From: Ectocarpus siliculosus
Lineage: Eukaryota; Sar; Phaeophyceae; Ectocarpales; Ectocarpaceae
DNA length: 64,000 nt
Reading direction: 5' to 3'
Assembly: GCA_000310025.1 (NCBI GenBank)
Contig: FN649729.1
Coordinates: 5,050,725 to 5,114,724 of the forward strand
Shown one piece after another: positions 1 to 64,000 of this stretch; the first letter of the stretch is position 1, and each line of letters opens with the position of its first letter. The notes under the pieces are model-generated. The model made no database searches. It saw only the letters and a program-made list of their open reading frames with translations, and had not been told where the DNA came from. Made by a program: the position numbers and the translations under genes.

Positions 1-1024
1 CTTGAAGTTGTGGTACTCTTACGGTGGATGCCAAAGCGTCCGCCCACCCTGAGGGCAACGCCAACACGACGATTTTTTAGTAAAATACTGTAGCAAAAAT
101 TATTACTATAGTCGACGCCGTCTTGTGTTTTTCCTTAATGGTTCTGTTTCTCGTGGATCACCTCGAAGAAGTCGCTTCCACTCGTTGACCGGATGCGGAG
201 TTCGGCACAGTTCCCCCCGACGCCCATACCACGGCAGTATAACGTAGCTGCAACAGCACACAACACGGCGAACGAACGATAGAGTGTCACTCACTCTTGC
301 TCACTCTTGCGGGGACAGAAAGTTGTGCAACATGCCAAACGGCGCGTACGCATCTTGCTGTCACCTGCACCCTTCCCTTTGTTCAGTCAGCTGGTTTAAC
401 TCCGATATTGTCCCGTATCGCAAAGTACAAGAAGCTGGCTGGAATCACTGTGCGACTATCAGAATGATTTATCTCGCTGATCCCGTTCGCGGTGCACCGC
501 TTCAAAACAAAAACGCCGATATTCATCCCTAGACGCCAACATGCATTTGAGAGGCGTGAAGATGCGCCAATCGCAGTGCACTGGAACTAACGTCTTTCAC
601 CAACTGTCTCAGAACATAGATAGACATGTCCTCCCCTCAGCTGTTCCTACTGTAGACAATTTTCACCTGTATCAAGTACGAGAAGGAGCGGTTAGACTCT
701 TGAAGTCAACACTACTTAGAATGATACACGATTCATCACTTTCGGAAAGAGTGCGTCGAGAAAAATCCGGCCGTTCACCCGCCTCCTCACGTGATCTACA
801 TACCCTCAAACACACGGAGAATTTCGCCGCGTACGACTCTTCATTTTGCTCAGCTACATACGTAGTCAAAGAGTCGCGCGGACGGACACCCATCGAAAAC
901 GAAGAACCAATTTGTCTACGCATGGCGGACAGAAAGACGCAACAGCCAACACGTGCTTCAGCATAGAAGCCAAGCCTGAACATTCAAATCTAGGGTGGTC
1001 TATATGCTATGGGCCGTTCTATAC
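1..1024. other. Non-coding, no gene seen
   Basis: I see no gene in this stretch. Open frames are short, overlap on both strands and resemble no family I know. It may hold downstream intron sequence of the minus-strand exon at 1025-1210, but no further exon with matching splice sites was found. Confidence 0.4.
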
Positions 1025-1210
1025 CTCCGCCGGTGACGAACAGGTCCGCCGTGAGGAGCCACTTTCCCGTGGTGGTGGTGGCCGTTTTGTTGACCCTGTC
1101 GTTGCTGTCCAGGACGAATACTGGGCCCTTGGAGTTGCCGTTGTTGTGAAACCCTTGCCAGGCATACAGGTCTGACAGGGTGAAGCAGCCCCCGCCGTCG
1201 CCCTCCGCAT
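1025..1210 (-). CDS. Orphan internal exon, possible secreted protein
   Basis: I do not recognise the product. The minus strand reads about 62 codons without a stop, with a strong preference for C or G at third positions, as in the confident exons of this window. It has an acceptor-like AG at 1211-1212 and a GTATAG donor just below 1025. The frame starts in phase 1 and reads DAEGDGGGCFTLSDLYAW, then a Thr-rich stretch (KTATTTTGKW) and LFVTGGG. Such Gly/Asn/Thr-rich patterns are common in extracellular beta-rich proteins, but that is only an impression. The signal-peptide exon at 11930-11990 on the same strand ends in phase 1 and could join it. Alternatives are a pseudogene fragment or a chance open frame. 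Confidence 0.35.
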
Positions 1211-3640
1211 CTATTATAAGTATCACAGCATCATTAGTAAAACAATACTTGTATTACGAGGAAACGGGCGTCTGTCCGAAACATTGGGGCGGTCGGGAGG
1301 CCAACGCGTGAACATCTTTTGCATGTGCTGCGGAACCCACGGCGGTAAGGCCGGAGTCGAGAGCAAAAAGCAGAAGTAGTACATGTGTAACCTCATCGGG
1401 TACCCTGGAGTCCTCCACGTCTACTTACCCTCACCGACCCCACTAGACTTGGACTTGTGTGCCGGCCACAAGAGGTTGGCTACAAATTTCCCCTCGTGAT
1501 ATGTATGTGGGGAGGAATACGGAAAAGAGAGAATCGATGGCCCTCGACAGACGTTGCAGAGACCGCACCATTTCTGAAGGAGAGCTCCCCAGTCATTTAT
1601 GTCGTTCTACATTATGTGTATCTCGTGGTCTAACATGAATAGAGTTCACACAGGCAGCCTCAGCATTTACATACGCCTACAGAATATTCCGCAGAGTGGG
1701 TAAAGTTGGTGTGAAACTACGTAGTCGGTAGGAAAGTCGCGGCAAAACGCAGAGTAAGCAAACGATTAATCGCAGCGGCAACGGCCTCGCAAAACGGTGT
1801 CTAGACTAGATGGCTGAAGAGCGAGTGCTTCAATACGCAGTACAAAACATGAGTATTATATGTAGTCCATCAACAGATTGGGCCCAACAAGGGACGTTCC
1901 CTGAACCAAGGCGAGATACGTTGGAGGGATTGATCGCACTACTGTACAGCCGCTGCACGCACTCTCGGAATGCCATGCATGCCTTCTGGTCCTTCTGGTC
2001 CGATGCCTCCAAAACCGCAATCCCCATACGGAAGACTACACTGTCAAAACGCTGAACGTGCTGACATTCCATACACCGGAGTATGACAAGAAGGTATCGA
2101 GTTCTTCAATGGGTTAACTAGTGAGGCTGCACGCAACTCGGTCATCTCTCCCGCGGAGCGACGCCGCTCCAGACACCAGGGAAAGAAATCATACCGGCAT
2201 AGTAGAGGGAATCCACGTGTTGTTGAAATGACGTGAAAGATTGACATTTCAGGAAGTTTTGACGTGACGAGTTTGGAGGCAAACTCTGACGGCGACATTT
2301 TTGGGGAAAAGTGTCAAAACTTAAACCGGCGCGAAGAGATTGACACTTCAAATATCGCCAGACTGTGGCTCGCACACGCTTGCTCTATGCTCTGTTACCA
2401 TCACCAAATCACGAAAGGAGCGCGGTCAGTAGCGAACACATTGGCCATGCCTACTGATTGCTCCTAGCGGTCTTGCACACACACGTACGTCTCGGCAGTT
2501 CTCACGGCGGCCCAGTGGCCGGACTCGCGTGTTCGGCGCGCGCGTTCGGTAGATGACCCATCGCGATTGCGCACGGGCTTTCAGCAGCAAAAAGGGGCAT
2601 AGGCGGTAATCAGGCGAGTCCCGCCCTCGAAGGGAGCACATATAGAGGATTAAGGGAGGGTACACGAACTTGGCCAGTCAGTAGGTGCATTTCGCCCGCC
2701 CCCTCACGGGGTTCGGTGCTCTGCTGCCGCAGTGACATCGGTACACAGTACACAGCAGTACAGCGAGCAGCTGCCTCACTCATCAGCAACGGCAGTTTGT
2801 CGCCTGGGAAGTCGCCGCGGCAGAAGAGGGAAGGTCGGCGGGATGAGGCGGAGGGGTACACCTAGTCTCCTGGTAGCCTGGGAGTGTAAGTCTTCGCTTC
2901 AGTATGTCGACCCTGGGTGGCAGACCGAACCAACCCAGGGTCGTGAACATGACCGGCGTTAACGCGTCAACTCTACACCACCATTTTTTTTTCCCCTCCC
3001 ACGTGCCAACGGGCAGGCAAATTTTTAATGTACCGGGACAGAGCTTTTATGAGTTTAATTACGCTTTCAAAATGTTGCACATACTCAATGAATCGATGAA
3101 GGAAAGGAGACACCAGCGCAGAGGTTCCGTCACTGGGGCAGCAAAGGAATCACCGTGCAGATATTCTGCCATCCGAGTTGTCAACAAACGGACGCGTCGG
3201 GATGGATGGATAATTGATGATGGCGAGATTGCTTTGGGTGGGGTGTTCACGCCAATAAAGAACCTACCGATAGATGAAGTCAAGAGAGCGAAAAAAAACA
3301 ACGCGGAGCTGCCAGAGCATCATCATCACGTTACTTGAAGTGCTCTGGCGAAAGGACGGGCGTGCAGATGATATAGAAGTATGCATGGATCCTACTACTG
3401 TGCTGCTGCGTACTTGTCATCGACACCCAGTGTGGATTGACATTGCGAAACTTCGTGCACACAGAAACCAGAGTGAGTGGTCTCTGCTGCTGTTAGCGTC
3501 TGGTATGCGTCAGTTGCAGCGCCCAGGCCCCCGCCTGATGTGTGTCATGTGTCGGTCTCTGAACTGGTTGGTTCGAATGCGGTGCGCGCAGGAGAAAAAG
3601 CGGCGTAATTGCCAAAATTACTCAAATATAGACAAGACGC
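1211..3640. other. Non-coding, no gene seen
   Basis: No supported gene. Several overlapping open frames of 60-168 codons occur, but none shows a recognisable domain, consistent splice sites or coding-like third-position bias. Around 2220-2350 short words such as TGACATTTCA and TGACACTTCA recur without forming a clear array. The right edge carries the words GCCAAGTTAAAT and GTTAAATGGAGACAG, which reappear next to the inverted repeat at 10170. Confidence 0.4.
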
Positions 3641-3660
3641 TAAGTAAGCGCCAAGTTAAA

Positions 3661-4612
3661 TGGAGACAGTGCTGTTGGCGAGTAGAGTTAACCGATCTCA
3701 AAAAGAAAGAACAAAACGCCGTACACGTATCAGCACGGGACGCACCAATGAGTGGAAGCACCCGCGCTGTTGGCGAGTAGAGTTAACCGAATTCAACGCA
3801 GCGGTAGGAAATACCACAAATCATGCATCAGTACGGGACGCGCCAATGAGTGGAAGCACCCGTGCTGTATATGTGTTGTCAGCCTCAGCACGGGACGCGC
3901 CAACGAGTGGAAGCACTCGTGCTGTTGGCGAGTAGAGTTAACCGATCTCAAAAAGAAAGAACAAAACGCCGTACACGTATTAGCACGGGACGCGCCAATG
4001 AGTGGACGCACCCGTGCTGTTGGCGAGTAGAGTTAACCGAATTCAACGCATCGAAAACGAAGTCGTACACGTATCAGTACGGGACGCGCCAATGAGTGGA
4101 AGCACCCGTGCTGCATATGTGTTGTCAGTTTCAGCAAGGGACGCGCCAATGAGTGCTGTTGGCGAGTAGAGTTAACCGATCTCAAAAAGAAAGAACAAAA
4201 ACGCCGTACACGTATCAGTACGGGACGCGCCAATGAGTGGGCGCACCCGTGCTGTTGGGCGAGTAGAATTAACCGATCTCCACGCATCGAAAACGAAGTC
4301 ATACACGTATCAGTACGGGACGCGCCAATGAGTGGAAGCACCCGTGCTCATATGTGTTGTCAGTTTCAGCAAGGGACGCGCCAATGAGTGGAAGCACCCG
4401 CGCTGCGTACAAGTATCATCAGTGCGGGTCGCGCCAATGAGTGGAAGCACCCGTGCTGCATATGTGTTGTTAGTTTCAGCGAGGGACGCGCCAATGAGTG
4501 GAAGCACCCGCGCTGTTGGCAAGTGGAGTTCACCGTATCCAACGCATCGAAAAAAAAAAAAAAACACGTATCAGCACGGGACGCGCCAATGAGTGGAAGC
4601 ACCCGTGCCGAT
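3661..4612 (+). repeat. Hairpin satellite, left block
   Basis: A tandem array with about 12 copies of a conserved core of roughly 33 bp. Each core has the arms CAGCACGGG and CCCGTGCTG around about 21 bases, so it can fold into a 9-bp-stem hairpin. Spacers of three kinds alternate, giving a higher-order unit of about 240-250 bp. One spacer contains AGTAGAGTTAACCGATCTC, one AGTTAACCGAATTC, and one a CATATGTGTTGTCAG-type segment. Open frames through the array are by-products of the repeat. The same satellite lies in opposite orientation at 7979-8745. Confidence 0.9.
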
Positions 4613-4931
4613 GGCGAACCGGGGTTCACCGAATCCCAAGAAAATATATATATAAAAAAAAAAAAAGAGAAACCATCGCTAGTGTTCCAAAGAGAGAAAT
4701 ATTCGGGATTGGTCGACGTCCGGTGACCGTAGCGTCAGCAGCAATAATCACTCCATTCAATCCACAGGCGTCGAGAATGAACTAACGCGAGCTCGCGATA
4801 TAACAACGCGTCGTTCTGGGCCCGACGAAAACCCACGTCAGATAGTTTCGCCCGAAGATAGGATTTGTAGACCATTCTAACTGCAGATCCAGGCGCGCGA
4901 TCGACTACGCCCACGATGAAGAGGAAAAGAA

Positions 4932-5879
4932 GTGTTCCCGCAACGCCGCCCTGACGCTCGCCCGCCGCCTGCCGCCGGTCCGCTGCTTATACGACTCCAA
5001 CCGCGACCAGATGCCGACACGGGCCTCCACGCGGAGCGGCAGGGCAGCGGCTGGGCAAGCAGGGCGAGGTCGGGCGGCGACACCTTCGACACCACGCACG
5101 AGAGGTCTACCGCGCGATCGGTGGCGAGCTCGACGGCTCGCCCCTCGACGCGCAGCGGATCACGTACTCCCGCGAGGCGTCGAGCGGTATCCTCCTCGCG
5201 AGCGCCAGGGACAGGCACCCGCGGCGACCCCCCCGCTGATGAGACTGAGCTCGCTTCTCTCCGCGGGCTGGTGGACGGCCTGAGGGAGGAGCTGCAGCGG
5301 AAGCGCGATGAGGCTGCCGGTGATCGCCAGCAGCTTCAAGCAACGATCGACGACCTGATCGCCACCCAAGCAGCAGGACCTGGCCTTCCGGGGGGGGGTG
5401 CAACTTGTGGGCACAACCGCCCCACCATCGGCCTCTCGGGCCCCCGCTACACCCAGCGCCGAGGCGGCTAAGGCTACGGCAAAGGATAGAGCGCGGATGT
5501 GGGGGGACCTCCGCCGGGTAAAAGCGTGGCTCATCCTGGGGCGGCCCCCGGCAGTTTCAAAACTGTCGCAGATGGAGTGGCAATCCTTGCTTCGCAAAGG
5601 CGTCCTGGTGACAGAGAAAGTGGCGGCATCGCTCGACACGCTCGTGGTTACTGCTTCGCCTTCAACTCGTCGTCCGGTTGCCATGATCGTAACTGCCCAC
5701 ACATCCACGCCCAGAACCCTTCCCACGCTAGGCGCGGAGCGTCCGAAACTCCGGCAACCGGCGCGCGCGGCGTTGGCCACGGCAACGGGGGAGGGCGCGG
5801 AGGAGAGGCGCGCGCCGCTGGCGAGGGCGGCGCGAGACCCAAGGCCGCTGGCTTCTTCACCCACGGGAAAGACAAATAG
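4932..5879 (+). pseudogene. Gag-like protein of YR element, coiled coil plus CCCH motif
   Basis: Broken reading frames that together resemble the Gag protein of YR retrotransposons. The first frame (4932-5471) is Ala/Arg/Pro-rich and ends in a predicted coiled coil (ETELASLRGLVDGLREEL and following heptads, about 5236-5380). A run of nine G near 5390 marks a likely frameshift. A second frame carries a Trp/Leu-rich segment (RVKAWLILGRPP, WQSLLRKGVLV). After another shift near 5645 a third frame reads YCFAFNSSSGCHDRNCPHIH, a C-x8-C-x4-C-x3-H zinc-knuckle-like motif typical of nucleic-acid-binding Gag tails in this class. At least two frameshifts make it non-functional unless they are sequencing errors. 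The true start is uncertain. Confidence 0.55.
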
Positions 5880-6039
5880 GGGTGCGGGCTCTCCCGCGTA
5901 GCGGGGGGGCCTACCTCGGATGGCAGCGCACCTGCGGCTAAATCGAACGGCAGCACGCCGGTCTACACGAGGTTGGCTCCAGGGCTATCAGCAGGTTCAG
6001 GACCTGGGACAGGCAGGACGGGACTTTGTTACCGACGTC

Positions 6040-7284
6040 TTGGCATGCAGCTCGTCGAGCACTCAGTTGCGTCTTCGTCTAGAAGGACTTACACGTCAGG
6101 CTTCAATTCAACTCTTGGTGCACGTTTCGCAGGCTGACGGAGAAGCCCAAGTTCCTAGGGCAACGTGCCGGGGACCTTCATGTGTGGGAGTTGATAGACT
6201 TCGTAGCCTGGTGTTTCGAGTCTGAGGGTAATCTAGCGAGTACAATATCCGGAAAACTCACGGCTGTACAACATTTTCATAGGCTGGAAGCTTCTGTCGA
6301 GCTAGACTTGTCGTCTCCGATGTTGAAATGTGCGCTAAGGGGGATTGCGAGGAACCACGTGGCTGTGGGGACGGTACGCCGTGTGCGCCTGCCTGTGTCT
6401 TGGCGTATGCTGCTGGACGGGGAAAGCGCAAGCCAGAACTGGGGGGAAGGGGGCAGAGTGATGTGGCTGTGTCTGTGCTTGTCCTATCTCTTTATCACAC
6501 GGTCTGATGAGGTGTTCGCGAATGATGCGGGCAGGGTGCATGAGGCACACTGTCTTACGAGGGCGGACGTAGCATTGTTTGCTGGCGAGACGCAATTAGT
6601 CTTTAGTCACTATCGTAGAGCAGACCGTGTCGAAATGAGGTTTAGAGGGCACAAGGCCGATCAAGAGCAGAAAGGAAACATACGGGTTCGTACGCGAGAC
6701 GAAGTCACCGGACCGCAGTCAGGTGTGAGAGCACGCGGTGGCGCGGTGGCTCTTGTGGTGGAGCTGTTATCGTGTCATGCGACGTTCCCTGACTCCGCAC
6801 CGTTGGCTTCGTACCGTAGTGGAAGAGCAGTGAGAGTAGTGAGGTATACTGCTGCCCTCCGTGCACTCAGAGAAGTGGTAGCGAGGTCGGGGCGTAACCC
6901 CCAGGAGTACGCGTTGCACTCGTTGCGAATTGGAGGCGCGACGGCTCTTGCATCGGGCGGAGACATCGCAGAACGAGTGATTCAGAGAGAAGGGAAGTGG
7001 AGGTCGGATGCATACAAGCCGTACGCGCGAAACAATGTAGAGGATTCGCGGCGAGTGTCACGGAAACTTACAGACGGCAGTAGGATCGTATCGAGACAGC
7101 CGGGGGAGGGGACCGTCTGGGGGAACGGATAGTTGACTTATTCGGTAGTCGTCCAGAAACTGACCTCGATGTGGGTGTTGTAGAATGGTGTGTACCATTT
7201 GAGGACTTGGTCAGTTTTGGGACTCCTGCGTTTGCAGTCGTAGTCCCCCGGCTAGTATTTGTGGGGAGAGAGATGGATTTGTAA
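6040..7284 (+). pseudogene. Tyrosine recombinase of YR element
   Basis: A DNA strand-exchange enzyme that would integrate the element through a 3'-phosphotyrosine intermediate. The N-terminal core-binding part (SVASSSRRTYTSGF) lies before a frameshift at about 6135. The catalytic part follows in the open frame 6182-7132. Box A Arg is in FITRSDE, the beta-strand Lys region in FRGHKADQEQKG, box B His-x-x-Arg in LHSLRIGG, then GKWRSDAYKPYAR with the presumed nucleophile Tyr. The usual second His/Trp position is Trp in GKW. After an indel in a G run near 7120 the natural C-terminus continues in another frame into B1 and stops at 7284, so the last residues are encoded inside the direct repeat. Family assignment is firm; two frameshifts suggest a dead copy. 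Confidence 0.8.
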
Positions 7285-7409
7285 GAGTTGACGCCGGCCT
7301 TTGCAGCTAACGCGGCCGGAGAGACGATGAGCGTTTCGTGCGTCTCTCTCCCCAACACGTAGCCTAGAAACCGAAGAAATAATGAAGCAATTCGAAAGAA
7401 AACAAAATA
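7174..7409 (+). repeat. Split direct repeat B1
   Basis: First copy of a 236-bp repeat that recurs apparently identically at 7743-7978. It encodes the recombinase C-terminus (to 7284) followed by untranslated sequence. In Ngaro-like elements the B1/B2 pair supports template jumping during circle formation. Confidence 0.85.
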
Positions 7410-7742
7410 AAAGGAAGGTTTGTTCGTCGAAGCAGATAGAATAAACTGGTGTTTATTTTGTAACAGTCGAATTAGAATTTGGCTTCATTTTCTACCGGAA
7501 ACCCAGGGTCACGGTGTTTGGAATTATTAGTCTATAGTTGGGGGTGTCATTCCGTGATCGAGTCCACGCAGGGGCTGTAGCAAAGTCGGGTAACGTGTGA
7601 CAGCTACAGAGCGCGTGAAGCAACGGAAGGACAGCAGCAGCCGCCTAACGCAGTAGCGGCGGCAGTTTAGAAAATCCCGCCCTCCCATCCCTTTTCTTTC
7701 GAAGGTGGGGGCATAAGTTCGGGAATATTCGGTATCTAGTCA
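7410..7742 (+). repeat. Segment A2 between B1 and B2
   Basis: A 333-bp segment between the two B copies. By comparison with Ngaro/PAT elements it should be the 3' copy of the 5' terminal repeat A1, but no A1 is present upstream of the coding region. Its first 263 bp (7412-7674) recur in inverted orientation at 9908-10170. Confidence 0.7.
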
Positions 7743-7978
7743 GGTGTTGTAGAATGGTGTGTACCATTTGAGGACTTGGTCAGTTTTGGGACTCCTGCGT
7801 TTGCAGTCGTAGTCCCCCGGCTAGTATTTGTGGGGAGAGAGATGGATTTGTAAGAGTTGACGCCGGCCTTTGCAGCTAACGCGGCCGGAGAGACGATGAG
7901 CGTTTCGTGCGTCTCTCTCCCCAACACGTAGCCTAGAAACCGAAGAAATAATGAAGCAATTCGAAAGAAAACAAAATA
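7743..7978 (+). repeat. Split direct repeat B2, element 3' end
   Basis: Second copy of the 236-bp repeat; its last base abuts the inverted satellite. The first satellite unit after it lacks part of its core, so the element end lies inside a hairpin unit. Confidence 0.85.
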
Positions 7979-8745
7979 CAGCACGCGTCCCGTGCTGAGG
8001 CTGACAACACATATGCAGCACGGGTGCTTCCACTCATTGGCGCGTCCCGTACTGATGCATGATTTGTGGTATTTCCTACCGCTGCGTTGAATTCGGTTAA
8101 CTCTACTCGCCAACAGCGCGGGTGCTTCCACTCATTGGCGCGTCCCGTGCTGATACATGTACGGCGTTTTGTTCTTTCTTTTTGAGATCGGTTAACTCTA
8201 CTCGCCAACAGCACGAGTGCTTCCACTCATTGGCGCGTCCCGTGCTGAGGCTGACATCACATATGCAGCACGGGTGCTTCCACTCATTGGCGCGTCCCGT
8301 ACTGATGCATGATTTGTGGTATTTTTCTACCGCTGCGTTGAATTCGGTTAACTCTACTCGCCAACAGCGCGGGTGCTTCCACTCATTGGCGCGTCCCGTG
8401 CTGATACATGTACGGCGTTTTGTTCTTTCTTTTTGAGATCGGTTAACTCTACTCACCAACCGCACGAGTGCTTCCACTCATTGGCGCGTCCCGTGCTGAG
8501 GCTGACATCACATATGCAGCACGGGTGCTTCCACTCATTGGCGCGTCCCGTACTGATGCATGATTTGTGGTATTTTTCTACCGCTGCGTTGAATTCGGTT
8601 AACTCTACTCGCCAACAGCGCGGGTGCTTCCACTCATTGGCGCATCCCGTGCTGATACATGTATGACTTCGTGTTTCGTTGCGTTGAGATCGGTTAACTT
8701 CCACTCGCCAACAGCACGGACGAGTGCTTCCACTATTGGCGCGTC
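7979..8745 (-). repeat. Hairpin satellite, right block (inverted)
   Basis: The same satellite as at 3661-4612, in opposite orientation, with about nine full cores and a truncated one next to B2. The higher-order unit here is regular: cores recur every 250 bp in a three-core pattern (for example near 8130/8380, 8225/8475 and 8281/8531). The outer end decays from about 8700 on. Confidence 0.9.
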
Positions 8746-9907
8746 CCGTGCTGGTGCGTGTCCTTGTTTTTTTTATTTTCATTGAGATCACTTCCGCATA
8801 GACAATCCTACGGCAGGTTGACGAGTTTTTGGCATGCATCAATTGCTGTCCGGGCGTTTTTGGTCGCTTAATCGTCGATGGACGTGACGTATTCTTATAG
8901 AAGGTTTGTGTCACGGCGGCAATAAATTTGACGTGATGCCCCTCGAGACCGTGATGCACTCACATGGACCGCTACCTGACGTTCCTCGCGAGTTCGAACC
9001 TCGCGTGTCACATCCACCTCCCCCCCCTATTTTTTTCTCATCTTCTTTTTCCTTATGCATACAGCACGTAGTTCGCTGTCTCGTTTTTTTTTTCTCGTCT
9101 TCATTGTTTTTCAGTCTTTTTCTTTGAGTCTTTCTCTCGCATGCATGTGTTTTTGCTTTTATCCGTTCCCGTGAATGCTGTTGAATGCACTTTCCGATTA
9201 CGTATGCGGCCGCTTTGTATGCCATGGGACTTGTCGATACCATCAGTGGGGACTTGTCAATACCATCCGTGGAGACGATTGCTTACGTGAGTGGGCATAT
9301 TATCGTCGATTCCTTCAGCTATATGCCCCTCTGTGCGCGGCACAGACAAGATTGTACCGGCAAGTAGTCCCTAGTAAGCCGGGGGAAACAGAAAACAAGG
9401 CACCTGCCTCATGTGCATAATCGTGACAGCATCATGCCCTACTGCCGCGGGTCGATTGGTTATGTCCGATGCCGCAGGGTTCCTCCACCCCGTGCAGTAC
9501 AATGGCTGCTATCAACCGCGACAAGTCAGCGTGCGACCATACAACAGGCCCCGCTCTTTCTTTTTGCCGTTGAATTTTTTCTTCAGAGAGAGTACGTCTG
9601 GTTGGGACGAACCGCATTTTTTTTCTTCAGCGAGAGTACGTCTCGGTTGGGATGAACCGCATCCCATGTTTGGGAAGGGACCTATCTGAGCGGCGCGGCG
9701 AGCGAGACTGCGTTGGCTTGCCGCCGCTTATCTTACTGCACCCTCCCCCCTCGTGCTAAATGCACGCAGCGGTGAGGTCACAAGAGTAGCGGGACGCGAA
9801 TAGGAACACGGCCGACACGATGGATGTTGGACACGAGTACACACCTTTATATGGAGAGTCGCGTGCTGGTCACTTCCCCAATGCTTGCGCCGTGTCCCGT
9901 CCCGCCC
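8746..9907. other. Non-coding between satellite and inverted A copy
   Basis: No gene is visible. A tRNA-like T-arm sits near 8991-9010. T-rich tracts occur at 9025-9135. Around 9585-9660 a segment containing GAGAGTACGTCTGGTTGGGA is nearly repeated in tandem. On the minus strand a TATAAAG-like word near 9850 lies downstream of the A copy. Confidence 0.4.
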
Positions 9908-10170
9908 TTTTCTAAACTGCCGCCGCTACTGCGTTAGGCGGCTGCTGCTGTCCTTCCGTTGCTTCACGCGCTCTGTAGCTGTCACACGTTACCCGACTTT
10001 GCTACAGCCCCTGCGTGGACTCGATCACGGAATGACACCCCCAACTATAGACTAATAATTCCAAACACCGTGACCCTGGGTTTCCGGTAGAAAATGAAGC
10101 CAAATTCTAATTCGACTGTTACAAAATAAACACCAGTTTATTCTATCTGCTTCGACGAACAAACCTTCCT
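9908..10170 (-). repeat. Inverted 263-bp copy of YR segment A
   Basis: Reverse complement of 7412-7674, seemingly without length change. It is probably the terminal piece of another, inverted copy of the YR element. It starts at the same base where A2 begins, so 10170 is likely a true element end. The flank to its right begins GTTAAATGGAGACAG, a word that also flanks the left satellite at about 3654. Confidence 0.8.
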
Positions 10171-10672
10171 GTTAAATGGAGACAGCTGATTGGCGGACGC
10201 CAAGTTAAATCTGTCCCGGTGGCTTTTTTTGCTCACACGCGGTGCGAATTTTTTCCTGTCAAAACCCTCAACCGTTACTTTATGTTGGCGTCAATCATCA
10301 AAGGTCAAAATTCCGCGTCAGTCCATAGTGGATACCCTATAGTCTACCCGAGATAGTCTTCGATAAGTCAAACTTCGACTCGAGCGGAGCACGGAAAGGC
10401 CTCAAGGCGCATGGCATGCACTCACACAGACGTCCATTGAGGCCGGTGTCCGGGTTCCATCGGAAAGGGGAATTGGCTTCAGTACACGAGTCCGGGATAG
10501 TTGGAACAGGCGTTGGCGATGTGGACTGCGGTGTTGTCATTGTTGCTGGAACGACATCTGGCGGTTGACGGCAGAGCACATGGCGAAACGGCAGACGCAC
10601 GACGTGTGCGAAACGTATGTTGGTGAACATTCTTTTACAAACGCCGTGCTTTTCAATGAAATGGTTTGGCTC

Positions 10673-10714
<42 letters not shown>

Positions 10715-11929
10715 CAATAGTGATGTAGACGAATAGCCGGTGTTGACCCCAACGATTATTGCGGAAACAGACCAGAAGGGCTGCATGTATGGTGCATACA
10801 ATCATCAACCATAGTCATCACCGGCAGTCGAGATCCGGCACGGACCCGCGGACGTGGTATCGCACAAGACGCCTGCGCCCTCGATGGCTGACGTGCAACA
10901 CGACATTGCTCCGCCCTCACGACCGCCGCACCCAACTCCTCCGCAAGTGCCGCAGGACTCAGCACAACATGAGCCACCGCTCACGATACCAGCGACACCG
11001 TTGCCGCAGTCTCCTGTTCAAGGTTGGGGACGGAGGGTCCAAGAGGGAGCGGTGGATCACAGCAAATGTTTGTTGGTTTTGAACCATCCACGGCAGGGTA
11101 GAGGACATCGTGTGGTCCTCTAAGCTGGAGGGTTTCGTTCGTCCTGCACAGAGTATATCTAAATATCAAAGATTAAAGTCTACGCTTCTTTTGACAGCTG
11201 CATGTTGTCGTGTAGGAGAACTTGAAGAACTTGAAGAACGTTCCACGCAACCCTCGAGGAGGTCCGCCAGTTTGTTACAATACACACTATAGCACCACCA
11301 CATCGATGCAGGTTACGTGGCGCACTATCATATCAGACGTACGTGTGAGTGTGTGCTCTCGGCTTAGGGCAGTGTGAGTGTGTGCGTGTGTCCGTATCCG
11401 TAGCTAATCACCAAATGTCCTGCATGCCGGAGCACCAGGTCAAGTGCGACGGTTGTTGCTGCTTTCACGGTTGGAAAATTACGTGAGCCTTACAAACCCC
11501 TTCGGGCTAGTGTTGCGTATCACGAAATGTGGGGGGGGGTTACGATGTTGACACTCGATATATATCCCCCCCGCGTGGGATAACTGATCAATCGAGCGGT
11601 ACTGGTAAGACCACGCGGATCTTTGCAGAAACGCCGTGTGAAGGATATTGTACGATGGCGCTGCCTGTAGTAGTTTGCACGGCAAGCGCGCGGCAAGCAC
11701 GACAGTCGTAGAACATGGCACATCATCGGAGAATCGGAGACATACGCCTGCCCCATCCGACTTCTAACGAGCACACAAGCTGTATACGGTCGGGGGGAGG
11801 GGAGGGGGCCAAGTCGAGACATTCAAACTGATCTTAGGAGACATCTTCTTTTACGAGGCGCTGGCAGTCAAAGATGAAACACACCGTCATTTTTCCAGCA
11901 TTCTCTTTCTCTGTCTCTCTCTTACTCAC
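10171..11929. other. Mostly non-coding; (CAG)11 tract
   Basis: No supported gene. A (CAG)11 microsatellite lies at 10677-10709. A Pro/Gln-rich plus-strand frame begins at 10884 (MADVQHDIAPPSRPPHP), but it overlaps a minus-strand frame and shows no known domain. Open frames elsewhere look like chance. Confidence 0.4.
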
Positions 11930-11990
11930 CTTTGGCGACGTCGAGGAGCAGCGTTGTGAGCAGGGCCACCACCATCCGCATCTTGAACAT
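11930..11990 (-). CDS. Signal-peptide first exon
   Basis: The minus strand starts with an ATG and reads MFKMRMVVALLTTLLLDVAK, a basic start followed by a hydrophobic core as in an ER signal peptide. It then meets a perfect GTGAGT donor in phase 1 and a pyrimidine-rich intron. This is the form of a first coding exon of a secreted or membrane protein. No second exon could be fixed nearby. The only phase-compatible candidate with coding-like composition on this strand is at 1025-1210, about 10.7 kb downstream across the repeats. The function is unknown, and chance cannot be excluded for so short an exon. Confidence 0.4.
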
Positions 11991-14900
11991 GATGGTTGAT
12001 TGTCCTCCACGCTCGCCCCTGTGTCCCCCCTGTAAGAAACGGTTCAATAAACGCCATGGGTTGGGTTTGATGTCACCACAATGATGGGCCGTACAGACAC
12101 GTGCAACGCACAGAACCGGCGGACACTCGGCCGCTGCCTGCGTGTGGTACCTGCCTGTCTGGTGCTAGAGGCTAGTGCCACTGCTGTTGTGAGCTTGCGA
12201 GGCCTGAAGCTGGCCGCTCCCGTTGCACTTCCTGGACGGTAAGGGGACCAGCAGGCCCACCTCCATTGGAAAAGTTCGAAATTTTTGTCCAAGCAGCTAA
12301 CGGAAATTTTGATCAGGAGCAGGGATAGAGTGCACATCGTGATAGCGATGTCCAATGTCCAGTTCGCGAATGGGCGCTATCAATGCCCGCGTTTGACGAG
12401 GGGCCGTGTCGAAAAGTGTGATCCAAACCAAGCCCCCCATACTACGCCCTGAGAGTCTCCCTACTTCTGTGGCGAGACTCATGGACATAGAGGTTGCCGT
12501 GCTTGGATGTGGCTGTCGCGTCGCCGGCACCGCAATAAGGCTATATCAAGGTTATCAAGGCCATCAAGGTTATCAAAGATATCAAGGCAACCAAATCAAT
12601 CAAGGAGTGTCTCGAGCTACATTGGATCAGCATCCTACAGCAGTACCACAGTCAATGCTTTCTCCCGTGGTTCTTTGCCGGAACGAGGATCTGACGCAAA
12701 AGGCAACACAAAAGGTACGCCATACCTGGGCAGGCCCTACTTCCTCAACACGCCGCAAGTTTCGCGTGGAAAGACGTCCAAAAGAAAGACTGGCGGAGCA
12801 TCCAAAACGAATTGAGTGTCATGCCTCCCTCCCAACAACCAACCATGTCAATACGATTGGTAAGAGCATATAACGGTGGCGCGCGTGCTAAAACCTTTCG
12901 GACGGAATAAAGAGCCCCCACCCCCCCCGGTGTTTGCCATCGGGATTGGGTTTTCGTCGCTCGGCAAGGACGTTGTAAACAAGCCAATTCACTTCGTGAA
13001 CTCGGCTTAACCAGGTTGCCGGGGGTTTTTTACCTTTGGTTTTTTTTTGGCGGTTACCATAATGAATGGTGGTCTAGTAGATTATGTTGTGCGGGGTCGA
13101 GAACCCTCACTCCGCGCAAAGGGGATAATCGCACGTTGTGTTAAATTGGTCAAACACCCTCGAGGCATTTACACAGAACTTACAACTGTCTCTGGAAGTG
13201 AAAGCGCCAGAAAATAAATCAAGTCATACGCAGCTGCTGTCATCCGAAGGCAAGGAAGTAAGCACAAGATGCCGAACACCGTTAGCAGGATGCAGCGCAA
13301 CCTTCATGCGACTCGCCGAATACCTCACGGCGCTTCGCGCTTGGTGATGTGAGAGCCTGGTCCGGTGAGAACCCGGCGTGCTCCGTCCCGGCTTTGTGGG
13401 GATGCAAGGTCAATGGTCTAACGACTACGGCATGCACGACTACGAGTACACCCCCCCCCCCCCCCCCCCGGGTTACAGCGGGAGTTAGCCCAGGGAGATG
13501 TTGTTGTTTTTTTTTCGACGATTGATGCCGGGGGGGGGGGGGGGGCTCTTCGTGCAGGGGGACAATTTATCCAAACCTTAGGGGCGTGCCATCATTTGTT
13601 TGTGTTGAGCTCCTAGAGTTGTTGCGAAAATTGTGTTGATCCACGTGGTTCGTTGATGTTTCCGATCATTTCAGGTACTGCTCATTTTCATTTCATATCG
13701 TTTTTTCCCGTCGGCGCGCCTCGGTCGATTTACGCGGACTAGTTTGTTTTTTCTTGCAAATGCACTTTTCGTCCGGCGCTCATCGTTTTCACGGGCGCCC
13801 TGCTCCTGTAAGGTTGAGGATGCCTAGGAGCCAGGGTTTTGGACGCTCTGGCTCTTGATAAACTCGACATCGCCGGCCAACACCAAACCTCGACAGATAG
13901 ATCATGGTAGAGCCCGTGAACCTGTCGCTCAAACGAGGAAGATGGGTCGAAATATAAATAAATTAAGAAATTGCACCCAAATACAAGAGTGTACCGTTAC
14001 AATGCGTGACATCCCCCCCGGCGAGCGGCTCTGAATACAGAAGTACTCCTGCCACATTCATTCCTACTCTCTCGTTCGTTCGCGCTATTCCTTCGCCAAG
14101 CAGACACGAAATACCGCAAACAGGTGGGTGGGGGTATTCGCGAAACACCCACCGTAGGCCTTCTGTTGTGACCTACAGACTGGGTTTGGGTTGGCACACG
14201 TTAACGTTTTCAGCGGGACTGCACTGACACTGACGTTTGTTTCCCACCTCGAACAGTCACGGAGAAATACACCGGATTCCCACAGTAGTAGTATGGCAGC
14301 ACTCACAGTCAGCAGCAGCCAGTCGTAGATAACTTCTGCTACATCTTACCGAGCGCACTGCTCTGTCAGGAGTCGGGCAAGGCACAAATGCCGGCAGCGT
14401 CATCTCTCAAACACGCACACACTTGTATGTAGCAATTTACAGACCCCACGGCCCTCTTGCTATTTACACAAACCCTAATTTACCACACAATAAATGGTTC
14501 CAATTGCGGCGAAGCGGCAAGCACGCCGTATACAAGTGTACGGCAACGTGTGATGCCTGTCTGTACACCCGGGAACTCCGTGTGCATGTACGGCAACGTG
14601 TGATGTCTGTTTGACGTGGTTGTTGGACAACCAATTTATGTAGTGCTTATTTCGGAAGTCCCCGCGCGACAACAAAAAACTGTGGTCGTGGATGATTCTG
14701 ATCTACAGCAGCAGTATGCCCGCGCATTCAACATTTGCCCGTGGTTTACTTGTTCTTCAGCCTCACGATAGATAGTGCGAGAAGGGCTGCTTGCTGTGCG
14801 CAAAGGAAAATTTGTCCGGCTGTGGATGGATACCATCGATGCCGCCCTTGATAGAGCAACAACCAACCATGTCCTCATGTCCTCCCGGTGACTAAGGGGT

Positions 14901-15388
14901 ATTATTAACGCAGGGTTAGTCTAAAACGCGGTCTTTCCCTTGTCCCCATCCCGTTCGACTGTGGGTATATCTCGAATGGGTAATCTTTCTGTGTGTGTAT
15001 TTATTTTTTCCTTAATTACATTGTAGTCTCAATCACTCAGAACGCTAGATCCGTGTTTTGGGGGTTGCTACTTTCACGGATCCGTGGGCGTTGTAACATC
15101 ACTGAGAACGCTATTATATATTTTAAACGCCATGTATGGCTTCATTTTTTTTTTGTCTTTCGCTCGCAGTCAACGAATCGATCCCAACTGATTGGGGTGC
15201 ATCACAACTGATTATCGTGCTGTAGCTGGGGTTCAACCAGCAGCAGTAACAACACTCTTTTCTTCGCACCGGGTACCTCTGAAGTATAGACTAATGAGAA
15301 TTTCTTGTGGGTACGGAACAGGGCAGACAGACAAGGATACCATGCGCACATCAACGCAAGGCCACATAATACATACATGCGGCTCACT
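11991..15388. other. Sparse region, homopolymers and weak candidates
   Basis: No confident gene. A plus-strand frame at 12081-12238 (MMGRTDTCNAQNRRTLGRC) ends at a GTAAGG donor and could be a first exon divergent from 11930-11990, but nothing else supports it. At 12540-12605 an ATCAAGGTT-like 9-bp repeat encodes YQG-type tripeptides. Runs of about 20 C (13450-13470) and 18 G (13529-13546) occur. A 27-bp segment around 14525 (GTACGGCAACGTGTGATG) is repeated near 14587. Near 15058 a stretch resembles the subterminal sequence of the Harbinger element (18757-18785). Confidence 0.35.
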
Positions 15389-15623
15389 TGTTCGTGTGTG
15401 CATGAGCGGATGAATATTCCAACGGGACTGTAGGAATTGGCTACGCAGATAGGAATTGATAGTCCCCTGGGTTGGTTTCATGGTTGATCCACGGGGCTCG
15501 ACCCTGCGGGAGTGCTTGCTGTGTCGTGGCACTCTCTCTCTCCCGCCGCGTCCTGATCGTGTCTGCTGTCCTAAATACAAGTGATACCATCATCTTCAAC
15601 ACACTTACAAGGGTATACTAACA
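15389..15623 (+). repeat. 5' LTR
   Basis: 235 bp, TGTT...AACA ends, apparently identical to 18243-18477. It is preceded by TCACT. Confidence 0.9.
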
Positions 15624-15630
15624 CTCTAGA

Positions 15631-16416
15631 GTGTATCCCTCGAGGGAACCCGTGCTGGAGATGAGTGGCGCCGATGTTGCAGCAGAGGCTGCCGACGTCA
15701 CCACTAGTACGCAGGGCAGGGTTGACAACCTGGAGAGCAAAGGTTCAGGCCTGACGGACGAGGTACAGCAGCTGGCAGGGCTACTCCGAGCCACCCTCGG
15801 AAAGTTAGAGAAGGAGGGGGAGTCCGGCGGCACCACGGTGGGCGCTGTCGTTACGGGTGCTACGTCTGCCCGCGGCCTGCTGGAAGAGGGGCCGCACAAC
15901 GACGGAATCACGCCGCCCGCAAAGCACGGGGGAAGGAGCACCAGACCGGGAACCAGCCCGGTATTGCCAAGGATCCCTGCTGGAGCGGACCTGGGCATAG
16001 GACCGGGCAGCGGGGATGTCAGGGGGTCATCATCCCAAGAGCAGCCTGCTGCGGTGGGCGCTTGCATAGGCTACACGGCTGCAGAAGAGATCATCAGCAG
16101 TCGGCCGGTTGCGGAAGGCGAACCGATGTGGGCATTTCAGGTCCCTGCTAACGGTGGGTTTGGTAGATTCCAGAACACCGAATACCTCTACAACATAGGC
16201 AACGCTGGTAGAGATGCAGCCGCCGCGCGAGGCACTTGCCGAAGAGTCAGAGCAACGTACTCATCACGCCGAGAAGAGCTGTGCGGCGCTGGAGGGGGTG
16301 CCGCAGACGGCACACCAAGTGCGCCTGTTGACCGCGGGAAAGTGCTTTCGTCTAGAGAGCTGGGGCAGCATGCATCCCCACGACGCCGTCGATGCGCCAT
16401 CAAAGCAACCAGGTGA
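15631..16416 (+). CDS. Gag-like protein of LTR element
   Basis: A 261-codon open frame starting eight bases after the 5' LTR, with another Met at residue 11 (MSGADVAAEAADV). The first third is a predicted coiled coil (TQGRVDNLESKGSGL, QQLAGLLRATLGKLEKEG). Then comes a low-complexity Gly/Ser/Pro part and an Arg-rich C-terminus. No zinc knuckle, protease or polymerase motif is seen. Its position and the coiled coil suggest a short structural or RNA-binding Gag-like product, but I recognise no family. Downstream frames 16214-16552 and beyond are probably repeat by-products. Confidence 0.45.
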   Translation: MYPSREPVLEMSGADVAAEAADVTTSTQGRVDNLESKGSGLTDEVQQLAGLLRATLGKLEKEGESGGTTVGAVVTGATSARGLLEEGPHNDGITPPAKHGGRSTRPGTSPVLPRIPAGADLGIGPGSGDVRGSSSQEQPAAVGACIGYTAAEEIISSRPVAEGEPMWAFQVPANGGFGRFQNTEYLYNIGNAGRDAAAARGTCRRVRATYSSRREELCGAGGGAADGTPSAPVDRGKVLSSRELGQHASPRRRRCAIKATR

Positions 16417-16729
16417 AGCTAATCGTGGTGCCATGGGAAGAAAGACACGGTGGGGTGAGGCAGTAGGTAATATCGGTGCAACAAGCAGGGGCATCGGTCA
16501 GTATCGTGCAGACCCTGTAGGCAGTCCTGGCGATCGTGGTGGCGAGCGATGACGAGGAGCTGGATGTAGCACGTGAGGCCTTGTAAGAAGAGGCGGAGGA
16601 AATACATCATAGCCGCGCGAGTCACTGCGCGCGCTCCATCCACACACAACAGCAGCAGCAGGAGATGGTGAAGATGGCACCATTGCAGCAGCGTGGAAGG
16701 GTGGAGACACAGAAAACCGGCCGAAAGGC

Positions 16730-17290
16730 CGTGTGCCCAAAGCCGCGACGGAAGGGGCGTGGGGGGGCAACATTCAGAGAACACGGCGAGACGGTCGTGT
16801 GCCCACAGCCGCGACGGAAGGGGCGCGGGAAGGCAACAAGCAAAACAGCCCCGTGCCGCGCAGCAAGGAGCATGGGGGGGGGCAACATTCAGAGAACACG
16901 GCGGGAGGGCCGTGTGCCCGCAGCCGCGACGGAAGGGGCGCGGGAGGGCAACAACAAAAATAACACGGCGGGAGGGCCGTGCGCTCGCAGCCGCGACGGG
17001 AGGGGCGCGGGAGGGCAACAACAAAAATAACGCGGCGGGAGGGCCGTGCGCTCGCAGCCGCGACGGGAGGGGCGCGGGAGGGCAACAACCAAATAACACG
17101 GCGGGAGGGCCGTGTGCTCGCAGCCGCGACGGGAGGGTTGTGGGAGGGCAACAACCAAAACATAAATCTAAGGCCCCATGGCGCGTCGGACGGGGCGTGA
17201 GGGGGGGGGGAGAAAACCGAAGCAGCCCCGTGGCGCGCCGGGAAGGGCGCGAGGGGGAACCCCGCGGCACGTCGGAAGGGGCGTGGAGGG
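16730..17290 (+). repeat. GC-rich 67-bp minisatellite
   Basis: At least six copies of a unit of about 67 bp with the core GCAGCCGCGACGG plus GGAGGGCAACAAC, followed by degenerate copies to about 17290. Since 67 is not divisible by three, each frame passes through all three phases of the unit. This yields several long overlapping open frames on both strands, which I treat as by-products. Confidence 0.85.
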
Positions 17291-18242
17291 GAGGGTACTT
17301 GCATCGTGGTGCTAAAACGGGAACTCCTTTTTTCTGGCGAGGCTACAGGCCGGGACGAGCGCTGGGAGGGGAGCAACACGCATCACAGTGCTGGATTGGC
17401 ACTTCTTTCTTGACGGTATTTGGTGTTTGATGGTATTCGTAGCGAAGTTGGTAATCCTCGTTAGTTGTCATGAGTGCACTTTGGTTGAAGAGCCAGGGAG
17501 GGTGTTCCGTGTTTCTCGGAGGCGTTCGCGTCCACATGTTCAGTATTTTCCTGGTAGTCATTTGGTTGAAAATTCTTGACTGCGGCCACGTCGGGCCGTT
17601 CTCCAGGTCGCGAAATATGCAGGAATATGGGATACTGTTGGAACCGCTGAAGGAACGTATGAGGAAAAATTGGGACACCAGTGTTGTACGTCGACGAGAA
17701 CAGAGGATTGTCGAAAAATGCATGCCGGTTGTGTGTCGCTCAGAAAATGTTGGATGATTGCCTTTTTGCCCAGGTGCGCTGTGTTACGTCAGCGAGGGGG
17801 GGCATTTTCGATGTTTGTCTGATGTTTGTTTGAAGAACAGATAGTAGTGCAGCCGCATGGTAGTTGTTTGAACCAACTCCTCAGGATAGTCTTACGCTAT
17901 TGCTTACCAAGAATTGGGATAGGCCGTTGTTGGTAACAGGGTTATGATCTTGGTACTTCATGCAGGAAGAGTATGATAGCACGCCGCCCACGTTTGTAGA
18001 TATAGATTCCGAGCGTGGATTCTGGCGCGACTGGTATTATGCATGTATTGATCTTGCTCTGGTAGCGCAACAGTGACAGTATCTGGTGGAACGGTGAATA
18101 TTGGTGGGGGTTTTGACCCGGAGGCCGGGTTTCCCCCTGTTATTTTTTCGCGTTGGTTTTTTTTGTCCGTTTGGGTTTTCGTCATATCCGGCGTGTGCAT
18201 GCCCACTAGTGGTTAGTTACTAGCGTAAAGAACCAGGGAGGG

Positions 18243-18477
18243 TGTTCGTGTGTGCATGAGCGGATGAATATTCCAACGGGACTGTAGGAATTGGCTACGC
18301 AGATAGGAATTGATAGTCCCCTGGGTTGGTTTCATGGTTGATCCACGGGGCTCGACCCTGCGGGAGTGCTTGCTGTGTCGTGGCACTCTCTCTCTCCCGC
18401 CGCGTCCTGATCGTGTCTGCTGTCCTAAATACAAGTGATACCATCATCTTCAACACACTTACAAGGGTATACTAACA
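18243..18477 (+). repeat. 3' LTR
   Basis: 235 bp, apparently identical to 15389-15623. It is preceded by a polypurine tract (18232-18242) and followed by the target duplication TCACT at 18478-18482. Confidence 0.9.
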
Positions 18478-18651
18478 TCACTCTCTCCTCTGCATGTGAC
18501 TAAAGTAGTACCAACGTACGAACAGTCAGTCAGCTGACCGCTCTGCAAGCTGCCGTTTGTTTGTCCGCTCAGCTGGAGACCAAAAAAAAAGAAAACTTGT
18601 GTCATATTGTCATATATAAGAAAAAAAAAACCGCTATGAATCCATTGCTAA

Positions 18652-18676
18652 GGGGGTGTCTTATCAGGCCGAAAAA
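18652..18676 (+). repeat. Left terminal inverted repeat of Harbinger element
   Basis: Matches the reverse complement of 26553-26577 over about 25 bp with few mismatches. It is followed by subterminal inverted words (GGTTACG, CCGTAAAA) and a 16-bp imperfect hairpin stem (18738-18753 with 18770-18785) that may be transposase-binding sites. Confidence 0.9.
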
Positions 18677-18915
18677 ATACGTATTTGGTTACGAAACCGT
18701 ATTTTCTTGAAATATATGGAGGCGTTCCTCTACGTTTCCGTAAAAAGAGCAAGGCGTATTTTTTGGGGGCTTGCTCCTTTTACGGATCGGTAAAAAATTT
18801 CCCGCTTTTTTTCGGCTACCGGAGCAGACACCGGTCACGCGTGCTGTCTTCATCACACCACACCTAGACAGCACCAACAGCACCCCAAAGTGCTTCCCAA
18901 GGCAACTCCACTACC

Positions 18916-21580
18916 ATGGCTGAGCGTGGGAAGCGTCAAGATCCCAGGGGGATCGCAGCGCAACGCCGGGAGAAGCGCCGTCGGCGAGCTATCGACGAGG
19001 AGGATGTAGCCCATGACAAGAGATTCACAGTCTTGGGTCTTGTGAGGGCCGTAGTAGTGGCGGCGGGCGTCGTGGCAGCAGGAGAGGCTCATCGTGCCCA
19101 CTGCCCTCAGGAACGGGAGCCCATCTACGAGCCCAAGCGTCTTCCGTGGGCTCAACACGAGGCGGACCTCGATAAACGGCACGGGTGGCGGCGGTCGTAC
19201 CGCATGGAGAAAGGCAGTTTCCACAAGCTTGTCGAGCTACTCCGCCCTTCGCTGGAAGTCAACGCTTTCTTCGGCGGTGAGTGTTGATGTGTAGATGCAG
19301 CCGCCCACGGCAGGTATGCGTGATGAGGGTTCTTCTGGGTGTATATGTAGAAAGCAACGGGGAAGAGCACAAGTCTAAAACATGTGCTGTACATAGACTA
19401 CTGCTGTAGTCTATGTTCCTGCTGCCTTTTTTAAAAAAGCAACTCGCTCGTCGAACATGCGGCAGCAGGGTACGTACAGCGCAGCAGCAGTATTGTACGA
19501 TATACTGCTGTTACAAGACACATACTTGTACAGCAGCGGTCATTGTATGGGTTAAAGGCGGAGGTACTATTCGTGACGCTCACTACTGTGCAGCAGTATT
19601 CACAGGGCGTACAGTACACGCCGGCCCCACTAAACAAATACAGCCTCGTCGGGAGCCGATACCAATTGTCGTATCCCGCAATGACACAACAGCTGTCGAC
19701 ACGTGCTCATCATGTGCAAAAAATGCGTATGTAGGTGATGAACACAGAGCCGTCTCCGTACCGTAGTACATAGGTAGGTGTATTGGGCCGGCAATCTGAC
19801 GAGTTTGCGGAGAACATGCGCCCCCCGTCGTAGGTTGCTAAACTAAGTGCTGGCGATTGCAAACATGCCCCCTTTGACACTCGTACTTCTGTCCTGAACG
19901 ACTCACGCTCATCCTGCAAACGTTATCTGCGCGTCGCTCGGAAACCCCACAGCACTGCGATCGCCAACCAACGGCGCCATAGCTGTGGAAGTCCGCGTTG
20001 CCGCGGCGTTGAGGATCCTGGCTGGCGGCAGTTACTGGGATGTTGCCCTCATGTTTGGCTTGTCGAGGGCGGGTCACGTTCGACATCTTGTGGCAAGTGA
20101 TCGATGCCATCAACGAGACGCCTGCGATTGGGGCATTTGACTTCCCCCTGACCGAGGAAGGCTGCATGCGAAACGCCAATAGATTCAAGGTGAGACCTAA
20201 CGGTGGTCAGTACTGCAACTACGGTTATTCTTGGCGGCATTCTTTCGACCAACCGCGGGATATCGTGTATTTTTTCACGTCTGCTGTTTCCAGCCGTTTT
20301 AGCGTAGGGAGGACTATCTATACGCAGCCCTCGTTGATAAGAGAGAAACAAAAGTGTTGTCGCCGGCGGGTACGAGTTCGGGTTGTCATCGTGGTCAGCA
20401 TGGTTCGAACCGAAAAATATCCCCCGGGTCCCGGGTGGTTCGCCAGCTTTCGGTGTCCTTTACAAATAAATGTTGTTGTCATCCTTTGTGTATGCTGGCC
20501 ACGTTGGTTCGGCCCCGCAACAGCAGTGGCCCGGCAACAGATTTTAGCGATACAAGAGTGTGGAATCAATGCAGTCACCTCCGTGGCTCTAAAATGCCCT
20601 GATACCTTCGTACCGCTGTACGTGACGCATGATTATGATTAGGATAATCAAACGGCCCAACTCTCAGTTTACATGGTATGCCCGCCGTTGCTGGCGATGG
20701 CGCCGTCGCCGATGACATCAACCCACACAACGTACAGCTGAACACTGTTACCAATTTTTGTCAACGTATCTCTCGACTTATTTTATATCCCTTCCCGACA
20801 CTGCTACTTTCCCGCCCTCGTGTCTGCCGTCTACAAATGCAGGAGAAGAGCACCGATGGCATTTTCTCCTGGGTCGTCGCCGCCGTGGATGGTCTGTTCA
20901 TCAAGGGCAGGGCTCCGTATGCGAAAGACACCGCCAACGTCCTCGCGTACTACTCTGGCAGCAAGTCCGCGTACGGCATCAACGTACAAGCGATGTGCAC
21001 CGCCGACTACCGGTTTTGCGCGATGTCGGCGATCTCACCAGGCTCTACGAACGACTGGGTAGCATGGAATCGATCTTCCCTCGCCAAGGCCGTCGCCCGC
21101 TTGCCCACCGGATTTCACATCATTGGTGACGCCGCCTACCCCATTGGAGAAAAGCTTCTGACTCCGTACCCTGGGAGGCTGCTGCCGGCGGGGGAGGACT
21201 CGTTCAACTTCCACCTGAGCCAGCTTCGTGTCAAGATCGAGCAGAGCTTCGGCATCCTGGTTTCGACTTGGGGCATTCTGTGGAGACCTCTCCGCGTGCA
21301 GTTCGCAGGACGCGCGGATCTCATCACGGCTCTTTTCCATCTGCACAACTTCCTGCAAGACGAGAAGGTATCGCCGATCCAGCTTGCAGAGGAGGACTCG
21401 CGCAGCGGACGCAACCGGCCGGCCCTCTGTGCTACGCAGCGCACCTTGCCGGATGGCTGGCAAACGGAGCAGCCGGCTCCTTCGAGGAGCGGTGAGACCC
21501 CGGCCCGAGCGGCTATCCGCACGGCCCTGGAGTTGAAGAAGCAGTGGAGGCCGGACTACAACCGCCAGAGGAATTCGTGA
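18916..21580 (+). CDS. PIF/Harbinger DDE transposase, three exons
   Basis: HARBI1-like nuclease (DDE_Tnp_4 type) that would cut and rejoin transposon ends. Exons are 18916-19276, 19953-20189 and 20843-21580, all with GT/AG ends and compatible phases (1, then 0). Exon 1 starts at an ATG in good context and carries the basic N-terminus and the helix FHKLVELLRPSLE. Exon 2 holds the helix-turn-helix region (VRVAAALRILAGGSYWDVA, then DILWQVIDAI). Exon 3 holds the catalytic triad: Asp in VVAAVDGLFIKG, Asp in HIIGDAAYP, Glu in RVKIEQSFGIL. Exon 2 contains a one-base frameshift around 20070, so this copy may be inactive unless it is a sequencing error. Exon 3 is intact. Confidence 0.87.
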
Positions 21581-22379
21581 GCACGTATCCAGCCCGGCGG
21601 CATCGCGTCGCGCGCGCAGAAGCGGGAAGTGGGGACGGGTCTACATAGGGGCGGATGGGGGCGGATGGGGGGGAAGGTCGCTACTACAAGCGGGCGAGAG
21701 GCGCGGCGGGGGGCAAGGGGGGTGGGGGTGGGGCGCGCGGGGATGCGATTCTTCCCGTGGCGGGTACACTAAATGGGCGGGTTGCGGTTAGGGGCCACAT
21801 GAGCGGATGGCGGCAGAAGTACGCTAGCTTCCACGGTATGACGAGACGCGTGAAAGGGAGGATAGCGGCGCGGGAGGGAGAGGCGCGGGAGGGAGGTACC
21901 TCAGTGTAGAGGGCGGAGGGCGCTGGAAGAACGTGTTTTGGGTGTTGGTGGTAGGGTGTCGGCGCATCCCGGGGAGAGGTGGGGGGTGTGATGTGTGACA
22001 TGTTGATTCTCGCTGACATGTTTTGTGGGTGTCGGTGTGGAGCGTTCTGACCAGATGTGTCCGGGTACACTTGGTTCGTAATGTGTGTGTTCGTGCCGGC
22101 AACACTTTATGGTTAACATGCATCGTGTGCGGATGAAAGCGGGGTCCTGTGGGTCTTGGAGGGTGCTTGTTTTGCCTAGGGCATTAAAAGTGTGGGCATG
22201 TTCGACTTTTTTTCCTAATTGATAGGAGGGTGTGAATCGAAAACGTTGTTGTCGTTGATACAACTTTTAATGATGTCTCTGCATCCCTGTATTACATATT
22301 CGTCGCGTGGGTGAAAACATTGCTCCAGGTTGCAGACCTGAAGGAGACCCACACACACCCTAAAAATTGGGGTCTTGTC

Positions 22380-22555
22380 NNNNNNNNNNNNNNNNNNNNN
22401 NNNNNNNNNNNNNNNNNNNNNNNNNNNNNNNNNNNNNNNNNNNNNNNNNNNNNNNNNNNNNNNNNNNNNNNNNNNNNNNNNNNNNNNNNNNNNNNNNNNN
22501 NNNNNNNNNNNNNNNNNNNNNNNNNNNNNNNNNNNNNNNNNNNNNNNNNNNNNNN
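22380..22555. other. Assembly gap (176 N)
   Basis: Unresolved bases inside the Harbinger element, between the two convergent genes and after the last exon of the minus-strand gene. Open frames across it are meaningless. Confidence 0.99.
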
Positions 22556-22890
22556 GCAGGGAGAGAAATAAAAAAACGCATCTTCGTGTTCGTTGAATAC
22601 AGTCACAGCAACTTGCCCGTGAACCACAACGGTCTCGGCTTTCTTCCACTATATTTATTTTCGTTGATACTCCTTTGTTCCGTAAAGCATCCTCTCAAAG
22701 GGTTGTTGCCTACCAATCCCCACGTCTATGCGGAGGCGCACGTATCCTCAATGCTGGGACGAAACGAAGACGTTGACTCAATCATGCCCAACGATAAAAA
22801 ATGAAACTCCCCCCCCCCCCCCCCCCCCGTCACGCATGCATAAAATTCGACGATTGCACGGTAACACTTTTCCGGGAGTGCATATGGGTG

Positions 22891-25800
22891 TTATTCGTCG
22901 CCAAACATTTCCTTCTCGATGCCGGCCAACATTTTGCGCAGGAATCTAACTCTCGTCTGATAACCCTCTTCTTTTTCTTTCTCCTCCTCCACAATTTTCT
23001 TCGAGAATTCGGCGTGGGACTCGGTCATTTCCTTCTGGAGGGCGAGGCCAGAAGCCTTGCTGTCGTGTTCAGCAGTCTTGCAAGCGTGTTCCTCTTTTTT
23101 TTTGTACCACTCTGATTTTTCTGATCCGCCCAACCTTTTCCAGCAGTGGCTCCATATCTTTGATTGCGGTTTTCATGGCAGCGGACGTAGCCTCTGCCAC
23201 GCTTTGCCCCACCCCCTTGTTTTTTTGCTTTTTTCCCCGCCTGTTCTGCTCGTGGAGCCTGGCGCCCTCCCGCTTGGCGGCCGCCCGGCGGTCGGCACCG
23301 CCTGTGCCGACAATGCCCTCTCCGGTCCCGTCGTCCTCTCGCTGAGCGCCCTCGGGGAGGAGATTGTTGCACACTTGGTTCAGCTCGGGGTATTTCTCGA
23401 TTGCGCAACCGAGAACATACGTGTCCGTGCACCCTGTAAAAAAACAAAATGCAAGGCGTGGGCGGGAGTTTTTTTTGGACCAATTGGTATGGTCTTTCGT
23501 CGTGCTTCAAAATACACCATCAGGCCTCAATGCCAACGTCATCCCTGGAGCACGTTTTACAACACTGTCGATAACTCCAAGTATCACATCAAAACTCCGA
23601 CCGTAGCAGCACTTGCACGCTGTGAAGGATGGGCGGAATTTATGCCACGACCACAAAATCGCCCAAGGTTCCTCGAGCAAACATACGCTATTTTATACAA
23701 GGCCCCATTCCACCCATCCCTTACCTTGACAAAATGAAAGCCATGGCTGGTTGTTGCCGGATTCACTCTTCCAGTCGGCATAAGGCTGGTTCCACTTCGC
23801 CTTTGCCGTAGCCCACATCCTGGAAAGCTTCTCCGCCGAGATGTTTGGTTGCTGGATGATGTTCGGGTCGACGTGAGACACTTGCTCGTCGTCCACGATT
23901 TTTCTCACCTTAAAAACGTCCACATCATCACCCATATATGGGGCATGCATACAGCGAGAGAGCGAGAGAGCGAGGGAGCGGGCAGCGCAGATCATACACG
24001 TGTTCTTTAAAAAAACTTACATAGAGTACCGCCCGGGCGTGCGAGGAATTTAACACGATTTTGATACGAAGAAAAACAACATACCGAACGGGGAATGCAC
24101 CTCTCGCGGGAAGCTTAGTACTGTCTGCCTGATCCCGGCCTGTATTTTAGCGTTGCTTCTGCAGTGTTATTTTTTTCTGTCGTGTAATATTGTTTGGCTA
24201 TGCACTCCTGTGGAATTCTTCTGCGCGTTTTCTACGTCTTCCACCAATAGGTGAAGGTTTCGAAGCAACTACAGCAGTATGATCGTCGTCGGCGTCAGTA
24301 ACAACACCATAAGTTACCGGTGTACGTCAACAGCAGGTTGACCCGCTCTTGGGGGTGGATACCTCATGGCTTTTTACCTAAAACAACAGCGATCGTCCGT
24401 GGACGTCATGAGGTGTTGAGTACGATGGGTAAAATGACCACAAAAAAAAGGCATGCGTGTCAACATACACTTCGACTGCTGTCTATGTACAACGTTCTCG
24501 GCCGATCCGTCCTAATCAATCCCCCTACCCATGACCGTGTACCTGGTGGTCAGGGTCTCGGAAGCGCGCGGTGACCTCTGTCCACAATTCGTTCCGCGGC
24601 CCGACTGATGAGGTGTCCAGGTCCTGCCGGGTCGCCTGCAAGCGGCTCTCTATGAGAAGTGGGCGGATGGCGTCTTCGCACAGGATCCCAACGAGCCGCA
24701 TCATGCAGTGTGGGCCCTTGCGCTCCGTGTTGCTGCCGCTCCCTCCGACGGAACCATCCCCGTCCGGTCCGGCTGCACCACCCGTCGATGAACCACCAGT
24801 GGGAGTACTCCCGCCCGCAGAATCCCCCTTTCCCGCTTCGTCTTCCTTGGCCAGGGCGTCGTAAAGGTCCGCCACACTGTACTCCACATTATCGACTTGA
24901 AACGGCACGTTACTGTCACGTGCTATGGCGACCATCCCGACAACATTTCGAAACGTAAGGAGTGCTTTGGCAGGAATGGCTCCCTCCTCCTCGTCCTCCT
25001 CCCCGTTTCTGCGTCCAGATTTGCCTGCGCGAACATTGGGGATAGGAGAAAGCGGCCCACACAACGAATAAGCCTTCGCATGAGAGGACGCCTCGGGTGT
25101 ACACCCCCAACCGGAGCAAAACTACATATTCCTCATGCTGTACTCCACAAAAAATCGTTCAACTCTAGACATTCCTCTGAGCGTGAGAGGACAGAACACA
25201 CAAAGCTTATGCGTTTAGGTCCGTGCACCACCAGTTGTCGTCGACAAAGCATGCCTGGTAGTACGCTGTGCGTGCCTTCATTTTCCCACTTACTGGGGCA
25301 AATAAAACAGCTCTCGAGCATGCCGTACCTTCTACTGTACGAACAGGTCGATTTGAAGCGGGCATTCTACATAATACACACAAAGCAGTAATTTTGTTTT
25401 GTAACCTTTACGCACACTGCGTTCGACTGCAGCATACTTACCTATACTTTTACTCAATACTCTGTGCCGTCTGCTGTGACTCTCATCGACGACGAATCTA
25501 CACAATACCAGCATCTCACCGGCTGTGATAGCATTGAGGTCGTCATAGTACGGACATGGCCGGTTCATGTTGCCGTCGTGAGATCGGAGGGCCTGCACCA
25601 GGACATGCTTGTCGCCCTCCTTCGACATCCTCGGGATCTTGCGGTGCGCGCATGTCCTCCTCAGCAGATGTGCGGCCCAGAGCGGGTAGTCCTTGCCCCG
25701 GGCTTTCTTGGCACTCGCTCCTAGGCTTGCCTTTGTTGAGTTCATGTTCCCTACGGCGCTGCCGCCGGCGCTCGCCTTCCGCTTGCCATGGTTTTTTTTT

Positions 25801-26352
25801 CTGCCCGCTCCCCCTCCCCCGAATGTTGCTTCCCCGTATTTCCTTTGCGAACACGATATCTCCGGACTCGACATCTCCGGACTCGACATCTCCGGACTCC
25901 TGTGAGCCTATGTCCGACGGAGCTGTACTCTCCTCTACCGACACATTATTGCTGCTGCCACTTGACATCGGAGCGTCCTTCCCGTTGTCGTCGTCGCTGC
26001 TCTCCGATTCGCTCCAATTCTTCCCTGGGTCTTCGCCAAACTGCTTGTCGTCGAGAATCTTTCTTATGGCCACCTGACGAGCTTTAGCACCTTCACCGTC
26101 CATGAAGCCCGGCATCAGCCCCGCGCCAGGTGGCACCCCCTGTTGTGTATCGGTATGGGGGGTAACCCTGCTGTGGACGGCCTGGCGGACCATGCCGCTC
26201 GGTGCCGGCTGGAGCTGTACGGCGCCAGCAGGCGTGATCTGGGCAACACCATGCCCAGCAGCTGCACCACTTTCACCTCCACCCTGCAGTCGCAGAGGCA
26301 CCGTTTTCGTTCTTGATGGCCGGCCTGCCACTGCTACGGCGTTGTTGTTCAT
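22891..26352 (-). CDS. Harbinger accessory DNA-binding protein (Myb/SANT-like), four exons
   Basis: The partner protein that in PIF/Harbinger elements helps bring the transposase to its ends. Exons on the minus strand are 26352-25520, 25024-24543, 23908-23725 and 23433-22891, joined in phase. The N-terminus is low-complexity and acidic. A SAP-like patch follows (AHRKIPRMSKEGDKHVLVQALRSH broken here as AHRKIPRM, GDKHVLVQALRSH). Later comes a trihelix/SANT-like module: NELWTEVTARF, HVDPNIIQQPNISAEKL, MWATAKAKW, FCQGCTDTYVLG, NNLLPE. The C-terminus is a basic linker and a long coiled coil (EMTESHAEFSKKIVEEEKEK). Two frameshifts, at an A run near 25795 and near 23120, break this copy. The assignment to the accessory role rests on domain order and location. 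Confidence 0.72.
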
Positions 26353-26503
26353 GGTGTGGGTGTATAACGTCTGTTGTGGGAGTCCTCGGGTCTCTCGCCT
26401 GGTCGGGACCGGTGTGTGTACGTCGAGCCGTGGCGCTTTCCGTAATTTTTGAAAAAATACGCGCCTTCGCGCCTTCTGCCGATAAGAACCACTGGAAACC
26501 CTA

Positions 26504-26556
26504 GTTACGGTTCCGTGAAAAAAGTTACTATTCGGTGAAAAAAGTTACGAATTTTT
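26504..26556 (-). repeat. Subterminal direct repeats, right end of Harbinger
   Basis: A unit of about 20 bp beginning AGTTAC and ending CGGTGAAAA or CCGTGAAAA occurs two and a half times next to the right inverted end. Similar words with TTACG occur at the left end. These are probable binding sites for the transposase or its partner. Confidence 0.6.
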
Positions 26557-26577
26557 GCGGCCTGATAAGACACACCC
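26553..26577 (-). repeat. Right terminal inverted repeat of Harbinger element
   Basis: Inverted match to 18652-18676, followed by the TAA target duplication at 26578-26580. Confidence 0.9.
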
Positions 26578-26580
26578 TAA

Positions 26581-28080
26581 TCTGTCCCAGACTCTATAGA
26601 TAGAGATGGTTTCGTTGTGTCATATTAAGAGAGAGGCCGCTCGCTGCTTTTTGACGCGAATTCAGGAAGCCTCGGCAGCTAACCAAAGTGTCGCGGCCAG
26701 ACAGAGCTGCAGCAGGAAGCACAGCACATCTCGTCAACCACTCATCATCTTGTCTATTAGTATGATGGGGCCTCCCGCCGTGTCGTACACGGCATGCGTG
26801 AGACGGTGGTGGTAAAACACTCCTTGGCGGGTCCCGATTTATTGCTGACGGTTGGAACAACACGACGACACGCGATTTAAAACGATGCTGCTGTACGTAC
26901 CACACGGCAGAGGGCACGATTGCCAGATGAGAGGCGCGGTCTGGATCCCTAGCAGTAGTTAACGAGTTCCGCTCGGATCCAAGGCAGAGGCCAAGCCGGT
27001 GGCTGCAAACAAATACTGAGGAACTACACTGCTGTAGAATAGGCATCTCTTTGATGCCCTCCACAGAAAGTAGTACCACATACATACAGAACATTTTTGG
27101 ACCGATTGGAGCTCGGCGGCGGCTGAGCTCATCCGCCCGGTGAACACGCCCGCGAGAATATACCAACTGGTAGGGTGCAGCACTCGCTACTTGTTGCCAT
27201 GCGGATGGTGCGCGGGACAAGAGAGGTGGAGACGGGGAGGACACAGAGAGGGAGAGAGAGCTCTGCGCAGTCGTTTCCAGATCCAACGTATACTCTGTAC
27301 ACCCGCTTAGTACACCCGCTCTGGTCTACAACAACACTACTAGCAGCAAGCGATCACCGACTCCGCACCAATGAAGCTCTGTACAGCAGCACGGTTTCCC
27401 AGAACCTCTCACCTGCTGTTCGAGCCAACAGTACCGTTTGACACAAGCCCGTACACGCAGTCCAGTCTAGCTCAGAGAGCGCAAGAGGGAGGGACTGGGG
27501 AGTGCGAGTGTAGTGTATACGGGTGTGCGAGAAATTGCCCACACGAAAGATGCGCATGTTCCGTGTGTGTGTTCTACGAAGATCCGGAGATTGTTTCCCA
27601 CACAGAGAGGCACAGAGGTCGGCCGTCGTGTTCTCTGAGGGTTCTCTGAACCCTCAGAACTCGGAACCACACGGAAATCGTTTCTTCTTGCGGTTCCAGT
27701 GACCACCACGTCGTCCATCATCCACCATCCACCATCATTGATGATTTCTCGCTGAATTGCAATGCAAGATAGATGTAGATGTGGGGTGAGCTTCAAGCCA
27801 GCGAGGCAAATGTGTTCCGTTGCATTTGTTGCAAGTAGTCTAAGTGTCGTTGCTGTGGTGTGTATGTATGCATACATCAGGGAGATTTCTCCAAAACTTG
27901 TTGTTCTGTTGTTGTTGTCTTCACATATTAAAAACCGTTCCGATCTCTCTCTACCCAGTACCTTCGTATGTCCGTACTGATCCAACACTCAACGCCGTCG
28001 ATTCCCGTGGTCACAGGTTAACTTACCCTAAAAAGGTACACTCAAACAAGCTGGCCCCATGGGGTCCGCAAGTCAATAGA
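26581..28080. other. Non-coding, no gene seen
   Basis: The stretch between the Harbinger element and the first gypsy element. No supported gene and no copy of the 34062-34531 LTR was found here, so the gypsy element seems to lack a 5' LTR. Confidence 0.4.
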
Positions 28081-28699
28081 AATCAACGATGGGTATTCTG
28101 GAATCCTCCACTCCCTCTGCGCGCTATGCGAGGTATCAACTGAGACTAGGAGTCACTATCATGGGCCGGAGAGAAAGAGGTACACCCCCTTGGTTCAATC
28201 TTGGTACTTCACAACGCAAGCAGAGACAAGGCTATTATCTGGCACAGAAAAAGAGAGAAAAAATAGAGAGAAAAAAAAGAGCAAAAAAATTAGAAAGCAG
28301 TGTTGTAGTCTACGCAGTAGTCATGAAAAAGTACCCTTTGGAATCTACCCCTACAAGGAGAGGGTCTCAGCGAAAGTACATCTCGCTATGATCACTTTGG
28401 AACAACTCTCGCGTGAGGACGAGGAGACAAGGGGTGATGTGAGGGAGGCGCTGCCAGAGGAGATGGACTTTGAAGACGAGGAGGGAGAGCACTCATCGTC
28501 ACACACTGAGGGTGCGCCCTAGGAGCAAGACTCCTGGGGAACACACAGGATAGGCATCCAATCAATGCGGGAGTCCTGCGACAGCGCCCTGGGCAATGAA
28601 GTTGCCGTTGTGACTCCCACAAACAAGACAGTTCCGCCACCTCGAGGGTCCCAGCAAGCATGGGTCAAAGCGAATCTATGGAATAAACAAACAAGGCAA

Positions 28700-29120
28700 A
28701 CGACCTAGGCAGTGGGGGTGCTGGTGGACTCGGGTGCGGGAGGAGACGATCACGCGTCTTGGAAGTTCATTCAAGGAGTGGAAAGAAACAAACATACACG
28801 GAGGAAAGAATATGGTGTCAACGAAGGGAAGGGGCCGACTACGAGCAGCTAGTCCGAGTGACAGTGGAGTAGCTCCGATGACCATTCGAGGGACATGTGT
28901 GCTGTTCTTAGTCTTTCCCTTGATTGATGAGATTTTCGGTGTGAGAGTGAGAGTCGTGGAGGGACTTCCTGTAGGTCTCATTCTAGGCACTGCGTTCATG
29001 CGTTCTATACAACAGCATACTATAATAGACTTTGGAGGCTCGGGGTCTGGGTGGTTTCGACCATCACCCACATCTGATCGAACACCCCACTGCTGCCATA
29101 CATGGAGCCTTCGAGAGTGA
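28700..29120 (+). pseudogene. Aspartic protease region of gypsy element 1
   Basis: One frame near 28715-28740 reads VLVDSGAG, the active-site D-S/T-G-A motif of retroviral-type proteases. The following frame carries the C-terminal half: RGTCVLFLVFPLID, then VEGLPVGLILGTAFMR, the usual Ile-Leu-Gly strand. The two halves are in different frames, so the protease is broken. The upstream open segments at 28089-28522 (Lys-rich QKKREKIERKKRAKK, acidic tail) are probably remains of Gag. Confidence 0.6.
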
Positions 29121-29583
29121 AAGCTAAGACTACATAGGAGACCAAACGAGGAGATCGAACCAACTCGAGCGTTCTACACGGTGGAGGATCAAGCAGAGGA
29201 AGACGTTCGACAATCACCGCCGTCTGAAGTGCTGGCAATGGAGGCTCTGGAATTAGGGTCAACAGCGTGGGAGGATGATGGGACGTTGACATGGCCCATC
29301 TATGTTGACCAAGAAATCAACGTACCTGGCCGCGTGAGTGTCGAGGTGGATGCACGTGTAAAAGGTCCAATACCGTACAAAACTGTGTTGGTTTTTCCGG
29401 TGGCACCTTTTGATATGGAAAAGGGAGGTGTACTTGGAGTCGCGAAAGGTGTTCAGTGGTGGGACCCGAGTGTCAGGATGAAGATCAAAGTGGTTAACAA
29501 AGCAACCTCTTACGAGACCATTACTGAGTCAACCCAACCAAGTCGCGCGGGAGATAGCGGTTAACTGTAGTGATGTCGAAAGA

Positions 29584-31140
29584 ATGCTACTTAGACTACT
29601 CCTGAAAGAACCACTGCCGGGGAAAGCAACACCCGAGTTAATGGGCACACGACAGACCTTGGAACAAAGCCAGAGGCACGAGGAGCAATCGGTGGACGTA
29701 AGCACGGCCAAGACAGGCCAGACGAGCCCGGCGACACGAGCGAGACTGCTAGCATTGCTCTACACGTTTAGGAGTATTTTCCCGAAGAACGCGAAGGTCG
29801 TCAAGATTAAACATGGACGGAAGGTGGGACTGCCACTCATAGACGAAAACGTCACCCCAATCGCCAGCAAAGCTCAGAGGTGGAGTCCTCCTATGGCTGA
29901 CATCTTGATGAAACAGCTCAATCGGGGACTGGCAGCGGGAACCTTCAGGCTATCCACCTCTTCGTGGTGCTCACGGATTGTGCCTGTACCTAAATCCGAC
30001 GGCACATACACAGACTACAGAGATCTCAACAAGGTCATCAAGAAGGATAGTGGTGGACTTGGCGACCTTACGGGCATGCTCGATCGGATGAAAGGGCGTA
30101 AGTTCTTCTCATCTCTCGACTTGGCACAGGCATATCATCAACTGGAACTTGAGGAGACGGACAAACATAAGACGGCCTTTAGGGACCCCACGGGACGTCT
30201 ACTGGAGTCAAATCGATGCGCCTTTGGTATCACCACAATCCCCGCCGTCTTCTCAGCCACGTTGGGTGATAATCTGCGAGAGTTATTGGGCAAGGGCTTG
30301 GAGAAATGGTTGGATGACATCGCACTCCACACAAAGACGTTGGAATAACACTTTGTACTGCTGGAGAAGGTCCTCACTATCCTGGAACGAAAAGGGTACA
30401 CAGGTCACTTCGTGAAAAGCGAGTTTCTATTGCCAGAGCTCGAGTTCCTAGGGGTCATGGTCGGAAGGGATGGAACTCGACCAGCACCATCGAAGGTAAC
30501 AGCCGTGCAAGAAATGGATACGCCGTCGACGGTGGGAGAGTTGAGGTCCTTCCTTGGACTAGCCAACTGTTTGAGGGGATTCGTACCCAAGTTTAGTGCC
30601 ATCGCCGCTCCACTATCGGACATCCTGGAGGAACAAGGAATTTAGTTCTAAACGAGCCCGTTACAAACGATTCGTCATGGGGCCTCCACAAATTGAGGCG
30701 TATATGAAACTCGTGGAGAAACTGACCACATACCCAGTGCTGGTACTATCTAATTGGCTGGAACCCTTCACGCTACATACGGATGCCAGCTTGATCGCGG
30801 CAGGGTCAGTCCTGACACAGCAGGTGGAGAACAGAGAGGCTCCGGTCGGATACGCCAGTAAGAGGTTGTCCTGGTCAGAGGAAAAACTGTCGTCAAACGA
30901 TCGGGAGGTTCTGGGAGTGTTGTATGCACTAGACCATTTCAAGATTTACCTTCAGCACCCTCATCACGGACTGTGCGGCCCTGGTGCGGCTCTTCACTAG
31001 CCAAAACCTATCGTCAAAGATGCACCGTTGGGCGCTAAAGATGATGGCGTATGATATGGTCTTGAAGTGGAGAAGGGGAACAGACCATGTCGTTCCAGAC
31101 GCTCTCTCTCGACTCCGGCGGAAAGGCTCTGGCGAACCCG
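29584..31140 (+). pseudogene. Reverse transcriptase and RNase H of gypsy element 1
   Basis: The polymerase domain reads through GTYTDYRDLNKVI, FSSLDLAQAYHQLELEE and WLDDIALHTKTLE. The catalytic box is W-L-D-D where most families have Y/F-x-D-D. An in-frame TAA (30346-30348) interrupts it. The same frame then continues with the thumb (FLGVMVGRDGTRPAPSKV, RSFLGLANCLRGFVPKF) to another stop at 30645. After a frameshift the RNase H domain follows: FTLHTDASLIAAGSVL, YASKRLSWSEEKLSSND, then in a third frame MMAYDMVLKWRRGTDHVVPDALSRL. The order and motifs are those of Ty3/gypsy elements. At least one nonsense and two frameshift lesions make it inactive. Confidence 0.88.
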
Positions 31141-32393
31141 ATGTCGACACCACATTACCGGGTGATGAAGCTGGCGAAGTAAGGGGGAGCGGGCCGGCAG
31201 GACCAGTGTTGGAAGGGGTTCCTCTGCAAAGGATGGCACATTCACAACTTGCGGAAGAAGAGGAGAGAAGTGACTCACAACCGGAGTTTGTCATGCTCAA
31301 CAAGGAAGACATCAAACTCGATGGCATCTGCTTGGCTGACCTGGGGCCAACAGAGGTCGATGACAGAGAATTGGAGAATCTCAGTGTGTTCTATGCATTG
31401 CAGATCACACCTGATGCGCTGACACCGAGGGACGAGGAGTACGTAGCGGCGTATCAACAAGCGCAAGGTCTCTTTACACTAAGACTGCCGAGGGCGGCTG
31501 TTCTCCGTCGAGGGGCAGGTGGAGCATTACAAGCCGTTGAGGGTATGCTGGACGTAACATGTGTGATTGACTCGGAATGGAAGACCATGGAATGCATCAG
31601 AGTCAACGGAGGAGCCGGTGATGCAACATTGATTCGTCAGCCTTTAGAGTCCGACACACGCCACAAAATCCTTGAGTATAAACCCGAAATCCTCATTGGC
31701 AATGCGTGCGCCATTGAGGATGGTCCAGACGAAGGAGCGAGGACAGGGCGAAATGCAGACATTTTCTTGTCGTCCCCCATCCAGATCCTGGTAATGGAGA
31801 GTCCTGTAGGCTTTGCAGGGTCAGAGAGATGGAAGAACATTCTTCACCCAGAACTGCACCTGGCGGGCTGTGAAACGGCAACAGCGTCTTTGTCAGCGAC
31901 AGCAGTCGGGATACCCACAACAAATGGAGAGTGTTTGTGGTAGCAGTCAAGAAGAGCGAGGATCCCAATTTGACAGCTAAACTATCTCAGTAGAAGAAGA
32001 ATGTGGAGAGAACCGCACCGTCTACACCCACGGTCGGTGCCTTTTTGAGAAGACAGGGATGCTTCTTCTTAAAAACGGGGACGTCAGAACAAGGAGATAT
32101 TCTCGTTTGAGGAGCCGGTGGTGACGGTTACAAGGGAACACATCATGGGCCGTAAACCCCTATCAACAGCTTTTACGGCACACCCCAACGACGCCGGGTC
32201 GTTGCAGGAAGCGCAAGAGCTATCGTGGTAAGATTACGTGAAGCTAACCACCAACCGGGACAACTACGAGGTACCACCAACTCTGAGAAGATGCGAGATG
32301 TAGCTCGAGTGATGCAAGAGCACACATTAGCGCCAATGCTGAGAGATTTTCTGAATCTCCAACCATCCTAGAGGACAGGGAACAGTCGAGAGG

Positions 32394-33540
32394 ATGGGAG
32401 CGGTGCTGCAAGAGATGCTGTCGGAGCTCTGCCAGGCATGGCCGAACAGGTGGGATGAGTATGTGGCAGTGGTCGCTTGGGCCCATCGTACGATACCGGA
32501 TGAGAGCCTTCCAAACAAAGAGTCAGCATACCAACTGCTCTTTGGACGGGCGCCAAGGACATCGTTTGATCAAATGTCGCCATCACTAGACAACTCGGGC
32601 CCAGCATTGCCGTTGGAGAGGACGGTGGAGGAAACGAGAAGGAAGACTGTGGAAGTGATGCAAGTGCTAAAAGTGAGACAGGAAAATCGGAATAGACACC
32701 GGGAACTCCAGAACGCGAGGATCAAACGTGCATCACCAGGCACCAAGGCTAAGGTGGGCGACAAGGTATTGGTCAAGGAGAGCGCCAGTACACTCTACCG
32801 GGATGGCGTCCACCCTAAACTTGCCCATGACCACTTCACAGGACCGTGGCAAGTCGTGCACGTCGTGCGAGAGGGGTTGAGCTTTACAGTAAGACTGCAT
32901 GGGCGTTAAATCCGCCAGAGGACGGTGGCAGCCACGGACTTCAAGCCGTTTCATTCTCGACCACAAGACATCAGACATCCATTCGAAGATGAGTTTGGTC
33001 ATTTTGTATGGTCGCCGGATTTAGGATTAGGTGAAGACTCCGTCGTCGCGGCACCTCTGTATACTTTGGTGAATAGACGGGTGGTCCAGGGCTCTGGAGG
33101 AATAGCGTCCGCATGGGCATGGGAGTATAGAGGAAAGTATCAGGATGGCACCACTTCTTCTCCGTGGATCACCGAAGACACTGCCAGGGACAGTTTCTCG
33201 CCTCTGCACTTTGATGGTTTTTCATGCCCTGTGGGAAGACTTTCACGGGGAGAATATCGCACCACGACCCCCGGGACCACCGTCGCGAGGAGAATGCGAA
33301 GTAGCAACGTGGACCGAAGCTCTCGCGGAATTTCCCTGTGGAACCATGGTTGGACGGGAGCTCATGGATCAACAGAACAACATTGTGCTCAGCAGAGGGA
33401 AGGTCTGCGATTTCTATTATCCGTATTGGAGAGTGGAGTTCAGCGACGGAGATTGGGAAGAGCTCAATCGCAGGGAGCTAAGGTGTGGAATGGATCTTGC
33501 CACCAGACTCCCACCGCTGACCGCTCAAGAATCGTGAAGT
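32394..33540 (+). pseudogene. Integrase remnant plus Tudor-like tail of gypsy element 1
   Basis: The frame 32394-32909 holds the end of the integrase core (MLSELCQAWPNRWDEY, AYQLLFGRAPRTSF) and the C-terminal SH3-like part (VGDKVLVKESAS, HPKLAHDHFTGPWQVV). The zinc-binding domain and the catalytic D-D region are not recognisable between 31943 and 32390, so the core seems deleted. After a short gap another frame (about 33290-33520) reads GTMVGRELMDQQNNIV, then YWRVEFSDGDWEELNRREL. This is the Y-x-V-x-Y-x-D-G-D-x-E-x-L pattern of Tudor/Agenet-like folds. In this position other gypsy elements carry a chromodomain used for target choice. Confidence 0.7.
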
Positions 33541-33599
33541 CGTACACTGCCAGCCATCTTCCGTCCTCCATGCGGGAAGCTGGGGGGGGGTGTGACGGC

Positions 33600-33830
33600 A
33601 GTGTTACGAATGAGGAGTTCCAAGATCGCCTTCTACAGCGGAAGATCATCCTCAAAAGTCGGTGATCGTCGGTCAAGATGCAAGATCGTCGTCATAGTCG
33701 TCGGTCTGTGGAGACTGTTTGTGGAAGAACATCTTCAACAGTGGAAGATCACCTTCTTCAGTGGACGATCGCCTTCTTCAGTTCAAGGTCGTCATCGTCA
33801 AGGAGTCCGGTATACGGCAGCCAAAGTACT
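33600..33830 (+). repeat. Degenerate GAAGATCACCTTC-type short repeats
   Basis: Imperfect tandem words of the form GAAGATCACCTTCTTCAGTG and CGATCGCCTTCTTCAGT between the coding part and the 3' LTR of gypsy element 1. Confidence 0.55.
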
Positions 33831-34061
33831 AACGGCCGTCATTCGGGGTCGATGATTTCAGCAATGTAACATCGACGTCGAACACACCGGCATCCGTCCT
33901 CTCGAGGTTCAAATCCATTTTTTGTGGTTTAACCTGGGGAGGGCGGCATCCTCCCTTTTCAGATCTATATTGCCGGCGTGGTATGATCTCAGGAGGGAGA
34001 AGCGCACGTTCTGCTACCTCCTTAGCATTTTGTGTTTTTCGACACATTTATGCTGGGGGGA

Positions 34062-34531
34062 TGTCACGGTAGCATGAACGGGCGCTAAATACTGAGATTC
34101 ATTCCGTTTCACGAGATGGTTTGAGGAGGGCTAGGGTTTACCCCAGGGGGTACCTGAATCATTGGCGGAGCCCCTCTAGAGCTCCGCCTCAACACGTGTT
34201 TTGGGTGATCGCTCACTGTTAACACGGCCAATCTCGGAAGAGGAACCTTGACCCACCCGCTAAGAAGCAACCAGTCTGTGAGTCAAAGCATGAGAGGTAG
34301 ATCTGGATAGATCTTGCCTAGACCCCCCTTGCTAATCCCACCTTGATTAGACCCACAGGGCTAGACCCACCGGGATTGTATCCCTTTTGCTAGCCCCCAA
34401 CTTGAGTCCAATGGCGAGATACCATGAAACTGACCATGAAATGGATGAAACTAATTGAACCCTAGCCAGTGCCTGTTACGCTAACCCATGAGTGAGCTAC
34501 CCTAAGCGATAGCGTTATAACCACTGTGACA
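34062..34531 (+). repeat. 3' LTR of gypsy element 1
   Basis: A 470-bp segment beginning TGTCAC and ending GTGACA, a perfect 6-bp inverted pair. It is directly preceded by the purine tract GGGGGGA (34055-34061). No second copy is in the window, so the element is 5'-truncated or its other LTR was lost. Confidence 0.78.
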
Positions 34532-35630
34532 GTATGCACTCACCTCCCATCACCTTTTGGTACCGTATTCTCTCTCTCTCCTCTCGGTGTGTGTGTGTGT
34601 CTGTGTATCCACGTTGTCTTTAAATTTTTGCTTTTTTTCTCTCTTCACCGCTCTCGCGTCGGAATGGTCTGTTGTTTGCTCCGATTCCAGCAACGGTGTT
34701 GTGTGCTCCGGTTCCGATAATTAATCCCCCTTCTAAAGGTCCGGAAAATACGAAATGTACACTCCTTTACTACCTCCACTCTCGATGGCTACCCCGGCCC
34801 ACTCCTCCCACTCCTCTGTAGCTACTCCGGCTTCGCACTCCTTCTGTTACTTCGAGAAAACATTGCCTTGGAATCGCTTCAAATAAAGCGGGGGCGCGCA
34901 GCGCCCAAAACCTTGTACACAATCTCAAATTTTCGGTTTTAGGAGACGATGTATTTATGTAGGAGACGATATTCACTGCACACAACGCTGCACACAACAT
35001 ATATATATTCTACATTACATCACATAGATATATAGGACGAAAAAAACAGATAGGACCATTGTTGGAAAGCTCCTATCAGCAGCGCGGCCGGTCGCGAAAA
35101 GCCTGCTCGATGCGCCTACGCCTACAAAAAACAAGATAACCTTTCACCTTGCCTATCTACTATATTGTCCGTGTTGTATATACATATACATGAGGGAGAT
35201 AATAATACCCTCCGCATGTAACAGACACCCTTGACATTCGGTGACGAAGCCTCCAACCGCACGCCTTCGTCTACCACGTCAGGCGGCAATGGTGAGAAAT
35301 ATTGTTCTCCCGTGCCCCTCGCACACACATAATAACCCCAACAACGAGAGGACAGACACCTGGCCGGACAAAAAGGACCAAGTAAATATGTTCTCCCGCG
35401 CCGCCCATTGTTATAGGATTCAGATGTGTAGACGGAACATAGAAGAGAATGGTTCCTTCTAGAAGGCGCGGAGAGATGTAACTCCCCGCGGAAGGATAAA
35501 ACAGGGGACAAGGATCTATTAATATTTAGTAGCCCCTGCTTGTACTGAGGATCCTGCGCCCCTTGGTGTCTTTCCTACCGATACCCAAGGCAACAGCTAC
35601 TGCTGCTGCTGTTCTCCAAGAGTAATAACA
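34532..35630. other. Non-coding; possible 5' LTR of gypsy element 2
   Basis: No gene. The segment from about 35216 (TGTAACAG) to about 35629 (AATAACA) has TG...CA ends and lies just before the second gypsy coding region. It could be its 5' LTR, but no partner copy exists to confirm this. A (GT)n run and T-rich tracts lie at 34580-34640. Confidence 0.3.
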
Positions 35631-35817
35631 AGTGAGTTCTTCTTCACGGGTCAACCAGACTTCATCACGCGTGCATACCACCACACTCGGCGTTGTCGGC
35701 TTCTTCGTACGGTGTTGTCTGGGTTGGCTGTGTCTTGGCACGGTTTGGTGCTTTAGGCTGCTGCTGCAGTTTTTTGCGCTCTCGTCCCAACCACAGCTTA
35801 GCTTCGCCTCGCTTATC

Positions 35818-38626
35818 GGTATGTCTCAACCTAGCGTCGGCTCTTCGGACTCTGCTTCGGCGAGTCCTGAGCATTCGGAACGTTCGCGTTCGCCAGTGTC
35901 ATCGCCCCGCGTAGCGACCTTCGGGTCCCCAGCAGCTGGTCGTCAGACCACACAACCGCTGTTGTCTTCGGACATTGCTCGCGCCGCTGACCCTGTTGCC
36001 GAAGCCGCTCGTTTGTCAGAGCTTCGCGCTCAACGCACACGGGAGAGGTTCGCCTCGCCGGCTTCGGCCGACGCTAACCCCGTGGGTGCTGTCCTCAAAC
36101 CGCCAGCACCCACACCTGGAACTTCGGTTTCTGCCTCTGTGCCTTTGGGTGTACCACAGCAGTCCGTCTCGTCGGCTGCTGGTGATGAGCTTTCTGAATT
36201 CCCGCGTGAGCCACATGTCGACTCGAATTTTCCTCTCGCTCCATCCACCGTTGAGCACTCTGCTCTTGGGACAGACATCGGTTTCGACCGTGTTGCTGGC
36301 CCTGTAGTACCGCGCTTGTCCAGTCGCTCGGCTTCTCGCAGCACGTTGCAATTTGACTATACAGTGCCGGCGATCCCTCCTTTTTCTTCTCGTAGCGATC
36401 GTGTACAAGCAGCGGCTCGCACTCAACGGCTTCGTGACCGCCGTGCATCTGCTTCAGTGACATCACCGCTTGCAGATTCCGCCGCATCACATCCGTCTGT
36501 TCCAGTAGTTTCGACTACACGGGTGATTTCGATTGTCTCTGGTACACTCCCCACCGTAGCGTCGGCTACCCCGACCCTTTCGGTCGCTTCCAATGCATTT
36601 GATTCCGTGGTTTCGCCCACACAGGCAATTTCGTTTTGCCTCCGATGCTTTAGCTTCAGTAGTTTCGACTACATATGCGGTTTCGACTGCTTCTGATGTA
36701 CCTGTTTCTGCGGTCTCGACTGCGGCAGGTGTATTTGCCTCCATCCCTTTAGCTCCGCCTCTATCCACAGTTTCGACTGTTCGCGGTGCTTTTGCCTTTG
36801 CAGCCCCACCTTTGCGTGCCGTTTCGACGCTGCGTACTGTGCCGTCTGCCCCCCCACATGCCTTTCATGTTCCCACTACCGGTGCACCTGTTTCTGCGGT
36901 TTCGACTGCTGCACGTGTACCCTTGCCCATTCCGTTAGCCCCGCCCCTACCCACAGTTTCGACTGCTGGCGATGCTATTATTCCTGCAGCTACGCCTCTG
37001 CGTACCGTTTCGACTCTGCGTAAAGTGTCGTCTGCCCCCTTCCCCGCCCCCACTATCTTCACACAGGGCCCTGTGCCGGCTGCTTTGACTGCTGTACACA
37101 CCGCTGTTTCTATGCCCGTAGATGCGCCTCTACCCGCATTTTTCACAGATTCACGTGTTCACACGGCGGGTCTCGAGCCTACAGTTTCGACTGATTTTGC
37201 CATGCTAGCTTCTGCTTCGGCGCCCCTAGCTGCGACTTCGATTGTTTTCGCAGTGCCCTCTGCCGCTGCACCTTTTACTTTTTCTAACATGGTGCCCCCA
37301 CCCCCCCCATGCTTTCCTCATCGCATGAACGTGCTGCTACGGCTGATGCCTTGCTTCGTCTTGAAATCGCAGAGCGCCGTAACCGCCATCTCTACGATCC
37401 TTCGCCGTACTGCGATGGTGGCCACGGCTCCTATGGTCAAGCCCGAGACGACGTCTTCTGCTGGGCTGTCGAATCCAGAGCTTCGGGCTTCAACCACCGG
37501 TGGCGGAGCGAGGTCCGAAGTCACCGGCAGGCCGGCCGATCGTGTCCCGATGGTCCTACCCCCCGCGGCGTCTGCGACTTCGGCTACCACCGCTGCTTCG
37601 GCGGTGCCCTCGGCTTCGGCCACCACCGCTGCTTCGGCGGCGCCCTCGGCTTCGTCCGCCACCCCTGCTTCGGCAGTACCCCCAGCTTCGGCCACGGCTT
37701 CGGCCACGGCTGCACCCCTCTCCTGCCCGCTGTGGCTCCCTCAGGCTCTGTGGAACGTCATGTCCGCGGAGGCACGTTCGACCGCCTGCACGGACGCCGT
37801 TCGCATGGCGAGCGGCGCGGCCGTCGATGCCGACCGAGCGGCCGTCCAACAAGCACAGGACGACCTCGCCAACGAGGAGCTCCATCAGGAAGTCTCCGCC
37901 CGCGAGGAGGAGCTCAAGCTCCTGTGAGTGACGCGAGCTTCTAACGCGCAGCAAATCCTCGATGTCGAGGCTCTTCAAAAGAAATTCGACCATCAGCGGA
38001 GTCAGCTGGCCGCCACCCTGACGGCAGACCGGCGCCAGGAGGACGCCCTTGTCGAAGCTGGCCGCAAGGCCGGAAAACGGCGTGATCAGAACCTCCGTGA
38101 ACGTGCGGCGCGGTCGCCCCGCGTCTCGGGAGCCGGCGGGAGAGCTGTTTTTGCACCGACCACCTCTGCCGCCTCGTCTCGCACGTATGCGGCTGCAGCT
38201 TCCTCCAGCCCGGTCACCCGCTCCTCGTCGTCGCGGCACGGTCCCATCACCTTCGAGTCCGGCGACTTCAGGTTCACCCCGGCCAAACTGGCTGATGTGG
38301 CGCAATACCATCAGTTCAACTTCCTTCCTGGGGATAGCCAATTGGTCAGGGACTTGGCCACGGAAGTGGCCATCGCGTTGCCGGCGGTCATCACCATCCA
38401 GGAGGCGGTGGATGTGGCCAACACCTCCCGTCCGGATCTTCGGGATCTGGCCGGCCGTTTCCTCGCTGGGATACGCACGGCCAACGCCCACGCCACTGCT
38501 CCCGTGGGTGTACCCTGGCTGCAGTGGCCCGTCTTCGGAGGCCTCCGGTGGGTTCCAGCAGCCAGCGCCGGGTCGTGTCAAGAAAGCACAACCGTCACGT
38601 TCGAGTCGGGTGAGTGGTCCTGGTAG
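35818..38626 (+). pseudogene. Gag leader of gypsy element 2, Ser/Ala/Thr-rich
   Basis: Starts at an ATG (MSQPSVGSSDSASASPEHSE) and runs about 270 codons to a frameshift near 36640. It continues in a second frame with repeated V-S-T-rich blocks (APPLSTVSTVRGAF, APPLPTVSTAGDA). A poly-C run at about 37305 marks a further local shift. Around 37800-38060 a coiled coil follows (AVQQAQDDLANEELHQEVSA, ALQKKFDHQRSQLAATL), interrupted by one in-frame TGA (37925-37927). The last part (about 38230-38560) reads ITFESGDFRFTPAKLADV. The leader resembles a disordered Gag extension; I know no family for it. The TGA could be a lesion or a leaky stop. Confidence 0.55.
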
Positions 38627-40725
38627 CTCGGGAGAGAAGTCTGGCTGGAGCTCGGCCGGAGCATCGCGTCGACCCCCGGAGCCCTCGTCCTCTTCGGTGG
38701 GCGGGAGCCGGGAGAGAAAGGTGGCCAAGCGTGGCGGATGGCGCTCGTGGCTCCAAGAGCAAGAGCGGGACCGGGTCGGGCTCAGACACCAGCTTGTCCC
38801 GCAAGCCGGGCCGCCAAAGGCAAGTAGTTCCGTCCCTTATGGACGCGACTTCAGGTGCTCGTTTCTTTTTGCGTGATGATTTTGTTCCTCCGGCTTCGGC
38901 CCCCCCCGTTTCTTCGGAAACTCGTGTTGCGTTTTCGAACCTTCCGGCTTCAGCCCCCCCTGTTTTTTCTACCGCTCACCACGCTGTAGATTCAGGAATC
39001 GTGCAGAACCCTGGGTTTTCGCACCCAACCTCCCCCTCGGCGTTTGTACCACCTGTGCCGGGTGTTCCGCATGTTGTGTTGTCTTCGGACCATGCTCCCC
39101 CTGCTGCTTCGGTAGCTGCTGTCACACCCCCCGTTGTTATTGATGATCGTGTTGTGCCACTTTCTTCGAACATCGCACATGCTCGTCAAGCCACGATTGA
39201 TGCGACCGATGCTAATGCACGTGCGGTTCATGTCACCACAGTGAAACGCGCGTACATCACCCTCAACTTGAAAAAAGTCGAGAGTGTCGCTACCATGTCC
39301 TTTCCTGCAACTCTGTTGCCGGGAGATGGCTATGAACAGCTTCTTCACACAACACGTACGGCTTTATCCGACATTTCGTTGTTGTGTGATGAGCAGAGTG
39401 ATGGGTTGCATGGTACCGATTTCGTGCGTGGGTGGGAACGACCCCTCGAAAAGAAACTTTTGAGTGCGATCACCCCTTACAAGCCCTCCACTGCCGATCT
39501 CGTCCTCTCCATCACTGATTACTTTCAGCAGGTGAAGAGAAGCCTGGACGGCGGCGCCACTGGACCAGAAGCTTTTCAGTTGCTGTTGCGTCATCTTGCA
39601 GAGCAAGTTGATGTCGGCGATCGTCAAGAGTCGTTTTTTACGGCTACAACAATTTGGCGTAGCAGATGGTACTTCTTTCGCGGATTACCTTCGTGCTTTC
39701 CGTTCGTTGGTTTCGTCTGTGACTGGCTCTGAGCGTACTCTGGCTCCTAGTGTATCCATGGTTCTAAATAGTGCGGCATTCGGTCTGCAAGCAGTTTCCG
39801 AGTTTGTCTCCGGTTTTGTACCCGTGTGCTCTGGCCACGGCTGTCACACCCTTTGCGTCGATTGCGGATATGTGGGAGGCGTTCGCGCCTCTAGCGACAA
39901 ATAAAACCCCGGCTATCGGCGGTTCATTTTTTTGTTCGTTGTCTTCGACGCGTGGCTCCTCGCAGCCTCGGCGGTCCCAACACCGCGCTGCCGCGCCTTC
40001 GGGCCAGTGGACACCAGGTTCTGCTCAGAACCCTGTAGGTTTGCCGGTACAATCGCACGATGCCGACCCTTTCACACGCAACTATAATTCTTGGCGTGCC
40101 TCGCAAGCCGATTGGTCTGATGTATACGCTCTCACTTCTAGTTTTCGTAACACGGATGATCCTTTGTTGTGGACTCCTTTGTTGACACAAGAGGCTCGCC
40201 TTCCGCGAAAGCAGGAATCACTGTCTGAACTGCTCGGGTGAAGACCATTCCATGAAGCAATGCGTTGCACCGTTCACAAATTCTAGTGGGTTGTTGAACC
40301 CCGAGTTGGGCCTCCTCAATGACGATTCTGCTGCTTTTAGACGTTGGCAAGGCCGTATGCGGTCTTTTCGCCGAAAAAGTGCGGACAACCGCCAAAACAA
40401 TCAGGGTAGACGCCACCAGCACTCTTCCTCTTTGTCCTCTCAGCGTCGAAACCACGCTGGAAATCGCCGTTCCGACGGTGGTAGTTCCCCTCACACTCAT
40501 CAGACACAATCGCACTACAGTGGGAATGCCCCGGGAAATTCTGCGGGTAACTCTCACTCTCAGCAACACCCTTCGGTCAACACCCACCACACTGGTGCTC
40601 TGTCCCTCTATCAACCACAAACACATGCACACACCGGTCCTTCGTCTGGCATCATGGTTTCGACCAATCACAATGCCCGTCAACCTGGCAACTTCCAAAA
40701 TGATGGTCGTTCTCGCAGCGGATGA
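38614..40725 (+). pseudogene. Gag capsid and nucleocapsid-like region of gypsy element 2
   Basis: The frame 38614-39732 carries a Pro/Ala-rich linker, then a helical capsid-like part (YITLNLKKVESVATMSF, LLHTTRTALSDISLLCDE, ITDYFQQVKRSL). After a frameshift near 39640 it goes on with GTSFADYLRAFRSLVSSVTG. After a second near 39775 it continues with SIADMWEAFAPLATNKTP to a stop at 40241. Downstream (40252-40725) lies a basic His/Gln/Asn/Ser-rich tail (GRMRSFRRKSADNRQNNQGR) that would bind RNA. No CCHC zinc knuckle is visible. The assignment rests on position and pattern. Confidence 0.6.
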
Positions 40726-42080
40726 CTCATCGGCGGTGGTTCGCCTACTTCCCTCGGACCGCCTTCAGCATCTTCGGGGACTTCGTCTCGTTCTTCACAA
40801 GACGCTCGTGTGTCACGCTCTGTTGCCCCTAATACTTCGGTTTTATGCAACCACGACAATACTTCGGTATCTGTCGCGCCGCCACACACTGTTGCCTCTA
40901 GCACTTCGGTCTTACGCGACGATAACCACACTTCGGTGAATGTTATCCCTTCTGGTACTTCGGTGCCGCACAATAACAACCATACTTCGGTATCCGTTGT
41001 TCTCCCAGTGTTGATCAGGTCTGTATCCAGACATATGCTCTCGTCCCACCTTCTTCATCGCACTTATCGTCTGCCACCTCTGCGTCTCTGCCTCTTCGGG
41101 CTGGCGCTCCGTCAGAAACTAACCAGTCTGGCGCGAGTGCGGCCTTGAGGTGCGGGAACAGAACCGTAGGACCTTCGGGGCCATTGAGTACCGCTCGTTT
41201 GTCGGGCACCGCTCGTTCGTTCCCCCCGTCGTCTGCAGATCAGACCGGCCGTAGCCATGCGCTTTGGACGATTGAGGAGGAATCGCCTGAATTGGTTACC
41301 TCGGGTGAATCTTCGGATACGCTCAACTCGTCTGTGCTCGCTTCCGTTGAGGGTTCGCCCTCGATTGTTGCACCGGTAGCTAACTTTACTGGTTCCGACC
41401 GGCAAGTTGCAGGGTCAAATATTCGCCTGGCTTCGAATCACATTGTTCTCTTGGTCCCGACGGCCGAACACCATCAGATTCCGCCACGAGATATTTCGAA
41501 CATGGATCGTCTTGGAGCGCTCCATCCCTTCCGACGCACGCTCGCCCCACGGCGCCCAATACCAGGCCGCCGCGACCGACGTCGACAGTGTTGACACCAC
41601 CGCTTCGGGAGACCCTCCCGGCGTGACCTCCGAACAGCCGGCGGTCTCGCGTACCTTGTCACGGAGGAATGGCCAGGAGCACCACGCCCGGTTTGGTTCT
41701 TTAACCGACCCGGCCTTGGCGGCCGTTCCTAGCGAAAGCGGCCTGTTGAATGACACCTTACGAGGAGTTTCTTCAGGTTTAGAATTGGGGCGCACCCAGC
41801 GCGATATCGCTGGCCCAATTATTGCGAACAATCCGGCTCCGGTCGGTTCTTCGCCGGTCTCTGACATACCCGAGACTGTCCCCATGGACGTCCATGCCGT
41901 ACATTACACTGCGGGCGTTTCGGCTGCCTCCGCTTCGGCTACACCAGCTTCGGCTGCCACCTCAGTTTCGGCTGACCGCACTCCAGGTGTTTCGACTTTT
42001 GCAGTTCCCTCTGTCTTCGACCCGTCTAACGAGTATTGTACTCCTGACATGGTCTTCTTTAGGCAGCCCTCCTCTCCGCG
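40726..42080 (+). other. Low-complexity linker of gypsy element 2, NTSV repeats
   Basis: Open but low-complexity sequence between the nucleocapsid-like tail and the NADAR domain. At 40840-41000 a segment of 17-20 codons with NTSV or HTSV at its core recurs about five times. From 41407 one frame runs into the NADAR domain and includes an Ala/Ser-rich stretch (SAASASATPASAATSVSA). Confidence 0.6.
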
Positions 42081-42089
42081 GACACCGTC

Positions 42090-42494
42090 GACTTTTGTGG
42101 TCGATGGAGTGGTATACTCGTGTGCTGAGCAGTTTTTCGCTGAGGAAAAAGCTCGTCTTTTCGACGACCATGTAGCGCTTTACAGCACATCATGCGCGTG
42201 TCCGATCCTGCCTTGCACAAGAATTTTGGCCGCGGTGTCCGTGGTTTCGACCCACCTCTTTGGGAACGCGAGCGCGAAAATATTATGCTCTTACACAAAA
42301 TTTAGTCAAAACTCCGAGTTGCGCGATCATCTTCTCGGATCTGGCGACAAAATCCTTGCCGAAGCCAGCCCCTACGACCGTATTTGGGGCATTGGCCTTC
42401 AAGCCGATGATCCTGACGCTCAATACACCTCTCGATGGCGTGGCCTCAATTTGTTGGGCAACGCCCTTCAACGAGTACGCAGTCTTTTGCGATG
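42090..42494 (+). pseudogene. NADAR (YbiA/DUF1768-like) domain in retrotransposon
   Basis: The three successive frames give the complete motif series of the NADAR family in order. Frame 1 reads VVDGVVYSCAEQFFAEEKARL. A shift near 42178 opens frame 2: HIMRVSDPALHKNFGR, GVRGFDPPLWERERENIM. A shift near 42300 returns to frame 1: KFSQNSELRDHLLGSGDKIL, LAEASPYDRIWGIGL, WRGLNLLG. These match the N-terminal E-x-x-F/Y-x-x-x-K, the GR...GFD...W-x-x-x-R helix and the L-x-E-x-S-P-x-D-x-x-W-G-I-G core known from YbiA. Known members hydrolyse N-glycosidic bonds, either of riboflavin-pathway intermediates or of ADP-ribose on guanine. Two frameshifts break this copy. I infer that it was part of the Gag-Pol polyprotein; its role is unknown. 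Confidence 0.87.
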
Positions 42495-42749
42495 TAATGC
42501 CCCGCCACCCGAGCGCAGCTCTCGTTTGCTGCCCCCCAGCGATCACGTTTCGACGTCATCTCAACACAACGCGGTCTATGAAGTTAGCCCTTCCACACAC
42601 CAACGTCTCCGGACGACCTCAAGCCCTCCGTCGACTGAACGATTCGCGTCATTTTCACAATACGCTGCGAATGTTCCATCGGATCATGACACTGGTCTTC
42701 CGGGTGCACCCCGCCATCCTCTTCCTCTTCTTTGCTTCCTGAGCAAGGT

Positions 42750-43140
42750 CCGGATTTGGTTGATGGTGTTGTTATCATCGATGATGACTCTTTCACCACC
42801 CAAATCCTCACTCACAGTGGTTCAGCTTCTGTTCAGTTTGGATGTGTTGCCCTTTTGGACACGGGTTCCCCGTAGTCTTTTATTAGTGCATCTGCGTGGG
42901 AATCCATGAAAGCCGCTTCGGCCGCTTCGTCGTTGTCTGAGAAACAAACCCAACCTCGCTGTTGGGGAGGTTTCGGCGAAACTTCGACTATTGTCCGTTC
43001 GAGCGTGCAGTTTCTTCGCAAGCGCCTGCCTACTTCCTCTCTCGCTGTTTGGGCGTACGTTGTTCCCGATGGTGTCATGCATCATGATGTGCTCCTCGGG
43101 AGAGACAGTTGGATGCGGTTTAGCGACCGCTCTTACCGCA
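42750..43140 (+). pseudogene. Aspartic protease of gypsy element 2
   Basis: Frame 42822-42875 reads FGCVALLDTGSP, the retropepsin active site D-T-G, then a stop. A neighbouring frame continues with AWESMKAASAASSLSEKQ and DGVMHHDVLLGRDSWMRF, the C-terminal strand with Leu-Gly-Arg-Asp that many Ty3/gypsy proteases share. One nonsense or frameshift lesion separates the halves (about 42873). A short segment before it (VIIDDDSFTTQILTHSG) probably belongs to the same domain. Confidence 0.7.
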
Positions 43141-43829
43141 CTTTGCGTGCGAAACGCCCTGGTGACCGTGTTTTTGGTGAGCTTACTCTGGCTCAGCATG
43201 GCAGTTGCGGTGCCACCGCATTTGCTCACGATTTGCCTTCCACAGATGGTAACTACCAACTTCGCTATGCTGGGAAACATTCCGTCCAACTTCACCCCGA
43301 ACATAGCCTTGTTCCGGTTAATTTGGTGCGCAGCGATGGCTCTCCAGAGCTCTCGTAGGTAACTATCTGGTGGATATTCTTCCACAATGTGCTATGTTTT
43401 CTTCCGAGGAACATTTTGTGCAAAATGGTTGCCAAAGACTCCCGCTCGCGGGTATCTCTTCCCTCTAACCAGGCGACATTCTGGGTACAGCTTCGGCTCC
43501 CCTTCTTCGCGTGCCTCTCAGTGCTGTGTCTCGTCACAGTTTGAGCGATGGTCTTCAATCTGCGGCTCAAGATCCCACCGCTGCTTCGGGCAACTGGGTT
43601 CCGGGTCCTGTTTCGACAGGTGGCATTGATTCGTCTGCCGAGCGTCGCATTGATGACCCCTTCGTGTACAATTTGCATGAGCGACCCGCGCCGTCGCCAC
43701 GCGGCAAAGAGGACCCTGGTTCTGCCAGTGCTTCTCTTTCGTCGCCTCCGCCTGCTCTTCTCGAGCGGTTGACGTCCGAACAACGTCAGAGTTTTTCCCG
43801 CGTGTAGGATAAGCTCCGCTGCCATCTCC

Positions 43830-45310
43830 GTGAGATTTCTTTTGGTCTCCATGGTCCGGGTTGGACTCCAGATGTCATCACTCAGCTTGGTAACGTCCTG
43901 TGCGACTATCATGATGTCTTCTCGAGTTCCCCCACCGACTTTGGATCTTGTTCGCTTTTTCCTTTCATGCTTACAGTTCCTCCAGGCAGTGCACCCGTCA
44001 CGTCTCGTCCATACCGCGTTAACCCCCCGGTGGCGAAACAAGTTGACGCGATCCTTGATCAATATCCTGCGGCTGGTCTGATCCAACATTCGACCTCGCC
44101 CTACTCGAGTCCCGTGGTAGTCATACCGAAGAAATCTGGTGGTGTTCGCATCACTGTCAATTATCGCAAGCTCAACAAGCTTTGTGCTTTGAGCCAGCTT
44201 CCGATCCCTCGAGTTGGTGATACTTTGAACAAGTTGTTGAAAGGGCGAATTTATTCCCTTTTTGATAAGAAGTTTTCGTTCCACCAAATCACGGTTCACC
44301 GTGACACAGTCCCTTTGACGGCGTTCGTGACGTCTTCCGGGCTTTTTGAGTGGTTGAAGATGCCTCAAGGCAGTTCTGCTGCCCCTGGGTGGTTTTGCAA
44401 GGTGGTCAACGAAGTCATCAAAAATCTCCACGGTGTTGCATCGTACTTGGATGATGTGATCGTTTTCGACGACAACCCTGCTTCTCATGTTGATACCAGC
44501 GCGCTCTGTTTGAACGTTTGCGTACACACAACTTGAAACTCGCCCCACCGAAGGCCACCATTGGCGCTACCGAAGCGGACATCCTCGGCCACACCATCTC
44601 TCCCGACGTTGTTCGGCCTAACGGGGCCAAGGTTGCGGCCCTCACCCAAATGCCCATGCCCAAGGATGTTAAGCAACTTCGCTCCTTCTCGGCGGCCTCA
44701 GCTACTACCGCAAGTTCCTTCCCAATATGGCTACGCGGATTCGACCTCTGACCACTCTTCTCTAGAAGCAGGCGACGTTCGTCTTCACCCCTGCCATGGA
44801 GCAAGCTGTTCGCGTCCTGCTGCCTGAGTTACCCAACCCTCCTGTCTTGGTTTATCCGGATTGGGATGCCGTTTCGGACGGCTCGCGACCTTTCCGTCTC
44901 TACTGTGATGCTAGTCGCGATGGGTTCGGTGGGACTCTCGAACAAGAACAGAACAGCCGGATGGCTCCATCCGACCCATCGTTTCCATCAGCCGAGCTAC
45001 TTTGGACTCTGAACGTCATTGGACTCCCCTCGACCTCGAGGCGGGTAGCATCGTGTGGTGTATCAACCGACTTCGCGGTTATTTGTGGGGTACGCAATTT
45101 CGCATTTTTACCGACCACGAATCTCTTGAGCATTTTGCCAAGGTGGGAGAGAACAATGAACCGCGTTCAGCGTTGGCTCGAATTTCTTACCGCCTACAAT
45201 TACACTCTCGAGTACCGCAAGAGGGTTCCGCAAATGGCAACGCTGATTTCCTCTCTCGCCTTCCGATCGATGCGGCGGAATGTGACCGATCTGGTCGCAG
45301 CCGCTTGACA
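43830..45310 (+). pseudogene. Reverse transcriptase and RNase H of gypsy element 2
   Basis: The best-preserved part (43967-44536) reads RPYRVNPPVAKQVDAIL, SPVVVIPKKSGGVRITVNYR, FDKKFSFHQITVH, FEWLKMPQGSSAAPGWF and VASYLDDVIVFDD, with the Y-L-D-D catalytic box. After frameshifts the thumb (LGHTISPDVVRPNGAKVAAL, QMPMPKDVKQLRSF) and the RNase H domain follow in alternating frames: LYCDASRDGFGGTLEQEQ, LEAGSIVWCINRLRGYLWGT, FTDHESLEHFAKVGENN and NGNADFLSRLP. The catalytic Asp (CDAS), Glu (LEAGS) and Asp (TDHESL, NADFLSR) are all visible. At least four frameshifts prevent a continuous product. A linker to about 45632 follows instead of integrase. Confidence 0.9.
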
Positions 45311-45627
45311 CCGAATGACGATGAGGAGAGCGTGTTCTTCATCCGCTCTTGTGGCCTTACGCCTTCTGGCCATCGCGCCGTGGGTGTTGGCTTGGGTGGG
45401 CTCGTCCCCACTTCCCCGACTTCGGTCTTGGGTGGGCTGGCCCCCTCTACAGATGATTTCGTCGACTTCCGTCGGCATGGTCCACGTCTCTCGCCGTCAG
45501 GCCTTTCGTCTCCACCTAGCATCTGGAACATGGCACCCTGGATGTCCAAGAAGCTCCGCGAGTTGCCTCCTTCGAGACTGCGTAAGCGGGCCCTCGTTTG
45601 GTCTGGCTCCTTACACTCTTCGGTGGA

Positions 45628-45650
45628 GGGTTAGGGTTAGGGTTAGGGTT
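45628..45650 (+). repeat. Interstitial telomere-type repeat (TTAGGG)
   Basis: Almost four perfect TTAGGG units lie exactly where gypsy element 2 breaks off, before its integrase. The sequence to the right (AACCTTGGTGG) is unrelated to the element. The tract is too short to be a telomere and marks a joint. Confidence 0.9.
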
Positions 45651-45842
45651 AACCTTGGTGGTACGTAACGTGCGTAAGGTTGTTCGGATAGATTAGATTG
45701 TTTTCGACTAAGTATTCCAACATCCGAGCATCTCCGTTGTTTTTCGTTAAAAAGGGGTCCTCGCCCGCCTATCTATGAGTCATTGATCGTCACTGGGTTA
45801 ATGTAACATCCGCTTGTTGTCCACCCACAAACAAACGTATGC

Positions 45843-46475
45843 ATGACATTTTCTGCGCTTCCTGGGATCAGATGCTTTGTCAAAGCCGAGACTCTTCCGG
45901 AGGATATGGCGGCTGAGCTCAGCAAGCAACACGGAAAGACCCGGTTCCAGATCGCCGAGCCTGCCTTGAAGGCTCTCACGGAGACTCTCAACACGTTGAG
46001 CACGAGCGTGCACGAGGCGCACCAGCAGGGATCCCGAATCGAGGACGAGGACATCGCCGAACTCATGGCAGACCTCCGCATCGAACCCGGAAAGCCGATC
46101 GTGGAGGAAGCGGTGAACGCGATTCAGGGGTGGGCTACCATCGAGGACGACGATGAAGTGGTTGAGGCTCTCAGACAGGATACGGTGGACGACATGACTT
46201 CACAGCTGGCTGGGACTCGCGTGTCTACCGGCTGCGAGGATGAGGACGAACAGGAGGACAGCGGCGATGACAACACGGGGCTGGCTCGCCGTGCCCCACC
46301 GGCTTATTATGGTGAACTGTCGTCTCACTTCGGCGTCCTGGAAGCGGCAGCAGAGGAGAGTGGCAACGGAGACGCGGCGCTCTACCTAGCGAAAGCGAAG
46401 ATGGCGATGATTGCACCGCATTCCGCTAAGCGGGTGCGCCAGGCAGACATGAGAGAGTTTGTTGCTCCGGAGTAA
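45843..46475 (+). CDS. Possible C-terminal fragment of a DDE (pogo/Tc5-like) transposase
   Basis: A 211-codon open frame with coding-like composition. The first codons may be intronic: an AG at 45871-45872 could be an acceptor, after which it reads CFVKAETLPEDMAAEL, like the N-x-C-F-x-K-A-G-I-L tail segment of pogo-type transposases. Then follow helical acidic stretches (IEDEDIAELMADLRIEP, EEAVNAIQGWATIEDDDEVV) and a C-terminus KAKMAMIAPHSAKRVRQADM. No catalytic core is present, so if it belongs to a transposase it is only the tail, possibly one exon. The alternative is an unknown host gene. Its last 25 codons are partly duplicated downstream (46573-46645). Confidence 0.4.
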   Translation: MTFSALPGIRCFVKAETLPEDMAAELSKQHGKTRFQIAEPALKALTETLNTLSTSVHEAHQQGSRIEDEDIAELMADLRIEPGKPIVEEAVNAIQGWATIEDDDEVVEALRQDTVDDMTSQLAGTRVSTGCEDEDEQEDSGDDNTGLARRAPPAYYGELSSHFGVLEAAAEESGNGDAALYLAKAKMAMIAPHSAKRVRQADMREFVAPE

Positions 46476-46572
46476 GGGCGGGGTACAGCTGTGTGTGGTA
46501 CTAAACGGTTGTTTGACTTTTTGCGGTGCGCTGCCTGTCGTGCTTGTCGTTTTCTTTTTTTTTCTTGCAACA

Positions 46573-46645
46573 TCGAAGCGGGTGCGCCAGGCAGACACGA
46601 GAGAGTTTGTCCCGACGTACAGTAGTGAGGGCGGGGGTTACAGCT
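46573..46645 (+). repeat. Partial tandem copy of the preceding 3' end
   Basis: About 70 bp that repeat 46424-46496 with small differences; both encode KRVRQAD-(M/T)-REFV and end in GGGGTTACAGCTG-like sequence. A shorter third echo (CATCGAAGTGGGC) is near 46727. Confidence 0.7.
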
Positions 46646-47066
46646 GAGCTGTTGTTGTGTTTTTTTTTTTTTGTCTTTGGTGCGCTTTTTGGTTTTTCTT
46701 CATTTATTTTCATTCTGCACCAACCATCGAAGTGGGCAGCGAGGAGTGGGATTAAGCTTTGTACGAACAAGAGCTTTCCAAGCAGTTTGTGCCGTCACAA
46801 CTTACTCGGGTGTATGACGTGCATCTTACTTTCGCCGTCGACTTGTCCTGGTGAGGCTGTAGCCCAAAATGCAACTACTGTATGTATGTACTGCTGCATC
46901 TTACTTTACAACAAACTCTTGTGGGCTCCACAGGTTGGAACCACACAACATGTCTGCTCACGCCCACGCTGGAACCTCACTCAACAGTAGTATAGTAGTA
47001 GTGTCGATCCATTCCGTTCTCTGTTGACCCCGCAACCGTGGGCGCTACACCATAAATCGAACACAA

Positions 47067-47200
47067 CCTCATTAGTGCCGGTAACGGCACTAATGAGGGA
47101 TTGGCCAGCCCTCAATAGTGCCGTTTTGGCACTATTCGCAATAGTGCCGGGTGCCCGGTTTAGTGCCGGTGAACGCTCTGTGCACGTACCGGCACTAAAC
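47067..47200. repeat. Cluster of hairpins sharing AGTGCCG
   Basis: Three inverted repeats in a row. A perfect 14-bp stem with a 4-base loop is at 47067-47098. A 9-bp stem with a 5-base loop is at 47114-47136. A 13-bp stem with a 17-base loop is at 47158-47200. All arms contain TAGTGCC or its complement. This could be a foldback or MITE end, or a structured RNA. Confidence 0.8.
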
Positions 47201-47404
47201 AGGGCCCAGCACTGTAATCAACTGATGAAGTTGATTTTCATTTCTCGGTGTAGATGTAGATAGACTATTACACACATACATATTGTTTTTTCAAGCAGCT
47301 GGCTGTAAACTGACAGCAGGTTTCGGAGGCCTAGTCTATTTGCGGGCAATCTTGATGGGAAATGGAGCGAAATTAATTGCTCCAATTTTTTTCTCACTGT
47401 GCTC

Positions 47405-47468
47405 GCCGGCTCGCTGCGCTCGCCACTAACGGCTCGCTTCGCTCGCTACCAACGGCTCGCTTCGCGCT
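47405..47468. repeat. 23-bp direct repeats, two and a half copies
   Basis: A unit containing GGCTCGCTTCGCTCGC(C/T) with an ACTAAC or ACCAAC tail occurs almost three times, directly before an ATCGATAT-rich stretch. Confidence 0.7.
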
Positions 47469-48500
47469 AATATCGATATCGAAAACTTCACGGGCGATAT
47501 CGTATCGAATCTATTATTGAATCGATATCCAACACTACATGAAAGTATCTTCTCAAAGCAACGACATCCTACATGTACATGAACCCGATAGGCACATGAA
47601 CCGAACTTTTCTCCCCTTGCACCTACAGTAACATACAGGTCACACGTCTCGCAAGAGGTCAACCTCATGAGGATGTGCACCACCCAGCTTGCAGAACTAC
47701 TGCTGCTGTACTGCTGTACAGTAGTGAGGTGGCACAAAGTTATTGTTGGTCTCCCAGACTGACTGAGGACCACAGAGTAGTCGGCACACAGCAGCAGTCG
47801 TGTTCACCGCCACGGACCGTAAACCCCTGTCAGCAGCAGCTAATAGTGCGACAGGCAGGTCGTGCCCGTTTCGTTTCTCTGCCTCTCTGTGCTTACTTTT
47901 CAGCACCATAGCGAGCTAACTCGCGCTTGGAGCGAGTTCGACGGATCCACGAGTCAAAAAGGGTCGGTGGTTTGGTTGTGTGGAACTGCTGTGACTGCTG
48001 TGGGGTATGTGCGGTACACGTTTTTTTCTGGGGATTCTAGAGTCGTCGGGCGCCGGCATTATGCGACTACAGTATTTCTGGGTAGAAAATTGACTCCTTC
48101 CGGGTACACCATTCATCAGCATCGGTTACTCGTGTACCCGGGCAGGCCGTACTCGATACGGTGGCGCCTCACAAAATATATTGATCGTGCCCACACGTTA
48201 ACTCAATCGAGTTACAGAAAATTCCTCGCAATTATCCACCATGAACTAACTCGGTTGGAAACTTTCACCATTGATCCACTTTGATCAAACAGGTTGCTGC
48301 CAGTCAAATCCCATTCAAAATTCAGCGGCCTTCAGCATTCAACCTTGCCTACAATCCAACCACTGCAAGTGGGCTAAGCTCTCGAGACTACACATTTATG
48401 ACAGCGCCCTGTCGACGGTCCACGAACATACTCTTGACCATAGCCCTCGATATAAAAGCTCAATCAATCCCTGCGTGGCCAGCTGCTGCTGTCTAACTCG

Positions 48501-51500
48501 CTAGATGGTCATGCCTCGTTCCTCGAAGGCGCGTACCATGGTGGACCCGAGCTGTGCAGGAGACCTAGAGATATACACCCCGGCGTCTTCCAGAGCCGCG
48601 AACTTGGCTGTACAACACAGAGCCAAGACCCAAGAACAGAAACAAAAACACGCGGCCGAGAGGAGGTTCGCAGCGTGTCAGGCAAGCGGCTTTCCCAGGG
48701 TTGGGTCAGAGGTAAGCCTTGTGTCGGGATTTTTCTCCGAGAGTTTCGAAATTGGGTGCACAACACAATGAACGAGAAGAACGAGGCATCCAAAGCTCAA
48801 GCTATTGTTCATGTAGCATGGTTACACAACAAAGTGACTGCGTCGTCCAGTTGGTACCCTCGAAGCCTGACGTGCGGGACGTGCGGAACCTAGGTGTGGA
48901 CCGCAACAACTCGTCTTCACGGCTGACCAGGGAAAGTAACAATTGCATCTTTAGCGCCGAAAAAATCAAGACAAGTGCCGCAAATTGAAGGCGGAGCACA
49001 CGTAAAAAAAATGCAGTGTGCGACCCCCGGCTCATGTGTCCCGAGATTATGCCGACATCGGCAAAAAATGATACTGGTAGTCCAGAACAAACGGGACGAC
49101 TAACACTCTTGGTTGCATCGATTCGACTTCTTTTCGCATCTCAAAAAGACGACCGTAGGCATGCGCCTGAACACATGCGCGCAAAACGGCGGGAATCATA
49201 CCAGAGTAGAAACAAGACGGTTTGGTTGGACGATAATCGTAGGGGTGGCAGCAGTGGTGTTGCGAGACCTGGGTGTGCGCAAGTCGCCACCTCGTCATGG
49301 TCTGCAGCACTTACCTCTTCTGGCAGCGGTCATATGTGACTATTGATCTATTTGTGTCTTTTCACGGAACGGTCCACGGCACGGCGTTGAGTTTTTTTCC
49401 TGTGCGCATTACCGTGTGCCCGAACCCACACTACACCACATGGGGAAAACTACTCGTAAAATAATCCATCCGCTTGCCCCACGAGTCTAGTTCGTATCCT
49501 CCCAACCTTCTAGCACCCAGGGTCAGGGGTTCGATTCCCGGTGTAAGCACGCTGGTCTTGAAAAAAATAGTTTTTTCTCGCTTGCGTTCCGGCTTGTGTA
49601 TGGCTGGGTGGCAAGCGTTTGTTCATGTATACAGGGAAGAGAGTGCTGCACTCTTGTCGCGAAAAGGGGTGGCAGAAAAATAGTTTTTTCTCGCTTGCGT
49701 TCCGGCTTGTGTATGGCTGGGTGGCAAGCGCTTGTTCGTGTATACAGGGAAGAGAGTGCTGCACTCTTGTCGCGAAAAGGGGTGGCAGACAACCCCTTCC
49801 GAGGCTGGCCCTATTTTCATGCTTTATTCAATATACGAAAAGAAAGAAACCTTCCCGTCAATGACACCTTGTGCGTTGTACTGCCATCAGTAGAGATAAC
49901 CGGGCGTGGTGCGTGCTGGCGCGTTCAGGTTTGCAACTGGAGCTGAAACATCGAAGGTCGCAGCAGTTTCTGAAAGACGTCCGTAATCTGCGCCGGAACC
50001 CAACATCTGTCACAGCCGTGCTCATCGCCACGGACCGTTAACCCCTCAACGGAGGGTCACAGCAGTAGCTAGTGGCATCAGCTACAGCAAACCCGCAGCT
50101 CAGGAGATTTGGGGTCGGTGGCGGCGAGCACAAGCAGTTGTTGTCGGTCTAATTTGCGGAGATTTGCGGGGATTGTAGGCTGCTACTACGACCCTCGAAA
50201 TTACCACCCAAGAAGCTTGATTTGAGCGCGCTAATACTCACCCAGCTGTAGATGCACAAAACCTAATGCAAAACCGACCTCATTGAATGCCTGCCGTTGT
50301 GTTTTTTTTTTCTTGAATTCAGACGGTCTGAATTTTAATCTTGATATAAAGGAGGCGTGTGGAGGTAGAAGCATGGTATGTATGTTCAGAGCAGCATCTA
50401 CTGCCGCCCTGTGCGAGAATTAGCTGTTTCTGTTTTCCCGATGTCTTCCGACTGGTCTTGTGAGTCAGTCTCATGTGCATTTTCTGGTGTTCATGCCGCT
50501 CTGCTCAAAATTAGTCAACAACGAAAAATAGTTGTCTGACATCCCTCAAAAGTCGAAGCCAAATCACGGCGGGAGGGGCAGACGGAGAGGAACCCTTCTA
50601 TGTGGCAACGGATTGGAGCGCTCCTAAACGGCAGAGATGCTGTGTGTGAGCGCTGATTCAATTTGATGCAAAAAAAACGTACCCCAGTTCATCGGCAGAG
50701 GTACCCCTGTCACCCGCGGCAAAGGCGTTGCCTGGAATCGCTCACCTTCTCGTGCTGCACGAATGCACTTCTGCAGTGCTGTATTGTGATCATGTGCTAC
50801 GTTCCGCGTTGTTCGTTGGGTTGAATCCACCGTAGTGGCGGCACGCTTGTCGCGCCGATATACATATCGCGTCGTCTTGGCATTACACGATTGATACAAG
50901 TGCCCCATCCAACATTGTCGGATTTACTGAGATGCTACGTGTGACGCACAGTGGGGCATCCAATGCTCAGAATCCCCGCTTACCGGCAGCCGTGCCCTTG
51001 CCGCCTGAGATAATAGCGCCCGCATGCCCCATGCGCCTCCCCGGGGGAGCCGTGGAGCCAGCAATAAAGCTCACTACAGGCTTAGCAGGATCCCCGTGCT
51101 CCATCAGCCACTCGGCCGCATCCTCCTCCGCCTGAAAAATGTCATATTGAGGGGATTCACACTATAATAGCACGTGAACGATGCACAGCAACTAAAACCC
51201 AATACGTTGGGTAACAAAGAATGCTTTACACGCGAAAGAGCACAACGTTCTAGTGTGCTAAGCTGTTCATGTCGATTGAGCTGGTGTGATGGCTGCCGTT
51301 CTTCAAACGCTGATGCAGCGATAGGTATTGCAAATGCGCTGGACAGTGTGGCTATCTGAGATGAGGCGGTTGGGTGCGGTGTTGGTGTACCCTATCGCCA
51401 ACAACAGGCAACAACGAATGAGATAGACAAACGGAGACATACGCCACATTAGGGCAACGGGCGAGACCTTCCACGGTGGAATAGACACACAAGTGTCTGT

Positions 51501-54500
51501 GCAAACAAAGAAACAAAGCGCCATCATAGCACTGACTCAATATCCAAGCGCACGTCTTACTGTTAGGGACAATCTGACGTTTGTCACGTTTGTGACGCCA
51601 TACACAGCAGTGACCATCCCCTGAAGGCACCTTCTACTCTGCTTTTGATCCCCTCCTCCAAGCATGCGAACAGTACTTCCAACCTCCGAGGAAGCCAAGA
51701 GGAATCACGTACAACCAGCGCACCCCCTTGCAACTTCACTTTGAGGTTAGCATGTACCTGGCCTCCGATCTCCCCGATCATGACGATGCCCTCTGTTTCT
51801 GGGTCCTTGGTGAACCTTTCGAGGCAATCGATGAAGTTAGTACCATTGAACGGGTCGCCCCCGATACCCACACAGGTGCTTTGGCCCATGCCTGGTAATT
51901 GGAAAAAATAACGGTAAGGGAGGGAAGGTAATTGCACGACCGCCAGGCAAACCACATGAGGAGAGCGACAAGTTCGTGTAACGGTGAAGGCCAGTATATT
52001 GTAATAGACAACAAACGTTCAAGGATGAAGGGACAACCAACCAAGCAGGTGCGCTTCTTATTGTTGCGGAAACGCAGGGTTATGATGGTTTTATAAAATA
52101 TCTTCTTTTGGAACTCTTGACACTTGTCCTTATCAGGTAGACCAACGAGTAAAGAGCTTCAGGCCAGCAGATAGAGTAGTACACCGCACATACGGTTGAG
52201 GTATGAAGTACCAACGGCTATCGCAGCTTGGCTGCGCCTGCAACGGCCGGTACAAAGTCGTCCTGTTACAATGTATGCGTCTGAAGGCGAAATCATCGAC
52301 GGCGCAAAACAGGCAAGAGAGCAAGCAGATACCGCAGAGATGAGCTTCAACGCCCGCCTTTCTGCTCGCAACGTGCGGATGTTCACGATGACAACCTTCG
52401 TGGCATCATAGGTGAATGGCAAAGTAAACAACAGCAGTAATGCGTCAATCAGTTCGCCGTTTATCGTCACCTCGGAGGTCTGGGGTACAGCTGCGAGAAT
52501 GGAGCCGAAAGACGGATACAAAAGTGCGCTCTTGTCGGGAATACAAGCCCCGCACGAACATATTGTGGCGTACCTTCTGCTGTATCACGATTGTCTCGAA
52601 ATGCAAACTTCGATCCCCTCGTATATCGTTGAAACTCTAGAACCGAGGTATTTTGAACATCGACAGCCCCTCTCTGACCTCAACACCCAAGCAGCAGAAA
52701 AAAAAGTTCGAGACGCTAAAAATGGTCAATGGAGGCCCTCTCATAGTGCAACGGAGCATGCCTGGCGCTGAACGTGCTGCCGAGACAGCAAAGAGAAGAG
52801 TCTGACCGACGCAAGAAAAAAAGAACATGTCCACCAACCCTCACGTCAGTCCTGTCGATGACAGATGTCGCGAGTGAGCTCTGCTACTGCTGCTGTAGAG
52901 CAACCGGTTTGTCGATACTGCCAACGTATTAACAACGAAAAAGGATGGGGGGCTAGAGACGAAAGGACAAGGATTCCAAAACAACAAAAACGTTTGAAAA
53001 ATGTCTTGCCGTAATCTCAAAAATATCCAAGCTGGGTCGCACTGACGTATCCCCGTATGGTGCTAATATTCCCGGCCAGATTCATGATCAACGCTCCTTC
53101 CACTTGGGTAAATCAATCGTCCCCACTGACCCGCCTAAAAACCACCACGTGAGGAGCATAGGCCAACGAAATGACCCTCCTCGCTGCGGTAATACTGCTG
53201 CTGCTTGTAATCACTTGTGCCGTATGCAACAACGCAGGGATGACTATCTCAACTTACTCACCAGTTACGGTGGTTTGCCACACGGCCTCGTACGTCAAGG
53301 TGCCGCTCCTTGAGACAATGCCGATTTTCCCCTTTTTGTGGATGTAGCCAGGCATGATTCCTTAACGACAGAAATGAACGAATCGCGTCGAGATAAACGA
53401 CGGCGAAGGTGTACGCAAGCGCGAGGTTTGACGTCTTCCAGTTAGTCCACGTGTACCCAAACGTGGATGGGGCAAGGCATGCTCTTTCGCAAGACCAACA
53501 AGTGACAAGCATGTACGCGGTCAAGATAGTGCGGGATCGACCCCATCATCGGGTGTCTTCAGGAGAACCAAAGCTTGAGCAGCAAGAACGGTGTCAGCAG
53601 GCGAACGGTCGTGTTGGCGCCATAAACCTGGACGCGACAGGCTGCGCAACGCAGGGACAAAAAGGAAGTACGGCGTACCGACGCAGAAAAGCCATGGTCT
53701 CACCGATTTTACACTCTCCAGGCTTGATGATGCCCGGGCAGTTAGGACCAATGAGACGCGTCGCGGTTTGCTGCCTGAGAGCGTGCTTGACCTTCGCCAT
53801 GTCCTTCTGTGGGATGCCCTCCGTGATGCACACCACCAATGGGATCTCATTCTGGGCATTCGTTAAAAAAGGTGCCAATAAAAGGAGGGAGGGCACATTT
53901 TTTGATGTCTTTCGACCATGACTCATTATCATATGATGGAGAGGAGTGCAAGATGTTGAGGTGGTGGGTTAGAACGATTGCTACTAGAACATTTGTCGAC
54001 GCGACGAAAAGTGGTGCCATCGGCGATGAATTACATGTACAGTAATATAGTTGATACAGCACCCTGGAAGCCAGGAGGTGTCCAACGTATCCTTCCGCTT
54101 GGGGAAGGAAAAGGTGATGATTCGCTAAAACGACGGATATGGCGCGGTGAGGCGAGGGTGAAAGCAAGGAAACCCGACAGCAACTGGTGCAAGAATTGGC
54201 CAATGGCAGCACGTCCAGGCAAGGAATCATGGCAGTATCCGCGCGGATTACACAATAACGTCGCCTCCTGAACTACATGCGCGACAGCACTTGGGGTGGT
54301 GGCAGCCTTGCTCGCCTCAATATCAGATAATCCACGACCAGTAGTGTTTTCAAGGCAGTTCCACTACAGAATGTGGGGTGACGCTAAAGGGCATTCTCGC
54401 CCGCCGCCCGTTTATCACTATCGAGCTTCCGCTCGCAAGGCAGACCGGATTCGTCTTTCGTCGATTCAGTATGCCGGTCCTATTGACTCCGAGTGGCGCA

Positions 54501-56534
54501 ATCGTTAAGTTTGGGCTACAAGCGTCGTACGTTGCAGACAAAGACATGACAAGAGAGCGTGGCCGCATTGAATCTTATGATTGTGTTAAATTGCTAGAAT
54601 TGTGACCGAGTTCAACGGGTATACCCCGCCGGTGAGATACAGAATCTCCACATGACAACGGATGTATACTCCAATAATTCTTGAAAACCGACAGGCTACA
54701 CGGCGACTTGATTCTTGTCCCTCTTGTGTAGCGTCGACTATCGAACCCACCCAAAGACGTCGATTTACCTCGATGGCATCAAGCACGGCAGCACCTGCGA
54801 ACGGTGGTGGCACGTACACCACGGAAGCGTCGGGTTTGACGCCCTCCTTGGCCTCCGCTACGGTGTTGAACACCGGTTTGCCCAGGTGGGTCTGGCCACC
54901 CTTCTTAGGGGTCACGCCGCCGACGTACTGAATGATCGTGACATGCAACGGGCAGGGCAACAGCAAAGAGCACAAACATGGTACGAGCCGTTAACGCAAA
55001 CTGCTGTGTTGGACGCCGGAATCACGGCATCACGAACCTGGCCCCGTTGCGAGCAGGCAGGCGTTTAGTATACATACCTCTTGGCTGTTCGCTGCTCTGG
55101 CAAAGGTGCTATCTCACGTGACCCCCGACATCACCCACCAGTCATCAGCACACGGGCAGGAAAGGACGAGGCTGTACGAAAGCTGAGGCCATGCTCCGGC
55201 GGTGGTTCAACCTAGTACAGTCGTGTCCCGATTGTCCACGAGGATCGTGTAATTTGAGTCTTAATCTTCACAGGCCCAAACACGACCCATGTCTTGTAGA
55301 GAGCTGACAAAGCCTACTTGTACAAACGATGGTTACACAGAACGCAAGCTTCACATGAGGTTCAGAGAAGTTTCGACGCCCGACACCATACGTGATCGTG
55401 CACTACTGTGCGTTTTTGTGCCAATGCTCTAGGGGACGCGACTTTCTGGCGAATGGCATTGCTGACTACATATAGTACAGCTGTTGCAGCAGTGCTTCGG
55501 AAGCTGCTTGGAGTGGTAGAGCAGCAACAACGAGGCCTAGACAAGCAAGCTGCAACTATGGCGTGCCAACGGAGATCGCCAGGTACTCCCACCACAAGAC
55601 AACGTAATCAGTTAGTCGTCCGACGAATAAGAATTACAGCAGCAGTGAACGCAGACCTCAGCAGTTACACCCGGGATCGTTTCTGTGCTTGAGACGCATC
55701 CGCGCTGGCTCTCGGGGTGTGCATTTACCCTTGTACACAAAGCACTCGTACCCAGACTGTAATGATCCGGCTTCACAGGAGGTATTTGGTACCGCCATCC
55801 GTCACAGCATCGGGGCACACGTGGGGTTTTTGGGTCGTGCAGAAACATCGCAACGCCATAAGTAAAGCCTGTTTTTCTTGGCGGGGGCGAAGTGTGAAGT
55901 TTGGTGGTGCTCGAGAAGTTCGTGTAATGGTACACTGCCGCACAGCGTCAACGTCAACCAGGCCAAAAGAACACGAAAAACAAGAAATCGCCCCATTGTC
56001 TTCTCGCTTCGTTCGATCAAATCTGTGTGCATGATGGCAGCCAGCAGGCACCGCGATCACCACCTCCCATGCACTCTCTTTGTCCATCCCCGCTGGCAGT
56101 TCTATGCCAATGGGTACATAGTTTGGCTTGACTTGCAAGCAAACCCTAACCCTGTTTCGGTGATGATGCGTTCGCACCTCAAAGTGCGATGATACTACCA
56201 GGTTGGAGGCAGAGAGAAAACCACTAACTGCAAGAGAGAACCGAGCGGTTGTGCAATCTTCGACATTCACCATCGAACAGCAGCAGTGCTGCAGCCAGTG
56301 CGCAAGGTATACGCACGACAGGACCCACGCCACACAGCACCGCCTAAAGCAGTACCCTACCTGGGAGCCGTACTCGATAGCCTGTTCGGCGTGAAAGGTG
56401 CCTTGTTTCCCGGTGAAGCCCTGTACGATGACCTTGGTGTTCTGGTCTATCCACACCTTTGCGCTTGAAGACATGCATCTTCCTCCTGAGACACCACCGA
56501 GGGTTTTCCCTACTATTCGCGAGGCAAGCGCCAT
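48501..56534 (-). CDS. SUCLG1: Succinyl-CoA ligase alpha subunit, mitochondrial, seven exons
   Basis: Catalytic alpha subunit of the TCA-cycle enzyme that turns succinyl-CoA and NDP plus phosphate into succinate, CoA and NTP; it works with a beta subunit in the mitochondrial matrix. Exons (minus strand): 56534-56361, 54927-54769, 53851-53704, 53360-53262, 51891-51758, 51131-50984 and 48607-48501. All have GT/AG ends and join in phase to 322 residues, a normal length. Residues 1-25 look like a presequence ([20 protein letters not shown]). The CoA-binding segment [10 protein letters not shown] is at about 40-49. [36 protein letters not shown] and [12 protein letters not shown] follow. The phosphohistidine is His274 in [10 protein letters not shown]. 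The C-terminus is [20 protein letters not shown]. Every key residue is intact. Confidence 0.96.
49474..49560 (+). repeat. tRNA-derived (SINE-like) B-box sequence in SUCLG1 intron 6
   Basis: GGGGTTCGATTCCCGG matches a Pol III B box, followed 20 bases later by an A-run. The T-stem is only three pairs, and no full cloverleaf is seen, so this looks like a SINE relic and not a tRNA gene. Confidence 0.35.
49563..49789. repeat. 113-bp tandem duplication in SUCLG1 intron 6
   Basis: Two nearly identical copies (49563-49675 and 49676-49789), each starting AAAAATAGTTTTTTCTCGC. It lies directly after the tRNA-like sequence, as if the SINE tail had been doubled. Confidence 0.88.
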
Positions 56535-56779
56535 CTTTGCTTCCCTTCGATCTGATTCAGGTTGCACAGAGAGTGCAAGAGTGTACTGCTCAGTGCTGTA
56601 GTGCGGCTTTTCGGCACTCGGGTGGTTGGGGGGGGGCCACGCGGCTTGCAATCGGAGATGCGGGGCCACGCAGATTAATGGTGTATCGATACAGCCAGCG
56701 AGCGCCATGGCGCACACCACACTTGACACCACACCGCATCACGGCTATCACAAGGCCACGGTGACAGAACCGTTCCAGC
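56535..56779. promoter_or_regulatory. Possible shared promoter between divergent genes
   Basis: About 245 bp separates the start codon of the succinyl-CoA ligase gene (minus) from the candidate start codon of the membrane-protein gene (plus). No TATA box is evident. A G9 tract and a GC-rich segment lie near 56628-56650. If the first exon of the right-hand gene is correct, this is a bidirectional promoter. Confidence 0.4.
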
Positions 56780-59700
56780 ATGAAGCATCGAGCCAGACTG
56801 ATCGCTCTAGGGGTTATTGTGGTGGAGTGCGTTGGAGGTCGTCATTTGGCGGTCGTGAGTCATTCCTCTCTGAGCTTTCAAAAAGTGACTGTTGGTGCGT
56901 TTCCAAATGTCGTCTACAGCATTCAGGAGCAAGACTCCTTTTCCGTCACCTGGCAATACAATGGTAGCATGGTATATATCTGATACGAGTATTTTTCCAT
57001 TACATGTCAGCGCGCGTGCAGTAGACTATGCTTCTATACAGTAGTAGTCGTGTTGAATACACGACATGTGCATTGCGGGGCAGGAGAACATCCTATTATA
57101 GCAGCTGGATTCTATGCTGACTACCGAACCAAATCTGTGCACAGGTACCACATGTCTTGCTGTAGGCTAGATCGCTCACCAGACGTTGGTGTCAAAGGAA
57201 CACCTACTCGCAGCAGCAGCATAGTCTACAGCAGTACATTCATGGCGTATCGTGCATGCTAGTGTTTCAAATGACAGGAGGTACACAGCAGTTAACGGCT
57301 TTACGGCTTTCGTGCTCTGGTGTACGTGCGATGGATGTCTCTACTGCTGCCATATACAAGTATACACCAGTGGACATGTCGCTGTGTACACAGCAGCACA
57401 CAGGCTACAGCAGCAGAGCGTCGCTGAAAAGAGGAAATACCAGATGGCCACCGAAGCCAACTGTTTCTTATATAGATACTCGACACCATGGTTGAAAGCT
57501 GCTACCCTTCGTTTTAACAAACAGCGTGGAAGCACTGATGCATCAATACATCCGGGGACACATACATCGGAACCTCCCGCCCCCAACGCAAAAGCTCTCT
57601 CTCCCTCTCCCTCTTTCTGTCTCTCTCTCTCTCCGTGCATGCTCCGAGTTGGCTGCGACGAGAATATAGAGAACACCAAGGATGTTGTAGAATTAGAAAG
57701 GCGTGAGTGTTTTACCCTTTACTTTCGACAACATGGTTTCTGTTGCGCGACTCAGAAGAAAACGTTTGCGGGGCGCCAAGCTGTTATCACGGACGGATGC
57801 GGTTTTGTACTTTGCCTGCATTGTTGTGTCCCGCGACGTCACATTATCCTCTTCGTGACTGAAACCGCTGTGCATACCACAAATTTGCTTTGTTTTCAAT
57901 AGCAGCTGCACGAGGAGTGCTGTGCCAGAAAAGGGCAGGGGAAGGGTGGATCATGTCAGCGGGTGCACCGACACCAGCGTTCTTGGTACAAGGATGCCGG
58001 CAAAAACTCTTCAGTCACACAGGAGCGAAAGAGACGTGGGCGGCATGATGTGCAGTACAAAGAATGTGCCTCCACCCAGCATACGTCAAGAAGACGACGC
58101 GGCGCTGTGCGGGCGGTTGCACCGTATGGGGTCAAGGCGGGGTGTGTCCGTCAGGGCTGCCCGACAGAAGCGAGCTGGTTAGATCCTGAAAATGGTGCAT
58201 GTATCAGAGGGAGCAGGAGAAAGGGGCCGGCCGCATCTGTGGTTCGGCTCCGAGGTGGAAGCGTATCCTCGCGTGAGACCAAAGGGGCCATCAAGGAGGA
58301 CACCGGTTGGGGCATGAATCTGAGCGTGTTCGGCTGGGGCGGAGACAACGAGGCGAAGAGGAAAGCCAAACAGGAAGCGGAAGATGCAGAGGCCAGAGAT
58401 GCATTGAGGAAGGCCAGGGAGGAGAGGTATGCCCACAGTGAACAGATCACGAGATACAAACCTCGATGGGCCGGTGAAATTCCTTTCTTGAGCATTATAT
58501 ACTACACCGCTGATTCGCTATTGTCGCTGCCCCAAAATGAGTTGGTGTGCCCAAACATGACCTGCTCTGTTCCGTGCTGCGGTTACGTTAAACATAAGGT
58601 TGGAGCGCGAGCTAGAAGAGAGCGGAGCGGCAGAGGAAGCCGAGAACGTTGGGGACGACAAGACAGCTGGTGGCATTCTCGTCTCCATGGCAAAACCTGG
58701 TGCGTTAGTTTGCTCACGCCTGGCCATGAGGGGGCCTTTCTCTTTCGTCCCTTGCTACAGTCATCCGATATTGTTCATTGGTTCATTTCGTAATAATAAC
58801 ATGTTCTGTGTTCTTCGTGCGAGATGCACATGGTTCTCTTACTCCCATGCTTGCGCGCCCGCTGATAATCAATTTTCCCGTCACCCCGTGAATTTTTTTG
58901 CCATGTCTCCGCCTGCCGTATGTACTGGACACGCCGGCCCACTGCAGCTGAGCCTGTCCGGCAGGTTGCTTTGCTGAGCGACAAGCGGTTGTGGCTTGAC
59001 GTGGTGGAACCGTTCTTTGCTAGCGTTTCTCTGGCCATATCCTCTCTCTACCCTCTGTGGCACACGCTGCGGGGGATGTTCGGCCTTTCGCTTCTTTTTT
59101 ACGGGGAGGATTTCGCCACACTAGCGTTTCACATCGTCGTCTTCAGGATATCGGGATGGAAGAAGGTTCGTGCAAATCCGAAATATCAGTCTATTTCATG
59201 CAACGTGGATCTTCAGTGTTGGGATGTGCGTTGTCACCTTGGACGCAGATGGTATTTGATGTGCTGCAAACCTTATCCAGGCGGTATGGACGCGGGTTCT
59301 AAAGTTTTTTGGGATATATGTCGCTGGAGGGTTGGGGAGGGGAGTCTACATGTACGGATATGAAAGCGCTATCTTCGCCGCGTGTTGCTCTAGGCGGCGA
59401 CACATATTTCAACGCATGGAACAGACAGACTTGAGACGTAGGCTGGTTTGACTTGAGAAGCCAACATGAGCGCTTGAACATGCAATTACATCGCACACAC
59501 CAACTTGTTGCCCTGATAGTATATGTTCCGCATGGGCTGCCACACTGCTGCACACCAACGGTGTTGTGGATGTTCCAGCAGTGGGGACGGCACGTCAGCC
59601 CTCCAGCGGCAGTTGAAATTGTACTGTGAATACGAGCGGTATCGGAGCGGTACCCATGTGGAGTCGTCGATGCGCCAGACCCATTCTGTGTACCGCTTGG

Positions 59701-62700
59701 ATCCGTCGTTTCCTTGACCATTGAACAAGCTTTGGCGGTGACTGGATAGACTCCCCGCAGAGAAAGTGTGCGCTTTCATGACGTGGCAGCATCGGAACGG
59801 TGGTGTTCTTGTACACGTCTTGTTCCACCTCTGAACTTGGACCGGCGGTAGCTATTGGTGAGCACATTATGGATGTCCCACCCATCCGAACGGTGTGCTC
59901 CTGGAATGCTCCTCCCACAAGCGTGGGTGCATGCGCCGCGTGTCTATGTGGTGTGGAACAAATCACAGGCAGCCAAGTCTAAGGACGAACTTGTGGCGTA
60001 CTACAAGAAGGCGAGGCAAACCATGACCAAGGCAGCCAAGGACGTCCGCGCAAGCGCCGCTATCATTGCCCGAAAGGACAGGCTGGTGGCCCGAAAGGAG
60101 GAGATGATGGCGGAAAAGAAGAGGCTGCACGCAATAGGTCGCGTAAGCGCAGAAGAGGCACGCGCCTTCATCGACAAGTACAGGTGAACTTGTCTGCTCG
60201 TGCGTCCACTCGCAACTCAACTCCAAGCCTTCCCTCGTTTGTCTTCAACCTGTATTCTTTCGCGCGTGTTAGTAGCAGCGACACGCGGACAGGATACTGT
60301 CTTCATTTCTCCCAGTTCCAACACTAATCCCGTTGACACTCTTTCTGTCGGATCCACTCTGCGGCCTCCATTCGGATCACAGTGCGGTACGTGGCGACGT
60401 ATGTTACAAGCTTGAAATGATCTCCGCGGGGTTGAGATATTATATTCATTTGCATTTTTGTTTTTTTTTATCACCTGTTGACGTCCCGGTCAGGAATTCT
60501 TATCTCAGCGAACCTTTTGATGCCGTAGACGTGCTTTGTCGCTGCGTACTTTTGAGGGGATGGGTCGCCCAACAGAATTAAGGCATACAACGCGGGGCAA
60601 ATCTTTCTGCGAAGCGCCAGCAAGTTGAGGGAAACAGATTCGTGTGGGTAGTATGTGCGCCCAACGCGAAGAAGTTGCACATCAAAAGATCAAACGGCAG
60701 CCTAAGAGTTAGCGTCACAATATTAAATACCTCATTGTTGGTGTGTCGAATTACGGTTGCCTGACTTGACGCAGAAACGACATCGAGATCATCGCCCGTG
60801 AGCAGGAGGTACTGGCTGAGACTTCCAGCTCCATTCTCGCCATCAAGGTCAGCTCGCCTCCCGTACATACAGCAGTGTAGCGGCCGTATTGTTACCACCG
60901 TGCGCCGCCATGGTTAGAGCCAAAGGGTAGTTATTTTTGCACTTGCAACTATTTACTATTTACGCCAAATTCCCCGAATTGTACCCTTGACGGCACCCCT
61001 TTGAGCGGATGATGGTATCGGTTTTGGTGTCGTATTTACGTTTTTTTTCGTGTCCGTGTGGCTCGACAGGGAGCTCTAAGCTTCAAGAAACTCGCTGCAA
61101 GCGTGAACAGCTTGTATGCTGCCGTCATCACGAGCATCACGGCGAGCACCTTCAAAAGAGCCGGTCAGTTGACTCTTGCACTTACGTGCGGTGGACTGAT
61201 CAAGGTACGCCCGGCGTTTCAAACGTTACAAGGAAGCTATCCGAACTCTCAGCAAGGATTCGTGAGGCACTGTGTGCCTTGTCGGCTACAGCTGTAGACT
61301 TGAAAAGTGGCGAAACATATTCGATAGCGATCACATGACATGACACCCCGCCGCGGGATTCATGTGCGGTGCATTCTGTCAAAACGGCAGATGATAGAGT
61401 TGGAGCATCTGTGGTAGCGATTTGCTGTTCAGACAGCTGATTCGCCAGTTTGTGAGCGATACAGTCAGAGTCGTCGCCTTCCAGGCAACGTCCAAGAAGC
61501 AATCAATCCTGTTCCTGGAATTATTGGTAGTTCACATTAGACGCCCCATGGGACGCGTCGCACGGCCCATACGCGTGGGATGACCCACATGAGTTCCCAA
61601 CAATATCTGGACCAGACACAAGGACTCAAGCTGAATTTTTCGGCAGATGCCTCCACCTCCTTGATATCTGCGCTCTTTTTCGACCGTACAAACCCGGTTG
61701 GTAGTTTAATGTGGCAGCCTGGCATTGCTTCGATCATGGCTGGTATGTTCGGACCACGTTAAGCTCACGGGATCATCACGACTTGGTAGGGATTTTCCTT
61801 CAGATCAACACTGCTGCCGTCCTCTGTGTCAAGCAAAGAAATATTTATCTGTTTGCTAAACCTCAATGATGTGCCGACACAAAACCTTGCATGACCTGCT
61901 TTCCATGTTTACGTTGTATCATGTTACAGAGAGCGCTGTTCGATCTACTGGGCCCAGTGATAGACCCAATCGGCTACCAGATTGAGCTCGAGACGTACGT
62001 TGCGAACATCATGCGGGGCCCGGCGAATCTCTACATTACACTGGCGGGCTACGTGAGCTCTGCCTCCGTGTTCTTCCACTTTTTTGTCGACCCGCAACAA
62101 GCGCTCACGGTGCGACGCTTGGGTTGACACTGTTTCATGAGGGAGCTGGGTTGCGTCATGCTCCTGCTGTATTTCCTTCCAGAAAAGGCTGTGGCGATGG
62201 GTGATGGGGGAGGTTTTCTCAGCATGCGCCGGCCTTTCGTGTTTGGTGGCGCAAAAGGTGAAGCATGCCAGCAGAAGCCCCAACACTCGCGACGCAAACG
62301 AAGTTCCTACACTGACAGGGACCAAGGACAACGAGAGAGAAGGCAAGTAACGCCCTAAATAACAAATAGAGCTCGAACCTCCGTCTGCTTCCGTTCGGAT
62401 GTGTTGTGCACTCACTCGTGTTGATCAGATCACGTTCGTTCTCCTCGGAGCCCGCGTGGTGACGGACTACATCGTGGCGGCGCTCAACCCCGTGCGATGG
62501 TGAGGACGTTCATCTATCGGGTATCGTCCGTAGCAACGTTGACAAGGACAAGGAACGCAGAATACCCAGCAAGGGGTTTTTGACATAGACAATCTTGCGC
62601 TTGACACCGCCCCCAACCCGTTCCTCCGCGGCACACATGAAAAGCTGGCACCACCCTTGATTATTTCTGACAGTGTACTCATAACTGGTGTGGTGCGATC

Positions 62701-63046
62701 AACGGTGAGGGGACAGAGGCACCATAATCCACCTTCGCATCCTTAAGTTGTTGCAGCGTCGCGGACCGCACGATACATCATTTATAGCATGTCAAGGTTA
62801 ACGCCACGGTTTTTCTATTCACTCGTGTCTGTTGAATTTTGCAGGAGGTTCGGCATGTCGAAGAAGCTCGACAACATGCCCATTTCTGCGGTAATTTACC
62901 TCTTGTTGGCAAGCCTGGGGTTCATTTTTCACGGGAACGCGGGGTTGGTGGGCGACTTCGCCTGTAAACCGTTCATCGCTTTCCTCGGGCTCCTGAACAA
63001 GGGGCTTAACCACTTCCAAGCTACGACCATCACCTACTTTTCATGA
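56780..63046 (+). CDS. Unknown multi-exon polytopic membrane protein with coiled coils
   Basis: I do not recognise the family. A candidate first exon (56780-56857) encodes a signal peptide (MKHRARLIALGVIVVECVGG) and ends at a GTGAGT donor. The next exon begins between about 58023 and 58224 (several phase-0 acceptors) and ends at 58426. The rest is firm: 58599-58699, 58948-59165, 59969-60183, 60775-60847, 61070-61204, 61930-62109, 62429-62499 and 62845-63046, all GT/AG and in phase. The order is ASVVRLRGGS, an acidic/basic coiled coil (AEDAEARDALRKAREERLER), hydrophobic helices around PFFASVSLAISSLYPLWHTL, a long Lys/Arg-rich coiled coil (KKARQTMTKAAKDVRASAA), then about four to five membrane helices to the end (GLNHFQATTITYFS). 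The signal peptide suggests the secretory route or a complex plastid; this is inference. Confidence 0.8.
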
Positions 63047-64000
63047 CCAGGACCTGGTGGTCGTGGTGATTGTTGCGTGGGAGCACGCCGTGGTGCAACG
63101 GGTGTTGTAAATGGTTGAATGGGTGACGCCAATGGCGTGTTACGTTTAGGTTAGATCTTGCAACGTTTATTTCGCCCCCCAATTAATAGTGATTCAATCG
63201 TTGCTGCCGTTCAAATTGTTCTAATATCCGAAGACCCAAGCAACGTTCATGGGCCAGAGGGTGATAGTTACGGGTTTAATAGCTAGATTGTTCGGAACAA
63301 GTGCATCGATGTGCTGAGCGGGTCTCGTGTACATATTTCAGGAGATATCTGAATGGTAGGCGGAGGAAAACACAATTTTCTCGACAGAAAAATTGACCAG
63401 CCGAACCATCCACGCAACAAGCAGAGATAGCCTCTCTGCCCGATACCAGCGGAGTTGGGATTGTCGGGCTGGCCGAGAAACCACTTGTCGGCTTGCAAAG
63501 GCCGGAGAAAAACGCAGACCTGCTGCGGAGTGGAGCACACGCTATTATAGTTGAGCCAAGCGACAACGCATCTATGCTCAGCCCAACTCGACAGTGTTGC
63601 ATCATACAACGCATTTAGGTGGATGGGCTCTGGTCGTCCTTAATTTGTTCACAAACAAGCCGGGGATCTTTTGCATGTTTCTTGTTGGAATAAATTTTGC
63701 ACTGAGACGGGATACAACTTGTTTTCAACCCCGGCAACTCGGTCTTTGGGCAGCCGCCCTTACCGCCAGTACATCCACACGTTTCCTTCTACCCCTGACC
63801 TACAACCAAACCTACTTCCCTTGTACTATGCTCTACTCTGGTGTTATGGTGCGGAACGTTGGTGAGGCAAACACCATGCGGAATACGGCAACAGCGACCA
63901 GTCAGCCCAAACGTGTGGAATCATACCAATACCCAGCCTTCACCATTGCCACTCTGTACACATACAATCCACCCGATAATGGAGTCGGCTACCCGAGATT
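63047..64000. other. Downstream flank, no gene seen
   Basis: 3' flank of the membrane-protein gene. No exon with splice sites or a known domain was found on either strand. Open frames at 63276-63614 overlap each other on the minus strand and look random. Confidence 0.45.

Follow-up and report, generated by a model that had tools for sequence, protein, structure and literature searches.

The window analyzed here, a 64,000-nucleotide stretch of contig FN649729.1 from Ectocarpus siliculosus, carries on its + strand the remains of an LTR retrotransposon whose features could be followed over about ten kilobases. The 5' LTR lies at 35409–35686 (90% identity over 280 aligned bases to the LTR of a better preserved copy on contig 23, L031), and a Gag region at 38539–40722, located by tblastn with the L031 Gag frame, is broken into four frame pieces; a zinc-knuckle-like motif (CLNC...GH..KQC) was read in Gag by eye, and the L031 Gag frame has no Pfam match. 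Gag is closed by an in-frame UGA (40723–40725) with C as the next base, and a predicted H-type pseudoknot, scored in other copies and with its pairing present in this one, occupies 40726–40780. The NADAR domain follows at 42082–42492, with its middle out of frame, and is succeeded by a Pol piece at 42696–43352 (tblastn with L031 Pol residues 667–890, 94%), in which an aspartic protease motif, LLDTGS, was read by eye; the frame 42876–43355 has no Pfam match. The original prediction, which placed a NADAR domain between Gag and protease, therefore describes the order of the locus correctly. Further downstream are a reverse transcriptase domain at 44123–44500 (PF00078, E 1.2e-16) and an RNase H domain at 44954–45199 (PF17917, E 1.2e-15). 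Similarity to L031 by blastn stops at 45629 on the + strand, upstream of the integrase, for which the window copy has no match, and a 3' LTR match is lacking, the LTR matching the window once over its length. Pol as a whole is split into nine frame pieces. An Rfam search over 35300–45700 gave no matches up to E 1.

Several other features of the window were recorded. A 222-codon open frame lies at 45807–46475, shortly past the end of the element similarity, and a second, distant reverse transcriptase match (28% identity, E 2e-23) at 29857–30639 probably marks a remnant of another element of gypsy-like type. At 3668–4617 and 7984–8789 there are repeats, in both orientations, that recur about every 250 bp, and a perfect direct repeat of 236 bp occurs at 7174 and 7743.

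The presence of the NADAR domain, proposed earlier from its motifs, was confirmed by profile search: PF08719 matches the single + frame 41380–42906 at 93.4 bits and E 2.4e-26 (cut-off 35.1), over frame residues 235–371 (nucleotides 42082–42492) and profile positions 26–163 of 163. At this E value, chance similarity was rejected. The middle motif of the domain, GVRGFDPPLWERERENI, lies in a separate frame at 42176–42739, which on its own is without a Pfam match. The two frameshifts that had been read in the motif series were found as two frame-changing indels that cancel each other, together with a short in-frame loss ahead of the series. All three residues of the catalytic Glu-Lys-Glu set are present in the window copy, though the NADAR middle is out of frame, and the window frame matches the oomycete NADAR structure 8BAU at E 1.6e-8. 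The possibility that the double frameshift marks a subfamily was tried and rejected, as the copy on contig 89 (L033) also has its middle out of frame and its lesions are different; in L033 the NADAR middle is out of frame while the surrounding frame stays open.

To place the window copy in its family, the source genome (189.5 Mb) was searched with PF08719, giving 230 candidates. Scores were obtained for 150 of them, and every one of these exceeds the curated cut-off, with a best score of 169.4 bits; the window locus (G000:C4:5092806-5093216) ranks 143rd at 95.5 bits. In open frames of at least 2,000 codons lie 26 of the 150 matches (counted from the table). Of these 26, two are interrupted by a stop within the matched part, and two, in frames of 10,887 and 6,365 codons, were set aside, the frame length probably being inflated by masked runs of N. 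For comparison, 30 loci were taken directly from the search, the 40 ranked after them were added as stretches spanning the domain, and four longer stretches completed the set. All 74 match the L031 or L032 domain. The four longer stretches were omitted from what follows (three repeat places already included, and the fourth is L033 with its scrambled middle), and the remaining 70 loci, which are the 70 best-scoring of the 150, fall by eye into six subfamilies, A–F. A separate set of 20 low-scoring or partial matches was also compared; each is most similar to one of the six subfamilies, several of them weakly (L090 at 50% identity), and 16 of the 20 are in two frame pieces. The window copy is nearest to subfamily A. 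Capture of a host fragment in the window copy alone was therefore rejected, given 150 matches over the cut-off and element-domain matches at every locus taken, and the earlier proposal that the domain belongs to the element is upheld by the numerous open copies in the genome.

The architecture of the element is clearest in L031 on contig 23, where a 776-codon Gag frame is followed by a UGA and then by a Pol frame open for 2,177 codons, to the end of the fetched stretch. The Pol frames of L031 and L034 match, in order, NADAR, RVT_1, RNase H, Integrase_H2C2 and rve, the protease being assigned in both by its LLDTGS/LLDSGS motif only. In subfamilies B (L034) and D (L032), the Pol frame has its NADAR domain at the same place as in L031, and PF08719 gives E values of about 1e-45 in the open Pol frames of three subfamilies; in L032, NADAR, RVT_1 and RNase H are matched and the integrase is not, the stretch where it is expected being masked. 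In the piece downstream of the L031 integrase, a chromodomain is matched weakly (E 0.0092, short of the Pfam cut-off), in line with the chromodomain given for Gypsy-12_Ec32 (PMC12477816). The LTRs of the contig 23 copy, the only copy in which they were checked, are identical over 269 of 269 positions, and a 4-bp CATA duplication and a primer site, TGGCGTTGTCGGC, after the 5' LTR were read by eye; the identical LTRs and the target duplication indicate a recent insertion. The order of the Pol domains, the LTR pair, the target-site duplication and the tRNA primer site (the LTR features from this one copy) are those of a Ty3/gypsy (Metaviridae) element. The window thus holds a dead copy of a large brown algal Ty3/gypsy family in which a low-complexity linker and then a YbiA-type NADAR domain form the start of Pol.

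The residues expected of an active NADAR enzyme are retained in nearly all of the copies compared. A catalytic Glu, a Lys seven residues further on and a later Glu are present in 70, 69 and 69, respectively, of the 70 best-scoring copies of the 150 (the exceptions are one Lys changed to Gln and one Glu changed to a stop); the choice of best-scoring copies favors intact residues, a bias that matters less between subfamilies. The spacing is that of E88 and K95, described as the catalytic pair of the Escherichia coli C7 NADAR in passages of PMC11543638, and we read the alignment as equating the later Glu with the YbiA-type catalytic Glu that PMC11125620 places in the last strand. The domain of an open genomic copy matches 8BAU, an oomycete NADAR with ADP-ribose, at E 4.9e-19 and 2B3W, E. 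coli YbiA, at E 7.3e-9, and the three catalytic positions align in both. On its PF08719 match and these residues, the element domain can be classed as a member of the NADAR superfamily, of YbiA type. The closest solved structure, 8BAU, is of a YbiA-subfamily NADAR from P. nicotianae that is active on guanine-ADP-ribose according to a passage of PMC11543638, and that differs from the domain described here in lying outside any element. Retention of the domain for a non-catalytic purpose, such as RNA binding, a Gag–Pol packing surface or recruitment to ADP-ribosylated chromatin, would fit the sub-threshold chromodomain match after the integrase, so that chromatin recognition may matter, and has a parallel in the nematode protein SNA-3, whose NADAR domains are implicated in trans-splicing (PMC11125620); against it, Glu, Lys and Glu are each kept in 69 or 70 of the 70 best-scoring copies across six subfamilies, and we regard it as improbable.

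Comparison of the subfamilies was used to ask how strictly the domain has been kept. The D–E pair gives dS 1.03 and dN 0.16 (dN/dS 0.16). For the other 14 pairs, pS is 0.73–0.88 versus pN of 0.22–0.35, with 13 of them beyond correction and B–E at dS 2.67; in these 14 of the 15 pairs synonymous sites are near or past saturation, and the proteins are still 54–68% identical. Among subfamilies A, B and D, NADAR is 57–67% identical, compared with 62–69% for reverse transcriptase, 69–72% for RNase H, 50–54% for protease, 44–73% for the covered part of the integrase and 17–42% for the linkers on either side of NADAR. The excess of pS over pN between subfamilies, together with conservation like that of reverse transcriptase, signifies a selective constraint on NADAR about equal to that on the polymerase; the domain is under purifying selection in this element family. 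Within subfamilies, the mean pN/pS values for A–F are 0.13, 0.60, 0.28, 0.14, 0.07 and 0.25, the value of 0.60 pointing to drift among B copies. That value, and the many broken copies, including those low-scoring or partial matches found in two frame pieces, are what might be expected if NADAR were a passenger sequence, copied along with the element and of no benefit to it. Such an account is already disfavored, and we consider it highly improbable in view of the D–E ratio, the far higher pS than pN in the other pairs, and the conservation of NADAR at a level like that of reverse transcriptase and far above that of the linkers.

In open copies, Gag and Pol share one frame and are separated by a UGA followed by C. 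Among the 34 rows with upstream sequence, UGA-C is the nearest in-frame stop before NADAR in 17 (14 of 31 distinct places), distributed as 3 of 4 in A, 6 of 12 in B, 2 of 4 in C, 4 of 5 in D and 2 of 9 in F; rows with another in-frame stop nearer to NADAR are, in our reading, probably products of decay. In subfamily E, a close kin of D, copy L096 (fetched later) has the UGA, the C and a stem at 8 nt, with further stops between the UGA and NADAR, and copy L095 has no such UGA-C junction. The stem begins 6–9 nt after the UGA (8 nt in B, C, D, F and L096, and 6 or 9 in A), and bases of its loop can pair with sequence further downstream. The copies that show UGA-C with the predicted pseudoknot are L031, L034, L029, L032, L019, L096 and the window copy, in which UGA-C is kept and similar pairing is present (40723–40780).

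The pairing was scored post hoc, the scoring having been written after the pairing was seen in the sequences, and the score summed over one copy of each of subfamilies A, B, C, D and F is 159; in 200 joint dinucleotide shuffles this sum averaged 53 and never exceeded 122, and when overlapping windows were drawn jointly from the same linkers, 100,000 times, 159 was never reached. For single subfamilies, shuffles scoring as well numbered 2 (A), 2 (B), 0 (C), 36 (D) and 0 (F) of 200, and linker windows scoring as well numbered 10 of 406 (A), 0 of 345 (B), 0 of 319 (C), 41 of 262 (D) and 0 of 253 (F). The pseudoknot of D is thus no better than chance, and D alone provides no evidence. Taken together, UGA-C and the predicted pseudoknot are likely to be a readthrough signal in this brown algal Ty3/gypsy lineage. 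Murine leukaemia virus has a comparable gag/pol junction, with a UAG, an 8-nt spacer and a pseudoknot; the likeness to the algal element extends to gag and pol in the same frame, one stop, and then a pseudoknot, which in the alga is predicted only. The Candida element Tca2 also has gag and pol in one frame with one stop and then a predicted pseudoknot, the present case being a brown algal Ty3/gypsy element; in Tca2, the UGA and potential pseudoknot did not themselves direct readthrough in yeast (PMC2194720).

The fusion of NADAR with a Gypsy element is already known. The novelty implied in the original prediction is lost to Dinatale et al. 2025 (PMC12477816), who reported a NADAR-carrying Gypsy lineage of Ectocarpus sp. 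7 (e.g., Gypsy-12_Ec32), as well as a divergent NADAR-like ORF1 in Tx1 LINEs of Crassostrea gigas. The Gypsy-12_Ec32 lineage is likened to the present family on its published description, and the nearest named database copies are from Ectocarpus; the oyster elements likewise have NADAR in a retrotransposon protein, theirs being a non-LTR element with a divergent domain in ORF1. The words readthrough, stop codon and frameshift do not occur in the main text of PMC12477816, and in the open-access literature searched, supplements apart, neither the junction signal nor the host gene described below nor selection figures for this lineage were found. The junction adds to the published fusion that Gag and NADAR-Pol share a frame, interrupted by UGA-C with a predicted pseudoknot after it; five of the six subfamilies show this arrangement, as does a single copy of subfamily E.

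For the origin of the domain, the L031 domain was searched against about 5.8 billion proteins, giving 2,510 matches, of which the best 120 were considered. The highest-ranking of these 120 are proteins from Ectocarpus and unnamed ones from metagenomes. Also among the 120 are NADAR proteins with planctomycete or myxobacterial names, at 55–58% identity, and four proteins of 209–248 residues that resemble products of stand-alone genes (P0009, P0029, P0032 and P0041; two from Ectocarpus, one from Pylaiella and one from EukProt). A host counterpart is present on contig 24 (L264, G000:C24:2124600-2127600) in four pieces and three frames, which implies introns; three of the pieces are 83–95% identical to the Ectocarpus protein P0009 and the fourth 62%, and NADAR is the only Pfam match of P0009. 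The N-terminus of the host gene has a Cys/His-rich stretch, CKLPGCSRPC...HDYCGVTH. This intron-bearing host gene is the nearest non-element relative of the element NADAR, with bacterial NADARs next. A search with the whole of Pol, scored on the NADAR part, returned nine proteins, six that also have reverse transcriptase and RNase H (two of them named as Ectocarpus sp. CCAP 1310/34) and three long ones with NADAR alone. P0127, P0128 and P0129, of 1,501, 1,199 and 1,883 residues, have NADAR as their sole Pfam match.

In a tree of 84 rows, one branch (support 89/99, the program itself setting its threshold at 95) has on one side the element domains together with the host gene and seven loose proteins, and on the other 55 proteins that are top hits rather than a broad sample; the unnamed proteins ranked 61–120 and three long-branch rows were omitted. 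That the element NADAR domains form a clade to themselves, a check proposed at the outset, is not shown by this tree, the host gene sharing their side of the branch; with element domains alone, seven changes are needed on the tree. In AU tests, neither a clade of elements and loose proteins without the host gene (p 0.43) nor placement of the host gene with bacteria (p 0.41) was rejected. As the nearest relative outside the elements is a stand-alone host NADAR gene, the simplest reading is that NADAR was likely exchanged between host and element, in either direction; the host gene and the element NADAR may also have had separate origins.

Together, these observations suggest what the domain may do for the element. 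It is most likely an active ADP-ribosyl hydrolase carried in Gag-Pol, and our best joint explanation, to which we assign a probability of roughly 0.42, is that a Gag-NADAR-Pol protein made by readthrough would carry this hydrolase and protect the RNA or cDNA of the element. Ribosomes would make Gag, a minority reading through the UGA with help from the downstream pseudoknot to give Gag-NADAR-PR-RT-RH-IN; this minor share of the particle proteins would bring NADAR into the particle, beside the RNA and nascent cDNA, where it would hydrolyze the N-glycosidic link of ADP-ribose to guanines in the RNA or single-stranded cDNA of the element and so undo ADP-ribosylation, by the host or of foreign source, that would otherwise block reverse transcription. 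Protection of element RNA or cDNA had been suggested from the first, and it fits the retained catalytic residues and the published biochemistry, in which NADARs, including an oomycete YbiA-type enzyme, remove ADP-ribose from guanine in DNA (passages of PMC11543638) and all NADARs tested remove guanine ADP-ribose in RNA (PMC11833690). It also has a precedent in RNA viruses: NADAR is found in polyproteins of nidoviruses and of hepe-like and picorna-like viruses, where PMC9503650 proposes that it undoes macromolecular ADP-ribosylation made by the host; those viruses likewise join NADAR and a polymerase in one polyprotein, but infect animals and do not use reverse transcription.

Counting against this explanation, orphan NADARs may target riboflavin intermediates or soluble ADP-ribose derivatives (passages of PMC11543638 and PMC9503650). 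An active element NADAR might thus act on soluble NAD-derived molecules from host silencing or stress responses, such as cyclic or linear ADP-ribose signals or RNA-repair by-products, rather than on element nucleic acids. The kept catalytic residues would suit this, as would the cleavage of riboflavin intermediates by YbiA (a passage of PMC11543638) and the view in PMC9503650 that the NADARs of viruses, and of phages in particular, may act preferentially on soluble derivatives of ADP-ribose or on by-products of RNA processing. The same source argues that NADARs in polyproteins of eukaryotic RNA viruses, whose layout the element shares, are directed mainly at macromolecular ADP-ribosylation, and a search of the source genome for a KptA-type RNA-repair enzyme gave no match; on balance, we find action on soluble targets somewhat unlikely.

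Returning to protection of the element nucleic acids, a search for a host enzyme that would make the modification gave no DarT match in the source genome, and among 14 control genomes it was positive in 1; a host enzyme that modifies guanine was therefore not identified, which also counts against this explanation. PARP-type matches number four, all short. Because the search for DarT, PARP and KptA proceeds one exon at a time, and the control for PARP was positive in none of 14 named genomes, genes can be missed. The element differs from the DarT–NADAR toxin–antitoxin pair both in this lack of a DarT match and in its later Glu, which appears to be of YbiA type, whereas DarT1-linked NADARs carry Asp there (a passage of PMC11125620). 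A more specific proposal, that a guanine-ADP-ribose hydrolase in particles would oppose host ADP-ribosylation directed against retroelements, in a eukaryotic parallel of the conflict between DarT and NADAR in phages and bacteria and with an enzyme shared with a host gene, seems to us doubtful.

ADP-ribosylation of nucleic acids is firmly established in bacteria, but little is understood of it in eukaryotes. The UGA junction conserved in this family, if it works, would provide a testable rule for the amount of enzyme per particle. In six subfamilies, a selfish element has maintained NADAR under a constraint close to that on its polymerase, which suggests that its host cells contain a substrate whose removal pays, and brown algae, which can be cultured, are a place to look for the modification and for the enzyme that makes it.
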